Shown: one piece after another, positions 1-64,000 of the stretch | Position numbering within the stretch: the first letter of the stretch is position 1 | Layout of the letters: the number at the start of each line of letters is the position of its first letter | Source of the DNA: Terriglobia bacterium | Lineage (GTDB): Bacteria; Acidobacteriota; Terriglobia; Bryobacterales; Bryobacteraceae | Length of the DNA: 64,000 bases | Reading direction: 5' to 3' | NCBI GenBank assembly: GCA_020073445.1 | Contig: JAIQFE010000034.1 | Span: 1 to 64,000, forward strand | The notes under the pieces: generated by a model | Told to the model about the DNA's origin: nothing | Databases searched by the model: none | The model's input: the letters and a program-made list of their open reading frames with translations, nothing else | Program-made: the position numbers and the translations under genes

Positions 1-175
1 TCGCGCACAACGCAGCGCGGCCGGATCATTCTCATTAATGGCGGTGCCTCGCCGCGCGCTGTGCGCTCCACACTCTAATCGCGCACAACGCAGCGCGGCC
101 GGATCATTCTCATTAATGGCGGTGCCTCGCCGCGCGCTGTGCGACTCCACACTCTAATCGCGCACAACGCAGCGC
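1..175. repeat. Tandem copies of a dispersed palindromic repeat
   Basis: Two near-identical units (1-78 and 79-157, differing by one inserted A near position 144) are followed by the first part of a third (from 158). Each unit opens with GCGCACAACGCAGCGCG and closes with CGCGCGCTGTGCGC; these ends are inverted repeats (GCGCACA pairs with TGTGCGC and AGCGCG with CGCGCT, with a four-base bulge), so each unit can fold into one hairpin. Shorter relatives lie at 57775-57840 and 61472-61600, and half an element occurs near 22898. All full copies are intergenic. This resembles REP or MITE-like elements; no transposase is visible in the window. Confidence 0.85.
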
Positions 176-191
176 CCCGGATTGTTCGGCG

Positions 192-1853
192 TTATTCGGC
201 CAGGACTTTGTGGACCAGTTGCACGGCCATGGATCCTTCGCCGACGGCCGAGGCCACCCGCTTGATGCTTCCCGCCCGGATATCGCCCACCGCAAAAATC
301 CCGGGGAGGCTGGATTCGAGGAAATAAGGGGGGCGCCGCAACGGCCAGCCGTCTCCGACGTCGGTCCCCGTCTTTACAAACCCGTTTGCATCGAGATCCA
401 GACAGCCTTTCAGCCATTCCGTGTTGGGATCGGCGCCCGTCATGACAAACAGGTGCCGGATGGGGAAGACGCCGGTTGCACCGGTCTCGCTGTTTCGCCA
501 GTGAATACGCTCCAGATCCGTGCTGCCTTCGAGTGCCTCGATCTGCGTCCAAACCATCAGCGTGATCTGAGGGCTCGCTTCGATCCGGGAAATCAGGTAC
601 TGCGACATGGTCTTCGCCAGGCAGGGTCCGCGCACCAGCAGATAGACGTGCTTGGCGATGCCGGACAGGAACATCGCGGCTTGCCCCGCCGAATTTCCAC
701 CGCCCACCACGACTACTTGCTCGTTGCGGCACAGTTCGGCCTCGACGCGCGTAGCTCCGTAATAAATTCCCACTCCTTCGAACTGCGCCAGATTCGGCAG
801 ATCCAGCCGGCGATACCGGCCGCCCGCCGCCAGAATGACGCTGCGGCTCCGAACCGACCTTCCATCGTCCAGTTCAATCGTATACGTCGGCCGCCCTGCC
901 TTTAGCGCGGTGGCCGATCGGGCGATGGTGATACGCGCCCCGAACTTCTCCGCCTGAATGAAGGCGCGATTGGCGAGTTCCTCCCCGGAAATCCCCAGGG
1001 GGAAACCGAGATAGTTTTCGATTCTGGAACTCGCTCCCGCTTGACCGCCCGGCGCGCTTCTCTCGAGGACCATCACATTCAAGCCCTCCGACGCGCCATA
1101 AACCGCCGCCGCCAGCCCGCTGGGCCCCGCGCCGACCACAATCAGGTCGCACACCTCGCCTTGATCGATTTCTTCGTTAAGACCGAAGCAGGCAGCCGCT
1201 TCCGCGTTGGTGGGATTGCGAAGGGCTTGCTCACCGCGGCAGATCAAAACGGGAATGTCCGTGACGGGAATTCCGAACTGCTCGAGAATTGTGTGAACTG
1301 TGGGATCGGTCTCGATATCGAGATAGTGGTGAGGATGGCCGTTACGGGTGAGGAATTCCCGCAGCCGCATGGTGTCGCCCGAATGGCTGGACCCGATCAG
1401 CACGGCGTCGCCCACGGAGTTAGCGATCAGGAATATCCGGCGTGCGATAAACGCGTCCAGGAATATCTCACCGAGCGCAACATCCGTTTGCATGATGCGG
1501 CGCAGGTTCGCGCGGTTGATTTCCAGCAGCGTGCTGGCTTCACGTGCACGAATGCGGACCAGGGTTCGGCGTCCCGAAAGGACGTTCACCTCACCCGTGA
1601 ATTCACCCTGACCGATAACCCGAATAACGGGCTCATCTTTGCTCGAAAGACTGAGGACTTCAAGGCTGCCCTTCAGGACCACGAAGATGCCGTGCCTCGA
1701 ATCGCCTTGCTCCACGATCACATCGCCTGCCCCGACATCTCCTTGCTGACCGAATGCGGCCAGACGCTCGATCTGCGCGTCACTCAGCGTGGGAAACATG
1801 CGATCAGGCAGTTGGGGAGACATGGGATCAGGCCGTTCAGGGGAATCAGGCAC
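192..1853 (-). CDS. Cyclic-nucleotide-binding / thioredoxin-reductase-like FAD oxidoreductase
   Basis: A 553-residue three-part protein. Residues about 20-125 form a CRP-type cyclic nucleotide-binding domain (KGSLEVL, GEFTGEVNVLSG). Residues about 150-225 look like a thioredoxin/glutaredoxin-type domain with a single cysteine (VLICRG, Cys205). Residues 235 to the end are a pyridine nucleotide-disulfide oxidoreductase of thioredoxin reductase type, with FAD motif GAGPSG near 242, NAD(P)H motif GGGNSAG near 384 and a C-terminal GDIRAGSIKRVASAVGEG flavin motif. The redox CxxC expected just before the NAD(P)H motif is missing; YYGATRVEAELC is found there, so classical thioredoxin reduction is doubtful. 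The start is uncertain: GTG at 1853, or ATG at 1823 or 1799; none has a clear ribosome site. It lies 15 bp downstream of the class II aldolase gene and may share its operon. Likely a cytosolic redox enzyme gated by a nucleotide. Confidence 0.88.
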   Translation of the reverse strand: MPDSPERPDPMSPQLPDRMFPTLSDAQIERLAAFGQQGDVGAGDVIVEQGDSRHGIFVVLKGSLEVLSLSSKDEPVIRVIGQGEFTGEVNVLSGRRTLVRIRAREASTLLEINRANLRRIMQTDVALGEIFLDAFIARRIFLIANSVGDAVLIGSSHSGDTMRLREFLTRNGHPHHYLDIETDPTVHTILEQFGIPVTDIPVLICRGEQALRNPTNAEAAACFGLNEEIDQGEVCDLIVVGAGPSGLAAAVYGASEGLNVMVLERSAPGGQAGASSRIENYLGFPLGISGEELANRAFIQAEKFGARITIARSATALKAGRPTYTIELDDGRSVRSRSVILAAGGRYRRLDLPNLAQFEGVGIYYGATRVEAELCRNEQVVVVGGGNSAGQAAMFLSGIAKHVYLLVRGPCLAKTMSQYLISRIEASPQITLMVWTQIEALEGSTDLERIHWRNSETGATGVFPIRHLFVMTGADPNTEWLKGCLDLDANGFVKTGTDVGDGWPLRRPPYFLESSLPGIFAVGDIRAGSIKRVASAVGEGSMAVQLVHKVLAE

Positions 1854-1868
1854 GGCGCTACAACCAGA

Positions 1869-2648
1869 TTAGTAGACGCCGCGAACCTTGAGCGCTTCGT
1901 CGATGATCGCGAGCAGCTGCTCGCGGGTGAGCTCGTGCTTTTCGCTCGGTTCGGGCATGTCCTCTGCCGCCAGCGGCCACCCCGGCTCGAAACGATTGTG
2001 GGACTGGACGCCGTAACGCGGACGCGCGTCGAAGAGTCTCTGGATTTCCACGCGCGGCAAAACCTTGGCGCCGCCCAGCAGCTCGGCTACGAGAGCGATG
2101 CGGGCGAAGTGCTCCACCGTATCCATCCGGAAGAACGCTCGCATCACATCCGGCCCGTACGCCACCGCTCCATGGTTCGCCAGGAGCATGGCATCGTACT
2201 TGGGGATATAAGGCAGCATGCCTTCCGCGAACGCCGGAGTCCCCGGCAAGCCGTACTCGGCGAGAGGCACCGACCCCAGGCAGATTATGACCTCGGGTAG
2301 CGTGCCGAGATTCAGAGCCCGCCCCGCAACCGCAAAGCCGGTAGCCGTCGCGGGATGCGCATGGACCACCGCGTTCACGTCCGGCCGCTCGCGGTAGATA
2401 GTCAAGTGCATGCCGATCTCAGTGGTGACTTCGAGCGGGCCGGAAACCTTGTTGCCGCCCATGTCCACCACCACCAGATCCTCGGGCTTCAACATGCCCT
2501 TGCTGACCCCGCGGGGCGTGGCCAACACATGTCCGTTATCGAGACGAACGGTGATATTTCCGTCGTTGGCCGCGATCCAGCCCTTGTCGAACATGAGGCG
2601 GCCGACGTGGACGATCTCGTCGCGGTGCTCTTGTTCGCTTCGGGGCAT
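1869..2648 (-). CDS. Class II aldolase/adducin family protein
   Basis: About 259 residues with the class II aldolase fold of the L-fuculose-phosphate aldolase/ribulose-5-phosphate 4-epimerase superfamily. Zinc-ligand motif HAHP follows the ERPDVNAVV segment, and a later NHG motif supplies another histidine; the substrate loop TPRGVSKGML is present. These enzymes use zinc to cleave or epimerise sugar phosphates; the exact substrate cannot be told from sequence. The C-terminal extension (about 60 residues after the fold, including SEKHELTREQLL) is longer than in FucA. ATG at 2648 is preferred; a TTG at 2678 would add ten residues. Neither has a strong ribosome site. The gene sits immediately upstream of the flavoprotein gene. 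Confidence 0.85.
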   Translation of the reverse strand: MPRSEQEHRDEIVHVGRLMFDKGWIAANDGNITVRLDNGHVLATPRGVSKGMLKPEDLVVVDMGGNKVSGPLEVTTEIGMHLTIYRERPDVNAVVHAHPATATGFAVAGRALNLGTLPEVIICLGSVPLAEYGLPGTPAFAEGMLPYIPKYDAMLLANHGAVAYGPDVMRAFFRMDTVEHFARIALVAELLGGAKVLPRVEIQRLFDARPRYGVQSHNRFEPGWPLAAEDMPEPSEKHELTREQLLAIIDEALKVRGVY

Positions 2649-2756
2649 CGAATAAACTCGCGCCCTTGATTCTATCAACTTGTGACGCCACCAGCTTGGG
2701 GAGGCTGTTAGCTTGCTACCCTGCGTCCCTTACAATTGAGGACGGAGTACCCAAAA

Positions 2757-3584
2757 TTGGATAAGCGCCGCATGTGCCCGAACTGCCGGGCATTCATCAC
2801 GTCCGACGACAAAATTTGCCCATATTGCCAGGCTCAGGTCGGCGAACGCGTCATTGACCGCAGGGCGCCCTCGGATGTGCTCGGCGGCCTGATTCCGCAT
2901 CAGCGCTTCGTGACCATGCTGATCCTGCTGATCAACACGGGCATGTATCTGGCCACCATGCTGCGGACACAGCAGCAGGGCGGCAGCGGTTTCGGGGACC
3001 CCAGCATCCAGACGCTGGTGGACTTTGGCGCCAAGTATGCGCCGTACATTTTTTATCGGGGAGAATGGTGGCGCCTGATCACGGCGGCTTTCCTGCACGG
3101 CGGATTACTGCACATCCTGATGAACTCGTGGGTGCTGTTCGATCTCGGCCCGCAGGTGAATGACGCCTTTGGGACGCCCCGCTTCCTGTCCATCTATTTC
3201 GTTTCCTCGGTAACCGGATATCTGGCCAGCTTGTACTGGTCTCCCTCGGTTTCCATTGGCGCGTCGGCGGGATTGTGCGGACTGATCGGCGCGATGATCG
3301 CGCTGGGCACCCGCTATCGTTCCTCAGCGGGCGCCGCGCTGCGCCGCCAGTATATTCAGTGGATGATCTACCTGGTGATCTTCGGATTAGTGATCCCCAA
3401 CGTAGATAACGCCGCCCACCTGGGCGGTCTGGCGGGAGGGTTCGTGGTGGCTTATCTGGCCGGAACGCCCAGCTTTTCCGAGGCCGCGGAAAACGTCTGG
3501 CGCCTAGCCGCGGGCTTGTCGTTGGCGGTCACCGGATGGGCCTTCTTCGAGATGTTCATGCACCTGACCTCGACGACGACTTAA
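2757..3584 (+). CDS. Rhomboid family intramembrane serine protease with N-terminal zinc ribbon
   Basis: 275 residues. The N terminus carries two CxxC pairs (MCPNC, ICPYC), a zinc ribbon, followed by about six membrane helices. Rhomboid signatures are clear: HGGLLHILMNSW in the second helix, the nucleophile in GASAG (Ser170) and the partner histidine in NAAHLGGLAGG (His221). Rhomboids cleave membrane proteins inside the bilayer; the ribbon faces the cytoplasm. The start is taken as TTG at 2757 because GGAG lies nine bases upstream; TTG at 2736 is an alternative, and ATG at 2772 would begin at MCPNC but lacks a ribosome site. The hicB gene follows after 12 bp. Confidence 0.9.
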   Translation: MDKRRMCPNCRAFITSDDKICPYCQAQVGERVIDRRAPSDVLGGLIPHQRFVTMLILLINTGMYLATMLRTQQQGGSGFGDPSIQTLVDFGAKYAPYIFYRGEWWRLITAAFLHGGLLHILMNSWVLFDLGPQVNDAFGTPRFLSIYFVSSVTGYLASLYWSPSVSIGASAGLCGLIGAMIALGTRYRSSAGAALRRQYIQWMIYLVIFGLVIPNVDNAAHLGGLAGGFVVAYLAGTPSFSEAAENVWRLAAGLSLAVTGWAFFEMFMHLTSTTT

Positions 3585-3596
3585 GGAGCGAACAGG

Positions 3597-3806
3597 ATGA
3601 GAGCTTATACGGCTGTTATCGAACAGTGCCCCGACACGGGAATGTACGTGGGCTATGTGCCCGGTTTCCCGGGCGCTCACAGTCAAGCAGAATCTTTGGA
3701 TGAACTGAACGCCAACCTCAAAGAGGTCATCCAGATGCTCGTCGAAGAGGGCGAGCCGAAGCTGGAAGGTCAATTCGTCGGCATACAGACTGTTACCCTT
3801 CCCTGA
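3597..3806 (+). CDS. hicB: HicB family antitoxin
   Basis: 69 residues with the partial RNase-H-like HicB fold: an opening strand MRAYTAVIE, GYVPGFPGAHSQAESLDEL, and a helix with LKEVIQMLVEEG. HicB binds and neutralises the HicA mRNA interferase. There is no C-terminal DNA-binding domain, as in many short HicB proteins. AAGGAG lies nine bases upstream of the ATG. It precedes hicA by 3 bp; the antitoxin-first order is seen in a subset of HicBA loci. Confidence 0.88.
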   Translation: MRAYTAVIEQCPDTGMYVGYVPGFPGAHSQAESLDELNANLKEVIQMLVEEGEPKLEGQFVGIQTVTLP

Positions 3807-3809
3807 CAC

Positions 3810-4022
3810 ATGGGAAGCATCCCGGTGCTGAAGCCTCGCGAGGTAATCACGATCCTGGAAACATTGGGTTTCGTGGACGTTCGTCAGCGTGGTTCACACA
3901 AGCAGTTTCGGCATCAGGACGGCAGGAACACGACCGTGCCGGTCCACCCGGGAAGAGATGTTTCTCCGTTCTGGTGCGTCAGATTGCCAAGGACATCGGC
4001 TTGGCGATCGACGAATTCCTAA
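3810..4022 (+). CDS. hicA: HicA family toxin, C terminus frameshifted
   Basis: The first 53 residues are canonical HicA: a double-stranded-RNA-binding-like fold with VITILETLGF, catalytic GSHKQF and TVPVHPGRDVSP. After the proline at 3966-3968 the frame drifts into an unrelated tail of 17 residues. The missing C terminus is present in the frame starting at 3968 (VLVRQIAKDIGLAIDEFL, stop at 4031-4033), which matches the normal HicA ending. Inserting one base, for example an extra G in CCG-GTTCTG, restores a full toxin. Either the toxin has been inactivated or a base was lost in sequencing. The catalytic histidine is intact. Confidence 0.85.
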   Translation: MGSIPVLKPREVITILETLGFVDVRQRGSHKQFRHQDGRNTTVPVHPGRDVSPFWCVRLPRTSAWRSTNS

Positions 4023-4040
4023 GGTACCGGTAGATCGTCT

Positions 4041-5441
4041 CTAATTGTCTCCGGCCGTTTCCAGGACCATCTGCCACAGCAGCTCCGCGCCGTTCTCGAT
4101 GTTCTGGGTGGAGATTCTTTCGTCGTTGCCGTGCTCGCGGCTCTCGCCGTTCTCGCGCAGGAAAATCGGAACACCGTAGACCCCTACGCCGCGGGATCGC
4201 AGGAAGCTGCCGTCGGTGGCGCCCCGCGACATAAACGGCACAACCGCCGATTGGCGCGGATAGACCAGCCCGATGGCCCGCTCCAGCGAACGGTATGCCG
4301 CAGTGGTCCGGGGACTGGCCTCCGTGGCGGGTAATTGCGCACCCGGCGCCAGCGTGATTTCGACGGCTGGATCGCCGACAATCTGCCGGAACCGAGCCAG
4401 GACTTCTTCTGATGTTTCGCTTGGCAGACGCCGGACATCCACCTGCGCTTCCGCCGTGCTGGGGATGCTATTGATTTTGATCCCGGCGTTCAGCATGGTG
4501 GGAGTGAAGGTCGTGCGCAGCCCGGCATCCAGTTCCGGATCGCGGGTGCGAATCTGACCCGCGGCCGCCTGGATCGTCGTCGCGCTTTCCAGACGCGGCA
4601 GCAGTTGCGCCAGCCAGTCGTATTCGGGGAACGCCGAAAGCTCGCGCAAGTATCGCCGCGTGACCCCGGTCAGCCGGACGGGCTCATCGGCATCGGCCAG
4701 TTTCACCAGGGCGCGCGACAGCCGCAGCACGGCATTATCGGATCTCGGCAGCGATCCATGGCCGGCTGGGCCCTTGGCGGTCAGCACCACACGCGTCGGG
4801 ATCTTTTCGGCGGTCTGAACCAGAAATACGCGAGTTCCGTTTTTCGATTCCCACACCGAGCCGCCCTCATTGAACGCGAACTCTGCATCGATCTTAGGCC
4901 AGCCGTTCTTGATCAGCCACTGGATTCCGGACGACCCAGCCTCCTCGTCGGCCTCCGAGAGCAGAATCAGGTCGCGGCTCAGCTTGATGTTACGGCGCTT
5001 GATCTCGACCATCACCGCGAGTTCAGCTGCCAGCAGCGACTTCGTATCCAGAGCGCCGCGCCCGTATAGAAAGTCATCGCGAATCTCAGCCTTGAAAGGA
5101 TCCACGCTCCACTGCTTACGCTCGGCCGGAACCACATCGCTGTGGGCCATCAGTAATAGAGGCTTGTTCTTCCCGTTTCCTTTGAGCCGCGCGACCAGGT
5201 TCAAGCGCTTCGGATCGTCGCCCAAGAGTTCGGCGGGAATGCCGCTCGCATCGGCGACCTGCTTCAGGTATGTGGCGACTTTGGATTCGTTGCCCGGTGG
5301 ATTCGATGTATCCAGGCGAATGAGATCGATGAGATACTGGCGCGTCCGCCCGCCCAGAGAACGGTTATCGTCGCCCGCGGCGTGTGCAACAAAGCCGATG
5401 GCTATCGCACACAAGGCGAAGAATGCGGAAAACATTCGCAT
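4041..5441 (-). CDS. Exported M20 family metallopeptidase
   Basis: 466 residues beginning with a signal peptide (MRMFSAFFALCAIAIG, likely cleaved after AHA). M20/ArgE-DapE features follow: first zinc ligand in LLLMAHSDVVP, the bridging aspartate in YGRGALDTK, the catalytic glutamate pair in SEADEEAGSSG, and a lid or dimerisation domain between (GPAGHGSLP). The last third includes SRGATDGSF and a late histidine in ESREHGNDERI, both typical of carboxypeptidase-S-like members. It should hydrolyse peptides or N-acyl amino acids in the periplasm; substrate unknown. It is divergent from ssb. Confidence 0.9.
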   Translation of the reverse strand: MRMFSAFFALCAIAIGFVAHAAGDDNRSLGGRTRQYLIDLIRLDTSNPPGNESKVATYLKQVADASGIPAELLGDDPKRLNLVARLKGNGKNKPLLLMAHSDVVPAERKQWSVDPFKAEIRDDFLYGRGALDTKSLLAAELAVMVEIKRRNIKLSRDLILLSEADEEAGSSGIQWLIKNGWPKIDAEFAFNEGGSVWESKNGTRVFLVQTAEKIPTRVVLTAKGPAGHGSLPRSDNAVLRLSRALVKLADADEPVRLTGVTRRYLRELSAFPEYDWLAQLLPRLESATTIQAAAGQIRTRDPELDAGLRTTFTPTMLNAGIKINSIPSTAEAQVDVRRLPSETSEEVLARFRQIVGDPAVEITLAPGAQLPATEASPRTTAAYRSLERAIGLVYPRQSAVVPFMSRGATDGSFLRSRGVGVYGVPIFLRENGESREHGNDERISTQNIENGAELLWQMVLETAGDN

Positions 5442-5513
5442 TTGTTCATGATCTTAGCACGCACACATGAATCTCACTCATGTATGCTATTCCGCAAAGG
5501 GTATCCTTAAATT

Positions 5514-5993
5514 ATGGCTAGCAGAAGCGTCAACAAAGTCACTCTCATCGGACATCTCGGACGGGACGCCGAGACCGCTTATACCGCCTCGCAGACGGCG
5601 GTGACGAAATTTTCCGTCGCCACCAACCGCCGCTGGAAGGATCAGCAGAGCGGTGAGTGGAAGGAAGAAACCAACTGGACCAACTGCGTCCTGTGGCGCG
5701 GGGAGAACGTCGCGCCGTATCTGACCAAGGGCAAGCAGATCTATGTCGAAGGCCGTTTGCAGACCCGCAGCTACGACGATAAGGACGGCAAGAAAGTGTG
5801 GACCACCGAAGTGGTGGCCGAAGATGTGATCCTGCTCGGCGGCCGTGGCGAGGGCGGCGGTCCGGATGAAATGTCGCAGGAACCGCGTGGCGAAACTCGT
5901 AGCGCGCCCCGATCGCGTCAGGCAGCGGCCCCGGCTGCTCGCCCGGCTCCACCATCGAACGAAGGCATCGGCGACGACGACGTGCCGTTCTAG
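5514..5993 (+). CDS. ssb: Single-stranded DNA-binding protein
   Basis: 159 residues: an OB fold (NKVTLIGHLGRDAE, TNWTNCVLW, GKQIYVEGRLQTRSY) and a low-complexity Gly/Ala/Pro linker ending in the acidic protein-interaction tip DDDVPF. Binds ssDNA during replication, recombination and repair and recruits partners through the tip. The upstream region shared with the M20 gene contains CATGA-N7-TCATG at 5466-5482, a possible but unproven operator. Confidence 0.96.
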   Translation: MASRSVNKVTLIGHLGRDAETAYTASQTAVTKFSVATNRRWKDQQSGEWKEETNWTNCVLWRGENVAPYLTKGKQIYVEGRLQTRSYDDKDGKKVWTTEVVAEDVILLGGRGEGGGPDEMSQEPRGETRSAPRSRQAAAPAARPAPPSNEGIGDDDVPF

Positions 5994-6142
5994 CAGCTGA
6001 GACTCTAATCGCGTAGCGGTTCTTGAGGCCAATGCATGCGGCCAGTAGTCTTGCGAACGATGAGCAGACTCATAGGGCTGGTCCTGATTCTCTGCGCCTT
6101 CGTGCTTGCTTTCATCCTGGTGTCTGAACTGCGGACTGAAGG

Positions 6143-6709
6143 TTGGCGTGGAAGTGGCTGGGCAACTTCTATCTGGTTATGGTTATTGGCCTGTTCCTCG
6201 CCGGCTGGTACTACTTTCGGACGAATCCAGATGTTCCGGAGCGGCCCACCTCTTCGACCGCATTCACGATATTCCTGATCCATCATCGCCACCATCTCAA
6301 AGTGCTGGCTCTCACTGGACTCAGTCTCGCGCTGGTTGCCTTAGGAGCGGTTTGTCTCGGGAATCAAGCGTGGTGGCCTCTCTTGCCGTTGGGCATGGGT
6401 GCGTTGGTCCTGCGCTCGCTGGGAAATAAGATCGCCGATCCTAAGATCTCGGGCAACCGCGATTGGCAAAGGGTTCCCACGTGGTTGCGCGCTATATTCA
6501 CGCCAGCAAAGAAAACCGCCGATATCGCGTTCCTCCTCATCATGGCCATATTCGTCTGCTGGAATCTTTGGCGCCCAGCCTCAGCGATGGAGATTCCCGG
6601 GTTGCACCTCGTGCTCCGACTCGTTCTGTGTGTCGAAATCGCTTTTCTCTACGGGCTGGAATCCCTCTTCTTTGAGTACGGAGAACTACGGAGCGAAGGC
6701 CCGGCTTGA
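6143..6709 (+). CDS. Hypothetical polytopic membrane protein, possibly 5' frameshifted
   Basis: 188 residues, family not recognised. About four hydrophobic segments are visible: VMVIGLFLAGWYYF, VLALTGLSLALVALGAV, IAFLLIMAIFVCWNLW and LHLVLRLVLCVEIAFLYGL. It begins at TTG right after an in-frame TGA (6137-6139) with no good ribosome site. A second frame opening at ATG 6036, which does have GAGG seven bases upstream, encodes another membrane helix (LIGLVLILCAFVLAFILV) and runs into this ORF near 6140; a one-base gain there would fuse them into a five-helix protein. The true gene is therefore probably 6036-6709. Convergent with the MerR gene. Confidence 0.5.
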   Translation: MAWKWLGNFYLVMVIGLFLAGWYYFRTNPDVPERPTSSTAFTIFLIHHRHHLKVLALTGLSLALVALGAVCLGNQAWWPLLPLGMGALVLRSLGNKIADPKISGNRDWQRVPTWLRAIFTPAKKTADIAFLLIMAIFVCWNLWRPASAMEIPGLHLVLRLVLCVEIAFLYGLESLFFEYGELRSEGPA

Positions 6710-6728
6710 ACCGGCAATCTGCAAACGG

Positions 6729-8345
6729 TTACGATTTCTCGTCCGCCGAAGAGCCGTACATTCCAGGCACCCCAACGTCGAGCAAGCGCAGATAGACACT
6801 CAGTTGGCCGCGATGATGAATCAGGTGGTTCATAAACCACTTCAGCGCGGCGCCGCGCGTTTTTGTCACGCCGGGGCTGACCATGATTGTTCCAGCCAGA
6901 TGGTCCTCGCTCGTTCCCGCGAGAGCCTCGCGAGCGGTGGCGACTCTCTTATCGAACGCCTCGAGTAATTCCGATATGGTCGCGGCCTCGGATGGCTTGC
7001 CGCCCTGCCCGGTAATGACGAAGGCTATACCGACCGGCATCGCGGCCACATGGTTCGCCAGTTTCCCCAGCGGGAACGATTTTTCGTGCGGCTTCCAGGC
7101 GAGTTTTTCACCCGGGACACCTTCCAGCATCTTGCGGGCATTGGCCATCTCTTGATCGAACTCGGCGAGTACCGTTTCCACGCCCGTCATCTGCGCGCTC
7201 TCCCTTGTGATTTCTGGCGTATTAAAAGCCACGGCGCGATCCAAAAAATCCGCACATCTCTCGAACCGTTCGAAGCTCATCATGTGAAGAGCCTCCACTC
7301 GCCATCGCACCGACGGAGGCCAGTGCCGGCGATTGATCCAGCCCCTAAGCAGTGCCGTCTTGATTTCCGGATCCCCGCCGCTGGCTTCATCCAATTGCGC
7401 TCTCCAGCGGTCGACCAAGGCCTGAGCGATCTCGCCCGCCGGATCTCGCAGCAGGGCCTTTTCGATATCGGCGAACAGATCCACGCGAGCTTGCCACATC
7501 CGCGAGTGGTCGCTCTCGTTCTCACGGAGTTTCACCAGCTTGGCCCAGGCTTCTTCGCTGAAGTATTGTTTCCGCGACGACAGAGCCGCCATTTTGATGA
7601 ACGCCGTGGCCTCCTCTACTTTGAATTCCGCCATTCTCTGCTTCATGACGGGTGGCCAATGTTCTCGATCCATCCAGGCCGTGGGCGAGTCGGTCTGCAC
7701 TTCCGGATCTCCGGTGTAAGCCCGTCGCGACAATTCAAACCAGCGCTCGACGAGCGCCTGCGCGGGCGCACCGCCCGGATCACTGCCTAGCAGCGCCTCG
7801 GTGTCTCGATACAGTTGCCGCCACTCGGGCGATGGACCGTCTTCGTAGTAACTTCTGTGCCGCTCCCAGGCTTCATCGCTGTAGTACTTCTTCATCACGG
7901 CAATGCCGTCTTGCATGTCGTTTTGCATGTTGATCACCTCGATGATTTTCTTGAGGATGGCCGTGTCCGCAGGCCTGCCGGATTCGAGGGATTGCTCCGC
8001 CGCCTGAATCGCGCGGATGGCGCGCCCGAGCAGCGCATGCTTGTCCTCCAGAGCCCGTCGCTGCAGCCGCAAGGCGTCCGGCAACTGAGCCGCGCGTTTC
8101 AGGATCACTCCGATCTGCTTGAGAGGAATCCCGAGGAATTTGAGCGCGACGATCTGCTCAAGGGTCTCCAGATCGCGGTCGCAATAGACGCGATACCCGG
8201 CTTCGGTGCGCCCTGGCTGCAGCAGCTCCAGGCGATCATAGTGATGCAATGCCTTGACGGTGACACCCGCAAGCTTGGCGAACTCGTGAATTTTGTAGTA
8301 CTTCCCCAATTCGACCTTCAAATTCTCGGCTGCTGACAACGACAT
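6729..8345 (-). CDS. MerR-type regulator with two TipAS domains and a DinB domain
   Basis: 538 residues. Residues 15-85 are a MerR winged helix (YYKIHEFAKLAGVTVKALHH YD, GYRVY, LGIPLKQIG) followed by a coiled-coil dimerisation helix. Residues about 149-255 and 258-370 are two TipAS drug-recognition-like repeats, sharing YYSDEAW/YFSEEAW openings, AQALVERW/AQALVDRW cores and REHWPP/RRHWPP ends. Residues 390-538 are a DinB four-helix domain with histidines at 432, 507 and 511 in the metal-triad positions (LANHVAAMP, NHLIHHRGQ). TipAS binds peptide antibiotics in TipA; DinB domains are metal-dependent thiol transferases or related. The ATG at 8345 overlaps the predicted -10 element, so TTG at 8309 (GAAGG five bases upstream, giving MGKYYKIHEF) may be the real start. 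Probably autoregulated. Confidence 0.85.
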   Translation of the reverse strand: MSLSAAENLKVELGKYYKIHEFAKLAGVTVKALHHYDRLELLQPGRTEAGYRVYCDRDLETLEQIVALKFLGIPLKQIGVILKRAAQLPDALRLQRRALEDKHALLGRAIRAIQAAEQSLESGRPADTAILKKIIEVINMQNDMQDGIAVMKKYYSDEAWERHRSYYEDGPSPEWRQLYRDTEALLGSDPGGAPAQALVERWFELSRRAYTGDPEVQTDSPTAWMDREHWPPVMKQRMAEFKVEEATAFIKMAALSSRKQYFSEEAWAKLVKLRENESDHSRMWQARVDLFADIEKALLRDPAGEIAQALVDRWRAQLDEASGGDPEIKTALLRGWINRRHWPPSVRWRVEALHMMSFERFERCADFLDRAVAFNTPEITRESAQMTGVETVLAEFDQEMANARKMLEGVPGEKLAWKPHEKSFPLGKLANHVAAMPVGIAFVITGQGGKPSEAATISELLEAFDKRVATAREALAGTSEDHLAGTIMVSPGVTKTRGAALKWFMNHLIHHRGQLSVYLRLLDVGVPGMYGSSADEKS

Positions 8346-8374
8346 GCTAAAGCCTGACCCAAGGTCAGAGTCAA
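8344..8374 (-). promoter_or_regulatory. MerR-type promoter/operator with 19-bp spacer
   Basis: On the minus strand a TTGACT -35 box (8369-8374) and a TAGCAT -10-like box (8344-8349) are separated by 19 bp. The spacer contains the perfect dyad CTGACC-CAA-GGTCAG (8354-8368). An elongated spacer holding a dyad is the hallmark of promoters untwisted by MerR regulators. It points into the MerR-TipAS-DinB gene itself. The divergent SnoaL-like gene begins 65 bp away. Confidence 0.6.
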
Positions 8375-8438
8375 GAATAAAACGCATCGAACATCCGTTT
8401 GCAAGCTGCGTGCGTATACTCAGCCAGAGGAGAAACCA

Positions 8439-8849
8439 ATGTCTGACCTGATTCAAACCGTAAAAGAGGCTTACGCGGCGTTCGGCCGCGGCGATGTGGC
8501 AACCATCCTGTCGATGCTCGCACCGGATGTCTCTTGGGAACTAGAAGCGCCCGCGGAGGTCTCTTTCGCCGGTATCCGAAAGGGGCCGGAAGGCGTGAAG
8601 GGATTCTTTCAGGCCATTGCTAATGATCATGCCGATCCGAAGCTTGAGATCACGGAATATTTCAGCTCGGCCGACGGCGTAGCGACGTTTGGCCGGTACA
8701 AATGCACCCTCAAGAAAACCGGCAAGCGCTTGGACTCGCCGGTCGCCCATTTGTTCAAGTTCCGCGACGGTAAGATCGTCCGTTTTGTGGATTACACCGA
8801 TACCGCCGCGTACATGGAAGCCAGCCGGACTAGCGCCGCTGGGCGATAA
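8439..8849 (+). CDS. SnoaL/NTF2-like protein
   Basis: 136 residues of the ketosteroid isomerase/SnoaL type: an N-terminal helix (VKEAYAAFGRGDVATILSMLAPDVSWE), a curved sheet and FKFRDGKIVRFVDYTDTAAYM at the end. Members are polyketide cyclases, isomerases or non-enzymatic binding proteins; no specific substrate can be given. AGAGGAG lies six bases before the ATG. Divergent from the MerR regulator, which could control it. Its last 20 bp overlap the end of the convergent methyltransferase gene. Confidence 0.85.
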   Translation: MSDLIQTVKEAYAAFGRGDVATILSMLAPDVSWELEAPAEVSFAGIRKGPEGVKGFFQAIANDHADPKLEITEYFSSADGVATFGRYKCTLKKTGKRLDSPVAHLFKFRDGKIVRFVDYTDTAAYMEASRTSAAGR

Positions 8850-9573
8850 TCACAAGCCGGGGTGAGCCTAGCTGATACGGCTCACCCGTCACGCTTCCTT
8901 GAAATGAAAGCGTGTTGAAACCCGCCGCGTCCAGCATCCGGCGGAGTTCGGCGGCGGTGAAGACATAGCTCGCCGTCGGACGCGTTTCGACCACGCTGCC
9001 GCGGACGAACGTGTAGTCGATATGCAGGCAGCTCTCCCACGGATCGTAGCGGTTTTCGCTAAGAACCAGGAGATCGCCAAGCCTGTGCCAGCGTTTTGGA
9101 ACGATCGTAGGCAGAATCGATTCGGCGGTCATGCCGGTTTCGATCACCAGCTTCGCCCCGGGTTTCAGCGCTCCGGCCAGCGCTGATAGAAACGATCCCA
9201 CGCTGGTGTGATCGAGATAGCCGAAGCTGTTGCCGAAACAGAACGCGCCATCGAACATAGACGGTTCCAGTTCCAGCTCACGCATGTCGCCCTGGCGCCA
9301 GTCGGCGTCGAGTTCCGCCCGAGCGGCGGCCAGGAACTCGTCCGACAGATCGATGCCGCTTACACGATACCCGCGGCGTGCCAGCTCAATCGAATGCCGC
9401 CCATTGCCGCACGGGACATCTAGCAATCGAGCTCCCGGTTTAACGTCGAAAGTCTTCTCTAGAAAATCGACATCGGCGAGGGTAAGGGCCGGGGTCATGG
9501 CGCGAGTCCAGAAATCGACCGCGGGGCCCTGAAAAAAAGATTCAAACCATTGGTGTTGCAAATGAGATTTCAA
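8830..9573 (-). CDS. Class I SAM-dependent methyltransferase
   Basis: 247 residues with SAM motif I LLDVPCGNGRHS, the acidic SGIDLS strand end, and motif II/III regions (FDGAFCFGNSFGYL, LKPGAKLVIET). Resembles small-molecule methyltransferases of the Methyltransf_25/11 type; substrate unknown. The start is TTG at 9573, supported by AGGAG eight bases upstream. Confidence 0.85.
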   Translation of the reverse strand: MKSHLQHQWFESFFQGPAVDFWTRAMTPALTLADVDFLEKTFDVKPGARLLDVPCGNGRHSIELARRGYRVSGIDLSDEFLAAARAELDADWRQGDMRELELEPSMFDGAFCFGNSFGYLDHTSVGSFLSALAGALKPGAKLVIETGMTAESILPTIVPKRWHRLGDLLVLSENRYDPWESCLHIDYTFVRGSVVETRPTASYVFTAAELRRMLDAAGFNTLSFQGSVTGEPYQLGSPRLVIIAQRR

Positions 9574-9676
9574 GCGAGATTCTCCTGTGACCTTGGGTGG
9601 AAGGTAAGGGCCGCGTTGAACTACCGGACGGCGTTAGTCACAGGCAACACAAGAAGTATATCTAAGCTTCTCAAGA

Positions 9677-10057
9677 TCAGGCGGAACCGAACTGTTGGCC
9701 CCACGTCTTGAACTCGTCGAAGCCTGCCTTGGTCAGTTTTTTCAGTTCGGCGACGTGGCTCGGATCGACGCTCGTAAAGTTGAAGCAGGATTTCCCTTGC
9801 ATGCGTTTCTTCAGTTCCGGGGAGATCGTCGACTGGAGCTTCGGGTTCATGTAAATCGGCATGAGGTGAAGACTGACGTAAGCCTTGCCGATCTTAACGC
9901 CCCCAAACTGGAAACGTTGTCCCTTACGCATGGCCGTCTTGGTTTCCAGATAATATTCGCCCGGCTTGTCGACCTGGATCGCCAGACGGCCGGCGTAATC
10001 TTCGAAGATCGGCTTGAGCGCGTCGAAGACTTCCTGGAAGGATTCCTTATCGGCCAT
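9677..10057 (-). CDS. Hypothetical protein, DUF1801-like
   Basis: 126 residues, soluble. The pattern of a strand with GQRFQFGGVKIGKAYVSLHLMPIY and a late MQGKSCFNFTSVDPSHVAELKKL segment recalls DUF1801/YdhG-type proteins, but I am not sure of the family. The gene overlaps the stop of the DUF1223 gene upstream by one base (TAATG), indicating translational coupling in a two-gene operon. Confidence 0.65.
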   Translation of the reverse strand: MADKESFQEVFDALKPIFEDYAGRLAIQVDKPGEYYLETKTAMRKGQRFQFGGVKIGKAYVSLHLMPIYMNPKLQSTISPELKKRMQGKSCFNFTSVDPSHVAELKKLTKAGFDEFKTWGQQFGSA

Positions 10058-10815
10058 TACGGTCTAACCGATGCCGCGCCCAGAATGCGCCGCGTGACTC
10101 GGTCCTGCACGAACAACACCAGCTTCAGATTGGCGCGATTCCATTCCTGACGCAGATTGAGCTGCGCCACAGCGGAGTACTCGCCAGGACGGTTTGGATC
10201 CAGCCGGCCCAAGCTGCTGAGACTACGGACCACGGCGGCGTGCCGCAACTGGCGACCGTTGTTCTCCCCGCCAAAGACGGAAGTGACGAGTCCGCCTTCG
10301 GTCACGCCCAGCAGGATTTCGGCTTCATGGCTTCCGGACGGCAGCTTGGACACGCTGAAGGAAACGTTCTGCGCCGATGTCATCGCGATGGTCACCTGCG
10401 CTTGCGGTTCTTTCGCGGCTTTGAAAATAGCATCCAGAACCGCACGGGAATCCGAACCCAGCACTTCCTTCTGGCCATTCACGACAATCTCGGGAGTGTA
10501 CACGCTCTCGAGATGAAACGCCCTTCCGTAATCCTGCTGGCGCGCCGAGAAGAGCGGCGACGAGAATTTGTCTTTCCAGCCGAGCTGGTCCCAGTAATCG
10601 ACGTGCTCCCCGAGCGTGATCACCTCGACACCAGGCGGCAAGGGAAGCTGCTGTTTCCCTCGGATCACTGCGGGTTGCCGGGGCGACTCCAGGCGCAACA
10701 ACACCTGGTCGGCCGGAGGGCAACTGGAGCATCCCTCGGACGTGAATAATTCGACGACCACCGTTTGTGCCGGTACAGCCACCGCCATCCAGGCGAAAAT
10801 CAGGAGTCGAACCAT
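10057..10815 (-). CDS. DUF1223 family secreted thioredoxin-like protein
   Basis: 252 residues with a signal peptide (MVRLLIFAWMAVAVPAQ). The DUF1223 signature VVELFTSEGCSSCPPADQVL contains a thioredoxin-like CxxC. Later parts include EHVDYWDQLGWKDKF and YTPEIVVNGQ, also typical of the family. Function is unknown; a periplasmic location is inferred. Divergent from holB. Confidence 0.9.
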   Translation of the reverse strand: MVRLLIFAWMAVAVPAQTVVVELFTSEGCSSCPPADQVLLRLESPRQPAVIRGKQQLPLPPGVEVITLGEHVDYWDQLGWKDKFSSPLFSARQQDYGRAFHLESVYTPEIVVNGQKEVLGSDSRAVLDAIFKAAKEPQAQVTIAMTSAQNVSFSVSKLPSGSHEAEILLGVTEGGLVTSVFGGENNGRQLRHAAVVRSLSSLGRLDPNRPGEYSAVAQLNLRQEWNRANLKLVLFVQDRVTRRILGAASVRP

Positions 10816-10851
10816 TGCAGCACCTATTCTGACGCTTTCTATTCTCTAAAT

Positions 10852-11904
10852 GTGCAGGGGTGCTACCGTTATTCCTTGGAACCGTTTTTTGGAAACCCGG
10901 CCGCAGCCGCCGCCCTCAGCGACATGATCCGGCGGGAGCGAATCCCGCAGACGCTCCTCTTGTCGGGTCCCGAAGGCGTGGGCAAGGCCACCCTGGCACG
11001 GCGATTCGCAGCGGAGCTCCTGCAATATGACGCCTCCAAAATCGATCAGGACGACCTGAGCCTGGAATCCAATGCCACGCTCATCGCCGACCGCGAAAAA
11101 TGGACCGCTGATAAGCGCAACGACGATCCGCTGGTGTTCGGCTCGCACCCGGATTTCCTAACGTTTCCGCCGGATGGGCCGCTGCGGCAGATTACGATCC
11201 AGCAGATGCGGTCGCTCAAGGAGCGCGCGTCGCTCAAACCGCTGAAAGGCTCGTGGCGCGTGTTCTTGATCGACGGGATCGACCGCGCCAATCCGCAGGC
11301 CGCCAACTCCCTGCTGAAGACGCTGGAGGAGCCGCCGCCGCACCTGATCCTGATCATGACGGCACGAAATCCCTACGATCTGCTGCCGACCATCCGTTCG
11401 CGGTCGGTTCCTTTCCAGCTCGGCCGCCTTCAGGAAGCAGACATGCGGGCTTTCATCAAGGCTCGGGGGCTGGACGAGCCTGAGCGCCGCCTGGCGCTGG
11501 CCGAAGGCGCCCCCGGCATCGCCGTGTCGATCGATCTGGAAGCGTACGATCGACGCCGGACGGCCATGCTGGCGCTCCTTAAGGTCGCGGGCGGTGTGGC
11601 GGGGTTCGACACGTGGCTGAAGCATGCCGATTCCGTTGCCGCACGGCGCACCGAGAAGCTCGAATCCTACCTGGAAGTGCTTTATTCGCTCCTGGAGGAC
11701 ACCGTCCTGCTGGTTCATGCTTCGCGGAAGATGTTGCGAAACAATGACATACGTGCTGAACTCGAAGCCCTGGCGGGCCGTGTCGACTTCGAATGGCTCC
11801 GCCGCGCGATCGCGCGGGTGGACGAACTAGTGGAGCTGGGCCGGCGCAACATCCAGAAGTCGATTGCGTTCGATGCATTCGCTGCAAGTTTGCGATCCCA
11901 CTAG
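10852..11904 (+). CDS. holB: DNA polymerase III delta prime subunit
   Basis: About 350 residues of the clamp-loader AAA+ family. Walker A is GPEGVGKATL; a Walker-B-like VFLIDGIDRANPQAANSLLKTLEEPP matches delta prime (SRC-type arginine in TIRSRSVPF). The four-cysteine zinc module found in gamma/tau is absent. The C-terminal third is helical. It assembles with DnaX and delta to load the sliding clamp. The start is uncertain: GTG at 10852 is chosen because homology begins about ten residues later (LEPFFGNPAAA); TTG at 10876 is possible, and the ORF is open back to 10765. Confidence 0.88.
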   Translation: MQGCYRYSLEPFFGNPAAAAALSDMIRRERIPQTLLLSGPEGVGKATLARRFAAELLQYDASKIDQDDLSLESNATLIADREKWTADKRNDDPLVFGSHPDFLTFPPDGPLRQITIQQMRSLKERASLKPLKGSWRVFLIDGIDRANPQAANSLLKTLEEPPPHLILIMTARNPYDLLPTIRSRSVPFQLGRLQEADMRAFIKARGLDEPERRLALAEGAPGIAVSIDLEAYDRRRTAMLALLKVAGGVAGFDTWLKHADSVAARRTEKLESYLEVLYSLLEDTVLLVHASRKMLRNNDIRAELEALAGRVDFEWLRRAIARVDELVELGRRNIQKSIAFDAFAASLRSH

Positions 11905-11982
11905 CGCTGTGTTATCCATGAAGGAAAGACTCAGCAGGCCCCAAACCCCCGCTAGTTCGCCTCTGATCGAAGGAGCCCGCAA

Positions 11983-12282
11983 GTGGAACCCGGAAACCGG
12001 CGTTTGATCCGGCCGTCGTTAAACGAGATGAAAGATACCAGAGCCCCTCGTAAGGACGTTCAACCCAAGAAGGCTACTCCGCCGGACCAAACCAATGCGG
12101 AAAACTTCTATTACCTGAAGCAGATGCAGTCCAAGACCCAGATGACCATCGTCCTCAAGGACGGTGAGACTCTGAAGGGCGTGATCGAGTGGTACGACAA
12201 AGGCTGCCTCAAGGTGAATCGTGACGGCGAGCCGAATCTGCTGATCTTCAAGTCCAACATCAAGTACATGTACAAGGTCTAA
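11983..12282 (+). CDS. hfq: Hfq-like Sm-family RNA chaperone
   Basis: 99 residues. The C-terminal 65 residues hold an Sm fold resembling Hfq: [19 protein letters not shown], the variable-loop strand [19 protein letters not shown] and a final strand with [14 protein letters not shown]. The Sm2 motif is YMYK rather than the usual KHA, so this is a divergent acidobacterial type. Hfq hexamers pair small RNAs with mRNAs. The GTG start at 11983 has GAAGGAG seven bases upstream; ATG at 12028 would shorten the basic N-terminal tail and has no ribosome site. Confidence 0.8.
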
Positions 12283-12325
12283 GCCGCCGCGCGTTTGGCG
12301 TCGGTTTTGATAGACTCCACGGTAA

Positions 12326-13435
12326 ATGCGGATTTGCCTAGCCATTGCTGGATTGCTGTGCAGTTTCGCCGCGGCCCAGACTCCGTCGGCCGTTCCGGTA
12401 GATATCCAGATCCCGGTTTCACCCACGCCCTTTGCCAGCAAAGGGAAGCTTCACTACGTTTACGAGGTTCACCTCGCAAACTTCGACCGCCGGGGCCGTG
12501 CGGTGACTCTTTCGAGCGTCGAAGTGCTGGGCGATGGCGGCAAACAGCTGGCTAAATTTGCCGCCGAGGACTTGACCAAAAGCCTGATGCAGCCGGGACT
12601 CGCTCCAGGCGCGGACATGCGTCAACTGACCGCTGGAAGGCATGCCGTACTGTTCCTGTGGGTATCGATCGCCGAAGGCGATCCTAGACCAGCATCGCTC
12701 CAGCACCGGTTCGTAGTCGCCGTCGACGGGGTGGCCGGCGACAACACGGTCGAATGCTGCCATACAGCTATTCCCCGCGGGGGCCCGCTGGTGATCGCGC
12801 CACCGTTGCGCGGCGGAGGCTGGCTAGCCGGGAACGGACCGTCCAATACCAGCGAACATCGGAGGGCACTGCTCACTGTAGACGGTCATGCGTATCTTGC
12901 TCAGCGGTTCGCCATCGACTGGATTCAATTCGGGAAGAACGGCGAGCTAGGAACCGGCAAAGGCACCGAGAACCGCGATTACGCTTCTTACGGCGCGGAA
13001 GTGCTCGCGGTCGCGAGCGGGCGTGTGATCGCGCTCAAGGACGGCATCATCGAAAACAAACCAGAATCCCTGGCCGTGCCGATCACGTACGAGACCATCG
13101 CCGGAAACTTCGTATCTCTGGACCTTGGGAAGGGCCGCTATGCGCACTACGCGCACTTGCAGCCCGGCAGCATTCGCGTGAAGGTGGGCGATCGTGTGAA
13201 GCCCGGCCAAGTTCTCGGGCTATTGGGCAATTCGGGGAACTCCGATGCTCCCCATCTCCACTTTCAGATTACCGATGGTCCCTCGTTCTTGGCCTCCGAG
13301 GGAATGCCGTATTCGCTGCCGTCCTTTGTCGAAGAAGGGGAAGGGCCGAACTTCAAATTCAAACCTGCGTCCGCGCCTGCGACGTGGCAGAATCAACTAC
13401 CGGTGGAGGGGATGGTGGTGCGGTTCCCGCAGTGA
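12326..13435 (+). CDS. Exported M23 family metallopeptidase
   Basis: 369 residues with a signal peptide (MRICLAIAGLLCSFAAAQ). An N-terminal beta-rich domain of about 160 residues precedes an M23/LytM-like domain: QRFAIDW (the usual H..D motif with the aspartate retained), GAEVLAVASGRVIAL, YAHYAHLQPGS, GDRVKPGQVLGLLGNSGNS and zinc-ligand PHLHF. The first zinc histidine normally seen four residues before the Asp is not evident, so catalytic activity needs confirmation. Likely acts on peptidoglycan in the periplasm. Confidence 0.85.
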   Translation: MRICLAIAGLLCSFAAAQTPSAVPVDIQIPVSPTPFASKGKLHYVYEVHLANFDRRGRAVTLSSVEVLGDGGKQLAKFAAEDLTKSLMQPGLAPGADMRQLTAGRHAVLFLWVSIAEGDPRPASLQHRFVVAVDGVAGDNTVECCHTAIPRGGPLVIAPPLRGGGWLAGNGPSNTSEHRRALLTVDGHAYLAQRFAIDWIQFGKNGELGTGKGTENRDYASYGAEVLAVASGRVIALKDGIIENKPESLAVPITYETIAGNFVSLDLGKGRYAHYAHLQPGSIRVKVGDRVKPGQVLGLLGNSGNSDAPHLHFQITDGPSFLASEGMPYSLPSFVEEGEGPNFKFKPASAPATWQNQLPVEGMVVRFPQ

Positions 13436-13457
13436 AAGTGAATCGCGACCTGGCGAC

Positions 13458-14825
13458 CTACTTCAGTCGAAACTCCTCAAGCTTAGGAGGTGTTACCGCT
13501 TGCTCCGCCGGCCGAGGGAGCTGTGGAATCCAGGCATACGGCACGCGATACGCCCGATATACCGAATTCGTCGGGCGTCCCTTACCGGCGCCGAAGACCG
13601 GATACACGTATTCCCACACAATCGCGCCATCCTTATTCACCTCAAACAACCGTCCGTCCGGACCCTCCGTGATCAGCGTGTTCCCGTTCGCGAGCCGCTG
13701 CGCACCGCTGATGTTTGTCGCGAAGAACGTCGGTGAGGTGTACGACCACACCAGCTTTAACGAAACTGGGTCGATCTCCAATACCCGCGACGTCGGCCGC
13801 GCATAAATGTCCTGGCCTTTCAGTGCCGTGGCGTTTGGCCGTCCGTAACCGCTCGCACCGCCGTTGTCGAAGACCATCAAGTTCCCGGCTCCCGGCAGTC
13901 CCTTGGGGATCACATGAGCGTGATGTTGCCCGATCACCTGGCGAAGCTCGCGCAACTCCGGCGTGGCACTGTAGTCCGGCCCCATCTGCCACACGATCTT
14001 GCCATCTCGAGCCACAATGGCCACAATCGACGCCTGCCGGCTGCTGATCACCACGTTCTCCGGAGCGAAGCGTTTGTCGCCTTCGTCGTACCAGTGGTTC
14101 GGCCCCACATACGCCGCCGAATTCATGTGGAACCAGTCGAACGCGCCCCGCCCCCCGCCGCCGCCACGGATCGCCTCGCGAGCATCCTTATCGAAATGCA
14201 GATCCTCGATGTGGTCGCTTACCACCCATTCCCACGTGACTTTCCCCGCGGCGTCCAACTCGATGATCCTGTCGTCCTCGAGCATCGTCTCTCCTGCCAC
14301 CGCCGGCCGAGCGTGATTCGTGTGTGTCAGCACGAGCGTTTTCACGGCGCTGTTGGGGGGAGCGGCGGGGGTAGCGTTTGGCGAATAATAGCCGGCCGGA
14401 AAATCCTCGCGCTGCCAATCGTGATGCTGCCGCAGTGCCCAGGTCATCGCGCCGCCGGGCCCCGTAATCTGTTCGTTGTGGTCGAAGCGCCACAACTCCT
14501 TCCCTTCGAAATCGCGCGCGACCAATGCGAGCGATTCCTGCTTGCCCGCATTTGTTCCCGCGGCTCCGATCACCACCCCGCCGGGCAGAACCCGCACCGG
14601 TCCGCCAGCCGAGCTGTTGTATCCGGCCCAGCGCTTCACGACATTGCCGTTCATGTCAATGACAATCCCCGCGTCTCCCGCCAGCGGCGACAGAACGGTG
14701 AACCCATTCCACGCCCTTCCTGGATCGTAGATGGTAGTACCGGTTGGAAACACCGAAGGCCCTGCCCAGGCGATGATCGCCGCAACCACCGCGGCTATCG
14801 CCACACCTACTGCGGAACGTGTCAT
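13458..14825 (-). CDS. Arylsulfotransferase (ASST) family protein
   Basis: 455 residues with an N-terminal membrane anchor or signal (AVGVAIAAVVAAIIAWA). The body is a PQQ-like beta propeller typical of ASST: GIVIDMNGNVVKRW, KELWRFDHNEQ, LTHTNHA, DDRIIELDAAGKVTWEW, FDWFHMNSAAYV, IVWQMGPDYS, QHHAHVIP and NLMVFDNGG. Bacterial ASST moves sulfate between phenolic donors and acceptors; the conserved histidines in HMNS and HAH fit that family. Periplasmic. A strong AAGGAGG lies six bases before the ATG. It follows the kinase/regulator pair with a 100-bp gap. Confidence 0.87.
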   Translation of the reverse strand: MTRSAVGVAIAAVVAAIIAWAGPSVFPTGTTIYDPGRAWNGFTVLSPLAGDAGIVIDMNGNVVKRWAGYNSSAGGPVRVLPGGVVIGAAGTNAGKQESLALVARDFEGKELWRFDHNEQITGPGGAMTWALRQHHDWQREDFPAGYYSPNATPAAPPNSAVKTLVLTHTNHARPAVAGETMLEDDRIIELDAAGKVTWEWVVSDHIEDLHFDKDAREAIRGGGGGRGAFDWFHMNSAAYVGPNHWYDEGDKRFAPENVVISSRQASIVAIVARDGKIVWQMGPDYSATPELRELRQVIGQHHAHVIPKGLPGAGNLMVFDNGGASGYGRPNATALKGQDIYARPTSRVLEIDPVSLKLVWSYTSPTFFATNISGAQRLANGNTLITEGPDGRLFEVNKDGAIVWEYVYPVFGAGKGRPTNSVYRAYRVPYAWIPQLPRPAEQAVTPPKLEEFRLK

Positions 14826-14925
14826 GTGTGCCTCCTTGGAAGACCCTCGCCCTCGATCATCGGCAATCCTAGCATGCTCGCGGCCGCGGTTAGGACCGAG
14901 CGATGGATCACGCCTGTTGTAGCGG

Positions 14926-15930
14926 TTAGGCTATCGGCAAATCGATTTCGACGATCAATCCGGTTCTGGGCGCATTCGTCGCCCGGATCACGCCTCGATG
15001 AACACTCACGGCGCGTTCGGCGATCGCCAGACCTAGGCCGGCGCCGTCAGAATTGCCATTCGCGACCCGCCGGAACGGCAAGAAAATATCGGGGAGCATG
15101 CTTTCCGGAACGCCCGGCCCATAGTCGCTCACCCGAAGCAGCACGCGCGAACTTCCCCTTTGAAGGGTAATCTCCACGGCCGTTCCTTCGGCGGTGTGGC
15201 GGATCGCATTCCGCACGACGTTCTCGACAGCGCTTCGCAGCAGTTCTTCGAATCCATGGATGGCGCACGCATCGGCCTGTTGGATCACCACGCTGCGATT
15301 CCGGGCGCGCGCTTCAAAATCGCCATCGTTGGCGACTTCCTGCACCAGGTTCGTCAGGTCGAAGGGCGCAGGGGAGCCTCGATCCACCCCGCTATCGATC
15401 CGTGTCAGCGCCAGCAATTGACCGATCAAGGTATCCAGCCTGCGCGCCTCCAGGCCGATCCGTTCAAGGTTCTCGGCAGCTTCCTCGGCGGGACCTTGTT
15501 TGACTAGACTCAACGCCACGATCAGCCGCGAAAGGGGCGAGCGCAACTCGTGCGAGACATCGCCAAGCAATCGGCGTTGCCCGTTGATCAACGCTTCGAT
15601 CCTCTCCGCCATCCGGTCGAAGTTGCGAGCCAGGTCGGCGATCTCATCGCGGCGCGCCCGCAACGAGGGATCGACGCGTGTGTCCAGGCGTCCCTCGGCA
15701 ATCTTCGCTGCCGCCTCACCCAACTTCGCAAGCGGCTTGGTGAGGTAGCGGCTGACGAGGTAGCAGAATATCGCCCCAGTCACCGTGAAGAGCAACAGAT
15801 CGTGGAGTCCCAACCGGAGCGCACCCCTGGATGCCATTCCCGAATGCAGAAGCACGACCGCCAGGAGGAGCGCAGCGGCAATAATCGGAAGCCAGAACCA
15901 CAGGAAGATGGTCAGGAATAGTTTTTTCAC
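14926..15930 (-). CDS. Sensor histidine kinase, CpxA/EnvZ-like
   Basis: 334 residues. Two membrane helices (residues about 5-28 and 43-60) are separated by only a short loop, so the external sensor domain is almost absent; HAMP (residues about 62-115), HisKA with GDVSHELRSPLSRL, and HATPase with NVVRNAIRH, DYGPGVP and GAGLGLAI follow. It phosphorylates the regulator encoded just upstream, with which it overlaps by 4 bp. The lack of a periplasmic domain suggests sensing within the membrane or through a partner. Confidence 0.92.
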   Translation of the reverse strand: MKKLFLTIFLWFWLPIIAAALLLAVVLLHSGMASRGALRLGLHDLLLFTVTGAIFCYLVSRYLTKPLAKLGEAAAKIAEGRLDTRVDPSLRARRDEIADLARNFDRMAERIEALINGQRRLLGDVSHELRSPLSRLIVALSLVKQGPAEEAAENLERIGLEARRLDTLIGQLLALTRIDSGVDRGSPAPFDLTNLVQEVANDGDFEARARNRSVVIQQADACAIHGFEELLRSAVENVVRNAIRHTAEGTAVEITLQRGSSRVLLRVSDYGPGVPESMLPDIFLPFRRVANGNSDGAGLGLAIAERAVSVHRGVIRATNAPRTGLIVEIDLPIA

Positions 15931-16625
15931 CGTGTCTCCGGCTTCCTCGGAGAGGCATAAAGGTATCCCGCTCCGCGAACTCCTTTTATACGTTCTCCAC
16001 CTTCCCCGGCGGGGCCGAGCTTCCGGCGAAGATTGCAGACGTGCGTGTCGATGCTGCGATCGAACGGAGAGAAATCCCGTCCCAGCACATTGCGAACCAG
16101 GTCTTCCCGGCTGACCGTACTTCCGGCAACGCGAAGGAGCGCCGCCAGAAGGTCGAACTCCACGGTGGTGAGATCCACGGGCGCGCCGCTTCGCCGCACG
16201 GTGCGAGCTCCGCTATCCAGCTCGATATCCCCGATGGCGATCGCCGCCGGGAGAGGCCGCTGCTTTGCCGATCTCCGCAAGATGGCGCGAATACGCGCCA
16301 CCAACTCAGCGGGGTCGAAGGGCTTCGGGAGATAGTCGTCCGCGCCCATCTCAAGCCCCAGAATGCGATCGTGGGTGTCGCCTCGGGCGGTCAGCATCAG
16401 CACGGGCGTGCGGGCGTGTTGCCGGATACGGCGGAGCACGTCGAAACCGTCCGTGTCCGGCATCATCACATCCAGCATGATCAGCGCGTAGTCCTCGGCA
16501 AGCGCACGCCCGACACCCGCGTTGCCGCTGGAAGCCCAGGTGATATCGAACCCTTCGCGTGTCAGGTAGCGCGTAACCAGCTGGCAGAGTTCGGCATCGT
16601 CGTCCACCACCAGCACGCGTTCCAT
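15927..16625 (-). CDS. OmpR/CpxR-type response regulator
   Basis: 232 residues: receiver domain with VLVVDDDAEL, phosphoacceptor in LIMLDVMMPDTDGF, MLTAR and the lysine in YLPKPF, then an OmpR winged helix with VDLTTVEFDLLAALL and DRSIDTHVCNLRRKLG. First gene of a two-gene operon with the kinase. A 34-bp palindrome with four GTCAA/GTTAA half-sites lies 40 bp upstream, consistent with autoregulation. Confidence 0.94.
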   Translation of the reverse strand: MERVLVVDDDAELCQLVTRYLTREGFDITWASSGNAGVGRALAEDYALIMLDVMMPDTDGFDVLRRIRQHARTPVLMLTARGDTHDRILGLEMGADDYLPKPFDPAELVARIRAILRRSAKQRPLPAAIAIGDIELDSGARTVRRSGAPVDLTTVEFDLLAALLRVAGSTVSREDLVRNVLGRDFSPFDRSIDTHVCNLRRKLGPAGEGGERIKGVRGAGYLYASPRKPETR

Positions 16626-16665
16626 GGGCGCCTTTCATTCTAAAGCCCAGGAGCATCGACACACC

Positions 16666-16699
16666 GTCAAGATCTGTCAAGGCCTTAACAGTTCTTGAC
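16666..16699. promoter_or_regulatory. 34-bp palindromic operator with four half-sites
   Basis: Half-sites GTCAA at 16666-16670 and 16676-16680 are spaced by five bases; mirrored TTAAC at 16685-16689 and TTGAC at 16695-16699 are also spaced by five. The two 17-bp arms match at 15 positions. GTCAA-N5-GTCAA has the same geometry as the CpxR box (GTAAA-N5-GTAAA). It lies between the response regulator (minus) and the TIGR03435 gene (plus), so it could control both. Confidence 0.65.
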
Positions 16700-16754
16700 G
16701 AAGCTTGGCATTTCTAAACGGCGGCGGCGGGTGAAGGCGCCTTATAGTCGACGC

Positions 16755-17543
16755 ATGACAAAAACCCTTGCCCTTGCGGCGATGCTGATTTTATCGGCAA
16801 TGCACGGCCATTGCCAGGATCTGGCGAAACCTCTGGCTTTTGAAGTGGCGTCGATTACCCCGTGCCCGCCGGGCACCCCAGCGCCTCCCACGGAACACGC
16901 CGGGATCGCCGAGTTTACTTCTCCAGGCGGAAGATTCCGGGCGAGCGCGACCACGGTGAAGTTCTTATTGGAATGGGCATACGGGATCCAGCCGTCCCAG
17001 CACTCGGACGGACCGGCTTGGCTTGGCACCGACCGTTACGATATCGTCGCCAAGGCCGAGGGCAACGCCTCCGATCCGCAGATCAAGCGGATGGTGCAGA
17101 CGCTGCTTGCCGAGCGGTTCCAGTTGAAGCTTCATCGCGAGAGTAAGGAGCTTTCGGCCTACGTGATCTCGGTGGGAAAGACGGCTCCCAAGCTCTTCCC
17201 GCCGAAAGACGACGAAACTCACGCGCTCCGGGTCGCCCCACAGATGGGCCCGAATCAAAAACCCGTTTCTTATCGCGTCATCGCCACTCGCTATACCCTC
17301 ACCCAGTTGACCGATATATTCGCGCGGCAAATGGACAGCCTGGTTGTGAACCAGACTGGACTCAACGGCGAATTCGATTTCACCCTGGACCTGACGCCGG
17401 ACGAAGAACGGCCGAATCCCGTGGACCCTACGATTCTGATGACGGCGATGAGGGAACAGCTCGGGCTGACCATGAAGTCTCAAAAGATCCCCGTAGACTT
17501 CTTGGTGATCGATAGCGCGGAGAAAGTGGTGGCTGGAAACTAG
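16755..17543 (+). CDS. TIGR03435-type secreted protein
   Basis: 262 residues from ATG 16755, with a signal peptide (MTKTLALAAMLILSAMHGHCQ). The mature start AFEVASITPCPPG and later TVKFLLEWAYGI, DRYDIVAKAEG, MVQTLLAERFQLKLHRESKEL, GLNGEFDFTLDLTPDE match a family greatly expanded in Solibacter-like acidobacteria. Function unknown. An upstream in-frame ATG region (from 16695) would add a basic stretch before the signal peptide and is unlikely. Divergent from the two-component operon. Confidence 0.9.
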   Translation: MTKTLALAAMLILSAMHGHCQDLAKPLAFEVASITPCPPGTPAPPTEHAGIAEFTSPGGRFRASATTVKFLLEWAYGIQPSQHSDGPAWLGTDRYDIVAKAEGNASDPQIKRMVQTLLAERFQLKLHRESKELSAYVISVGKTAPKLFPPKDDETHALRVAPQMGPNQKPVSYRVIATRYTLTQLTDIFARQMDSLVVNQTGLNGEFDFTLDLTPDEERPNPVDPTILMTAMREQLGLTMKSQKIPVDFLVIDSAEKVVAGN

Positions 17544-17551
17544 CGGTCGGA

Positions 17552-17655
17552 TCAAGCTGACGTGTTGCTCGCCCGCCTGCTCAGGTAACTCTTCAGAAAC
17601 GCGCGGGCCTGTTGAACCAGTGCGCTGCTGCGCTTCGAGCGGCTCAACGAGAACG
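17552..17655 (-). pseudogene. Internally deleted remnant of the four-cysteine protein family
   Basis: Read on the minus strand, one frame gives VEPLEAQQR, matching VEPPEAQQR of the intact gene at 19007-19435, and another gives QARAFLKSYLSRR with a stop at 17552-17554, matching QARAFLDSYLHRR of its C terminus. About 200 bases that separate these two segments in the intact gene are missing. This is a deletion derivative of a second copy on the other side of the RCC1 gene. It encodes no product. Confidence 0.7.
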
Positions 17656-17796
17656 CAGCATCCGCCATTTTAGAATTGCGTTGCTACCCCCAAATCCGCT
17701 GGGCGGTATTCCTCAGTTCGTCAAGCATTGCAAGCCGAAAAACAACTGAATCAGCAAGATAAACGGTTGGCTGCGCACTTGCACCGCTACAGCTCG

Positions 17797-17823
17797 CCCG
17801 GTTTAAGAACCGGGGGAAGGAGG
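17797..17823 (+). promoter_or_regulatory. Leader hairpin and strong ribosome site of the RCC1 gene
   Basis: CCCGGTT-TAAG-AACCGGG forms a 7-bp stem with a 4-base loop, immediately followed by GGAAGGAGG and, five bases later, the ATG at 17829. The hairpin would sit at the 5' side of the ribosome site and may stabilise the message. Confidence 0.5.
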
Positions 17824-17828
17824 AAGCC

Positions 17829-18918
17829 ATGAAAGCCGGAATCCCCAAGTTCGCGATGACCATCTTAGGAGGGGTTTTCAGCAGCGTGGTGGGTCTGCAA
17901 GGGCAGACGATCACGGGTTGGGGCTTTAACGGATCCGGTCAGTTGACACCGCCCGCGGGTCTTACAGGTGTCGTGGACATCAAGGCCGGTGCGGATTTCG
18001 TGCTGGCACTAAAGAGTGATGGCACGGTGGCCGGATGGGATACGATTACTATGGTCAGGCAACGCCGCTGCCGGGGCTAACGGGAATCGTCGCTATAGCG
18101 GCCGGTGTAGCGCACGGTCTGGCGCTACCAGCGACGGAACTGTAGCCGGATGGGGGGCGGATTACTGGGGACAGGCGACGCCACCGCCGGGGTTAGACGG
18201 AGTGGTTGCCATCGCTGCTGGGTTCGATCATAGCTTGGCACTAAGGACCGACGGCACAGTGGTCAGTTGGGGGGATGATGGAAGCGGTCTGGCTACGCCT
18301 CCCGCCGGTCTAAGCGGCGTGCGAGCGGTCGCCGCCGGATGGCATCACAGCTTGGCACTCAAGACGGACGGCACCGTGGCCGGATGGGGCTGGAACGACT
18401 TCGGCCAAGCGACGCCCCCGGCCGGACTGAGCGGGATCGTGGCCATCGCAGCGGGTGGAGTCCACAGCCTGGCGTTGAAGAACGATGGAACTGTGGTGGG
18501 CTGGGGCTACAATGTGCCCATTGACTATCACCTGTCCGGTCAAGCCACCCCGCCACCGGGGCTTTCCGGCGTGATCGCGATCGCCGCCGGGGAGCAGCAC
18601 GGCCTGGCGTTGAAGAATGATGGGACGGTGGTGGGGTGGGGCCAAGATTGGTACGGTAAGGCTACTCCCCCGGCTGGATTGACCAGCGTGGTTGCGATCT
18701 CCGCAGGGGAGCAATTCAGCATCGCTCTGGTGCGTCCGTCTCTCCCCGCCATGGTCACGAATTTGAGCCCGCCACTGAACGGTGGCGAAGTGAACTCGCT
18801 TTTGAAGAAGTTGGAGAATGCGCAGACATCCCTGAACCGTGGAAGTCCGAATGCGGCTTGCGGGCAGATGAATGCTTTTGCCAACGAAGTAGAGGCGCTG
18901 ATCCGAAGGGGAAATTGA
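17829..18918 (+). pseudogene. RCC1-repeat / FIMAH-domain secreted protein, frameshifted
   Basis: Seven RCC1-like repeats (pattern GQATPPAGLSGVVAIAAG-HSLALKTDGTVAGWG) predict a seven-bladed propeller; the C-terminal 50 residues (VNSLLKKLENAQTSL, CGQMNAFANEVEAL) look like a FIMAH domain. A hydrophobic segment (FAMTILGGVFSSVVG) serves as signal peptide. The gene is split over three frames: 17829 to about 18037, then GYDYYGQATPLPGL in a second frame to a TAG near 18135, then the third frame from TSDGTVAGWG to the stop at 18918. Each join needs one added base (TGGG-ATA near 18037, CTA-CC near 18123). Likely extracellular binding protein in the intact form. Confidence 0.8.
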
Positions 18919-19006
18919 CACCCGCGCAGGGGAATCCATTACTCGCGGGAGCTTCCGAGGTGCGCAGCCTGATTCCCTGTGGCCGCTGATTAGGATGCTC
19001 CGTGAC

Positions 19007-19435
19007 TCAAACCGACGCGCTACGGGACCGCCGATGCAGGTAGCTGTCCAGAAACGCCCGGGCCTGGCGCAGCAGGACATCACTGAGATGCGGACCGTCC
19101 AGGCTGGCGTCGGAGATCGAGTATTCCAGCGTTCCATGCGCGACGGGCGCGTGATCCTTCTCGACCACGTAAACCACCAACAGCCGAGCGGGCGCGTCGT
19201 CGGTTACCGAGAATCGCACGGCGTCCGGCGCGCTGCCGCCCGGGAAACGATCGCAGCGGGTCCGTGCATAGCCGCAGTTGCACAGCTCGCGCTGTTGCGC
19301 TTCGGGCGGCTCAACGATATCGGCTGGCTGGGCGTGGCACGCGCCAGCAAAGGGATCGCCCAACGGAAGCCGGGGCGGACGGATCCATCCGGCGTTTTCC
19401 AAGCGGCGGGAAGGAACAAAGAAAGGGCACGCCAC
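19007..19435 (-). CDS. Uncharacterised four-cysteine protein
   Basis: 142 residues from a GTG start, no signal peptide. Features: MACPFFVPSRRLE at the N terminus, RLPLGDPFAGACHA, CNCGYARTRCDRFP, then AVRFSV, VYVVEKDHAPVAHGTLEY and QARAFLDSYLHRR. Cysteines at 3, 33, 52 and 61 (plus 54) could bind a metal or iron-sulfur centre. I recall similar CPFF/CNxGYA proteins in acidobacteria, all uncharacterised. A deleted second copy lies at 17552-17655. Divergent from the TPR gene 32 bp away. Confidence 0.65.
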   Translation of the reverse strand: MACPFFVPSRRLENAGWIRPPRLPLGDPFAGACHAQPADIVEPPEAQQRELCNCGYARTRCDRFPGGSAPDAVRFSVTDDAPARLLVVYVVEKDHAPVAHGTLEYSISDASLDGPHLSDVLLRQARAFLDSYLHRRSRSASV

Positions 19436-19467
19436 AGCAACTACCTAGTAGGCTGTATCCTAACAGA

Positions 19468-19782
19468 TTGGACCAAACGAACCCCAGGCTCGAAACGTTG
19501 CGGCAGCTGTTGGCCGACAATCCCGCCAATACCTTCGCGCGTTATGGCCTGGCGATGGAACACGTCCGGTCGGGCGACCTGGAAGGAGCCGTTCGGGAGT
19601 TCGAGGCCGTTCTAACGACCGATCCTAAGTATTCCGCCGCTTACTATCATGGCGGGCAGGCCCTCGAAAAGCTGGGCAAGCTGGATCAGGCTCGCGATTT
19701 GTACCGCAGGGGGATCGCCGCAACTCGTGATCCGCACGCACTGGGCGAGCTTCAAGCGGCCCTGGATATACTGGGAGACTAA
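19468..19782 (+). CDS. Small tetratricopeptide-repeat protein
   Basis: 104 residues from TTG at 19468: LETLRQLLADNPANTFARYGLAMEH, then two TPR units (GDLEGAVREFEAVLTTDPKY and KLDQARDLYRRGIAATRD). Probably a cytosolic protein-protein interaction module. The reading frame stays open upstream to 19264, but that part is antisense to the neighbouring gene and has no family resemblance. First gene of a run of TPR genes. Confidence 0.75.
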   Translation: MDQTNPRLETLRQLLADNPANTFARYGLAMEHVRSGDLEGAVREFEAVLTTDPKYSAAYYHGGQALEKLGKLDQARDLYRRGIAATRDPHALGELQAALDILGD

Positions 19783-19791
19783 GAGGTCTTA

Positions 19792-21354
19792 TTGCGCCGC
19801 TTCGCGCATTTCCTATTGATCGGGTTGCTGACCGCGGCAGTTGCTTCGCCGCAAAGGCGCCCCACGCGAAGCGACACGCCTCCCCCGCGCGAAGCTCCGC
19901 CGCCTCCGGAACCCTACAATCAGCTGGACTCGAGTGAAACGCTGTTCTACGTCCTAGCCGCGATCAACGCGGCAGGTTACGACGAGCAGGCCGATTCGTC
20001 CACCAACAATCCTCTGCGCGCAAGAGTGCGCGAGTATCTGGCCAAGCAGAATCTTCAAAGCCTGGCCCCGCTGAAGCGATACGTTCGGGATCACAAGCCG
20101 AGGAATCCGGGTGCGGAACTGGGCCAGTACATCTCTTTCGCGCTGGTGAATAAGGGCAAGCCCGATTTCACTCCAGCGAATCCGGATTTGCCGCAGCCGG
20201 CCGACGCGGATGCGCTCTACGATTTTCCGGCGGTGCTCGCCGCGTTCTACCAGGAAGCCAAACTGGGGGTTCTCTGGCAGCAGGCTCAGCCCGATTACCA
20301 ACGCGCGCTGGCGCAGCTCCACGACCCGGTCGTCTTCGCCGTGCAGCAGGTGAATGCATACCTGCGCTACGTGGACACCGGTGTCCGGCGCGGACGCTTT
20401 CAGATTCTGGTGGATCTGATGGGCGCGCCCAATCAGGTCCAGTTCCGCAACTACATCGACGACTACTTCGTCGTGGTCGCGCCGGCCGTGGAGCAGCCCA
20501 TTTTCGATATCCGCCACGCCTACCTGCGGTATCAGGTGGATCCCCTGGGCTACCGGTTCGCCGACGAGCTTCAGAAGAAGGCTAAATTGGGCGAGCATGC
20601 CTACGACTCGCCGCTTCTCGGCGAGCAGTTCCGGATCGATTTCGTGCGCTTGGCGACGGAGTGCCTTATCAAGGCGGTGGAGAGCCGTCTCGACCGGCAG
20701 TCGGCGCTCGCCGAGGAAGCCGCGCGCGAAGGATTCGTCCTGGCGCCAATCTTCGCGGAGCTATTGCAGCAATACGAGCGCCAGGAAGTCGCCATGCGGC
20801 TGTACTTCCCCGACATGCTCAACCAAATCGATGTCAAGAAGGCCCAGCAACAGATCGCGCGCATCGATTTTCTCAAGGAGCGGCCTGTCAGAACCTACCG
20901 CGTAACGTCGGAGGTCAAGGCGCCCGAGCTCACCGGAGCGGCCAAAACGCTGGATGACGCCGAACAGCTGTTCCTGGATCGCGAGAAGGCGGCGGGCAAC
21001 GCCAACAAGGCCAAAGAGCTGTTCCTGAAGGCGATGCAGGAGACGGACGAGAAACCGATGCACGCCAAGTCGTATTATGGTTTGGCGCGGATCGCTTTGC
21101 TGGACCGGGACCTGGAGACAGCCGACCGGTTCTTCCGCAAGATATTGGAGCTGGAACCGGATCCTGCCACCAAAGCGTGGGCGCTGGTGTATATCGGCAG
21201 GCTGGCCGATTCGCAGGGCGACAAGGATCCGGCCCAGGAGAGTTATAAAGCTGCGCTCGCGGTTCAGGGGATCTCTGACCTGGCGCGGCAGGAGGCGCAA
21301 AGGGGCCTGACCGGCGCCTTCGCAAGGAATCCTAAATCAAAGGAGCAGGAGTGA
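19792..21354 (+). CDS. Secreted TPR-containing protein
   Basis: 520 residues from a TTG start (AAGAGG eight bases upstream) with a signal peptide (FAHFLLIGLLTAAVASPQ). A proline-rich stretch is followed by a large helical region of unrecognised family and two or three TPRs near the C terminus (AKELFLKAMQETDEKPMHAKSYYGLARIALL, ETADRFFRKILELEPDPATKAWALVYIG). Location periplasmic or membrane-associated. Overlaps the next gene by the TGATG junction. Confidence 0.75.
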   Translation: MRRFAHFLLIGLLTAAVASPQRRPTRSDTPPPREAPPPPEPYNQLDSSETLFYVLAAINAAGYDEQADSSTNNPLRARVREYLAKQNLQSLAPLKRYVRDHKPRNPGAELGQYISFALVNKGKPDFTPANPDLPQPADADALYDFPAVLAAFYQEAKLGVLWQQAQPDYQRALAQLHDPVVFAVQQVNAYLRYVDTGVRRGRFQILVDLMGAPNQVQFRNYIDDYFVVVAPAVEQPIFDIRHAYLRYQVDPLGYRFADELQKKAKLGEHAYDSPLLGEQFRIDFVRLATECLIKAVESRLDRQSALAEEAAREGFVLAPIFAELLQQYERQEVAMRLYFPDMLNQIDVKKAQQQIARIDFLKERPVRTYRVTSEVKAPELTGAAKTLDDAEQLFLDREKAAGNANKAKELFLKAMQETDEKPMHAKSYYGLARIALLDRDLETADRFFRKILELEPDPATKAWALVYIGRLADSQGDKDPAQESYKAALAVQGISDLARQEAQRGLTGAFARNPKSKEQE

Positions 21355-22106
21355 TGAAGAACGTATTTACCGCAGCGACGCTGCTGGCCATGGGAATGCT
21401 GGTGGCGAGCGCCCAGCCGAAACCGCCCGCGCCCGACGAATTGAAGGCGTTACAGGAGATCGTCAATTCCAAAACCGTGGACGCTCGCGTGACGGCGGTG
21501 GACACTTTTGTGAAGGGTTTCCCCAAGAGCGAATACCTCAACTTCGCGCTGACCATGGCCGCGGAAGCGTATGAGACAACCGGAAACACCACCAAGGCCA
21601 TCATTTACTACCAGCAGGCGCTCCAGGCAAATCCCAAGGACTACAACTCCATGCTCATGCTGGCCGCCGAGACCGCGCGCACCACGCGCGAGTTCGACCT
21701 GGACAAGGAAGAGAAGCTCGCCAAGGCTGAGAAATTCGCCAAGGACGGCATGGCCCTCATTCCGACGGCCACCAAGCCGAATCCGCAGCTCACCGACGAC
21801 CAGTGGGCCAACCTGAAGAAGGAAGACACGGCTCGCGGACACGAGGCTCTGGGCCTGATCGCGGTGGCGCGCAAGAAGTACGACGACGCGGCCGGCGAGT
21901 TCAAGCTGGCAACCGAAACGTCGCCCGAGCCCCAGCCGGCGACGTTCATCCGCATGGCAGGCGCCTACACGGATGGCGGCAAGCCCGACCAGGCCATCGC
22001 CGCGCTGGATAAGGTGCTGGCCATGGCGAATCTTCCCGACCAAATCAAGCAGGTCGCACAGGCTGAGAAGACGCGCGCCGAAAAAGTCAAATCCGCGAAG
22101 AAATAA
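21354..22106 (+). CDS. Secreted TPR-containing protein
   Basis: 250 residues with a signal peptide (VFTAATLLAMGMLVASAQ). TPR units include YLNFALTMAAEAYETTGNTTKAIIYYQQALQ, RGHEALGLIAVARKKYDDAAGEFKLA and FIRMAGAYTDGGKPDQAIAALDKVL. ATG at 21354 has AGGAG eight bases before it; GTG at 21351 is equally open. Ends 11 bp before rnc, so it is probably co-transcribed with it. Confidence 0.8.
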   Translation: MKNVFTAATLLAMGMLVASAQPKPPAPDELKALQEIVNSKTVDARVTAVDTFVKGFPKSEYLNFALTMAAEAYETTGNTTKAIIYYQQALQANPKDYNSMLMLAAETARTTREFDLDKEEKLAKAEKFAKDGMALIPTATKPNPQLTDDQWANLKKEDTARGHEALGLIAVARKKYDDAAGEFKLATETSPEPQPATFIRMAGAYTDGGKPDQAIAALDKVLAMANLPDQIKQVAQAEKTRAEKVKSAKK

Positions 22107-22117
22107 CCGGCCAGATT

Positions 22118-22831
22118 ATGGCGGTTGATCTGGGAGTTCTCGAAGCGGCCATCGGGCACGTGTTCCGCGATCGGGAATTGTTCCAGCGCGCGCTTACACA
22201 TAAATCCAGGATGCACGAGCGGCCGGGCGAGGTTCCCGCCGCCGGCGACAACGAGCAACTGGAGTTTCTGGGCGACGCCATCCTGGGGTTCGTGGTCAGC
22301 GAATGCCTGGTGCGCCGCTTTGCGTCGGCGCCGGAAGGGCGTTTGTCCAAGCTCAAGGCTCACCTGGTGAGCGCCGCCCGGCTCTACGAGGTGGCCCAGT
22401 CGCTGTCGCTGGGTGACTTCCTGTTTCTCGGGCGCGGCGAGGAAATGAGCGGCGGGCGCGCCAAGAAAGCTCTCCTTGCCGACGCCATGGAAGCTCTGAT
22501 CGCGGCGATGTACCTGGACGACGGCATCGATATCGCGCGCACCTTCATCGAAACTCACGTGGTCGGGGCCTTCGCTATGGCCGACGCCAGCGTGGACGGC
22601 ACCGTGGCGGATTACAAGAGCGCCCTTCAGGAAATGGCGCAGGCTCTGAGGCTGCCGCCGCCACGCTATTTCATCATCGCGGAAGAAGGGCCGGAGCACT
22701 CAAAAACTTTTACCGTGGAAGTGCGTGTGGGCAAGGAATGGACCGGCCAGGCGCAAGGCCTTTCGAAAAAAGCGGCCGGCCAAAAGGCCGCCGAGGGCGT
22801 CCTCCAGCAGCTGACCGAATGGGGGCGGTAA
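22118..22831 (+). CDS. rnc: Ribonuclease III
   Basis: 237 residues. The catalytic domain has ALTHKS, the signature NEQLEFLGDAIL, and KALLADAMEALIAAMYLDDG with the second acidic pair; the C-terminal dsRNA-binding domain contains DYKSALQEMAQ, FTVEVRVG and GLSKKAAGQKAAEGVL. Cleaves double-stranded RNA in rRNA and mRNA processing. Normal length. Confidence 0.96.
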   Translation: MAVDLGVLEAAIGHVFRDRELFQRALTHKSRMHERPGEVPAAGDNEQLEFLGDAILGFVVSECLVRRFASAPEGRLSKLKAHLVSAARLYEVAQSLSLGDFLFLGRGEEMSGGRAKKALLADAMEALIAAMYLDDGIDIARTFIETHVVGAFAMADASVDGTVADYKSALQEMAQALRLPPPRYFIIAEEGPEHSKTFTVEVRVGKEWTGQAQGLSKKAAGQKAAEGVLQQLTEWGR

Positions 22832-22877
22832 CAACTGCATCCATTTAGTGCTCTAATGAGTTACGGAGCGATGACCG

Positions 22878-24119
22878 TTGGCCCGGTCCTCTCACAACTC
22901 GGCGCGCACAACACAGCGTGCCGTAGCCCGCGCATTCATCCTTAATTCGTGCTTCTGGGGCGTTCTCTGCGCGCAAGTCCCGCTGGCCGGCGTCGGAACC
23001 AGAATCCAGCTCAATAGCTCCGATCTGGCAGTCCTCGAAGCCCAGGAAGTTCGCAAGGATCTTTCCTGCACGGTGGATCCGGTCAAGCCTTCTCTGGGTT
23101 TCGACCTGCGCTTCCACGGCGGCTACGATATCAACCTGCCCTTGCGCGATGTAGCCGGCAACGAGAACCTGCTCTCCGTTCTGGTTCGGGTGACTTCGAA
23201 CGCCCGCAAAGACGACCCCGCGTATTTCGTCCAGCGCATCAGCGTGCCCAAGCTTCCCGACGATGCCAAGGGCGAAGCCGTTCTGGGCGGATTGTTCGAT
23301 CTCGGAGAAGGCAAGTATCACGTCGATCTGCTGATGAAAGACCGGTCGGAGCGAGTCTGCTCGTTCTATTGGGACGCGGAAGCAGCCCTGGCCGATCGCG
23401 ACAAGGAAATCCAGCCCGCCATCGCGGCTGGAGCCGTGGAGCGTGCCGAATACGAACAGTTCAACGAAGAGCCGCCCGTCGAGCGGGCTCCCGGCAAGCC
23501 GCTGAACATCAAAATCCTGGTAAACTTCGCTCCCCAGAATTCGAGTCTCTCCAGCTTGCGGCCCATCGACACGCTGGCGCTGGTCACGGTGCTGCGGAGG
23601 CTGTCGCGGGAACCGCAGTTTGGCAAGTTTTCGGTGGTGGCATTTAACGTCCAGGAGCAGAGGGTGCTGTACCGCCAGTCGAGCGCCGAACGGATCGACT
23701 TCCCTGCCCTGGGACGGGCCATCCAAGGCGTCGAGCCCGGGAAGGTGGATCTCAAGCAACTCTCGCAGAAGCACGGCGAAGTGAGCTTTTTGTCGGACTT
23801 GATCAAGAAGGAAATCGCCAATGACCATCCGGATGCGCTGATCTTCGCCGGTCCCAAAGTACTTCTGGATGATTCGGTTCCGGAGGAGGACCTGAAGCCT
23901 CTGGCGTCCGACGTAACCTATCCGGTGTTTTACATGAACTACAACCTGAATCCGCAGGCCATCCCCTGGAAAGACGCCATCGGCAAGGCCATCCGCAATT
24001 TCCGGGGCGTCGAGTTCAGCATCAGCCGCCCGCGGGACTTGTGGTTCGCCGTATCAGATGTGGTTTCGCGTATAGTAAAATCAAATCAGGCAGGGAACGC
24101 TCTGGTTCCTGGCAAGTAG
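22878..24119 (+). CDS. Hypothetical secreted protein
   Basis: 413 residues from TTG at 22878, the only start I see before the hydrophobic signal (AFILNSCFWGVLCAQ). No recognised domain; mid-part KPLNIKILVNFAPQNSSLSSLRPIDTLALVTVLRRLS, with a later HPDALIFAGPKVLLDDS, suggests a Rossmann- or VWA-like alpha/beta fold. Its 5' end overlaps half of the palindromic repeat (GCGCACAACACAGCGTG near 22898). Looks lineage-specific. Followed after 11 bp by the methyltransferase gene. Confidence 0.65.
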   Translation: MARSSHNSARTTQRAVARAFILNSCFWGVLCAQVPLAGVGTRIQLNSSDLAVLEAQEVRKDLSCTVDPVKPSLGFDLRFHGGYDINLPLRDVAGNENLLSVLVRVTSNARKDDPAYFVQRISVPKLPDDAKGEAVLGGLFDLGEGKYHVDLLMKDRSERVCSFYWDAEAALADRDKEIQPAIAAGAVERAEYEQFNEEPPVERAPGKPLNIKILVNFAPQNSSLSSLRPIDTLALVTVLRRLSREPQFGKFSVVAFNVQEQRVLYRQSSAERIDFPALGRAIQGVEPGKVDLKQLSQKHGEVSFLSDLIKKEIANDHPDALIFAGPKVLLDDSVPEEDLKPLASDVTYPVFYMNYNLNPQAIPWKDAIGKAIRNFRGVEFSISRPRDLWFAVSDVVSRIVKSNQAGNALVPGK

Positions 24120-24130
24120 GGGTTTGATTT

Positions 24131-24679
24131 ATGCGCGCTTCGGTTGGTTTTCTCCTCGCGATAGCTGCGTTGCCGGCGTTCAGCCAAAATCCTCGGGCGT
24201 ATTCCAATAAGCTGGCTCCTTACGTGGCTTCACCCACGCGCGTAGTGGATCTGATGCTCGAAATGGCGAAGATCAAGCCTGGAGAGACGGTTTACGATCT
24301 GGGCAGCGGGGATGGCCGCATCGTGATCGCGGCGGCGGGCAAATACAAGGCCAAAGCAGTAGGCGTCGAGATTTCGCCCAAGCTGGTGGCTTCCGCTACC
24401 GCGGATATTGAAAGGGCCGGCCTCAGCGCGGACGCTCGGGTGATGCAAGGCGATATTCTGCAGACCGATTTTACGGGCGCCGACGTGGTCACGCTATACC
24501 TGGAGACGAAGTTAAACGGCGAGCTTCGGCCGCACCTGGAAAAATTCCTAAAGCCCGGAGCGCGCGTAGTTTCTCACGACTATCCGGTTCCCGGATGGAA
24601 GCCTACCCGCGTAGAGAAGGTGGAAGGGCGCGTCATGCACACCGTTTATCTCTACGAAATCCAGCCGCCTAAGAAGTAA
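24131..24679 (+). CDS. Methyltransferase-fold protein with signal peptide
   Basis: 182 residues. The first 19 (MRASVGFLLAIAALPAFSQ) form a signal peptide; the rest is a class I methyltransferase fold with motif I YDLGSGDGRI, acidic VGVEISPKL, VMQGDIL and a TLYLETKLNGEL segment typical of the DOT1/KMT-like group. SAM is cytosolic, so an exported enzyme is unexpected; either the signal acts as an anchor or export is not efficient. Confidence 0.85.
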   Translation: MRASVGFLLAIAALPAFSQNPRAYSNKLAPYVASPTRVVDLMLEMAKIKPGETVYDLGSGDGRIVIAAAGKYKAKAVGVEISPKLVASATADIERAGLSADARVMQGDILQTDFTGADVVTLYLETKLNGELRPHLEKFLKPGARVVSHDYPVPGWKPTRVEKVEGRVMHTVYLYEIQPPKK

Positions 24680-24691
24680 CGCTACACCGCT

Positions 24692-24742
24692 CCATCACTG
24701 TCGCGGCTCTGTTAGGCGTATTCCAAGCCGCGACAGTAATGG
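24692..24742. terminator. Intergenic palindrome, possible bidirectional terminator
   Basis: Arms 24692-24708 and 24726-24742 are 17 bp and match at 16 positions (core ACTGTCGCGGCT), around a 17-base loop. It lies between convergent genes (methyltransferase and pruA). No T run follows, so it may be a mobile palindromic element rather than a true terminator. Confidence 0.5.
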
Positions 24743-24756
24743 AACGGTTTCACGCT

Positions 24757-26316
24757 TCACAACTTCTCCGCGATCGATTTGGCCTGGCTGAATAAGTACA
24801 GGTAATCCGACCCGCCCGCCTTCGAATCCGTTCCCGACATGTTGAATCCGCCGAACGGATGCGCGCCGACGATGGCTCCCGTGCATTTGCGGTTGATGTA
24901 CAGGTTCCCCACGTGGAACTCGTTCCTGGCGCGTTCGATCCGCTGCGGGGAAGCGCTATAGAGGGAGCCGGTCAATCCGTACTCGGTGTTGTTGGCGATG
25001 GCCATCGCGTCGTCGAAGTCGCGGGCGCGGATGACGGCCAGCACCGGCCCGAAAATCTCCTCTTGCGCGAGACGAGCAGTGGGGGCAATATCGGCGATCA
25101 CCGTGGGCTCGAGAAAATATCCGTCGTCGAATCCGGAAAGAGCGGCTAGTCTCCCGCCCGCGATCACCCGGCCTTCCTCGGCGCCGATCTCGATGTAGTT
25201 CGTAATCGACTTCAGCGCGCCCGCATTGATAACCGGACCCGCCGGAGCGTTCTCTGCCGGGTCTCCACTGCGAATCTTCGCCACGCGGGCCTGGAGCTTT
25301 TCGACGAACTTGTCGTACAGGGTGCTATCCACAATCGCCCGGGAGCAGGCCGAGCACTTCTGCCCCTGAAACCCGAAGGCCGACGCTGCCACGCCTTCGA
25401 CAGCGGCATCCAGGTCGGCATCCGCCGCCACGACGATCGAGTCCTTGCCTCCCATCTCGAGAATCGTGCGCTTGATCCACAATTGGCCGGGCCGATGCTG
25501 CGCGGCTCGGACGTTGATATCGAGTCCCACATCGCGCGAACCGGTGAAAGCAATGAAACGTGTTTTGGGGTGCTCAACCAATCCGTTCCCGAAGGTCGCG
25601 CCGGAACCGGGACAGAAGTTGACCACTCCTGGCGGCATCCCGGCTTCTTCCAGCGCCTCGAAAAACTTCGCCGCAATGGTGGGCGAATCGCTCGATGGCT
25701 TGAGCACCACGGTGTTGCCGCACACCACCGACGCCATGGTCATGCCGCACATGATCGCCAGCGGGAAGTTCCACGGCGGGATCACCGCGCCGACGCCTAG
25801 AGCGATGTACCGCAGTTGATCGCGTTCGCCGGGAAGCTGCACCGCGGGCTCGGCCTGGGCCATGTGCAGAGCCAGGCGGGCGTAGAACTCCAGGAAGTCG
25901 ATCGCTTCGCAGGTGTCAGCTTCAGCCTCGTCCCAGTTCTTGCCGACCTCCAGGACCATCCACGCATTAAACTCGGGCTTCCGTTTTCGAACGATTTCGG
26001 CGGTGCGGAACAGCAAACCCGCACGTTCCTCGACCGCGACGTTCTTCCACGATTCGAACGCCGCCAAGGCCGCTTGCATGGCCGGCTCCACGTGCTCGAG
26101 GCCTGATTTCTGATGTACGCCGACGATTTCAGACGGTCGCGCGGGGTTGAGTGACCGAATTTTGTCTGACGTGAAGACGCGCTTGCCGCCGATCACCAAA
26201 TCGTATTCGCGGCCCAGCTCGCCGCGGACCTTCGCGATCGCCGCACGCATGGCTTGTGCGTTCCCTTCCTGGCGGAAATCGACCACGGGTTCGTTGGAAA
26301 AAGGACGGGCGGCCAT
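24757..26316 (-). CDS. pruA: L-glutamate gamma-semialdehyde dehydrogenase
   Basis: 519 residues from ATG 26316. Aldehyde dehydrogenase superfamily, 1-pyrroline-5-carboxylate dehydrogenase type: [29 protein letters not shown], catalytic glutamate in LEMGGKD and cysteine in [12 protein letters not shown], then [10 protein letters not shown] and [19 protein letters not shown]. It oxidises glutamate semialdehyde from proline to glutamate. The proline dehydrogenase is not in the window. Divergent from proS with a 53-bp gap. Confidence 0.93.
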
Positions 26317-26369
26317 TCTGCACTCAGTGTACCGCCGCCTTCCAGGATGAGACACTAACGTTAATATCC

Positions 26370-27812
26370 ATGGCTCAATCACCTATTACACTTCGCAGCG
26401 CCGATTTCGCGGCCTGGTACCAGGACGTGGTTCTTCAAGGCGATATGGCGGAACCGGCGGAAATCGTCAAGGGCTGCATGGTCATCAAACCCAACGGTTA
26501 TGCCGTCTGGGAGCTGCTGCAGCGCCAGCTGGACGATCGCTTCAAAGCCACCGGCCACAAGAACATGTACTTCCCTCTGCTGATTCCGCAGAGTTTCCTG
26601 AAGAAGGAAGCCGAGCACGTGGAAGGATTTTCGCCCGAGCTGGCCGTCGTCACGATTGCCGGGGGCAAGGAGCTCGAAGAGCCCTACGTGATTCGTCCCA
26701 CATCGGAGACCATCATCGGGCACTTCTTCGCCAAGTGGATCCAGAGCTGGCGCGACCTTCCCATGCTGGTTAATCAGTGGGCCAACGTGATCCGCTGGGA
26801 GCTGCGCACCCGCATGTTCCTGCGCACCACCGAGTTCCTGTGGCAGGAAGGCCACACCGCGCACGCGACCCACGAAGAGGCCCAGGAAGAAGTGCTGCGG
26901 ATGCTCGATATCTATGCCGAGGTCGCCGAAGATGTGATGGCTATGCCGGTGATCAAGGGCAAGAAGACGCATTCCGAGAAATTTGCGGGCGCATTGCACA
27001 GCTACTCGATCGAGGCCATGATGCAGAACGGCCTGGCGCTTCAGGCCGGCACCAGCCATGATCTGGGCCAGAACTTCGGCAAGGCGTTCGACGTGCAGTT
27101 CCAAAGCAAGGAAGGCCAGCTCGATTACGTGTGGCAGACTAGCTGGGGTGTGAGCACCCGGCTGATTGGCGGACTCGTGATGAGTCATTCCGACGACAAG
27201 GGTCTGGTCCTGCCGCCCAAACTCGCGCCGGTCAAAAGCGTACTGGTGCCCATTTATCGGAAGGACGACGAGAAAGGCGCAGTGCTCGAAGCCGCGCACC
27301 GCATGGCGAAGGACGTCGGTGCGGAAGTCGACGATCGCGAGGGGCACAATCCCGGCGCGAAGTTCTTCCACTGGGAGCGCCGCGGCGTACCGATCGTGCT
27401 GGAGCTTGGCCCGCGCGATCTGGCCGCGGGGACCATTGTTCTCAAGCGCCGCGACACAGGCGCCAAGGAACCGATTCCGCAATCCGAGCTAAAATCGCGC
27501 GTGGAATCGACACTGGAGACCATTCAAAAGGATTTGTACGCGGCCGCCAAGCAACGGCTTAAAGACAATACAGTGCTTGCGAATTCGGTCGAGGAGATCG
27601 AATCGATCCTGCGCGACGTGACCGCCGAAAAAGGTGGCGGCAAGTTCGTCATGGCGCATCTGAAAGACGATCCGGCCTGCGACGCGCGGCTGAAGGCGTT
27701 CAAAGCCACGGTGCGCAATATTCCCCAGGTCGACGAATACGACGGGGCCGGCAAGTGCATTGTCACCGGCGAGCCCGTGGATCGTCGCGTGGTGGTCGCC
27801 AAGTCCTACTAG
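26370..27812 (+). CDS. proS: Prolyl-tRNA synthetase
   Basis: 480 residues from ATG 26370, class II synthetase of the shorter archaeal/eukaryotic-like ProS form without the editing insertion: class II motif 1 region with [23 protein letters not shown], motif 2 [24 protein letters not shown] and motif 3 region [17 protein letters not shown], anticodon-binding domain, and a zinc-like C-terminal domain ending in SY. Charges tRNA-Pro. Confidence 0.95.
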
Positions 27813-27818
27813 CCTTTA

Positions 27819-29279
27819 ATGTCTCAACCGACCACCACAGAAACCGGGTTCGTCCGCGGCTTGAACCTGTTCGACGCGACCATGATCGTGATCGGCACGA
27901 TGATCGGCTCGGGGATCTTCATCGTCTCGGCCGACATGGCTCGCCTGATCAACAGTCCGGGTTGGTTGCTGGTCGCCTGGGGCGTCACCGCCGCGCTCAC
28001 GATTCTGGCAGCGCTCTCTTACGGAGAGCTCGCGGCCATGCTGCCGCACGCCGGCGGCGTCTACATATTCCTGCGCGAGGCGTATTCGCCCTTGTGGGGA
28101 TTCCTCTACGGCTGGACCCTCTTCGCCGTGATCCAGACCGGAACCATCGCGGCGGTTGCTGTGGGGTTCGCACGATTCCTGTCGGTTCTGGTGCCCTCCA
28201 TTTCCGAGACCAGTTACCTGATCCCGCCGATCCACATCTCCACCGGCTACGCCTTTTCTCTTTCGACGGCGCAGCTCGTTGGCGTCGCAGTCATAGTGTT
28301 GCTTACTTGGACCAACTCGCGCGGGCTGGAATACGGCAAGATCGTGCAGAACGTATTCACGACGGCGAAGGTATCGGCGATAGCCGCTTTGATCCTGGCC
28401 GGCGTGTTCCTGGGCCTCAACTCGGAGGCGATCCATGCCAATTTCACGTCGACCTTCGCCCTGGGCGCGTTCGATCCCGCGCTGGGCGTCGCCGCGAGTT
28501 CGGTATTCGGACTCATCATCGCCATCGGCGTGGCCCAATCCGGCTCGCTGTTTTCGGCCGATGCCTGGCATGACGTGACGTTCGTCGCCGGAGAAATACG
28601 CGATCCGAAGAAGCATCTTCCGAGCGCATTGGTCATCGGCTGCACGTCCGTGGTGCTACTGTACCTGCTCACCAACGTGATCTACCTGCTGGTGCTGCCG
28701 CTGCCCGCGATCCAGCAGGCGCCATCGGATCGCGTCGCCACTGCGGTGCTTGATCGAATCTTTCCGTCCTACGGCTCCATGCTGATGGCGATCGCGATCA
28801 TGATCTCGACCTTCGGCTGCGTCAACAGCCTGGTGCTTTCGGGCGCGCGAGCTTACTACGCGATGGCCAGGCACCGGCTGTTTTTCGTGCAAGCGGGGAG
28901 GCTGAATCGCTTCCAGGTGCCGGCGTGGTCTTTGTGGATCCAGGGTGCCTGGGCGGCGGCTCTGGTGCTGCCGCGCACGTACAACACAGCCACAGGCCAA
29001 TACGGAAATCTGTACGGGAATCTGCTCGACTACGTGATCTCCGCGGCGCTGATCTTCTACATCCTGACCATCGCGGCGGTGTTCCGCCTGCGGCATAAGA
29101 TGCCTCACGTCGAGCGCAGCTACCGCGTACCGGGCTACCCTGTGACACCGGCGCTGTATATCGTGGGAGCTGCGGTAGTGCTGGTGATCCTGTTCGCCTA
29201 CCGGCCCGCCAGCACGTGGCCTGGCCTGATCATCGTCTTGGCCGGCGCAGCGGTGTACGCATGTCTTCCCCGACGCTAG
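27819..29279 (+). CDS. APC family amino acid permease
   Basis: 486 residues, about 12 membrane helices. The first helix has the APC signature MIGSGIFIVSADMA; also GALSYGELAAMLPHAGGVYIFLREAYSPLWGF. Probably imports amino acids by proton exchange or symport. It begins 6 bp after proS, so it may share the transcript, and it ends in the start region of the MATE gene (19-bp overlap). Confidence 0.92.
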   Translation: MSQPTTTETGFVRGLNLFDATMIVIGTMIGSGIFIVSADMARLINSPGWLLVAWGVTAALTILAALSYGELAAMLPHAGGVYIFLREAYSPLWGFLYGWTLFAVIQTGTIAAVAVGFARFLSVLVPSISETSYLIPPIHISTGYAFSLSTAQLVGVAVIVLLTWTNSRGLEYGKIVQNVFTTAKVSAIAALILAGVFLGLNSEAIHANFTSTFALGAFDPALGVAASSVFGLIIAIGVAQSGSLFSADAWHDVTFVAGEIRDPKKHLPSALVIGCTSVVLLYLLTNVIYLLVLPLPAIQQAPSDRVATAVLDRIFPSYGSMLMAIAIMISTFGCVNSLVLSGARAYYAMARHRLFFVQAGRLNRFQVPAWSLWIQGAWAAALVLPRTYNTATGQYGNLYGNLLDYVISAALIFYILTIAAVFRLRHKMPHVERSYRVPGYPVTPALYIVGAAVVLVILFAYRPASTWPGLIIVLAGAAVYACLPRR

Positions 29280-30673
29280 AAGAACAATCCGGACTGTTTC
29301 ACGCGATCAAAAGCGCCATCCTGGGCGATCCGCATCGCGATTTCACTCAAGGGTCGATCGGACGGGCCATCGCCATGCTGGCCGTGCCCATGGTGCTCGA
29401 AATGATGATGGAGTCGCTGTTCGCCGTCGTCGACGTGTTCTGGGTCGCGCACCTGGGCGCGAATGCCGTCGCGACCGTCGGCTTTACGGAGTCCCTGCTC
29501 ACGCTGCTGTTCGCGGTGGCTCTTGGGTTGAGCATCGCGACCACGGCCACCGTGGCACGGCGCATCGGCGAGAAGGATCCGAAAGCTGCCGCGGAGACCG
29601 CATCACAGGCTGTCCTGCTGGGCGTGATGATCGCGGCGGTGATCGGAAGTTTGGGATTCATCTTCGCGCGCGATCTGCTGCGGATCATGGGAGCCTCGCC
29701 GGAGGTGATCGCCACCGGCAGCGGTTACACGCGCGCAATTTACGGCGGAAGCGGCACCGTGCTGCTGCTGTTCCTGATTAACGGGGTGTTCCGCGGCGCG
29801 GGCGACGCCTCGCTGGCCATGCGAGTTCTGTGGACTGCCAACTGGATCAACATTCTACTCAACCCGTGCCTCATTTTCGGCTTGGGACCGTTCCCGAAAC
29901 TGGGCGTGGCCGGGTCGGGCATCGGGACCACGATCGGACGCGGGTGCGGCGTGCTCCTGCAACTCTGGTTTCTGAGCCGCGGAAAGAGCCGGGTTGTGGT
30001 CCACTGGCATCAGATCCGACTGATTCCCGCGTTGATGCTCCGGCTCGTCCGGCTCTCGCTGGGCGGGATGTTCCAGTACCTGGTTTCGGTGGCGAGCTGG
30101 ATCGTCCTGGTGCGCATGTGCGCCGAGTTCGGTAGCGTGGCCATCGCGGGATACACACTGGCGCTGCGCATTATTCTTTTCGCGCTGCTTCCGAGCTGGG
30201 GTATGGCCAACGCGGGGGCCACGCTGGTGGGACAGAACCTGGGAGCGCGCAAGCCCGACCGTGCCGAGAAGTCCGTGTGGCTCGCGGGATTCTACAACAT
30301 GATCTTTCTAGGGCTGGTCGCCCTGGTCTTCATCGGATTCGCGGGCCCTCTGGTCCGGATTTTCAGCACCGATCCGGATGTAGTGGCCATGGCGTCCACC
30401 ACGCTGCGCACGATCGCCTACGGCTACATCTTCTATGCCTGGGGCATGGTGATCGCGCAGGCGTTCAACGGCGCGGGCGATACCAACACGCCGACCATGC
30501 TAAACGTGCTGTGCTTCTGGGTCTTGCAGATTCCGCTGGCGTGGCTGCTCGCGTTTCGCATCGGGCTGGGGCCGAATGGCATCTTCATCGCCATTGCAAT
30601 CGCACAATCGGCTTTGGCTGTTGCTGGGGTGCTGATGTTCCGCCGCGGAACCTGGAAGGGTGCAGCAGTCTAG
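29261..30673 (+). CDS. MATE family efflux transporter
   Basis: 470 residues with the duplicated six-helix MatE domains: FTQGSIGRAIAMLAVPMVLEMMMESLF, FWVAHLGANAVATVGF, and in the second half PSWGMANAGATLVGQNLGA. Drug or metabolite export in exchange for Na+ or H+. The start at 29261 is inside the permease gene. Confidence 0.93.
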   Translation: MSSPTLEEQSGLFHAIKSAILGDPHRDFTQGSIGRAIAMLAVPMVLEMMMESLFAVVDVFWVAHLGANAVATVGFTESLLTLLFAVALGLSIATTATVARRIGEKDPKAAAETASQAVLLGVMIAAVIGSLGFIFARDLLRIMGASPEVIATGSGYTRAIYGGSGTVLLLFLINGVFRGAGDASLAMRVLWTANWINILLNPCLIFGLGPFPKLGVAGSGIGTTIGRGCGVLLQLWFLSRGKSRVVVHWHQIRLIPALMLRLVRLSLGGMFQYLVSVASWIVLVRMCAEFGSVAIAGYTLALRIILFALLPSWGMANAGATLVGQNLGARKPDRAEKSVWLAGFYNMIFLGLVALVFIGFAGPLVRIFSTDPDVVAMASTTLRTIAYGYIFYAWGMVIAQAFNGAGDTNTPTMLNVLCFWVLQIPLAWLLAFRIGLGPNGIFIAIAIAQSALAVAGVLMFRRGTWKGAAV

Positions 30674-32325
30674 CGGAACTGGTAGATTGTCGCGGCGGAA
30701 CCGCCGTACAGCGGCTTCAGATCGGGATGATTCCGGATTTTCGTCTCGATGTCGGCCGCGGCTTCATCGTCCACGCCCTGGCTGGTATCGGCCCCGGAAA
30801 ATTCGAAATACGATAATCCGTGATCGCGAGCGAAGGGCTTGAGGTCGGTGAACCAGTTCACAATGCCAGCGCGATCTTCCCGGTACCACAACGCCGGCGG
30901 CAGAGATGCGCGCATGGCGTGACGCCCGGTGTGCAGGTAGAACATCACGTCCTCTGTCGCGAGCACAGACGCGTCCGCGGGCAGGTTCGTGCGCGCCCAC
31001 TCGTATACGGGAATCCGCGCGGCGATCCGCGCACGGTGATGTTCCGCATCGTCTTTGCGCATGAAAACTTGTGCGACATAGAGCTGCAGTGCCAGCGCTC
31101 CAGCGAGTATCAAGGCGAACACTGCGATGAGTCCGGAGGCCGCGACGCGCTGCGACCGATCCTTGTGGCGCAATCCCACGCGGGCTGTTTCGTAGAAGTG
31201 TTCCATCTCCACCACCAGGCCCGCCAGTGCCAGCGGGAAGAACGGCAGCGTCAGGCGTTCATTCGCGGGGAAGGTACACACGCACAGCAATACGGCGCCC
31301 ATGGCGGCGAACAGCGCGTACAACACGCCCTGGCCGCGACGAACCATGCGCACGATTCCGGCGACCATCGCCACCGCGATCACCTGCGCCAGGATTTTCA
31401 GGAACCAGGAACTGGTCACCTTGGGTACGATCAGCCCGCCCAGTCCCCACAACAAAGCATCGATATTTCTCCACACGTATAGATGAAAGTCTTTCAGTGA
31501 CAGCGAGTACAGTTGATTGCGGAAATAATCGGTGTAGTAGATGAGAGACGGATCGTTGGTGGGAAGCTGGTGCATCCGCGACCACAGGGTCCAGCCCGCG
31601 ACGAACGGCAGCATGCCCGCCGCGAAGAGCAAAGCCGTACGGCGCTGCTTTCGCGTCCATAAATAAACCATCACGGCGGCGAAGAGTACGATGCCCGCCG
31701 ATCGCGTCAAATAAGCCAAACCTCCGGCGACGCCCGCCGCTACTGCCAGGAAGGCCTGCGCTCGCGGCGGCATTTCAGAATCGAGGCTGCGCTCGACCAA
31801 GAGCATCGCGGCCAGCGCCAGAGCCAGGAACATCATTTCCGACAGAAGCTGCGTGCTGAACAGCGCCACATACGGATTCACGGCGAACAATACCAGGAGC
31901 AGCCAGGTTCGGCCGATCGAGAATCCCAGCCGCCTGAACAGCGCCGGAAGCTGAAACATGACAGCAGGAAAAGCCAGCCAGGAGATCCACGCGGCGATCG
32001 CAAGATTGCGCGGGAACTGCGCGTCCAGACGCCACGCCACGGATAGAAGCAGCGGATACAAAGGCGGATACTTGGTCTGGGCAGGCTCCCCCGGCAGGCT
32101 CTCGATGCGGTAGCCGCCGCCGCTGGCAAGCGACTTAGCCGTTACGTAATAAATGCTGTCATCGTGGAAATCACCGAAGCGCGGCATGTCGCGCAGTTGC
32201 CATATCTGAGTAAGGGAAGGAACCAACAAAAGCAGCAGCAGGGTCCAGCTGGCGGGCTTGAGGATCGAAGGCACGGCGCTCTTAGACACTCGCGGCGCGG
32301 AGGCTAGATCGACGGGGGAGGCCAC
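30670..32325 (-). CDS. GT39/ArnT-like membrane glycosyltransferase
   Basis: 551 residues with about ten membrane helices after LLLLLLVPSLTQIW. A GT-C acidic motif in the first external loop is FHDDSIYYVTAKSLASGGGY, followed by KYPPLYPLLLSV. A C-terminal soluble part of about 150 residues follows. It transfers a sugar from a polyprenyl carrier to an extracytoplasmic acceptor. GTG start at 32325. Overlaps the convergent MATE stop by 4 bp and diverges from the GT2 gene. Confidence 0.8.
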   Translation of the reverse strand: MASPVDLASAPRVSKSAVPSILKPASWTLLLLLLVPSLTQIWQLRDMPRFGDFHDDSIYYVTAKSLASGGGYRIESLPGEPAQTKYPPLYPLLLSVAWRLDAQFPRNLAIAAWISWLAFPAVMFQLPALFRRLGFSIGRTWLLLVLFAVNPYVALFSTQLLSEMMFLALALAAMLLVERSLDSEMPPRAQAFLAVAAGVAGGLAYLTRSAGIVLFAAVMVYLWTRKQRRTALLFAAGMLPFVAGWTLWSRMHQLPTNDPSLIYYTDYFRNQLYSLSLKDFHLYVWRNIDALLWGLGGLIVPKVTSSWFLKILAQVIAVAMVAGIVRMVRRGQGVLYALFAAMGAVLLCVCTFPANERLTLPFFPLALAGLVVEMEHFYETARVGLRHKDRSQRVAASGLIAVFALILAGALALQLYVAQVFMRKDDAEHHRARIAARIPVYEWARTNLPADASVLATEDVMFYLHTGRHAMRASLPPALWYREDRAGIVNWFTDLKPFARDHGLSYFEFSGADTSQGVDDEAAADIETKIRNHPDLKPLYGGSAATIYQFR

Positions 32326-32448
32326 TGTCCCTAAGGAATCGTCATTGCGGGACGCGAACCTTAGAGGCGGCGGCGTTCGATCTACGGGAACTCAGGGTTT
32401 CATCCGATAGAAAAGCGTACTATCGCGCCGTATTTTTGCAGTTTGAGC

Positions 32449-33627
32449 ATGAAACTCTTGATCGCCATCCCGGCCCTGAACGAGGAGCAGAGCATCCACA
32501 GCACCATTCAACGCTGCCTGGACGCCCGCCAGTCGATTCTGGAAAACTCCCCCGTCACGGACGTGGACATTACGGTGGTCAGCGACGGCTCCACGGACCA
32601 CACCGTGGATCGCGCCCGCGAGTTCGGAAGCCGCATCAACCTCATCGAGTTCCAGCGGAATCGGGGCTACGGCGCCGCGATCATGGAAGCCTGGTCCCAT
32701 TCGCAGGCGGACCTGCTCGGGTTTCTGGACGCCGACGGCACCTGCGATCCGCAGTTCTTCGCAACGCTGTGCAACCGGCTAGTGGAAAAAGACGCGGACG
32801 TGGCGTTGGGATGCCGGCTCAACAGCGGGAGCCAGATGCCCGTGATCCGGAGAGTCGGTAACATGCTCTTCGCGTGGCTGCTCTCTATGTTCGCTTCCGA
32901 AACGGTGCGTGACACGGCCAGCGGCATGCGAGTGGTCCGCAGAAGCGCGCTTCGTCATCTCTATCCCTTGCCCATAGGCTTGCACTTCACCCCGGCCATG
33001 AGCGCCCGAGCCATGTTAAGCGACGCCACCCGCATCGTCGAGATCGACATGCCGTATGCGGAACGCGAGGGCGAATCGAAGCTGCGGGTGATCCGGGATG
33101 GCTTCCGGTTCCTGCGCGTGATTGTCGCGAATGCCCTGCTCTACAAAGCCGGACGAATCCTTTCCTGGAGCGCGGCTGGGTGTTTTGTCATCGGGGCTCT
33201 CCTGATGCTGAGACCCCTGATCGCTTACATTGGGACGCGCACCGTGGCCGAGTGGATGATCTACAGGTTCCTGGTTAGCTCCCTGGCCGCTCAGGTGGCC
33301 TTGCTGCTGCTGGGAGCAGGGATGCTCAGCGGCCGTATCGCCTCGATCGTGCTTCACGAGGAAGTACGCGATCGCCGCACGCCCTTTTCCGCGTGGATGA
33401 GAACCGGCTGGTTCTGGTCGGTAGCGGCTTCGCTGGCGGGCGCCGGCTTGATCCTGGTATGGCCCAGCGTGGTCCAGTTGAGCCGAACCGGACACACCGA
33501 CATTCATTGGTCGCGGTTCGTGGTCGCAATGGGCTGCTTCGGCTCGGTCGCGGTCTTCTGCGTGATCCGTGGCCTGGATCGGGTTCTCGATCTGGTGGAA
33601 GAACGGGTGCAACAGTTGTGGAAGTGA
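32449..33627 (+). CDS. GT2 family glycosyltransferase with C-terminal membrane helices
   Basis: 392 residues from ATG 32449. GT-A fold: LLIAIPALNEEQSIHSTI, VVSDGSTDHT, and DXD-type FLDADGTCDP; resembles dolichol-phosphate mannosyltransferase or polyprenyl-phosphate sugar synthases. After residue about 240 four membrane helices follow (LLMLRPLIAYIG, ALLLLGAGMLSG, ASLAGAGLILVWP). Likely makes a lipid-linked sugar donor for the nearby GT-C enzymes. Confidence 0.88.
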   Translation: MKLLIAIPALNEEQSIHSTIQRCLDARQSILENSPVTDVDITVVSDGSTDHTVDRAREFGSRINLIEFQRNRGYGAAIMEAWSHSQADLLGFLDADGTCDPQFFATLCNRLVEKDADVALGCRLNSGSQMPVIRRVGNMLFAWLLSMFASETVRDTASGMRVVRRSALRHLYPLPIGLHFTPAMSARAMLSDATRIVEIDMPYAEREGESKLRVIRDGFRFLRVIVANALLYKAGRILSWSAAGCFVIGALLMLRPLIAYIGTRTVAEWMIYRFLVSSLAAQVALLLLGAGMLSGRIASIVLHEEVRDRRTPFSAWMRTGWFWSVAASLAGAGLILVWPSVVQLSRTGHTDIHWSRFVVAMGCFGSVAVFCVIRGLDRVLDLVEERVQQLWK

Positions 33628-34310
33628 GAGAAGAGCTCTTCGATTTGAGCGAGGAATACGAGTCGATGCTCAACCAGGGCATTCGTCTGTCCGGGGAAAG
33701 CATGTCGTTTTTCATGGAAGGCCGGCTGCAACTGCTCCAGAAACGGACCCGTGGAACTGGTCCGGTTTCCACCATCTTGGATTTCGGATGCGGACTCGGA
33801 TTCGCGTCCCAGCGCCTGCGCCAGATTTTTCCCGCGGCCGAGATCACGGGAGCCGACACCTCACGAAAGGCCTTGGAAGCGGCGCGCCAGAAGAACGGCG
33901 GCCCCGGTATCCGGTTCGTGACCGTGGATGATCTCGGAAATAGCCCTGAGAATTTTGATCTGTGCCATGTCAACGGTGTTTTCCATCACATCCTGCCGGC
34001 CGAGCGTCCCGAGGCACTGGGCTTGATCCACAGGGTGCTTCGGCCCGGCGGCACGCTGGCCCTCTTTGAGAACAACCCCTGGAATTTCGGGGCGCGGATG
34101 GTGATGGCCCGGATCCCCTTTGACCGGGATGCGCAGATGCTGTCCCCGCTGCTGACGGCGGCCTCCCTGCGCCAATCCGGGTTCCGCGTTCTCCAAACCG
34201 ACAGCCTGTTTTTCTTTCCGCGATTCCTGAAAGGACTGCGATTCTCCGAACCATTCCTGGGTTGGACGCGCTTGGGCGCCCAATACCTGGTCCTGGCCGC
34301 CAAGAGTTGA
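33624..34310 (+). CDS. Class I SAM-dependent methyltransferase
   Basis: 228 residues; the GTG start overlaps the preceding stop by four bases (GTGA), indicating coupling (GTG at 33618 is an alternative). SAM motif I LDFGCGLGFASQRL, then ADTSRKAL, FDLCHVNGVFHHI and LRPGGTLALFENNPWN. Of the kind found in glycan and lipid modification clusters; acceptor unknown. Confidence 0.86.
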   Translation: MREELFDLSEEYESMLNQGIRLSGESMSFFMEGRLQLLQKRTRGTGPVSTILDFGCGLGFASQRLRQIFPAAEITGADTSRKALEAARQKNGGPGIRFVTVDDLGNSPENFDLCHVNGVFHHILPAERPEALGLIHRVLRPGGTLALFENNPWNFGARMVMARIPFDRDAQMLSPLLTAASLRQSGFRVLQTDSLFFFPRFLKGLRFSEPFLGWTRLGAQYLVLAAKS

Positions 34311-34320
34311 ACGTTATCAA

Positions 34321-35868
34321 ATGCCCGCTCGATCGATCACTCCCGACACCACTGGACTAGCCATCCCGGCCGAGACTATTTCGGTTGAGGTGTGGTTCCG
34401 TCGAGGCTTATGGGTAGCCTCAGCAATGGCCGCTATCGTACTTCTGTGTTACCTCGGGACCATGTTTTGGGCGGCCAACGAATTGTCTCCGCCCGAATCG
34501 GTGGTCTCCGCGCAGTCGCTGATGCTGGTGCACGACGGAACGCTGTACTACGACCTGAAGCATTATCCCTACACGGTGTCCGCCTACATGCCGTCGTTCT
34601 ACTGGCTCGAGTCGGGATTGATCCGCGCCGGAATGTCCGCGTTCCATGCGGGCCGGCTGATCAGTTTCGCGGCTCTGTTGGGATTGATCGCACTCTGCGG
34701 GCGCATCGCGCTGCTTTACACAGACGACCGTCATGCCGCCTGGGTAGCATCGCTGGCCGCGGCGTCGAGCTCGCTGCTAGGATCGTGGGGAACCACCGGC
34801 CAAGTGGATATGCTGGCGGCGTTCTTCGCTTTGGCGGCGTTCTACAATTACGCGCGATTTGAAGTTCGAGGCGCAAACACGTTGTGGATTGCGGGCGTAT
34901 ATGGGATTTTAGCTGTGTTTACCAAGCAGACGATGCTGGCTGCACCCGCGGCGATCTTTATCCTGCTGTGGATGCGCGACCGCAAGAAGGCCCTCTGGTT
35001 TGGGGCGATTTTCGGCCTAAGCGTGGCCACGGCCGTGCTCGCCATCAACGCGGCTCTCGATGGCCGCTTCCTGGCGAATACCGTCTTCGCCAACATGAAT
35101 CCGTTCAGTGCCGCGAAGTTTCTCGTGCAGCTGCGCTACCTTGTTTCAGTCTCGTTCGGGATGCTGGTGATCGTCGCAGTCTCCTTTGGGCGAATGCTGC
35201 GGGGGCGCGCGCTCGCACCAGCCGTCTATCTGATTCTCGCCGCGCTGGTGTTCCTGGGAACCGCACCGAAGATCGGCTCGGACACCAACTATCAGATCGA
35301 ATCCACGCTGTTGCTGGCTGTGTGCGCTGGCATCGGCCTGCATCAGATCAACTTCTTCCAACTTTACTTCGAGCGCAGCAAAAGCTGGATCACTCTGCTG
35401 CTGATTCCGCTCGCTCTGCACATGGCGATCGGCTACCGCGTTTCCGCTAATGCCCTGCTAGCCCGATTGATGAACGAGAAGTTGTCCCGGGCGGAGATCG
35501 ATCAGCTGCGGCCCTACGTACAGCCGTCGGGCGGCCTGGTTCTGGCCACCGACTACAGCGCCATGGTGCGATTGCGGCAGAGAATCGACGTCGAGCCGCT
35601 CATCTACAACTTACTGGTGTCGAATCACGTGATCGATCCCGAGCCGGTTCGCCGCGATCTCGCGCGAGGCGCGTTCTCGACCGTTATCCTGGCCGAGGAC
35701 GTCTTCGAGCCGAAACAGGTCAGCGATGCGGAATTCGGAACGCTTCCGGCCAGTCAGCTCGACGAAGTGAGAAAGCATTATCGCCTGGCCCGGCGTGTTC
35801 CCGGGCCCTTCCTGGACGTATATGTGTATCAGCCGCTGGATCCGCCGGTGAGGGAGACTCTGCAATGA
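34321..35868 (+). CDS. GT-C type membrane protein, probable glycosyltransferase
   Basis: 515 residues with about eleven membrane helices. Between helices 1 and 2 the loop SPPESVVSAQSLMLVHDGTLYYDLKHYPY YDL contains acidic residues; GTTGQVDMLAAFFALAAFYNYARF and KQTMLAAPAAIFILLWMRDRKKAL follow. The layout fits GT39/GT83-like enzymes that use polyprenyl-linked sugars. Ends with a soluble tail. Overlaps the next gene by 4 bp (ATGA). Confidence 0.75.
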   Translation: MPARSITPDTTGLAIPAETISVEVWFRRGLWVASAMAAIVLLCYLGTMFWAANELSPPESVVSAQSLMLVHDGTLYYDLKHYPYTVSAYMPSFYWLESGLIRAGMSAFHAGRLISFAALLGLIALCGRIALLYTDDRHAAWVASLAAASSSLLGSWGTTGQVDMLAAFFALAAFYNYARFEVRGANTLWIAGVYGILAVFTKQTMLAAPAAIFILLWMRDRKKALWFGAIFGLSVATAVLAINAALDGRFLANTVFANMNPFSAAKFLVQLRYLVSVSFGMLVIVAVSFGRMLRGRALAPAVYLILAALVFLGTAPKIGSDTNYQIESTLLLAVCAGIGLHQINFFQLYFERSKSWITLLLIPLALHMAIGYRVSANALLARLMNEKLSRAEIDQLRPYVQPSGGLVLATDYSAMVRLRQRIDVEPLIYNLLVSNHVIDPEPVRRDLARGAFSTVILAEDVFEPKQVSDAEFGTLPASQLDEVRKHYRLARRVPGPFLDVYVYQPLDPPVRETLQ

Positions 35869-36515
35869 AGGCCGCTCCCATTCTCGACCAGGCGGAATAT
35901 CACAACATCCGATTTCCGTACGATCCGCGACGGGCGGGCGTGTGGCGGGTCCTGGCGCGCTATTTGCAGCCGTGGGTGGACCCGTCGCAGCCACTACTCG
36001 AACTGGGAGCCGGATACGGCGAGTTCACGCGTGAGATCCGGGCGTCTTCCAAGTGGGCTCTGGATCAGAATCCGGCGTTGGCGGCGCATTGGGATCCGTC
36101 TGTCAACGCTCTGTTCCAATCCGCGCTCGATCCCTGGGAGATTCCGGATGCGAGTCTCGGCACAGTGTTCGCGTCCAATTTCCTGGAGCACTTCACGCTG
36201 GAAGACGGCGCGCGAATATTAACCCAGGTGCAACGCAAACTTCGCCCCGGTGGACGCTTCATCGCGATCCAGCCGAACTTTCGGTTGGAGCCTCGCCGGT
36301 ATTTCGACGATTATACGCACCGCACGGCCTACACCGACGCCGGGTTTCAAGACTTCCTGCGGTCGCTGGGCTGGCGAGTGGAGCACGCCGAACCGCGCTT
36401 CACCCCGTTCACCATGAAATCGCGCATCCCTACCGCGGAGTGGCTGGTAAGTCTATATCTTGCTTTGCCGTACCGGCCTCTGGCGGGCCAGTTTTTAGTC
36501 GTGGCCGCTCGCTAA
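35865..36515 (+). CDS. Class I SAM-dependent methyltransferase
   Basis: 216 residues: PLLELGAGYGEFTREI (motif I), LGTVFASNFLEHFTLEDGARIL and LRPGGRFIAIQPNF. Methyltransf_11 type. Coupled to the preceding membrane enzyme gene by overlap, so it likely modifies the same glycan. Confidence 0.85.
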   Translation: MKAAPILDQAEYHNIRFPYDPRRAGVWRVLARYLQPWVDPSQPLLELGAGYGEFTREIRASSKWALDQNPALAAHWDPSVNALFQSALDPWEIPDASLGTVFASNFLEHFTLEDGARILTQVQRKLRPGGRFIAIQPNFRLEPRRYFDDYTHRTAYTDAGFQDFLRSLGWRVEHAEPRFTPFTMKSRIPTAEWLVSLYLALPYRPLAGQFLVVAAR

Positions 36516-36594
36516 CTCTCGCGGTTCGGAAGCGGCGGCCGCTCGTTAGCCGAACTCAATATAGTCCCTGGCCTATTCTGCCGATTTTGGGCAT

Positions 36595-37479
36595 ATGTGG
36601 CGCGGTAAAACCGTCGCGGTCATCCTGCCGACGTATAACGAAAAAGACTCGATCCGCGCGGCGGCCTTCGACTTTAGATGCGATGGCCTGGCCGACGAGG
36701 TGATCGTCATCAACAACAACGCTGCGCCGGGAACCTCGGAAGAAGTGGCGGGATCGGGCGCGCGGGAATTGTTCGAGCCGCGGCAGGGCTATGGCAATGC
36801 GCTGCTCTGCGGCATCGACAACTGCCATGCCGACCTGATCGTGCTCGCCGAGCCGGACGGAACTTTCAGCGGCCACGACCTGCTAAAACTGCTGGCGTAT
36901 TCCGACGACGTGCCGGTGGTTTTCGGCACCCGCACCAGCCGCGAGTTCATCTGGGCGGGCGCCAACATGGGACCCTTCCTGCGCTGGGGCAACTGGGCGG
37001 TGGCGAAGATGACGGAGCTGCTGTTCAACACCACCATCCTGACGGACATGGGTTGCACGTACCGGCTCTTTCACCGTGGAGCGTTGCAGCGAATCCGTCC
37101 GCACCTCACGATCGGCGGCTCGCACTTCGGCCCGCAATTGCTGATGGAAGTAATCGCGCATGGGATTCCGTTCATCGAGATCCCGGTAAATTACCATCGC
37201 CGAGTGGGCGAATCCAGCGTGACCGGAGACCTGTGGAAGGCGTTCTGGCTGGGGATGCGAATGATTACGCTGGTGCTGGGCTACCGTTTCGGCCTGCACC
37301 GCGCCGAGCGCGTTCGCTGGAACGATCGGACCAGACGGACGCCTTACGACCTGCCTGAAACAGTCGGACGAGATTTAGTAGCCCTGCATGAAAGCACGAG
37401 TAGCGGCCAGAATGGGCGTGATTCGGTTGAAGTAGTTCAAGAGGATGCGGTCCAGGCATCCCAGCCATCCCCGAAGTAA
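36595..37479 (+). CDS. GT2 family glycosyltransferase
   Basis: 294 residues. VAVILPTYNEKDSI, VIVINNNA, RQGYGNALLCGI, the DXD-like LAEPDGTFSG and LTDMGCTYRLFHRGAL; no C-terminal membrane helices. Resembles polyprenol-phosphate glycosyltransferases such as DPM1. The last 35 residues overlap by frame the non-coding start region of aroDE. Confidence 0.87.
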   Translation: MWRGKTVAVILPTYNEKDSIRAAAFDFRCDGLADEVIVINNNAAPGTSEEVAGSGARELFEPRQGYGNALLCGIDNCHADLIVLAEPDGTFSGHDLLKLLAYSDDVPVVFGTRTSREFIWAGANMGPFLRWGNWAVAKMTELLFNTTILTDMGCTYRLFHRGALQRIRPHLTIGGSHFGPQLLMEVIAHGIPFIEIPVNYHRRVGESSVTGDLWKAFWLGMRMITLVLGYRFGLHRAERVRWNDRTRRTPYDLPETVGRDLVALHESTSSGQNGRDSVEVVQEDAVQASQPSPK

Positions 37480-37534
37480 AACCAACTCCCGGACGCGATG
37501 CACAGGCGGCATGATATGCTGTTCTGTCGCTCGA

Positions 37535-39070
37535 ATGGGGCAAATGGGGCAAAAGACAATCTTCCCGACGGTCTGCATCGCGCTGGGTTTCCCTGACGTG
37601 GAGTCCTTACTCGCGCATGCGCGCGCAGAATACGACTGCGGAGAGCGCTTCCTGGAATTCCGCCTGGACTATCTGGCTTCTCCCGAACGCGGCGTGGCGG
37701 CGCTGCGGAAATTCCTGACGCGTTATCCGGATTGCACGATTCTAGCCACCTGCCGTAGGCGACAGAATCAGGGACGTTTCACCGGCAGCATCGAAGAGCA
37801 GATCAAGATTCTGGAAGCAGCGCGCGAAGCCGGAGCGCAGGCTCTGGATATCGAAATCGAGAGCGCGGAGAACTGCGAGAACCATCTGGCGCATCTCCGG
37901 TCGGAAGCTTACCTGGTGCTTTCCTATCACAACTACGGAGGCACTCCGCCGCGCCTGGAATCGGTTCTGCGGCGCATGGCCGCGATCCCGGCGCACGCCT
38001 ATAAAATCGTGACTACGGCGCGAAAACCGTCCGACAATTCGCGCGTGTTGTCGCTGGCGCGGGCGCATCCGAAGATCCCTACGGTTCTGCTGGCGATGGG
38101 CGAAACGGGATTCCCCACGCGCGTGCTGTCGCCTTCCTTCGGCGGCCTGTATACGTATGCCGCGCCGAACATGGCCGGCGGAACCGCCACCGGACAAGTG
38201 AGTGCGAAGAAGCTCCGGGGCATGTATCGCGTGGGAAAGCTTTCGCGCGACGGAAAGATTTATGGCGTGATCGCCGATCCGGTGGGGCACTCGATTTCGC
38301 CCGCAGTGCATAATCGCGCACTCCAGGCTCGGCGCGTGGACGCAGTGTATCTTCCGTTCCTGGTGCATCCCGGACAACTCAAGGATTTCTTCGTGATGGC
38401 CGAGGAACTGCCGCTGGCGGGATTCAGCGTGACGATCCCGCACAAGCAAAAGATCCTGCGCTATCTGGACTGGGTGGACCCCGTGGCTCGGCGCATCGGA
38501 GCCGTGAATACGGTATGGCGCAAAGCCGGCAAGTGGCGCGGCGCAAATACCGATGCTCCCGGTGTGACGTCGCCGCTCGAACGGCATGTGCGGCTGAACA
38601 AAGCTTCGGTTCTGGTGGTGGGCAATGGTGGCGCGGCTCGCGGAGCCGTCTTCGCGCTGGCGGCGGCGGGCAGCAAACTGGCGGTGACGGGCCGAAATCT
38701 GGATCGAGTGCGCGCGCTGGCGTCCACTTGCGGCGCCGAGGCGCTTTCTCGCGATCAGGCTGCCGCGCGGACCTTCGACGCCGTGGTGCACGCGACGCCG
38801 CTCGGCATGGCTCCCAATGTTGATAAGTGCTTCTTCGATGGCCGCATTCCGTCGAAGCTGGTGTTCGACATGGTGTACACGCCCAGGGAAACGATGCTGC
38901 TGCGGAAGGCCAAGGATCAGGGCGCGGAAGTGATCCCGGGGCTCGAAATGTTCCTGGAACAAGCCGGGCGGCAGTTCGAAATCTTTACGGGCGAGCGTCC
39001 GCCGAAGGCTGTGATGGAGCAAGCCGCGCTCGAAGCGCTGGCGGCGCGGGATCAAGTGGCTCACGCCTGA
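37535..39070 (+). CDS. aroDE: Bifunctional 3-dehydroquinate dehydratase / shikimate dehydrogenase
   Basis: 511 residues from ATG 37535. The N-terminal half (residues 1-230) is type I dehydroquinase: EFRLDYL, catalytic His132 in SYHNYGG and Schiff-base Lys157 in HAYKIVTTA. The C-terminal half (about 240-511) is shikimate dehydrogenase: ADPVGHSISPAVHN, catalytic Lys304 in VTIPHKQK, Asp340 in GANTDAPG, and NADP motif VVGNGGAARGA. It converts 3-dehydroquinate to shikimate in two steps. This fusion order is like the plant and chlamydial enzyme. ATG at 37544 is an alternative start. Confidence 0.95.
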   Translation: MGQMGQKTIFPTVCIALGFPDVESLLAHARAEYDCGERFLEFRLDYLASPERGVAALRKFLTRYPDCTILATCRRRQNQGRFTGSIEEQIKILEAAREAGAQALDIEIESAENCENHLAHLRSEAYLVLSYHNYGGTPPRLESVLRRMAAIPAHAYKIVTTARKPSDNSRVLSLARAHPKIPTVLLAMGETGFPTRVLSPSFGGLYTYAAPNMAGGTATGQVSAKKLRGMYRVGKLSRDGKIYGVIADPVGHSISPAVHNRALQARRVDAVYLPFLVHPGQLKDFFVMAEELPLAGFSVTIPHKQKILRYLDWVDPVARRIGAVNTVWRKAGKWRGANTDAPGVTSPLERHVRLNKASVLVVGNGGAARGAVFALAAAGSKLAVTGRNLDRVRALASTCGAEALSRDQAAARTFDAVVHATPLGMAPNVDKCFFDGRIPSKLVFDMVYTPRETMLLRKAKDQGAEVIPGLEMFLEQAGRQFEIFTGERPPKAVMEQAALEALAARDQVAHA

Positions 39071-39073
39071 TTG

Positions 39074-39163
39074 AAATAGGGGACAGGCAGCTCTGTCCAC
39101 TACCAGGCTCGTGCGCGAAGTCACAAGTTTTACGCGAGGGGACAGAGTAGCCTGTCCCCATTT
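39074..39163. repeat. Inverted-repeat element
   Basis: Ends read AAATAGGGGACAGGC-AGCTCTGTCC and GGACAGAGTAGCCTGTCCCCATTT, inverted repeats of about 24 bp with one small gap. The 40-base middle is unrelated. Such GGGGACAG/CTGTCCCC palindromes are typical of REP elements mobilised by RAYT (TnpA-REP) transposases; no such gene is in the window. Confidence 0.65.
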
Positions 39164-39189
39164 CAGCAACCACGACCTATAATGGGCGC

Positions 39190-39399
39190 ATGGATATTTC
39201 CAGACGCCAGCTAGCCGGCGTGATTCTCGCGGGCACGGTTGTTGGACAAAGTGCCGCGCAAGCTCCGGCCCAGGCTCCGCCTCCATCCGCAGACGCCCAA
39301 CTCGAAGGCGCCCGATCCGAGCGGCGCATCGCGGCGCAGATCATCGCGCGGGTTCCTCTGCCGATGACCGTCGAGCCTGCGTTTCAGTTCAAGGCTTAA
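39190..39399 (+). CDS. Small Tat-signal protein
   Basis: 69 residues: twin-arginine SRRQLAGVILAGTVVG followed by an Ala/Pro/Gln linker, then a short segment (RSERRIAAQIIARVPLPMTVEP). No known domain. It ends 3 bp before the amidase gene. Possibly an exported companion peptide; expression is unproven. Confidence 0.55.
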   Translation: MDISRRQLAGVILAGTVVGQSAAQAPAQAPPPSADAQLEGARSERRIAAQIIARVPLPMTVEPAFQFKA

Positions 39400-39402
39400 C
39401 CC

Positions 39403-40824
39403 GTGGCCGAAATCGCACCCGACATCTTCTTCGCCAGCATCAGCGAGCTCAATGCCAAGCTGCGCGCGAAGGAATTCTCGTGCCGGGAACTGACCAAGGC
39501 CTTCTGCGACCGGATCGAACGCATCGGCCCACGCTATAACGCGCTCGTACTATCACTGCGCAAGCAGGCTATGAGCAAGGCGAAGGACGTCGATCGCGAG
39601 TTGAAACGCGACCGCACCCGTGGCCCGCTCCAGGGCATTCCTTACGGCGTCAAAGATCTTCTGGCCGTGAAGAAGCAACCGACCACATGGGGCGCGAAGC
39701 CATACGCCACGCAGGTGTTCGATTACGATGCCCACATCATCGAAAGACTCAACAAGGTGGGGGCGATTTTGATCGCCAAGCTTTCCATGGTGGAGCTGGC
39801 CGGAGGCGGCGATTACCGCACGGCGGCTGCGTCGCTCACAGGCCCGGGACTGAATCCCTGGGATCGTACGCGCTGGAGCGGCGGGTCGTCAAGCGGTCCA
39901 GGAGCGGCAGTGGCAGCGGGCCTGGTCTCGTTCGCGATCGGCTCGGAGACCTCGGGATCGATTCTGACACCGTCTGCCTTCTGCGGATTGACGGGCCTTC
40001 GCCCGACCTATGGCCTGGTTAGTCGCCACGGGGCGATGGCGCTCTCGTGGACGCTCGACAAACTGGGGCCGATGTGCCGGTCGGCGGAAGATTGCGCGCT
40101 GGTGCTGCACGAAATCGCCGGGGTCGACTCCGATGATCCCGGATCGGCCGGGCGGAGTTTCAACTACACGCCCCAATACACGCTGCGCAGGCTGAGCGAG
40201 ATCACCATCGGCTATATGCCGGTCGATTTCCAGGATGGAGCAGAACCTTCCGCGCAAGCCGCGTTCCGCGCGGCATTCGACGTGATCAAATCGCTGGGCG
40301 TGAAGCTGAAGGAAATCCAGCTTCCCGAGCTTCCGTACGGCGCGCTGGTGGGCACCATCATTGCGGGCGAAGCGGGTTCGATTTTCGAGGAGTTCATTCG
40401 CAGCGGCAAAGTCGACCAGCTGGCCGACCCGCACCAGATCGCCGGGCTGAAGGCGATGCTCGATCTGCCCTCCACCGAGTATTTGCGCGCCATGCGCGTG
40501 CGCTCGCTGGTAAAGGCGGCCTTCCACGATCTGTTTCTGAATTGCGACATGATCCTGGCGCCTACCCGCCTGGGGCCGGCGAACAAGGTCGCCGAGCCTT
40601 TGGATACTCCGGGTCCGCCGACCAAGTCGCGCGGCGGCATGATTCCGGGCGGTAACCTGGCGGGTTTGCCGGCGATCTCGCTGCCCTGCGGATTCGCGGA
40701 TGGACTGCCCGTGGCGATTTCGCTGCTGGGGAGGCCGTTCTACGAGAACCAGCTGATCGCGATCGGCAACCTGTTCCAGAAACAGACGGACTGGCATCGG
40801 CGTCGTCCGCCCGTCGAAGCCTAA
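39403..40824 (+). CDS. Amidase (amidase signature family)
   Basis: 473 residues from GTG at 39403. Amidase-signature catalytic triad: lysine in GIPYGVKDLLAVK, serines in WSGGSSSGPGAAVAAG and IGSETSGSI. GatA-like, but no gatB or gatC adjacent, so it is more likely a general amidase or peptide amidase. No signal of its own; the small Tat-signal protein precedes it. Confidence 0.9.
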   Translation: MAEIAPDIFFASISELNAKLRAKEFSCRELTKAFCDRIERIGPRYNALVLSLRKQAMSKAKDVDRELKRDRTRGPLQGIPYGVKDLLAVKKQPTTWGAKPYATQVFDYDAHIIERLNKVGAILIAKLSMVELAGGGDYRTAAASLTGPGLNPWDRTRWSGGSSSGPGAAVAAGLVSFAIGSETSGSILTPSAFCGLTGLRPTYGLVSRHGAMALSWTLDKLGPMCRSAEDCALVLHEIAGVDSDDPGSAGRSFNYTPQYTLRRLSEITIGYMPVDFQDGAEPSAQAAFRAAFDVIKSLGVKLKEIQLPELPYGALVGTIIAGEAGSIFEEFIRSGKVDQLADPHQIAGLKAMLDLPSTEYLRAMRVRSLVKAAFHDLFLNCDMILAPTRLGPANKVAEPLDTPGPPTKSRGGMIPGGNLAGLPAISLPCGFADGLPVAISLLGRPFYENQLIAIGNLFQKQTDWHRRRPPVEA

Positions 40825-40833
40825 CCCAGAGGC

Positions 40834-41562
40834 CTAACGCAGGAACAAACGCAGGACGCTGGATCCAGCCACTCCGGTCAGCGCGGGGACCAGCGTCAAG
40901 TTCCCGTTGCGGCGCAGTTCGCCATGCACCGCATGTCCGCCAAGATAGAGGAAGCTGCCGCCTGCCAGCGCCAGCAAGGCGTGCAATCCTTGCGCGCTCA
41001 AGTGCGGAGCGAGTACCGACTCGAAACCCGTGCCGGCGATGGTCGCCATCTGCGCTAGCGCGCACCAGGCTAACGCGGAAGCCCGCGTACCGAGCGACGC
41101 CCGCGCAATGACTCCCAGGGCCAGCCCCTCGGGGATCTTGTGCACCGCGATGCCTCCGATGAGAGCCATGCTGAATCCGGCGGTTTCGCCCGCCGCCGCG
41201 CTCCATCCGTCCAGGGCGCTATGAAGGGCCGCCGCAGCCAGCAGCGGTGTAGCGAACCCGTGCAGGCGCGTCGCGCAGTGATCGTGCTGGTGGGAATGGG
41301 AACAGGCCGGGCACACCGGGTAGACGAACCGGTCGATCGCCGCCAGTACCAGGAATCCGCCGGCGAGCCACAGAATCGCGCCTTGCCAGGTGAAATAATC
41401 CGCCATCTCGGGCAGAACCCAGAACAGCGCTACCCCCAGCAGCACTCCTCCGCCGAACGGAACCAGTCGGCGGGACAGCCCGTGGAATGACGTCAGCCAC
41501 ACGCCGGCCGCGGCGCTGAGGATGGCGATGAGCGTAATCAGGGAGGGATAGAAAAACAGCAC
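40834..41562 (-). CDS. ZIP family metal transporter
   Basis: 242 residues, about eight membrane helices. ZIP signatures: HSALDGWSAA in helix 4 and GGIAVHKIPEGLALGV in helix 5; a histidine-rich loop (CSHSHQHDHC) lies between helices 3 and 4. Imports Zn2+, Fe2+ or similar divalent metals. Divergent from the Rieske gene by 52 bp. Confidence 0.9.
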   Translation of the reverse strand: MLFFYPSLITLIAILSAAAGVWLTSFHGLSRRLVPFGGGVLLGVALFWVLPEMADYFTWQGAILWLAGGFLVLAAIDRFVYPVCPACSHSHQHDHCATRLHGFATPLLAAAALHSALDGWSAAAGETAGFSMALIGGIAVHKIPEGLALGVIARASLGTRASALAWCALAQMATIAGTGFESVLAPHLSAQGLHALLALAGGSFLYLGGHAVHGELRRNGNLTLVPALTGVAGSSVLRLFLR

Positions 41563-41614
41563 GCTTGTTCAGAGTATACTATCCTGGAAGGTCCGCCCTC
41601 TTTTTACTTAACTC

Positions 41615-42109
41615 ATGCTCCAGGACCAGTCGCAACAACCAACCCGCAGAACGTTCTATGCGGCCCTCGTAAACCTGCTCGGCGGCGCTGCCACGGCCAT
41701 TATTGCCGTTCCGGCCGCCGTCTACTTGCTGTTCAAGCCGAAATCGCCCGGCGCCGGGACTATGGTGGAGGTCGCCAATCTGGCGGACCTCGAACCGGGT
41801 GTCCCGAAAGAGATCGTCTACCATCGCACGCGCGTGGACGGGTGGAAGGCTACCAAGGAAAAAACCACCACCTGGGTCGTAAAGAACGGCCCCCAGAGCG
41901 CAGTGGCCTTCAGCCCGGCATGCCCGCACCTCGGCTGCATTTACCACTGGGAAGACGAGCAGGGCATATTTCTTTGCCCGTGCCACGATTCCGCGTTCGG
42001 AACCGACGGCAAAGTTCTAGCCGGGCCAGCGCCGAGACCCCTGGATCGATTTGAGTCGCGAGTGGAGGGCGGCAAACTCCTGATCGGCCTTCAGGTGAAG
42101 CGGTCGTAA
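41615..42109 (+). CDS. Rieske iron-sulfur protein of a cytochrome bc complex
   Basis: 164 residues. Tat-like TRRTFY then membrane anchor (ALVNLLGGAATAIIAVPAAVYLLF). The 2Fe-2S ligands are in CPHLGC and CPCHDSAF. Passes electrons from menaquinol or ubiquinol to cytochrome c. Just upstream of the cytochrome b fusion gene (6 bp). Confidence 0.93.
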   Translation: MLQDQSQQPTRRTFYAALVNLLGGAATAIIAVPAAVYLLFKPKSPGAGTMVEVANLADLEPGVPKEIVYHRTRVDGWKATKEKTTTWVVKNGPQSAVAFSPACPHLGCIYHWEDEQGIFLCPCHDSAFGTDGKVLAGPAPRPLDRFESRVEGGKLLIGLQVKRS

Positions 42110-42115
42110 ACGGCG

Positions 42116-43726
42116 ATGGTGAACGGCGTACGCGATTGGTTGGAAGAGCGGACGGGCCTGCCATCCGCGCTTCAGCATTTCTTGGACGAAGATATTCCCG
42201 CCTCCGCGGGCTGGCCGCATGTGCTCGGCAGCGCGGCTTTGTTCGCGTTTCTGATTCAAGCAGTCACCGGCGTTCTTCTCGCCCTGAACTATGGGCCGAC
42301 TCCGTCAGAAGCGCATGCGAGCCTCCGCTACATCATGACGGAGCTGACTGCCGGTCCCATGATTCGCGGCCTGCACCACTGGGGCGCCAGCTGCATGATC
42401 GTGGTGGTAGTGCTGCACATGGTGCAGGTGTTCATCTGGGGCGCTTATAAGAAACCGCGTGAGGCCACCTGGATTGCCGGATGCGCTCTGCTCCTGTTGA
42501 CGCTGGCTTTCGGGCTCACGGGCTATCTGCTTCCCTGGGACAACAAGGCATATTGGGGAACCACCGTCACCGTACACATCATGGGGTTGGCTCCGGGCGC
42601 GGGTCCCTATTTGCAGCGGCTGCTGGGCGCCGATAACGAGACCATCGGCACGGTTACTTTTGCCCGATTCTATTCCGCCCACGTGATCATACTGCCGATC
42701 GTCGTCCTAGCATTGATCGGCCTCCACCTCTATCTGGTGCGGAGGCACGGCGTGACGCCATCTCCTGACGACGCCGCCAAACCTGCCAAGAAATTCTATC
42801 CCGAACAGATGTTCAAGGATTCGGTGGCAATGTTCGGATACGTGATCGTGCTGGTGCTGTTCGCCAACTTCGCGAAGCTGGGGCTGGGAAGCATGGCGGA
42901 TCCCACCAACACCCGGTATACTCCACGTCCCGAATGGTACTTCCTGTTTCTGTTCCAGGCCCTGAAGCTTTTTCCGGGAAAGCTGGAGGTGCTGGGCGCC
43001 GTGGTTCTTCCGAACCTCGCCATTGTGGCGCTGTTCCTGGTGCCGTTCTTCGATCGCGCCAAGGCGATTCGTGTCCGCCGGCGAACGACGGCGATTGCGA
43101 TGGTCGTGTTCGCGGCCATCGGATGGGCGGGCCTGACGCAGCGCGCCGTGGCGACTACCGAGCCGAGCATGGAAGATCCCAACGCCGGGCTTACGCCGCC
43201 GCAGGCATGGCGCGAGCTTCCTCCAGAGCAGCTTGCGGCCATTGGATATTTCGAAAAAGACAAGTGTTCGCGATGCCACGTCCTGGAACGGACGACGGTA
43301 GGCCCCGATCTTGCCAAAGAGCCCTCGGCGAAACCCTCGGACTGGCTGATCGAGCATTTTACGAAGCCCTCTCCCGACTCCCCCGATTCCGTGTTGACCG
43401 CGCCTCAGAAGAAAATGCTGGTGACGCTGGTGACCAAGCGGGATGACCGTACTCTGGAGGCTTGGGAAAATCCCCCGGACGCGGCCATCGCGGGCGCGAT
43501 GCTGTACGAAGCGAACGGGTGCGCCTTCTGTCACACGCTGAACGGATCGGGCGAGAAGATGGCTCCCGTACTCAACGGTCTCGCCGCTAGGCGAACGCGG
43601 ACTTGGGTGGCGGCACACTTCGGGGATCCGCCCAAATTATCGCCCAATTCCGAAATGCCGGCCTATAAGTTTAATCCGCAGGACCTGAACGCTATCACCG
43701 ACTACGTGATGGCGATTCCGAAGTAA
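42116..43726 (+). CDS. Cytochrome b fused to a diheme cytochrome c
   Basis: 536 residues. Residues 1-340 are a cytochrome b with both b and subunit IV parts: heme-b histidines in GLHHWGAS, VLHMVQV, FYSAHVIILP and GLHLYLVRRH, and the Qo-site PEW in RPEWYFLFLFQ. After a last helix the C terminus carries two c-type heme sites: C384SRCH and C469AFCH. No separate cytochrome c1 gene is present. With the Rieske protein it makes a two-gene quinol:cytochrome c oxidoreductase. The final 15 bp including the stop are part of a tandem duplication. Confidence 0.93.
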   Translation: MVNGVRDWLEERTGLPSALQHFLDEDIPASAGWPHVLGSAALFAFLIQAVTGVLLALNYGPTPSEAHASLRYIMTELTAGPMIRGLHHWGASCMIVVVVLHMVQVFIWGAYKKPREATWIAGCALLLLTLAFGLTGYLLPWDNKAYWGTTVTVHIMGLAPGAGPYLQRLLGADNETIGTVTFARFYSAHVIILPIVVLALIGLHLYLVRRHGVTPSPDDAAKPAKKFYPEQMFKDSVAMFGYVIVLVLFANFAKLGLGSMADPTNTRYTPRPEWYFLFLFQALKLFPGKLEVLGAVVLPNLAIVALFLVPFFDRAKAIRVRRRTTAIAMVVFAAIGWAGLTQRAVATTEPSMEDPNAGLTPPQAWRELPPEQLAAIGYFEKDKCSRCHVLERTTVGPDLAKEPSAKPSDWLIEHFTKPSPDSPDSVLTAPQKKMLVTLVTKRDDRTLEAWENPPDAAIAGAMLYEANGCAFCHTLNGSGEKMAPVLNGLAARRTRTWVAAHFGDPPKLSPNSEMPAYKFNPQDLNAITDYVMAIPK

Positions 43727-43743
43727 ACAATTCCGAAGTAAAC
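43715..43743 (+). repeat. 15-bp tandem duplication at the stop codon
   Basis: ATTCCGAAGTAAACA (43715-43729) is repeated exactly as ATTCCGAAGTAAAC at 43730-43743. The first copy contains the TAA stop of the cytochrome gene. Probably replication slippage. Confidence 0.8.
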
Positions 43744-43751
43744 TAGGACGC

Positions 43752-44699
43752 ATGAGATTGCGGCCCGTGGTCGCGCTGGCAGCCGGAGTTCTCTTGTGCG
43801 CTCCGCTTGTTTTTCGCGCCCAGGTCTCGATCCCATCGCGAGAGAAGGCTGCATCCAAAACGCAGGACGACGTCCCCAGGTCCGATCTGCGCATCGATCG
43901 TACCGAGGTTCTGGTGCCCGTGGCCGTCAACGATACCTACAACCGTCCGGTATCAGGCCTTGAGAAAGAGAACTTCCGGGTCTTCGACGACAAAGTTGAG
44001 CAGGTCATCACCAGCTTTTCGATGGAAGACGAGCCGGTGGCGGTGGGACTGGTCTTCGACACCAGCGGCAGCATGAGCGGCACCGAGCGCGAAGAGCGCA
44101 TGGCCGCGACCGAGTTCTTCAAGACCGCGAATCCTGAAGATGAGTTCGCGCTGGTGGAATTCGACAGCGCGCCCCGGCTGGTGGTGCCGGTTACGCCGGA
44201 TCCCGCCAAGGTCACCTACCAGCTTTTATTCACGCACACACGAGGTTCGACAGCGCTCCTGGACGCAGTCTTTCTGGGACTCCACGAGATCAAGAAATCC
44301 AACAAGAAGCGCAAGGCGCTGGTGGTGATCTCCGACGGCGGCGAGAACAACAGCCGGTATACCGCGACGGAAATCAAGAACGTAGTGAAGGAAAGCGACG
44401 TTCTCATTTATTCAATCGGGGTGTTCGCCGATCCGCTCTACACCGACGCTGGCGGGGTCCTCAATAACATTTCCGAGCAGACCGGCGGACGGATGTTCCG
44501 CAGCCGGGGCAATCGGTTGTCCGATATCGCACAAAAGATCAGCATCGATCTGCGCAACCGCTACCTGCTGGGATATGTCCCGAGCAATCGGGAGCGCAAT
44601 GGCCGCTATCACCTGATCGAGGTGAAGGTCGTGCCTCCCAAGGGTCTGCCTCCTGTAAAGGCGCATTGGCGCACGGGATATTACGCGCCGACGGAATAG
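43752..44699 (+). CDS. VWA domain protein, TIGR03436-type
   Basis: 315 residues with a signal peptide (VVALAAGVLLCAPLVFRAQ). An N-terminal strand region (VPVAVNDTYNRPVSGLEKENFRVFDD) leads into a von Willebrand A domain with MIDAS DTSGSMSG, HTRGSTALLDA and VVISDGGENNS. Family expanded in acidobacteria; role unknown, likely periplasmic protein binding. Confidence 0.9.
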   Translation: MRLRPVVALAAGVLLCAPLVFRAQVSIPSREKAASKTQDDVPRSDLRIDRTEVLVPVAVNDTYNRPVSGLEKENFRVFDDKVEQVITSFSMEDEPVAVGLVFDTSGSMSGTEREERMAATEFFKTANPEDEFALVEFDSAPRLVVPVTPDPAKVTYQLLFTHTRGSTALLDAVFLGLHEIKKSNKKRKALVVISDGGENNSRYTATEIKNVVKESDVLIYSIGVFADPLYTDAGGVLNNISEQTGGRMFRSRGNRLSDIAQKISIDLRNRYLLGYVPSNRERNGRYHLIEVKVVPPKGLPPVKAHWRTGYYAPTE

Positions 44700-44703
44700 T
44701 AGT

Positions 44704-44723
44704 GGCCGGCCTGGAGGCCGGCC
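44704..44723. terminator. Hairpin between convergent genes
   Basis: GGCCGGCC (44704-44711) is repeated at 44716-44723; because the octamer is self-complementary the pair makes an 8-bp stem with a 4-base loop. It lies exactly between the VWA stop and the thiL stop and could terminate transcription, although no T tract follows. Confidence 0.5.
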
Positions 44724-45560
44724 CTACCCAGCGAAATGGTCGTAGCCCCGCGGCGGAAGCTTCTCTCCTTCAAACCATACCGTGCCGGCGTTTCCACGAA
44801 CGATGGCGCCGATACGCGTGGTTCCGGCAAGTGGCTTTACGTGAGGCGGCAAGGTAAACAACAACTCGTAGTCTTCGCCGCCGTGGAGCGCGCGTTCGAG
44901 GCTCGCACCGCGGACAATCGGGACGTATTCCAGTTGGGCGGCGACGCGAGACTCCTTGCAAAGCCGGTGCAGATCGAGCGACAACCCGTCGCTCAGATCG
45001 ATGCACGCAGTCGCTTTGCCCGAGAGTCTCCGTCCGAGAGCCAGCCGCGGCTCGATTTTCTGATCCCACGGTTTTCCGAGTTTTCCCGAGACGTACAGGC
45101 GATCGCCGGGCCGGGCGCCTGCGCGCGTCAGCGCTTTTCCACGCTTCGACGCGCCCACCACCATCACGCTGCAATGAACTTTATCGTCGTGGGCAAGATC
45201 GCCGCCCGCCAGCACGGTCCCTGTGCGCCCCGCGAGCCCCAGTAATCCACGGAAGAACGCTAAGATCCACTGCTCGGATTTCTTACGCGGAACGGCCAGC
45301 GCCACCAGGCAGCATCGAGGGTCACCACCCGCTGCGGCGATATCGCTGAGTGCGCGGGCCAAGGCTCGCTCGCCGATCGTCTCGGGGGGCATGCTTTTAG
45401 GGAAATGGACAGCCTCAATGAGTTGATCCGTCTTGAGGAGCAGGTCTTCGCCGGTCTTGGGGCGAAAAACGGCGCAGTCGTCGCCAATGCCACGGATCAC
45501 ACCGCGGCGACTGCGACCGCTCATCTTGCGAAGCTGGTCTACAAGCTCGAGCTCATTCAT
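44724..45560 (-). CDS. thiL: Thiamine-monophosphate kinase
   Basis: 278 residues of the PurM/ThiL fold: GIGDDCAVFRP (phosphate loop), KTDQLIEAVHF, ALARALSDIAAAGGDPR, GGDLAH, CIDLSDGLSLDL and GGEDYELLF. Phosphorylates thiamine phosphate to thiamine diphosphate. Somewhat shorter than E. coli ThiL (325). Its start is 6 bp after the stop of the Hsp70 gene, so it ends that operon. Confidence 0.92.
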   Translation of the reverse strand: MNELELVDQLRKMSGRSRRGVIRGIGDDCAVFRPKTGEDLLLKTDQLIEAVHFPKSMPPETIGERALARALSDIAAAGGDPRCCLVALAVPRKKSEQWILAFFRGLLGLAGRTGTVLAGGDLAHDDKVHCSVMVVGASKRGKALTRAGARPGDRLYVSGKLGKPWDQKIEPRLALGRRLSGKATACIDLSDGLSLDLHRLCKESRVAAQLEYVPIVRGASLERALHGGEDYELLFTLPPHVKPLAGTTRIGAIVRGNAGTVWFEGEKLPPRGYDHFAG

Positions 45561-45566
45561 GAAACG

Positions 45567-48188
45567 CTATTCTTTAAACACAAGACCGGACGGCAGATCC
45601 TCGCCGAAGATCCGGCCCATGGCGGCCAGATGATCCTGCGGCTCGCGATCCAGTTCGAGGCCGGGGAAGGTCCGGCGAACGACACTCAATGTAGACGCCG
45701 GCAGATCGCGCGTGACATCGCCCGTATGCCGCGCCATCGCCCCAATCGCATCGCTCGCTTTTTCGACCTTAAGGAGCTGCTCGACCCAGCGCGCGGCGGT
45801 CGCCGGTGGCAAGACCTGGTTGATCGGCCCGTAGAACAGCTTTCGAGCGCCCAAACGCGCGAGGCACCACAGGCCGGTATCGACGAAGTCGCCCTTGACG
45901 ATGCGCGCGATCAATTCATCGCCCAACTGCGTCTTGGTCTGGATCGGCAGCAGCTCCAGGCTGGCCGCGGCGCGCCACATTTCGCGCAGCAGGCTCGAAT
46001 TCACACGCGGCCGCTTGGACCCGCGCGGCAGCAGCACAGGCGACAGGCGCTGGAACAGGTCGGTCTGCTGGTTTTTGTTGAGTCCGCCTGCCACTCGTCC
46101 CCAGAAGATCCACCACTCGATCTCATTCTGCATCTGATTCGCGAACTGCAGACCGGAGGCGTACACGCGGCGAGCCTGCTCGATACGAAAATCGTCGCCA
46201 GGGAATCCGAATCCCGGCCGCAGACAGAATCCGCATAAGTTGAGCCAGCGAAGTTCGTGCGCGGCGCTCTTCGAGCGGCCATCGACCAGTTCCAGCATGC
46301 GGTCGGCCAACGCGCGGATCGCCGATACGGGCCAGGAGTTGCGCCCCAAGCCGAGCGCCTGTTCCAGGCGTGCCGGCAACTGCTCGGGTTCCATCTGGCT
46401 GGTGGCAAATGCATGCGGGATGAGTTCAACGGCGGACCGCAGAGCTTCTTCGCTGATCACGGCCGCCGGCTTTTGCGGCCCCTCAGCCGCGGCGGCTTTG
46501 CGCAGCTGGAATTGCAGCCGCCAACGGTGCTCCGAAGTCTTCGACTCCGCCCAGATCTCGAGTGTCCCGACCTCGGTGAGTTTCGCCCCGAGTTTGATCG
46601 GAACCAGGCGCTCGCCCGCTTTGCCGAATCGCAAGACGGCGTGAAGGGGAGCGTGCAGATGCAGTTCGCTCTGCTCTTCCGGAGAAAACGTCACGACGTC
46701 GCCCGCCCGATCCTCGGTGCGCGTGCGCGAGCTGTATAGCCGGAAGGCGACCGGTTTGTTGGCGACGAGTTGGAGATTACCGGGGTCAAGCTCGATGGAG
46801 GAACCTTCTTCGGTGCCGCGCGGGGCGAGGCACATCGCTCGCAGAGAATCGCCGTCGCTGCCAGCAAGCCCGATAAAGTAGGCCCGCGGGAGACCGCCGC
46901 GCACCAGCAACCCAGCGCCCGTCGAGCGGACGTAAGAATAATACGCAGCGCCTACCGCCACTGCCAGATCCAGGTCGCGATTCTCGAAGATCACCGGACG
47001 GTGGCCGTACCAGTGCTCCATCACGTCCGCGACGCGCTGGCGCAAGACTTCCGGAATGAAGAAGCCGCCGTTGAACAGAATCGCGTCGGGCCGAATATTG
47101 CCCGCGCTTTCGAGGAACGCCGCCAGATGCCGCGTCACCGCGGGATCGGCCACCAGAGGCAACCCCACTTCGCGATACGGGCTGGACGCGTCCTCCTGCG
47201 GCTTATCGCTAAGCTCGCATGCCGGGAGGAATCCGTCCAGGGCCAGTTCCAGGACTTCTTCGCGCAGGATCTCAGTCTTGAGCGTTCCGCCGACCAGCGA
47301 CGATCCGCCACCAAGCACAGTAATCTCCACGCTCTTGAGGTTCGGATCGGAGAGGAGCTTCTCTTTGGCGGCCGCGCACTGGCGGCGCAAGGCACTGCGT
47401 TGGCGGATCGACAATTGCTTCCCGAGTTTTGATTCCACCAGCCAGGCCAGCGTCAGGTCCAGGTTGTCGCCGCCCAGCAGCAGGTGTTTGCCCACCGCAG
47501 TGCGAGTGAAATCGACGCGGTCACCTTCGCGGGTGACGCGGATCAATGTAAAATCGCTGGTGCCTCCTCCCACGTCGCACACCAGCACGTTCTGACCATC
47601 AAAGAGACTCTTTTGGGAGCGCGCCAGATCGTTGGCGATCCAGGAATAGAAGGCCGCGGCCGGTTCTTCCAGCAGCGTCAGCTTCTCAATTCCGGCTTCG
47701 CGCGCGGCCATCACCGTCAACTCGCGCGCTTCTTCATCGAAACTGGCGGGCACGGTGAGCACCACAGGATGCTCGCCTAGCGGCGAGCCCTGCGCCTTGG
47801 TCCAGGCTTCCGCCAGATGCTTCAGGATGCGCGTGGACGCTTCCACGGGCGAGAGTAAGCGGCCAGCCTCCTGCGCGTCCCACGGCAGGATCTTCGCGGT
47901 GCGGTCCACATCCGAGTTCGACAGCCAGCTCTTGGCCGAGTGGACGCATTGGGTCGGGACCAGGGCGCCTTGCTCGCGCGCGTAGACGCCGGTGAATTGT
48001 TGATCGTCCTTCGGGCCGGCGAGATACAAAAACGAGGGCAGGGTGCGTCGCGTTTCGACGCGTCCCTGCGCGATGTACTGCGGAACTTCAAGCACCTGAA
48101 TCGCGGGAGAATCCTCAGCCGCGGCTTGCGCAGGGTCAATGAAAGCGAGCGCCGAGTTGGTGGTGCCCAGATCGATTCCGATGTTCAT
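45567..48188 (-). CDS. Hsp70 family protein with DUF3731-like C terminus
   Basis: 873 residues. The N-terminal ATPase is DnaK-like: GIDLGTTNSALAF, EEPAAAFYSW, VCDVGGGTSDFTLI, ILFNGGFF and AVAVGAAYY. A beta-rich middle follows, and the C-terminal 300 residues (including WIFWGRVAGGLNKNQQTD and KRPRVNSSLLREMWRAA) match the DUF3731 extension instead of a DnaK lid. No EEVD-like tail. Located between DUF2760 and thiL; clients unknown. Confidence 0.9.
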   Translation of the reverse strand: MNIGIDLGTTNSALAFIDPAQAAAEDSPAIQVLEVPQYIAQGRVETRRTLPSFLYLAGPKDDQQFTGVYAREQGALVPTQCVHSAKSWLSNSDVDRTAKILPWDAQEAGRLLSPVEASTRILKHLAEAWTKAQGSPLGEHPVVLTVPASFDEEARELTVMAAREAGIEKLTLLEEPAAAFYSWIANDLARSQKSLFDGQNVLVCDVGGGTSDFTLIRVTREGDRVDFTRTAVGKHLLLGGDNLDLTLAWLVESKLGKQLSIRQRSALRRQCAAAKEKLLSDPNLKSVEITVLGGGSSLVGGTLKTEILREEVLELALDGFLPACELSDKPQEDASSPYREVGLPLVADPAVTRHLAAFLESAGNIRPDAILFNGGFFIPEVLRQRVADVMEHWYGHRPVIFENRDLDLAVAVGAAYYSYVRSTGAGLLVRGGLPRAYFIGLAGSDGDSLRAMCLAPRGTEEGSSIELDPGNLQLVANKPVAFRLYSSRTRTEDRAGDVVTFSPEEQSELHLHAPLHAVLRFGKAGERLVPIKLGAKLTEVGTLEIWAESKTSEHRWRLQFQLRKAAAAEGPQKPAAVISEEALRSAVELIPHAFATSQMEPEQLPARLEQALGLGRNSWPVSAIRALADRMLELVDGRSKSAAHELRWLNLCGFCLRPGFGFPGDDFRIEQARRVYASGLQFANQMQNEIEWWIFWGRVAGGLNKNQQTDLFQRLSPVLLPRGSKRPRVNSSLLREMWRAAASLELLPIQTKTQLGDELIARIVKGDFVDTGLWCLARLGARKLFYGPINQVLPPATAARWVEQLLKVEKASDAIGAMARHTGDVTRDLPASTLSVVRRTFPGLELDREPQDHLAAMGRIFGEDLPSGLVFKE

Positions 48189-48203
48189 GTTTGCGGCTGG
48201 AGA

Positions 48204-48716
48204 CTACTCGATCTCGATTTCGGCCGGCGCTAACACGTCATTCGGGCCGGTGGGAGGAAGGTCGACTTTTTCCGCCTTCCAGCCTTTGTGCCGCAACACA
48301 CCGCCGGGGGCCGTGCCGCTAGGAGGCACCTTGCCGATGAACTTGAGCGCGGCTTTATCCACGCCTTCGGTCTTGGTGAACGTTCCCTCCACGCCATCGA
48401 TCACCGGCTGCAGCCGCATGTATCTATCCAGAGCCAGGCGGGACTGCGCATGGACGTCACGCACAGCAGCGCCGATTTGGTCGTCGGCAAACGGGGCGAT
48501 GTCCTCCATCAGGAAATCGATCAGGCGCGCCTCGCGCTGCAGGATCCCTAGAATCTGCACCGCTCCGGCAGAGGGCCCGGCCTGCGGTTTAGGCGGCGGT
48601 GGAGCCTTCACGGGCATGGCTTTGGAGTATCCGAAGGCCTGGGCGATGTCGGCTGGCAGCGCGCCGCCGAACAGGATGGAGAAGAAAGCGCGAAACGCGT
48701 AAGAAATGCGACTCAT
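48204..48716 (-). CDS. DUF2760 family protein
   Basis: 170 residues from ATG 48716: a short hydrophobic N terminus (ISYAFRAFFSILFGGALPADIA), a proline-rich linker (KAPPPPKPQ), then ALQILGILQREARLIDFLMEDI-like helices and VPPSGTAPGGVLRHKGWK. DUF2760 genes commonly accompany this kind of Hsp70. 15 bp upstream of it; probable operon and complex. Confidence 0.82.
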   Translation of the reverse strand: MSRISYAFRAFFSILFGGALPADIAQAFGYSKAMPVKAPPPPKPQAGPSAGAVQILGILQREARLIDFLMEDIAPFADDQIGAAVRDVHAQSRLALDRYMRLQPVIDGVEGTFTKTEGVDKAALKFIGKVPPSGTAPGGVLRHKGWKAEKVDLPPTGPNDVLAPAEIEIE

Positions 48717-48780
48717 GTTGACGTACGTCCAGGATACACCGCTCCCGTGAATTGGACGCCGCCCTATAATTGAGATACGG

Positions 48781-50823
48781 ATGGCCAAACGGCATCTTTT
48801 CGGCGCGGGCCTGGTGGTTCTGGCCATTCTGATCACGCTGGTGGTGTGGCAGGTTTCCTTCACCTTCGGCGAGTTCGGTCCCACGAATGCCGCCGAGACA
48901 TTCCTGTTCTGGGCGGTCTCCACCCTGATCTTCCTGCTGACGGTGACGCTCGGCTTCATGCTGTTCCGGGAAACCGTCAAGTTGTACCTGGAACGGCAGC
49001 GCAACCGCGAAGGCTCGCGCATCCGGTCGAAACTGGTGTTCGGCGCGTTGGCGCTCAGCTTGCTCCCGGTGGTGTTCCTGGTGTTGTTCAGCTACGCGGT
49101 TCTGAACCGCAACCTCGACAAATGGTTCAGTGCCCCGGTGGAAGGCATGAACATTCAGTTGCGGGACGCCGCGGTAGGACTCGGCGAAGAGGTGCAGTCC
49201 CGGGCGGATGCATTGGCGCATTGGCTCGCCGCGCTCCCCGAAGTGAAGAACGGAACGGCGGACTTCTCCAAGCTGTGCCGCGAGAACCGGATCGAAGAGC
49301 TGCGGATCGATACAGCCGAGGGAAATCGCGTCCTGTGCGCCGCCACCGCGAGCGTGCCGCTTTTCAGCTCCCGCACGGAGATTTCCGGGGGGACACTGGT
49401 GGTTCGCGTCCGGCCGCATGTCGACGTCGTGGATACGCAAAAGCAGATCCAGGCATACGTGAACAAGTACAACCAGCTCTCGGCGGACCGCCGATCACTG
49501 CGATACTTGTACCTCTTGTTCCAGGTATTGATCGCGCTGTTCATCCTGTTCGTTGCCACGTGGATCGCACTGATCCTAGCGAAACAGATCAGCGTGCCTA
49601 TATCCGCGCTGCTGGATGCGGCCAGCCAGGTGCGGAAAGGCAACCTCAGCTATCGCGTGAACGTGCCCGCCAACGATGAAATGGCGACGCTGGTGCGCGG
49701 ATTCAACCAGATGATCGACGGCCTGGAGGATAACAGCCGCGAGCTCGAAAGCCGCCGCCGGTTCACCGAAGCGATTCTCGAAAGCATTCCCACCGGCGTG
49801 ATCTCGCTGACGTCCGACGGGCGCATCCAGCGCGTGAATCGCGCGCTGCGCGGGCTGTTTCCAGCGGATCAGGTGGAGCGTGCGGCCACCTTGGGCGATT
49901 TATTTCCACCCGAGCATGCCGCCGAGCTTCGCTACCTGATGAAGCGCGCGCGCCGCACCGGATTAGCCGCCAGTCAAGTGGACCTCGAGCGTCCCGGCCA
50001 GGTCCTGCACCTTGCTTTGACGGTTTCAGCGCTGCCGGCGCATGAGCCTGCCGCGCCGGGCTACGTGGTAGTTCTCGAAGACACCAGCGAAATGCTGCGC
50101 GCCCAGAAAGCCGAGGCGTGGCATGAGGTGGCCCGGCGGATCGCGCACGAGCTGAAAAATCCGCTCACTCCGATCGCGCTTTCCGCCGAACGGATCGCGC
50201 GCCAGTTGGACCGGGGAGCATCGACACCGGAATCCCATCGCGTGCTCCGGGAATGCGCGGCTACAATTTCGCGCGAAGTGGAATCGGTCAAGACGCTGGC
50301 CGACGAGTTTTCTCAGTTCTCGCGATTCCCCAAGGCTCAAATGGTCCCATGCGATTTGAACGCTGTGGTTCGCAACGGGCTGGACGTCTTCGATGGAAGG
50401 CTGGACGGGATCGACGTGCGCGCCGATCTGGCGCCGGATCTGCCCCGCGTCAATCTGGATCCCGACCAGTTCAAACGCGTGGTGGTGAACCTGGTGGACA
50501 ACGCGGCCGAGGCTATGCGGGACGCGATGGTCAAGAGGCTGATGGTGGTCACGCGCGCTACTTCGGCGGATTCGGTGGAGCTGCTGGTCGCGGATACGGG
50601 TTGCGGAATTTCCGCGGGAGACAAGGAGAAGCTGTTCTTGCCGTATTTTTCCACCAAAGGGCGCGGCACCGGCCTAGGTCTGGCGATCGTCAGCCACATC
50701 TTGAGCGAGCACGGCGGGCGCATCCGCGTGGAAGATAACCGTCCCACTGGTACCCGCTTCTTCGTCGAAGTGCCGGTCGCGGCGCTCGATACGATCGCTG
50801 CGGAGGCTGAGGTCCGCGCGTGA
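48781..50823 (+). CDS. NtrY-like sensor histidine kinase
   Basis: 680 residues. Three N-terminal membrane helices (about 7-28, 40-62, 82-107), a periplasmic sensor of about 130 residues, a fourth helix (about 243-265), HAMP, a PAS domain (about 330-440), HisKA with phosphoacceptor His456 in RIAHELKNPLTP, and HATPase with NLVDNAAEAM and GRGTGLGLAI. Architecture is that of NtrY, a nitrogen or redox sensor. Coupled to the regulator gene by a 4-bp overlap. Confidence 0.92.
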   Translation: MAKRHLFGAGLVVLAILITLVVWQVSFTFGEFGPTNAAETFLFWAVSTLIFLLTVTLGFMLFRETVKLYLERQRNREGSRIRSKLVFGALALSLLPVVFLVLFSYAVLNRNLDKWFSAPVEGMNIQLRDAAVGLGEEVQSRADALAHWLAALPEVKNGTADFSKLCRENRIEELRIDTAEGNRVLCAATASVPLFSSRTEISGGTLVVRVRPHVDVVDTQKQIQAYVNKYNQLSADRRSLRYLYLLFQVLIALFILFVATWIALILAKQISVPISALLDAASQVRKGNLSYRVNVPANDEMATLVRGFNQMIDGLEDNSRELESRRRFTEAILESIPTGVISLTSDGRIQRVNRALRGLFPADQVERAATLGDLFPPEHAAELRYLMKRARRTGLAASQVDLERPGQVLHLALTVSALPAHEPAAPGYVVVLEDTSEMLRAQKAEAWHEVARRIAHELKNPLTPIALSAERIARQLDRGASTPESHRVLRECAATISREVESVKTLADEFSQFSRFPKAQMVPCDLNAVVRNGLDVFDGRLDGIDVRADLAPDLPRVNLDPDQFKRVVVNLVDNAAEAMRDAMVKRLMVVTRATSADSVELLVADTGCGISAGDKEKLFLPYFSTKGRGTGLGLAIVSHILSEHGGRIRVEDNRPTGTRFFVEVPVAALDTIAAEAEVRA

Positions 50824-52184
50824 AGAACACGCGGGTTCTGATCGTAGACGACGAACCGGGCATCCGCGAATCCTTGCGCGGCGTGCTGGAAGACGAAGAG
50901 TGCACGTGCGAAGCCGTGGAAAGCGGCGAGCTATGCCTGGAGGAATTGCAGCGCCATCCGTATGACGTCGTGCTGCTGGATGTGTGGCTCCCTGGAATGG
51001 ACGGCCTGGAGACGCTGGCGCGCATTCAGGAAATCCCCTTCGCCGATCGCCCTGAAGTCGTTGTGATCTCCGGGCACGGCACCATCGAAACCGCCGTCAA
51101 GGCTACCAAACTCGGCGCATTCGATTTTCTGGAAAAACCGCTGACCATCGAGAAGGTGATGGTGGTGATCCACAATGCCGTTCAGCAGCGGCGTCTGGAA
51201 CTCGAACTCAGCCGCTTGAAAGACAGCGGCGACCAAAGAACACGCATCATCGGCGAAAGCGTGCCGATGAAGGCTCTGCGCCAGCAGTTGACGCTGATGG
51301 CCGCGACCAACGGGCGTGTGCTGATTTTCGGCGAGAGCGGAACGGGCAAGGAACTGATCGCACATGCGATCCACGCCGCCAGCTCGCGCGCCGATGAGCC
51401 TTTCGTCGAGGTAAACTGCGCGGCGATCCCCGAGGAAATGATCGAAAGCGAACTGTTCGGTCACCGCAAGGGCGCCTTCGCGGGCGCGGTGGAAGACAAG
51501 ACCGGCAAGCTTGAAAAAGCGCACGGCGGGACGCTATTCCTGGACGAGGTCGGGGACATGTCCCTGAAAACGCAGGCTAAGGTTTTGCGGGCGCTCGAAG
51601 AACAGCGCTTTGAGCCAGTCGGCGCGGCCGATTCGATTCAGGTGGACGCGCGCGTGGTCGCCTCCACGAACAAGAATCTGGAAGAAGAGATCGAACGGGG
51701 AAATTTTCGCGAGGATCTGTTCTACCGCCTCAACGTGATTCCGTTTCACGTGCCACCCCTGCGCGAGCGGATCGAGGATGTTCCGCTGCTGGCCGATCAT
51801 TTTCTACGGGAGTTCACCACCGCCTACGGCCGCAAGCCCAAGGAGCTGACCGAGGAGGCGCTGCGCGTGCTCGAAGAGTATCCCTGGCCCGGTAATGTGC
51901 GCGAATTGCGCAACCTGATGGAGCGGATCGTCATCATGAATCCGCAGCCGCGCATTGACGCGCGTCACATTCCCCTCGATCGTGCGCGTCGCGCGGTTTT
52001 CTACAAGCCAGTGGAGCGTTTCGGAAGCTTGCAGGAAGTGCGTGAAGCGGCCGAGCGCGATTACATCCTCAAGAAGCTCGAAGAAGCCAAGGGCAACGTC
52101 ACACGCGCGGCGGAAATGCTGGGGCTCGAGCGCAGCCATCTGTACCGCAAAATGAAAGCGCTGGGCATCGCGGCGCGCGAATAA
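50820..52184 (+). CDS. NtrX/NtrC-type response regulator with AAA+ domain
   Basis: 454 residues, GTG start. Receiver with Asp54 in LLDVWLPGMDG; AAA+ domain with Walker A GESGTGKE (171-178), LFLDEVGDM, and arginine fingers in FREDLFYRLNV; Fis-type helix-turn-helix at the C terminus (ITRAAEMLGLERSHLYRK-like, NVTRAAEM). The sigma-54-contact loop reads GAFAGA (218-223) in place of GAFTGA. It should respond to the NtrY-like kinase. Confidence 0.92.
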   Translation: MKNTRVLIVDDEPGIRESLRGVLEDEECTCEAVESGELCLEELQRHPYDVVLLDVWLPGMDGLETLARIQEIPFADRPEVVVISGHGTIETAVKATKLGAFDFLEKPLTIEKVMVVIHNAVQQRRLELELSRLKDSGDQRTRIIGESVPMKALRQQLTLMAATNGRVLIFGESGTGKELIAHAIHAASSRADEPFVEVNCAAIPEEMIESELFGHRKGAFAGAVEDKTGKLEKAHGGTLFLDEVGDMSLKTQAKVLRALEEQRFEPVGAADSIQVDARVVASTNKNLEEEIERGNFREDLFYRLNVIPFHVPPLRERIEDVPLLADHFLREFTTAYGRKPKELTEEALRVLEEYPWPGNVRELRNLMERIVIMNPQPRIDARHIPLDRARRAVFYKPVERFGSLQEVREAAERDYILKKLEEAKGNVTRAAEMLGLERSHLYRKMKALGIAARE

Positions 52185-52222
52185 GAGTTGCGGATTGGAG
52201 ACTGGTTAAGATCGGCCTCTAT

Positions 52223-52239
52223 GGTGGAAATCAGCCACC
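52223..52239. promoter_or_regulatory. Possible upstream activator site
   Basis: GGTGG-AAATCAG-CCACC, an inverted repeat about 65 bp upstream of the -24 box of the sigma-54 promoter, in the usual range for an enhancer-binding protein. Only the position and symmetry support it. Confidence 0.35.
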
Positions 52240-52302
52240 CGCTCAGGCCCTCCAAAGGGGCTAACCTCCCGGATTTCTTGCAGATCCAGTTTAGGACACA
52301 TT

Positions 52303-52318
52303 TGGCACACCGCTTGCA
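52303..52318 (+). promoter_or_regulatory. Sigma-54 promoter
   Basis: TGGCAC-ACCGC-TTGCA: the -24 GG (52304-52305) and -12 GC (52316-52317) are ten bases apart as required, and the match to TGGCACG-N4-TTGCW is broken only at one base. Predicted start of transcription is near 52329, just before GGAGG and the ATG at 52344. It lies downstream of an NtrX-type regulator gene. Confidence 0.8.
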
Positions 52319-52343
52319 ATTTCCAATGCAGGAGGACGTGATC

Positions 52344-52667
52344 ATGAAAAAGAGTTTATTGGCTGTGATGTTTTTGGTGGCGAGCAGCTCTCTGTTTGCG
52401 GCTCATTGGTCGGTGGGTATCGGCGTCGGAGTGGGACCAGCGTACGGTTATTATGCAGCGCCGCCACCGCCGCCGCCAGTCGCGTATTATCCGCCCAGTC
52501 CCGGTCTCGGATACTCTTGGGTTCCCGGCTATTATTACCCGGTAGGGGCTCGATACGTCTGGCGCGCCGGATACTGGGCTCGGCCGCCCTATGCGGGAGC
52601 CGTGTGGGTAGGACCGCGCTACGTGGGCGGTCGTTATTACGGCGGTTATTGGCGGCGCCACCGGTAG
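52344..52667 (+). CDS. Small exported Tyr/Trp/Gly-rich protein
   Basis: 107 residues from ATG 52344 (GGAGG eight bases upstream) with a signal peptide (MKKSLLAVMFLVASSSLFA). The mature part is rich in YY, PPP, W and G: VPGYYYPVGARYVWRAGYW, ending in WRRHR; similar to YXWXGXYW-repeat envelope proteins. Function unknown. First gene after the sigma-54 promoter, followed by the DUF3300 gene. Confidence 0.8.
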   Translation: MKKSLLAVMFLVASSSLFAAHWSVGIGVGVGPAYGYYAAPPPPPPVAYYPPSPGLGYSWVPGYYYPVGARYVWRAGYWARPPYAGAVWVGPRYVGGRYYGGYWRRHR

Positions 52668-52714
52668 TCATTTCCTAAGACAAAGTAAAGCGAGCAAACA
52701 GGAGGCAATCTTAC

Positions 52715-53590
52715 ATGAAAAGAATGGCAGCTCTACGCACGATCACGATTACGATGCTGGCGGCGGTCCCGATTCTGGCGCAAGCGCCCCCGTCTTTCCC
52801 GCCCCAACAACTGGACAGTCTGGTTGCAAGAGTGGCGCTTTATCCCGATCCATTGCTGGCGCAGGTCCTGGCGGCGGCTACGTTTTCCGACCAGATTCCC
52901 GATGCGGCGCGCTGGGCAGATCAGCATCATTACCTCACGGGCGATGCATTGGCGCGAGATATTCAGGAAGATCAGTTGCCGTGGGATCCGAGCGTTCAGG
53001 CTTTGCTGCCGTTCCCGTCGGTACTGAGCATGATGGCTTCCGATCTGAATTGGACCCGCGACTTGGGCGACGCATTCCTGGCCCAAAACGCGGATGTGAT
53101 GGACGCAGTGCAGCGCATGCGTCGGCAGGCTCGCGATTTCGGTTACCTCCGATCGAACGGACAGATCGTCGTCAGCGGTGGGCCGTATATCGAGATCGCG
53201 CCGGTGAACCCGGGGCTGATCTACGTGCCTTATTACGATCCGCTGATTGTGTTCGCTCGGCCGCGCCCCGGCTTTGTCATATCGCGGGGGATCACCTTCA
53301 GCTTCGGTATTGGCATTGGACCGGCGTTCCGCCCGTGGGGCTGGGGCACCAATCGCTTCGTTTGGAACACGCACACCGTGATCATCAATAACGCCGAGTG
53401 GCGCCGGGGCTGGGGCAATCGAGGGACATACGTCCATCCCTATACGATCCGACGTCCCGGGCCGCCGCCCCGCATCGAGGAGCGTCATGAGGTGAGAGAA
53501 CGCGATGCCCGTGAGCGACAAGCAGAACACGGCCGCAAGCGTGTTGAGGACCATCGCAGGGAAGAGCGCAAGGAAGAGCGTCGACACTAA
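52715..53590 (+). CDS. DUF3300 family exported protein
   Basis: 291 residues with a signal peptide (TITITMLAAVPILAQ) and AGGAGG upstream. DUF3300 features: LDSLVARVALYPDPLLAQVLAAATF, AARWADQHH, DPSVQALLPFPSVLSMM and GLIYVPYYDPLIVF. The C terminus is a charged Arg/Glu/His-rich tail. Envelope location inferred; likely co-transcribed with the preceding gene. Confidence 0.9.
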   Translation: MKRMAALRTITITMLAAVPILAQAPPSFPPQQLDSLVARVALYPDPLLAQVLAAATFSDQIPDAARWADQHHYLTGDALARDIQEDQLPWDPSVQALLPFPSVLSMMASDLNWTRDLGDAFLAQNADVMDAVQRMRRQARDFGYLRSNGQIVVSGGPYIEIAPVNPGLIYVPYYDPLIVFARPRPGFVISRGITFSFGIGIGPAFRPWGWGTNRFVWNTHTVIINNAEWRRGWGNRGTYVHPYTIRRPGPPPRIEERHEVRERDARERQAEHGRKRVEDHRREERKEERRH

Positions 53591-53595
53591 TCAGG

Positions 53596-54363
53596 TCAGA
53601 CGGTCTCCAGCGTGAGCGGCGCGGGATGCTTGCCATCCACATCGCTCACGCCGTACTCCAGCGCCAGCGCCGCGGCGACGCAAACTTTTCCACTACGTTC
53701 CATGAGCCGCGCATCGCCGGCCAGCGCGGCAATCACTCGTCCAATGAACTCCGGGCTTTCGCTATTAGCGAGATCGAACCATCCGCCTGCCGCAGCGGCC
53801 ATGACCAATTCGGTCCGCACCAATCCGGGATAGAGTGACACAACAGCAATGCCGTGGGGCGCAAGCTCGTGAGCCATATCGGCCGTCATCTTGTCGGTCG
53901 CGGCTTTCGAGATTCCGTAGATCGCGTTGCCGATGTGCTTCTGCGCTGCCCAGTGGCTGATGTTGACGATCAAGCCGCGCTTTTGTTGCAGCATGATCCG
54001 GGCGGCGTGCGAAGCCGCGACGAATGCGGCGCGAACACCGGCGTCCATCATGCCGGTCCAACGGTGCAGCGGTTGTTCCCAGAAGGGTCGCGGCCACGTA
54101 AACTGGCCGTCCTCCATCATTTGCTCGTATCCGCCCCACGCGGAGTTGACCAGCACGTCCAGTCCCTCGGCGACGTGTGCGAAGGCTGCCACGGTCTGAT
54201 CGTCGCGCCGATGATCGCAAGGCACGCGCTGTATGGCGTCGGGAAGATCCGCGCTCGCGACAGTGCGGCCGGTCGCGAAAACTCTGAATCCGGACTCCGC
54301 AAGTCCGATGGCGGCGCCCCGGCCCACGCCACGGCTTGCTCCAGTCACGAGTGCAACAGGCAT
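53596..54363 (-). CDS. Short-chain dehydrogenase/reductase
   Basis: 255 residues of classical SDR fold: NAD(P) motif VTGASRGVGRGAAIGL, an NSAWGG segment in place of NNAG, catalytic YGISKAA with the preceding NISHW serine, and SLYPGLVRTE. Substrate unknown. Convergent with the DUF3300 gene. Confidence 0.9.
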   Translation of the reverse strand: MPVALVTGASRGVGRGAAIGLAESGFRVFATGRTVASADLPDAIQRVPCDHRRDDQTVAAFAHVAEGLDVLVNSAWGGYEQMMEDGQFTWPRPFWEQPLHRWTGMMDAGVRAAFVAASHAARIMLQQKRGLIVNISHWAAQKHIGNAIYGISKAATDKMTADMAHELAPHGIAVVSLYPGLVRTELVMAAAAGGWFDLANSESPEFIGRVIAALAGDARLMERSGKVCVAAALALEYGVSDVDGKHPAPLTLETV

Positions 54364-54393
54364 GCTTCAGAGTATGGCGAAGAAGAGGCGAAG

Positions 54394-57255
54394 TCAACCG
54401 AAAAATCGGTCGAACGTTGCGCGCGTCTCAGAGCGGATTCTGCTCAAATCCGACAGTGGGATCGGCGTCCAGCGTGGCAACAGCGCGTTCAGCGCGTCCA
54501 ACTGAGCGTCCGATCCCGGCAAGCGGCTCTCAGCGTGTCCCGTGATCACGCGGAGACCGTGATCCAGCGCGCGATAGAAGGTGGCGGCATCGTTCAGGAA
54601 CTGGGCATCCGCACGGCCCAAGTGACCCATCTGTTCCAGAACTTCGATGCGCGCGGGTGTATTCAGCACCGTGAAAAACACGCCCGCGCTTTTCAGGCGC
54701 AGGTACATCAGCAGAAAATCGATATCGTAGTAGCCACCGCGGCCGGCCTTCAAGGGACGCGAGGGACCTTGCTCCTTCTCCAGGCGCGCCCGCATCTCGC
54801 GCAGATCGGCTCGGGAACGCCCGCCCTGCCCGTACCGACGCCAGTCGACCTGTTGCAGCCCATGCAGAAACAGCTCAGCGCGTTTGGGATCGCCGGCCAC
54901 GGCCAGCGATTTCATGTAGGTAATTCCTTCCCAGGCCTCGGCGGCGTTGGCGAAGTAGTCCGTGACGGCGCTCTCGGTTTGCACCAGAGGACCGGCGGTT
55001 CCATTGGGCCGCAAGCGCTCGTCCACCGCGAATAGGACGCCTTCGCCGGTGTAAGCGGTGATGAGATGCACGATGCGCTCGGCTACGCGGGTCCAGAAGA
55101 CCATCTCGGAAGCGTCGGGATCCGGCAGCACGAACACCAGATCCGCGTCCGAGCCCAGATCGAATTCGCGCATCCCGAGCCGCCCGAGCGCGATGATCGA
55201 CATCTGATTCTTAGGCTGATAGGCAGGATCCTCGGGCGGGTTCGACAAGCGCACATCTGCGATCGCGATCTCGTAAGCCCGCGCGATCACCTTGTCGGCG
55301 AGCCTCGAGGTCTTGTCCAGCGTTTCGAAAATCGGATGCGACCGGCAGATGCTCTCGGCTTCAATCCGCAGGATCGCGCGTCGGAACCAGCGGCGGAGCT
55401 CGGTAGCGTCATGCGGAGGCGGCTCGTCCTGAATCAGGGGAATGGAGACGCGCGCGAGCTCGTCCATCGATTCCGGCCGGCGGATCAGATCTTCGGCGAA
55501 ATACGGGCTGTGCTCGAACAGATCCAGAGCCGTGGCCGCCAATTCCGGGTCGGAATTCAGCCGCTCCAGACGCGCGGGATCGTTCGAAAGGCGCTCCAGA
55601 AAATATTCGAAGGGAACATACCCGCGATGCAGGTCGGCGCGCGCGATCGCAGCCGCCAGAGCGGGTGCGCGCTGATCAAGCGCCTGGATGACGAACGCGG
55701 TCGGGCGGCCGGCGGGTTGCTCGGAAGGCTCAACTGGCTGGATTTGGGCGGAACCCACAACCGGCCGGGAGGTCACCACGCGTTCATACATTTCGATCAC
55801 CGCCGCGAAATGATGGTGCAGCTCGCGCAGGAGCGATTCGGCCGAGCCTCCTCCGGAACTAGCGCCGGGCATGCGCCGCGCGATCAGCTCCAAAGCCGCT
55901 GGATCCTCGGGCAGGCTGTGAGTCTGCCGGTCTTCGTCGAATTGCAGACGGTGTTCCAGGTGGCGCAGGAACTGGTAGGCCTGGGCAAGCCGGCCGTACT
56001 CGGCGCCGGTAAGATAACCTTTGTCCTGCAGGCGCGCGAGCGCCAGCATGGTTCCGCCGTGACGGACCCAGGGATCGGCGCCCCCGTGCAGGCGCTGCAG
56101 GCACTGGACCAGGAACTCGATGTCGCGGATGCCGCCGCGTTCCAGCTTCACATCGATTCCGCCTGGCTGTGCACGCGAGCCAGCCGGACGCTTTTCCTGA
56201 CGATCCGCTAGCTTTTCATTAATTCGCTCGCGGGTGGCGGAGAGTTCCTCGATGGCGGAAAAGTCCAGGCTGGTGGAATAGATCCGGGGCTCGACGAAAT
56301 CCAGCAGTGCGCGTCCGGTGGGGCGATGGCCCGCGGCTACACGCGCCTTGATCAGCATCTGCAATTCCCAATCGCGCGCACGCTTCTCGTAATAATTTTG
56401 CGCGCCCTCAACCGATATACAGACCTCGCCCAGGCTTCCGTCGGGGCGCAGCCGCAGGTCGACGCGATAGCACATCCCTTCGGCGGAATAGGCTGACAGA
56501 AGGCCCGTCAGCTGATTGGACGCCCGCTTGAAGAATTCCTTGTTGGATATACTCACCGGCCCGGTGGTCTCGCCGTTGGCCGAATACAAGAACATCAGGT
56601 CGATATCGGAACTGTAGTTGAGCTCCTCGCCGCCCATCTTTCCCAGCGCGATCACCGCAAAGTGCGAGGGGCTCCGGGAATCGTCATCCGAGCGGGGCTG
56701 GCCGTAGCGCGCCACCAGATCCCGGAAAATACGCTCGTAGGCTACGTCGACGATGGCGTCGGCGACGGCCGTCAGCTCGCCGGTGATCTCCGGCAACGTA
56801 CCCAGGCCCATTACGTCGCGAACCATGATTCGCAGAATCTGGCGCCGCCTGAACTTCGCCAGATCGACGGGCGATGGAAGGCCCGGAGGAAGAGCCGACT
56901 CGAGGCTCGCGCGCAGATCCTCGACAGTGGCGACGCGCTGCAACGCGACAGGATAGAGAAGCTGATCCGCCCAGGCGGGATGCTCCAGGATTTCCTCGGC
57001 CAGGAACTGGCTATAAGTGAATACGGCCACCAAGTGGCGCATTCCGATGGCGGAGCGGGTCAAGCGATCAAAGGCGCCGGGGTGCTGCTCCCGCAATCGC
57101 GTGAAGTAGTGCAGACCCTGCTCAGGTGCGGGCGAACCCGCGAGCAAAAGATCGAAGCGATTCTGAACGGCCGGAGGCAGATACGACGCGAGGGCTGTCA
57201 GCTCACGCAGGGCGCGCTTGCGATCCCGATAGGGAAGACTCGACAGACGATGCAT
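54394..57255 (-). CDS. glnE: Glutamine synthetase adenylyltransferase/deadenylase
   Basis: 953 residues from ATG 57255, normal for GlnE. Two nucleotidyltransferase domains each with a metal-binding motif: SSDIDLMF near residue 216 (deadenylylase half) and GSDADLVF near 700 (adenylylase half), linked by a helical regulator domain. It attaches and removes AMP on the tyrosine of glutamine synthetase under PII control. Downstream of the MOSC gene by 8 bp. Confidence 0.94.
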   Translation of the reverse strand: MHRLSSLPYRDRKRALRELTALASYLPPAVQNRFDLLLAGSPAPEQGLHYFTRLREQHPGAFDRLTRSAIGMRHLVAVFTYSQFLAEEILEHPAWADQLLYPVALQRVATVEDLRASLESALPPGLPSPVDLAKFRRRQILRIMVRDVMGLGTLPEITGELTAVADAIVDVAYERIFRDLVARYGQPRSDDDSRSPSHFAVIALGKMGGEELNYSSDIDLMFLYSANGETTGPVSISNKEFFKRASNQLTGLLSAYSAEGMCYRVDLRLRPDGSLGEVCISVEGAQNYYEKRARDWELQMLIKARVAAGHRPTGRALLDFVEPRIYSTSLDFSAIEELSATRERINEKLADRQEKRPAGSRAQPGGIDVKLERGGIRDIEFLVQCLQRLHGGADPWVRHGGTMLALARLQDKGYLTGAEYGRLAQAYQFLRHLEHRLQFDEDRQTHSLPEDPAALELIARRMPGASSGGGSAESLLRELHHHFAAVIEMYERVVTSRPVVGSAQIQPVEPSEQPAGRPTAFVIQALDQRAPALAAAIARADLHRGYVPFEYFLERLSNDPARLERLNSDPELAATALDLFEHSPYFAEDLIRRPESMDELARVSIPLIQDEPPPHDATELRRWFRRAILRIEAESICRSHPIFETLDKTSRLADKVIARAYEIAIADVRLSNPPEDPAYQPKNQMSIIALGRLGMREFDLGSDADLVFVLPDPDASEMVFWTRVAERIVHLITAYTGEGVLFAVDERLRPNGTAGPLVQTESAVTDYFANAAEAWEGITYMKSLAVAGDPKRAELFLHGLQQVDWRRYGQGGRSRADLREMRARLEKEQGPSRPLKAGRGGYYDIDFLLMYLRLKSAGVFFTVLNTPARIEVLEQMGHLGRADAQFLNDAATFYRALDHGLRVITGHAESRLPGSDAQLDALNALLPRWTPIPLSDLSRIRSETRATFDRFFG

Positions 57256-57263
57256 GACGGAAC

Positions 57264-57761
57264 TTACGCGGTTTCGTCCACCAACTGGATCGGATCGCCG
57301 GGATGGATGGTCCCTGCCCGCAAGACGGACGCATAGACTCCGCTCAAACACCAGCGCGGCGACGTATGGTTCCCATCTTTCACGTCTTGATCATAGACCG
57401 CCTTCTGGATGCCCGGCCCGTAAGGGCTCAACGTCTCACAGGGGGAGCGGACTTTGGTGATCTCGACAAGAACTTCGCCGATCCGGTAGCGCTGGCCGAT
57501 ACGCAGCGAGCGACGGTCCAGGCCGCGCGTGGTGAGGTTTTCGCCAAGGGCGCCGTGATACAGCGGGAAGCCTTGTGCCTTGAGCTCGTCGATGCCTTCG
57601 GAGGTGATGATGAGGATCGCCTGGCGCGGACCGCCGTGGACCTGCGGATTCGCGTGTGCATCGCCAGCGATACCGAGCGAAGTGACTACTCCAGCGGGGA
57701 TCGGGCGCTTGGGTATGCCGCCTAGAGAAACGTTGATTTGAAGAACGGACGCTGACGGCAC
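57264..57761 (-). CDS. MOSC domain protein
   Basis: 165 residues from GTG. MOSC core of YiiM type: VLQINVSLGGIPKRPI, GDAHANPQVHGGPRQA, GENLTTRGLD, RIGEVLVEITKVRSPCETL with the conserved cysteine. MOSC domains bind molybdenum cofactor sulfur. Followed closely by glnE; a functional link is not obvious. Confidence 0.88.
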   Translation of the reverse strand: MPSASVLQINVSLGGIPKRPIPAGVVTSLGIAGDAHANPQVHGGPRQAILIITSEGIDELKAQGFPLYHGALGENLTTRGLDRRSLRIGQRYRIGEVLVEITKVRSPCETLSPYGPGIQKAVYDQDVKDGNHTSPRWCLSGVYASVLRAGTIHPGDPIQLVDETA

Positions 57762-57774
57762 TTCCTATTTATCA

Positions 57775-57840
57775 TCGCGCACAACGCAGCGTGTCGCGAT
57801 CAATCCTCTCGTGCGTGCGCGCCACGCGCTGTGCGCTCCA
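57775..57840. repeat. Dispersed palindromic repeat copy
   Basis: Starts TCGCGCACAACGCAGCGTG and ends CACGCGCTGTGCGCTCCA, the same inverted-repeat ends as at 1-175 with a shorter middle. A truncated start (ATCGCGCA) follows at 57845. Confidence 0.8.
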
Positions 57841-57851
57841 TATGATCGCGC

Positions 57852-57877
57852 AAAAAAGGGCCGGACGTGTCCGGCCC
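57852..57877 (-). terminator. Rho-independent terminator of the glutamine synthetase paralogue
   Basis: Minus strand: GGGCCGGAC-loop-GTCCGGCCC (9-bp stem, 57858-57877) followed by six T (57852-57857). Lies about 50 bp past the stop of the gene at 57928. A second hairpin, GGGCGAC-N6-GTCGCCC (57899-57918), lies between. Confidence 0.75.
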
Positions 57878-57927
57878 CTACGTGCGTCGGGTTTGTAGGG
57901 GCGACTCACGCGTCGCCCTCTACGTTC

Positions 57928-59367
57928 TTAGAACTGGTTCCAGAGATACTGATTGTAAATCTCGTGGTGGTACTGCACTTCCTGCGGCTTGACGATGGTG
58001 CCGAGCAGCCGGGCGCAACGATCGGCCGACGCCTTCTTGAGATCTGCGTAGCGGCCCTTCACATCCTCGCCCAGGATCGTGGTGATCCACTCGGACTTGT
58101 TGAAGTTGTCCATGGCGTCGTAAATGTTGTCGGGCAAATACCGCTTGGCCGACCGGAGATTGGGGGTCTTGTCGATGCTGCCGTCGATACCAGACTTGAA
58201 GATCGAGTAGAGCACCATGTACGGATTCGCGTCCGGCGCGACGGAACGGACTTCGACGCGCGAGCTGCGCTCGTTGCCGATCGGAATACGGACCATGGAT
58301 CCGCGATCCACGGCGGAGGCGATGATCTGGTTGGGCGCCTCAAAGTGCGGGTCCAGACGCCGGAAGGCGTTGACGCTGGGATTCAACAGCAGGCAGATAT
58401 CGTTGCCCACGGTCAGAATGCGATCGACGAAGTCCCAGGCTTCCTTGCTGATCTTCTCTTCACCCTTGGGATCCCAGAAAATGTTCTTCCCGCCCTTGGT
58501 GATCGAGACGTTGGTGTGCATGCCGCTTCCGTTCACGCCCACGACGGGCTTGGGGAGGAAGCTGGCCGTGAAGCCCATGCTGGTGGCCACCTGCCGGCAG
58601 ATCAGCTTGTAGAGCTGGATGTGATCGGCAGCCGCAACCACTTCGGCATAGCTGTAATTGATCTCGAACTGCGAAGGCGCTACTTCCGGGTGGTCTTTCT
58701 CGTTCTGGAAGCCCATCGCGCGCTGCACTTCGGCGGCGGTGTCGATGAATTGGCGCAGCGGATCGCCGGGAAGCGAGTGGTAGTAGCCACCGGTGTTGAC
58801 GTACTCGAACTTACCGGTTTCGGAATAGTGCCGCTCGGCGTCCACTCCCTTGAACAGGAAACCCTCGATTTCGTTGGCGGCGTTCAGCGTGTAGTCGTTC
58901 TTGGCGTGTTGATCCTGGGCGAACTTCTTGAGCACGCCACGGATGTCGGCCGTATACGGGCTGCCGTCCTTGTCGATAACTTCGCCGAAGACCAGCACCT
59001 TGCCGGGACCGAAGTAATCGGCCGGCGCCCAGTAAAAGGCGGACCAGTCCAACCCCAGCCGCAAGTCGCTCTCCTTCTGCGCCGTGAAGCCGCGAATCGA
59101 GGAGCCATCGAAGGTCAGGTTGTCCCAGCTTTTCAGCAGGAACTTCTTGTCGTAGTCCAGCATGTGCAGACGGCCCTCGAGGTCGCTGAACAGGAGAGTT
59201 ACCGCCTTGATGCGCTTCTCATCCGTCAGATATTTCAGCCGTTCTTCCTGGATCTTCTCCATGGGAACGCGCTTCATCCGCTGGTCCTTGGCATGCAGGT
59301 TCTTCTCTTCCAGTTCCGTGTAGGAAAGCTTCAGGAAGTCTTGCAATCCGCTGTTTCCGTTGTTCAT
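57928..59367 (-). CDS. Glutamine synthetase paralogue
   Basis: 479 residues. An N-terminal helical extension precedes the beta-grasp (KAVTLLFSDLEGRLHMLDYD) and catalytic domain: FDGSSIRGF, metal ligands in ANEIEGFLF and NGSGMHTNVS, and RVEVRSVAPDANPY. The adenylylation tyrosine region reads DNIYDAMDN rather than NLYDLPPEE, so GlnE control is doubtful. AAGGAG is seven bases before the ATG. Either a real glutamine synthetase escaping adenylylation or a gamma-glutamyl ligase. Confidence 0.9.
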   Translation of the reverse strand: MNNGNSGLQDFLKLSYTELEEKNLHAKDQRMKRVPMEKIQEERLKYLTDEKRIKAVTLLFSDLEGRLHMLDYDKKFLLKSWDNLTFDGSSIRGFTAQKESDLRLGLDWSAFYWAPADYFGPGKVLVFGEVIDKDGSPYTADIRGVLKKFAQDQHAKNDYTLNAANEIEGFLFKGVDAERHYSETGKFEYVNTGGYYHSLPGDPLRQFIDTAAEVQRAMGFQNEKDHPEVAPSQFEINYSYAEVVAAADHIQLYKLICRQVATSMGFTASFLPKPVVGVNGSGMHTNVSITKGGKNIFWDPKGEEKISKEAWDFVDRILTVGNDICLLLNPSVNAFRRLDPHFEAPNQIIASAVDRGSMVRIPIGNERSSRVEVRSVAPDANPYMVLYSIFKSGIDGSIDKTPNLRSAKRYLPDNIYDAMDNFNKSEWITTILGEDVKGRYADLKKASADRCARLLGTIVKPQEVQYHHEIYNQYLWNQF

Positions 59368-59693
59368 GAATCTCCTTGATACTAGACTTTAAAAACTTGT
59401 TGGATTACGCCAGCGAGGGAGTGTCCGGCCCTGGTGCGGTGAATTCGCCCAGCTACCTAGAAGCCAGCGCCGCCCGTGGGGGCATGGCTGGGCCCAAATG
59501 ACGTTCTACCCTCAGAAACATACAAGATATCTTAGCGCCGGACTTAGGCTACCTGCTAATCGAAAGTTTTGATGGACGCGATACGGCCTGAAGTTGACTG
59601 AATGGCCAACGAACCACGCCGAACGGCTAGACCGGATGGATGCAACGGCGACAGCATAAGTACAGTCACTGCATACACTTGCACGTCGATCGC
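59368..59693. other. Intergenic region, no gene seen
   Basis: Holds the ribosome site of the glutamine synthetase paralogue at its left end. No ORF with family resemblance, no RNA gene, no sigma-54-like motif and no clear repeat was found in the rest. Confidence 0.6.
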
Positions 59694-59737
59694 AAAAAAG
59701 AAGCCGCGCCCGGACACTTTCGACCGGGCGCGGCTTT
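59694..59737 (-). terminator. Rho-independent terminator of the porin gene
   Basis: Arms 59701-59713 and 59724-59736 are perfect 13-bp inverted repeats (AAGCCGCGCCCGG), loop ten bases; on the minus strand the stem is followed by a T-rich run (revcomp of AAAAAAG at 59694-59700). It lies 30 bp past the porin stop. Confidence 0.88.
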
Positions 59738-59767
59738 CGGGCTAACAGAATCTAGGGATCGAAGGCT

Positions 59768-60937
59768 CTACTTCGGACCGAAGAAAGCTACGATGCCCAC
59801 CGCCAGCGTGTCCTGATGCTTGGATGAGCCGGTGCTTCCGCGCTGGAAGTAGAAAGGTTGTTCGACGGCGTTCCAGTCGTGACGATACTCGAGACGCGCC
59901 AGCAGGCCCTGGGTCCATTTGTGTTCGTAGGTCAAGGTGAACTCCTGCAGCGGATCGCACTCCTTGCCGGTCTTGCAGGCCAGGCCGGTTTCAAAGCCGT
60001 CGCGGTCCTTGAACCACTCATACCTCGGCGTGATTGCGTTGTGATCGTTCAGCTGGAACTTGCCGGCGAGAGCCACGCCATACCACTTTGCCGTAAACTC
60101 CGAAGGCCCGGATCCGCTCTTGTTCTGGCCGTAGTCGAAATTCACGTAGGCGTTGAATTTGTCGGCGGGCGTGAAGAGCAGGGTGGTATCGTACAGATTC
60201 CGCCAGCCGGTATTGGTGCCGGGATTCTCCGGACCGGTGTAGTAGTTGTTGTTCCAGGCGATTTTCTTGCTGGTGAAATTGCCCACGAATCCCAGCGTCT
60301 TGCCAGAGTTGACGTCTTCCACTTCATTCCAACCGTTCACCAGTTGGAAGCCGCCCGTGAAATGACCCTTGGTTTCCGTCATTCGCAAGCCCATGTGATA
60401 GTACGGAATCGCCCAGGAAAATAGCAGTGAGCGCGAGTAGTTCCAGTTGGCATTGCTCTCGATCACTTCGGCTCCGGCGCTGGTGACGAACTTGCCGAAA
60501 TCCATCTGGAAGCCGCTGTCCTTGCCCTTGGGCTTCCAACTCACATAAGCCTGTTCGATATTCTTGGTTCTCAGGCCGTTGTTGTCGATGCCATTGATCA
60601 TGTCGAAAGCGTGGCCGAAACCGAAGTCGACCTGAAATCCGATAGGATCGGCCGCGTGGGACATAGTCAGCTTAGCCATATTCAAGCTGAACTGATTGGC
60701 GGCCGTGTCGAAGTTATAAAGGCCGTTCGTGCCCGAGGCCGGGTGGTTGGCGTTCCACGTATAGTAACCGTCTACCAAGCCACTGAAATCGATTCCTCCG
60801 ACGGACCATGGTGGAGCCGGTGCCGGAGCCGCGGCTGGGGCAGGAGCCGGCGCGGGTGCTGGCGCCTGTCCGAAAGCGGACGCTGCAACCAACGCCGCGG
60901 TTAACGGAATCAAGACACACTTCAAGCGGGTATACAA
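59768..60937 (-). CDS. Outer-membrane beta-barrel porin (BBP2/OmpL-like)
   Basis: 389 residues: signal peptide (LIPLTAALVAASAFGQ), Ala/Pro repeat linker (APAPAPAPAPAAAP), then alternating strands typical of the barrel: SGLVDGYYTWN, AKLTMSHAADPIGFQVDFGFGHAFD, QAYVSWKPKGKDSGFQMDFGKF, and final aromatic FFGPK. General or ammonium-related uptake is possible given the neighbours. AGGAGG overlaps a small palindrome (ACCTCAGGAGGT) ahead of the ATG. Confidence 0.88.
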   Translation of the reverse strand: MYTRLKCVLIPLTAALVAASAFGQAPAPAPAPAPAAAPAPAPPWSVGGIDFSGLVDGYYTWNANHPASGTNGLYNFDTAANQFSLNMAKLTMSHAADPIGFQVDFGFGHAFDMINGIDNNGLRTKNIEQAYVSWKPKGKDSGFQMDFGKFVTSAGAEVIESNANWNYSRSLLFSWAIPYYHMGLRMTETKGHFTGGFQLVNGWNEVEDVNSGKTLGFVGNFTSKKIAWNNNYYTGPENPGTNTGWRNLYDTTLLFTPADKFNAYVNFDYGQNKSGSGPSEFTAKWYGVALAGKFQLNDHNAITPRYEWFKDRDGFETGLACKTGKECDPLQEFTLTYEHKWTQGLLARLEYRHDWNAVEQPFYFQRGSTGSSKHQDTLAVGIVAFFGPK

Positions 60938-61043
60938 TTTAAGACCTCCTGAGGTTTTGGTTTACAAAGCGGACTGAGCTTTAAGTTCTAAGCCTAAGGG
61001 CAGTTCGGTTAAACGTCCAATAGATTATTTTGATCCAGCCAAT

Positions 61044-61060
61044 CCAAACGTTTCGTTTGG
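61044..61060. promoter_or_regulatory. 17-bp perfect palindrome between porin and PII genes
   Basis: CCAAACG-TTT-CGTTTGG. It lies in the divergent spacer; CCAAACG recurs at 61107-61113, near the glnB ribosome site. A regulator-binding site is plausible; no sigma-54 motif was found there. Confidence 0.45.
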
Positions 61061-61101
61061 ACGCGCCGATCCCTAGGAGCATCATATAGATACCCAAGTA
61101 G

Positions 61102-61467
<366 letters not shown>

Positions 61468-61471
61468 TTAA

Positions 61472-61600
61472 TCGCGCACAACGCAGCGCGACGCGATCAA
61501 AGTTACAGCAGCGTGCGCGCCGCGCGCTGTGCCCTAATTAATCGCGCACAACGCAGCCCGACGCGATCAAAGTTACAGCAGCGTGCGCGCTGTGCGCTTT
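61472..61600. repeat. Tandem pair of the dispersed palindromic repeat
   Basis: Units start at 61472 and 61542 (70 bp apart). Both have TCGCGCACAACGCAGC at the left and end in GTGCGCGC...GCTGTGC; the second lacks part of the right arm. Lies between glnB and the convergent glnA, so it could act as a terminator for both. Confidence 0.85.
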
Positions 61601-61617
61601 GGATCTAGCCGTCTGGG

Positions 61618-63027
61618 TTAGATGTCGTAGTAGAGGGCGAACTCGTAGGGATGCGGGCGCAGGCGCACAGCGTCGGCTTCGTTCTTGCGCTTGTAGTTGA
61701 TGTAGTTCTCCAAGAGTTCCTCGGTGAACACGTCGCCTTTTAGCAAGAACGCATGATCGTCCTCGATGGCCGCCAGAGCTTCCTCTAACGAGGCAGGCAT
61801 GGAAGGCACGGCCTTCATCTCCTCGGGCGAGAGGTCGTAAATGTCCTTGTCCAGAGGCTCGCCCGGATCGATCTTGTTCATCACGCCATCAAGACCGGCC
61901 ATCACCATCGCCGCGAATGCCAGATACGGGTTCGAAGACGGATCCGGCGGCCGGAACTCGACACGCTTGGCTTTGGGCGAGGCCGAGTACATCGGAATGC
62001 GGCACGCCGCTGAGCGATTGCGCCTGGAGTACGCCAGGTTCACCGGCGCTTCGTAGCCCGGAACCAGTCGCTTATAACTATTGGTGGTCGGCGCGATGAT
62101 GGCCGCCAGCGCGCGGGCGTGCTTCAGCAGTCCGCCGATGTACCACAGCGCCATCTGGCTCAAGCCCGCATAGAGATCGCCGGCGAACAGAGGCTTGCCG
62201 CCCTTCCACAGGCTCTGGTGCACGTGCATCCCGCTGCCGTTATCGCCGAACAGAGGCTTCGGCATGAAGGTAACGGTCTTGCCGTACTGATACGCCGTGT
62301 TGCGAATCACGTACTTGTACAGCATCATGTTGTCGGCCGATTTCGTCAGCGTGTTGAAGCGCTGATCGATCTCGCACTGGCCGGCGGTGGCCACTTCGTG
62401 ATGGTGGCACTCGATATCGAGCCCGACCTTTCCCATGGTCTCGACCATCTCGGCGCGCAAATCCTGGTGCTGATCGGTGGGCGGCACCGGGAAATATCCT
62501 TCTTTGTAGCGCGGCCGATAGCCGAGATTGTTTTCCCTGCGCGCGGAGTTCCAGCGGCCTTCCTCGGCTTCGATGAAGTAGAAGCCGGAGTGCGCGTTCT
62601 GATCGAAACTGACGCTGTCGAAGATGAAGAACTCGGCTTCGGCTCCGAAGAAGGCCGTATCGGCGAGACCCGAGTTCTTGACGTACAGCTCGGCTTTGCG
62701 GGCGATCCAGCGCGGATCGCGGTCGTAGCTTTGACGCGTGATGGGATCGATGACGTTGCAGATCATCACCAGCGTTTTGACTTCGAAGAAAGGATCGATG
62801 ATGGCCGTGGCCGGATCGGGCACCAGCAGCATATCGGATTCGTTGATGGCGGCCCAGCCGCGGATCGAACTGCCGTCGAAACCGAAGCCTTCCTCGAAGC
62901 TCGATTCGCTTAGCTCGCCAATGGGGTAGGAGACGTGCTGTTGAACTCCGGGCAGGTCGGTGAAGCGAAGGTCAAGCTGCTTGACATCATTCTTCTTCGC
63001 AAATTCGAGAACTTCTTTGGAAGTCAT
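61618..63027 (-). CDS. glnA: Glutamine synthetase type I
   Basis: 469 residues from ATG 63027 ([17 protein letters not shown]); GTG at 63033 would add two. Motifs: [12 protein letters not shown], metal-ligand [33 protein letters not shown], and adenylylation tyrosine in [13 protein letters not shown]-dependent synthesis of glutamine from glutamate and ammonia; dodecamer. Regulated by GlnE and PII encoded nearby. Confidence 0.96.
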
Positions 63028-63086
63028 TTCCACATGATATACGGAAACACTTTCGCGCGGCTTACACTGGACACATAGAACAGCCG

Positions 63087-64000
63087 ATGGAACAGATCAC
63101 ACTCGATTGGAGCGTCCAGCGCCGATCCTACACCGTCAGCGAATTGACCGCGGAGATGCGCTCGGTGCTCTCGGGCGAGTTCACCGATATCTGGGTGGCG
63201 GGCGAGATTTCCGGTGCGAAGCAGCCACCCAGCGGGCACTACTATTTCACTTTGAAAGACGAGTCCGCGCAGATACGTTGCGTGTGTTACAAAATGACCG
63301 CGCGGTATCTGAAGTTCAAGCCGCAGGATGGCGTCGCGGTGCTGGCGCGCGGGCGCATCGACCTGTACGATGCTCGCGGGGAATTGCAACTGGTGGTGGA
63401 AGCGCTGGAGCCGCAGGGTCACGGCGCGCTGCAACTCGCGTTCGAGCAGTTGAAGCGGAAGCTGGCCTCGGAAGGACTCTTCGAACAAGCTCGCAAGCGC
63501 CCGTTGCCGTCGCTGCCGGAACGAATCGGGATCGTGACGTCGCCTTCGGGCGCGGTGATCCGCGACATGATCCACATTCTGGAACGGCGCTGCCCGGGCC
63601 GGCACATCCGCCTGTATCCGGCGCAGGTGCAGGGTGAGGGGGCGGCGGAACAGATCGCAGCCGGGATCGAATACTTCTCGGAGTCCGGCTGGCCGGAGGT
63701 CCTGATCGTGGCGCGCGGCGGAGGCTCGCTCGAAGACCTGTGGGCGTTCAATGAGGAGCGCGTAGCGCGGGCGATTGCGGCGTCGCCCATTCCTGTGATC
63801 TCGGCCGTCGGTCATGAGACCGATTTCACCATCGCCGATTTCGTGGCGGATCTTCGCGCGCCCACGCCTTCGGCGGCCGCGGAACTGGTGGCGTCCACGC
63901 GCCAAAGCCTGCTGGACGGATTATCGGGAGCGGAGGGACGACTGCGCCAAGCGGCTCGCTTAACGCTCGCGCTACGGGCGCGTCAATTGCATCGCGTTGA
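63087..64000 (+). CDS. xseA: Exodeoxyribonuclease VII large subunit (partial)
   Basis: 304 complete codons before the window ends, no stop inside. N-terminal OB domain: [62 protein letters not shown]; catalytic part [35 protein letters not shown] and [28 protein letters not shown]. Degrades ssDNA with XseB. Divergent from glnA. Confidence 0.94.

Follow-up and report, generated by a model that had tools for sequence, protein, structure and literature searches.

The window, by which we mean the whole stretch of 64,000 nucleotides analysed here, comes from a Bryobacteraceae genome that totals 6.58 Mb over 102 contigs. It contains a two-component pair, consisting of a sensor histidine kinase gene and an NtrX-like response regulator gene, followed by a dyad, a -24/-12 element and two genes for proteins of the WXXGXW and DUF3300 families (Table 1). 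The best NCBIfam models for the sensor kinase score far under their cut-offs, and its closest named relatives, 91-94% identical, are found in metagenome-assembled genomes titled Terriglobia, Bryobacteraceae and Bryobacterales. The response regulator has all three domains of its class, namely AAA+ (PF00158, 235 bits), receiver (PF00072) and Fis-type HTH (PF02954). The first-pass annotation had called it NtrX, and the protein does match the NCBIfam NtrX model NF051870; its score of 465.7 bits is below the curated cut-off of 600, so NtrX-like is the safer name. The two genes downstream had been described as encoding an exported Tyr/Trp-rich protein and a DUF3300 protein, and both assignments hold, with PF12779 at 21.3 bits (gathering cut-off 18) for the ORF 52344-52664 and PF11737 at 173.7 bits (gathering cut-off 25) for the ORF 52715-53587. 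The DUF3300 gene starts 47 bp past the WXXGXW gene and has the same orientation; the two genes probably share one transcript.

Table 1. Features at the NtrX-like locus, in window coordinates
Feature	Position	Strand	Basis
Sensor histidine kinase gene (HAMP, PAS, HisKA, HATPase_c)	48781..50823	+	Pfam matches; upstream partner of the NtrX-like gene
NtrX-like response regulator gene (receiver, Sigma54_activat, HTH_8)	50820..52184	+	Pfam; loop GAFAGA vs GAFTGA
Dyad GGTGGAAATCAGCCACC, read as putative UAS (enhancer)	52223..52239	+	in 7/7 genus ntrX loci that bear WXXGXW, 0/15 others; phased spacing family-wide
Putative -24/-12 (sigma-54) promoter element TGGCACACCGCTTGCA	52303..52318	+	motif match; conserved in 7/7 loci
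Predicted start site	52329	+	counted from the -12 element in the sequence
Small exported Tyr/Trp/Pro-rich WXXGXW (PF12779) protein gene	52344..52667	+	Pfam; after ntrX in 7/22 genus loci
DUF3300 (PF11737) gene	52715..53590	+	Pfam; present here in 3/7 WXXGXW-bearing loci

The wider neighbourhood contains other recognizable genes. Upstream of the kinase gene is one whose Hsp70-like product carries a DnaK-related domain, DUF3731 (45567-48188, minus strand), and which occupies the same place in loci L110-L112. Also close to the kinase/NtrX-like pair, both on the minus strand, are a gene matching GlnE, the glutamine synthetase adenylyltransferase (54394-57351), and a gene matching glutamine synthetase (57928-59367); their presence may hint at a link to nitrogen metabolism.

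The sigma-54 promoter is defined by a -24/-12 element with GG-N10-GC spacing, and the element TGGCAC-N5-TTGCA between the NtrX-like and WXXGXW genes has exactly this spacing. The predicted start site would give the WXXGXW gene a leader of 15 nt. The first-pass annotation had described the element as near-consensus and as the only one of its kind noticed in the window. The observation was borne out: there is a single exact match in the window against a mean of 0.03 in dinucleotide shuffles, and a tolerance of one mismatch raises the count to 2, where 0.96 would be expected. Over the whole genome the enrichment is weak, with 5 exact matches against 2 for a reversed control pattern, and 20 against 11 for the shorter TGGCAC-N5-TTGC. 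None of the other four exact matches has a GGTGG-N7-CCAC dyad upstream within its 3-kb locus. As the exact motif is barely enriched in the genome, the case made here does not lean on motif counts; the motif alone is weak evidence, and we accept it as a sigma-54-type element because it is conserved.

The second element is a dyad, GGTGG-N7-CCACC, which begins 80 bp before the T of TGGCAC. It had been placed just downstream of the NtrX gene, and it does lie there, 38 bp past the stop codon. By number alone such dyads are at chance level in the window (4 with one mismatch, 2.5 expected), and of four dyads found in the genome only this one has the promoter. Among relatives, the dyad is kept in both position and sequence, and it is best read as a putative enhancer, or UAS. 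Searches of the genus for the dyad alone also match coding sequence and four near-identical stretches resembling part of a tRNA gene (L132, L133, L142 and L143), which are a trap for pattern searches of this kind.

Joint conservation of the two elements was followed across NtrX orthologues, which are present in 22 of 23 genus genomes and, in a sample of 81 genomes from the family, in 72 (L110-L112, which appear identical to genomes L090-L092, were counted once). A WXXGXW gene follows ntrX at seven of the 22 genus loci, and at every one of these the dyad and a TGGC-N8-TGCW element lie between the two genes; a DUF3300 gene is within reach downstream at three of the seven. At the 15 other genus loci neither the dyad nor the -24/-12 element was found within 700 bp (for L103 only 140 bp were available), and no WXXGXW match follows ntrX at 28 loci from elsewhere in the family (L062-L089). 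When the seven regions were aligned, most of the invariant columns fell within the arms of the dyad or within TGGCA...TGCA. Furthermore, the spacers between the elements vary in length in steps of about 11 bp, with distances of 57, 58, 58, 69, 69, 69 and 80.

The same arrangement recurs across the family. A composite pattern, GGTGG-N7-CCAC followed after 42-72 bases by TGGC-N8-TGCW, matched 106 of the 237 genomes of the family, a figure that includes chance matches in coding sequence, and gave at least 150 matches against 23 for the reversed control (the control summed by eye). A stricter pattern run on 399 genomes of the class matched 25, of which 24 were among the 101 family members and one among the 298 genomes outside, with 3 control matches (sums by eye). 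A UAS-like core in either orientation was assigned to 80 of 150 rows among the matches listed, by a rule that was written after the sites had been seen and that ignores spacing. Among these listed matches, the spacing is 58-61, 68-71 or 79-81 bp in 63 of the 80 UAS-like rows; an even spread over the 31 allowed spacings would put about 28 rows there. The favoured spacings are one helical turn apart, and the 80 bp of the window falls among them. For the 77 distinct promoters among the matches listed, phasing at 10.5 bp gives R=0.64. Rows that are not UAS-like are also phased (R=0.41 among the matches listed), mostly because 21 of these 70 share a spacing of 75. These 21, which fall outside the UAS-like class, resemble many copies of a single coding sequence, and leaving them out lowers R to 0.22.

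Some of the listed matches are not regulatory sites. At least eight of the 80 UAS-like rows among the matches listed are chance matches inside coding sequence; L160, L173 and one match in L212 (coding), together with one L218 spacing (a duplicate), were excluded from the column table and from the list of proteins. Fifteen of the 80 UAS-like rows, set apart by eye, were read separately as 14 regions: eight of these have the arrangement upstream of a gene with an exported-looking product or, in one case (L312), duplicate a promoter read elsewhere, and six of the 14 regions are chance coding matches (class labels assigned by eye). An IHF site between enhancer and sigma-54 promoter is a frequent, not an obligatory, feature. 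Among the matches listed, an IHF-like sequence that departs from the consensus at no more than one position occurs in 28 of 63 spacers, against about 2 in mononucleotide shuffles, which lose local A+T clusters; these matches are suggestive only. In the window spacer, the best IHF-like match has four mismatches to that consensus.

The reading of downstream genes covered 66 loci, with 74 site records, and the 15 rows set apart. Of 63 downstream ORFs, 60 were scanned for protein families, L161, L175 and L176 being left out since their ORF calls looked wrong. Among the matches listed, the 60 proteins include 27 with FecR, 26 with DUF6600, 12 with WXXGXW and two with DUF3300 matches (E up to 0.01), and 58 of them have a hydrophobic N-terminal stretch, which is found in 18 of 49 ORFs of the window. 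In the window's own genome the strict composite pattern occurs only at 52223-52318. Four genes in this genome match PF12779; two of the three others are immediately preceded by a -24/-12-like element that carries one mismatch and have no clear UAS, and the third has no -24/-12-like element there. The first-pass annotation had raised the idea of a sigma-54 envelope regulon and a search for the motif ahead of YXWXGXYW and DUF3300 genes. The wider part of this proposal gains ground at the level of the family, where a UAS plus -24/-12 element stands before FecR/DUF6600, WXXGXW and some DUF3300 genes, and falls short within the genome itself, with its one strict site. DUF3300 was rejected as a constant target: 26 of 32 DUF3300 loci, most close relatives of the window's gene included, lack the arrangement, so that DUF3300 appears to be an occasional member. 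A UAS-like dyad plus promoter-like site is present upstream at six of the 32 (the window, L021, L023, L024, L036 and L037) under relaxed limits, most of them weak. In other genomes, genes related to the window's DUF3300 lie away from ntrX. Taken as a whole, the comparison supports a sigma-54 envelope regulon across Bryobacteraceae, of which the window site would be one member.

These results lead to the question of the activator. Sigma-54 activators touch the sigma factor through a GAFTGA contact loop with Thr or Ser at position 4. The window's genome has one match to rpoN (PF04552, 194.4 bits) and 22 strong activator domains, in 20 of which the loop retains Thr or Ser and ends in GA; the remaining two are the local NtrX-like protein, with GAFAGA and hence Ala at position 4, and another with GAFTDA. 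None of the 22 congeneric NtrX proteins has Thr or Ser at this position, including those of the seven loci that carry the promoter. Single changes in the GAFTGA motif, above all at Phe and Thr, are described in PMC3162934 as reducing or mostly abolishing activity. With neither Thr nor Ser at this position in any of the 22 congeners, and with 20 other activators intact, the local NtrX-like protein is unlikely to be the sigma-54 activator, and the alternative by which it binds the dyad and activates the promoter with sigma-54 in spite of its altered loop seems to us improbable. What speaks for that alternative is that its gene lies directly upstream at the seven loci, that NtrX is widespread in the family and that 18 of 28 NtrX proteins from elsewhere in the family keep Thr, so that NtrX may have worked with sigma-54 ancestrally; the loss within the genus is possibly a recent change of mechanism. 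Against it, NtrX is nearly universal in the genus, whereas the promoter accompanies it at only a third of the loci (7/22), and no clear link was seen in 28 genomes between NtrX loop state and regulon sites. Also, tblastn with NtrX found no activator gene when 20 stretches surrounding regulon sites, each 12-20 kb long, were searched (one of the stretches has a kinase-like match), nor in the regulon-site loci. Control by the local two-component system or by another activator had been left side by side in the first-pass annotation; the local route through sigma-54 fares poorly, and the activator is probably encoded elsewhere in the genome.

The NtrX-like protein might instead bind the dyad without sigma-54, as a repressor, as a competitor of the true activator or with another sigma factor. 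There is precedent in Caulobacter, where, according to passages of PMC10274813, NtrC is a regulator of sigma-70 promoters that lacks the loop motif, and NtrX lacks the motif as well. The likeness lies in regulators of the NtrC/NtrX type that lack a proper motif for contact with sigma-54; the same passages give the Caulobacter NtrC change as a deletion of eight loop residues, whereas here the change is from a single Thr to Ala or Pro. Position alone ties the NtrX-like protein to the dyad, however, and the regulon sites of other genomes do not adjoin ntrX, so we consider this role quite unlikely. Less probable still is that the dyad is the terminator of ntrX and the -24/-12 match an accident. 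The short distance of the dyad from the ntrX stop codon and the weak genome-wide enrichment of the exact motif would fit such a reading, but no T run follows the dyad, the two elements are kept together at all seven loci, and both are met again, at phased distances, in front of exported genes that are not next to ntrX. The terminator reading of the dyad was rejected on the missing T run and on this recurrence before other genes.

We therefore favour, with a probability of about 0.75, the reading that 52223-52318 is a sigma-54 control region, composed of a UAS and a -24/-12 promoter, for the WXXGXW gene, that it belongs to an envelope regulon, and that its activator is unlinked. Under this model, drawn from comparison of sequences, an enhancer-binding protein whose gene lies elsewhere in the genome would bind GGTGG-N7-CCACC, and one such unlinked activator may serve all the sites. 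A DNA loop would then bring it to the sigma-54 polymerase waiting at the -24/-12 element, which lies on the matching helical face, and the ATPase of the activator would open the promoter. Transcription from the WXXGXW promoter would probably also read DUF3300. In a bolder version, which we hold to be a long shot, a single novel enhancer-binding protein would run the family-wide regulon (FecR/DUF6600, WXXGXW and some DUF3300) through GGTGG-N7-CCACC, and the NtrX of this genus, having lost its sigma-54 contact, would have become a competitor or a sigma-54-independent regulator at the same enhancer.

The arrangement resembles the QseE/QseF (GlrK/GlrR) system of E. coli glmY and rpoE, which, in the passages of PMC6075780 that describe it, has a sigma-54 promoter beside a two-component operon, a UAS upstream and an envelope output. 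As given there, the QseE/QseF UAS is TGT-N12-ACA, in contrast to the GGTGG-N7-CCACC found here; the neighbouring regulator is the activator and is helped by IHF, whereas the neighbour here has an altered loop; and the targets here are the exported proteins themselves. The proposed regulon also fits the picture of sigma-54 as a controller of the bacterial exterior, with sigma-54 promoters before envelope and surface genes, presented in PMC3162934. The main text of that paper, when searched for Acidobacteri, Solibacter, Koribacter and FecR, contains no mention of them, and neither the GGTGG-N7-CCACC UAS nor its targets were seen in it. Within the open-licence literature we found no description of sigma-54 regulation in Bryobacteraceae soil bacteria or of such a regulon.

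The findings would make a regulon definable and testable, together with its DNA site, in soil bacteria. They would also tie exported proteins of the DUF6600/FecR and WXXGXW families, and some of DUF3300, to one switch, and provide a clear example of a regulator that adjoins a sigma-54 promoter and is probably not its activator.
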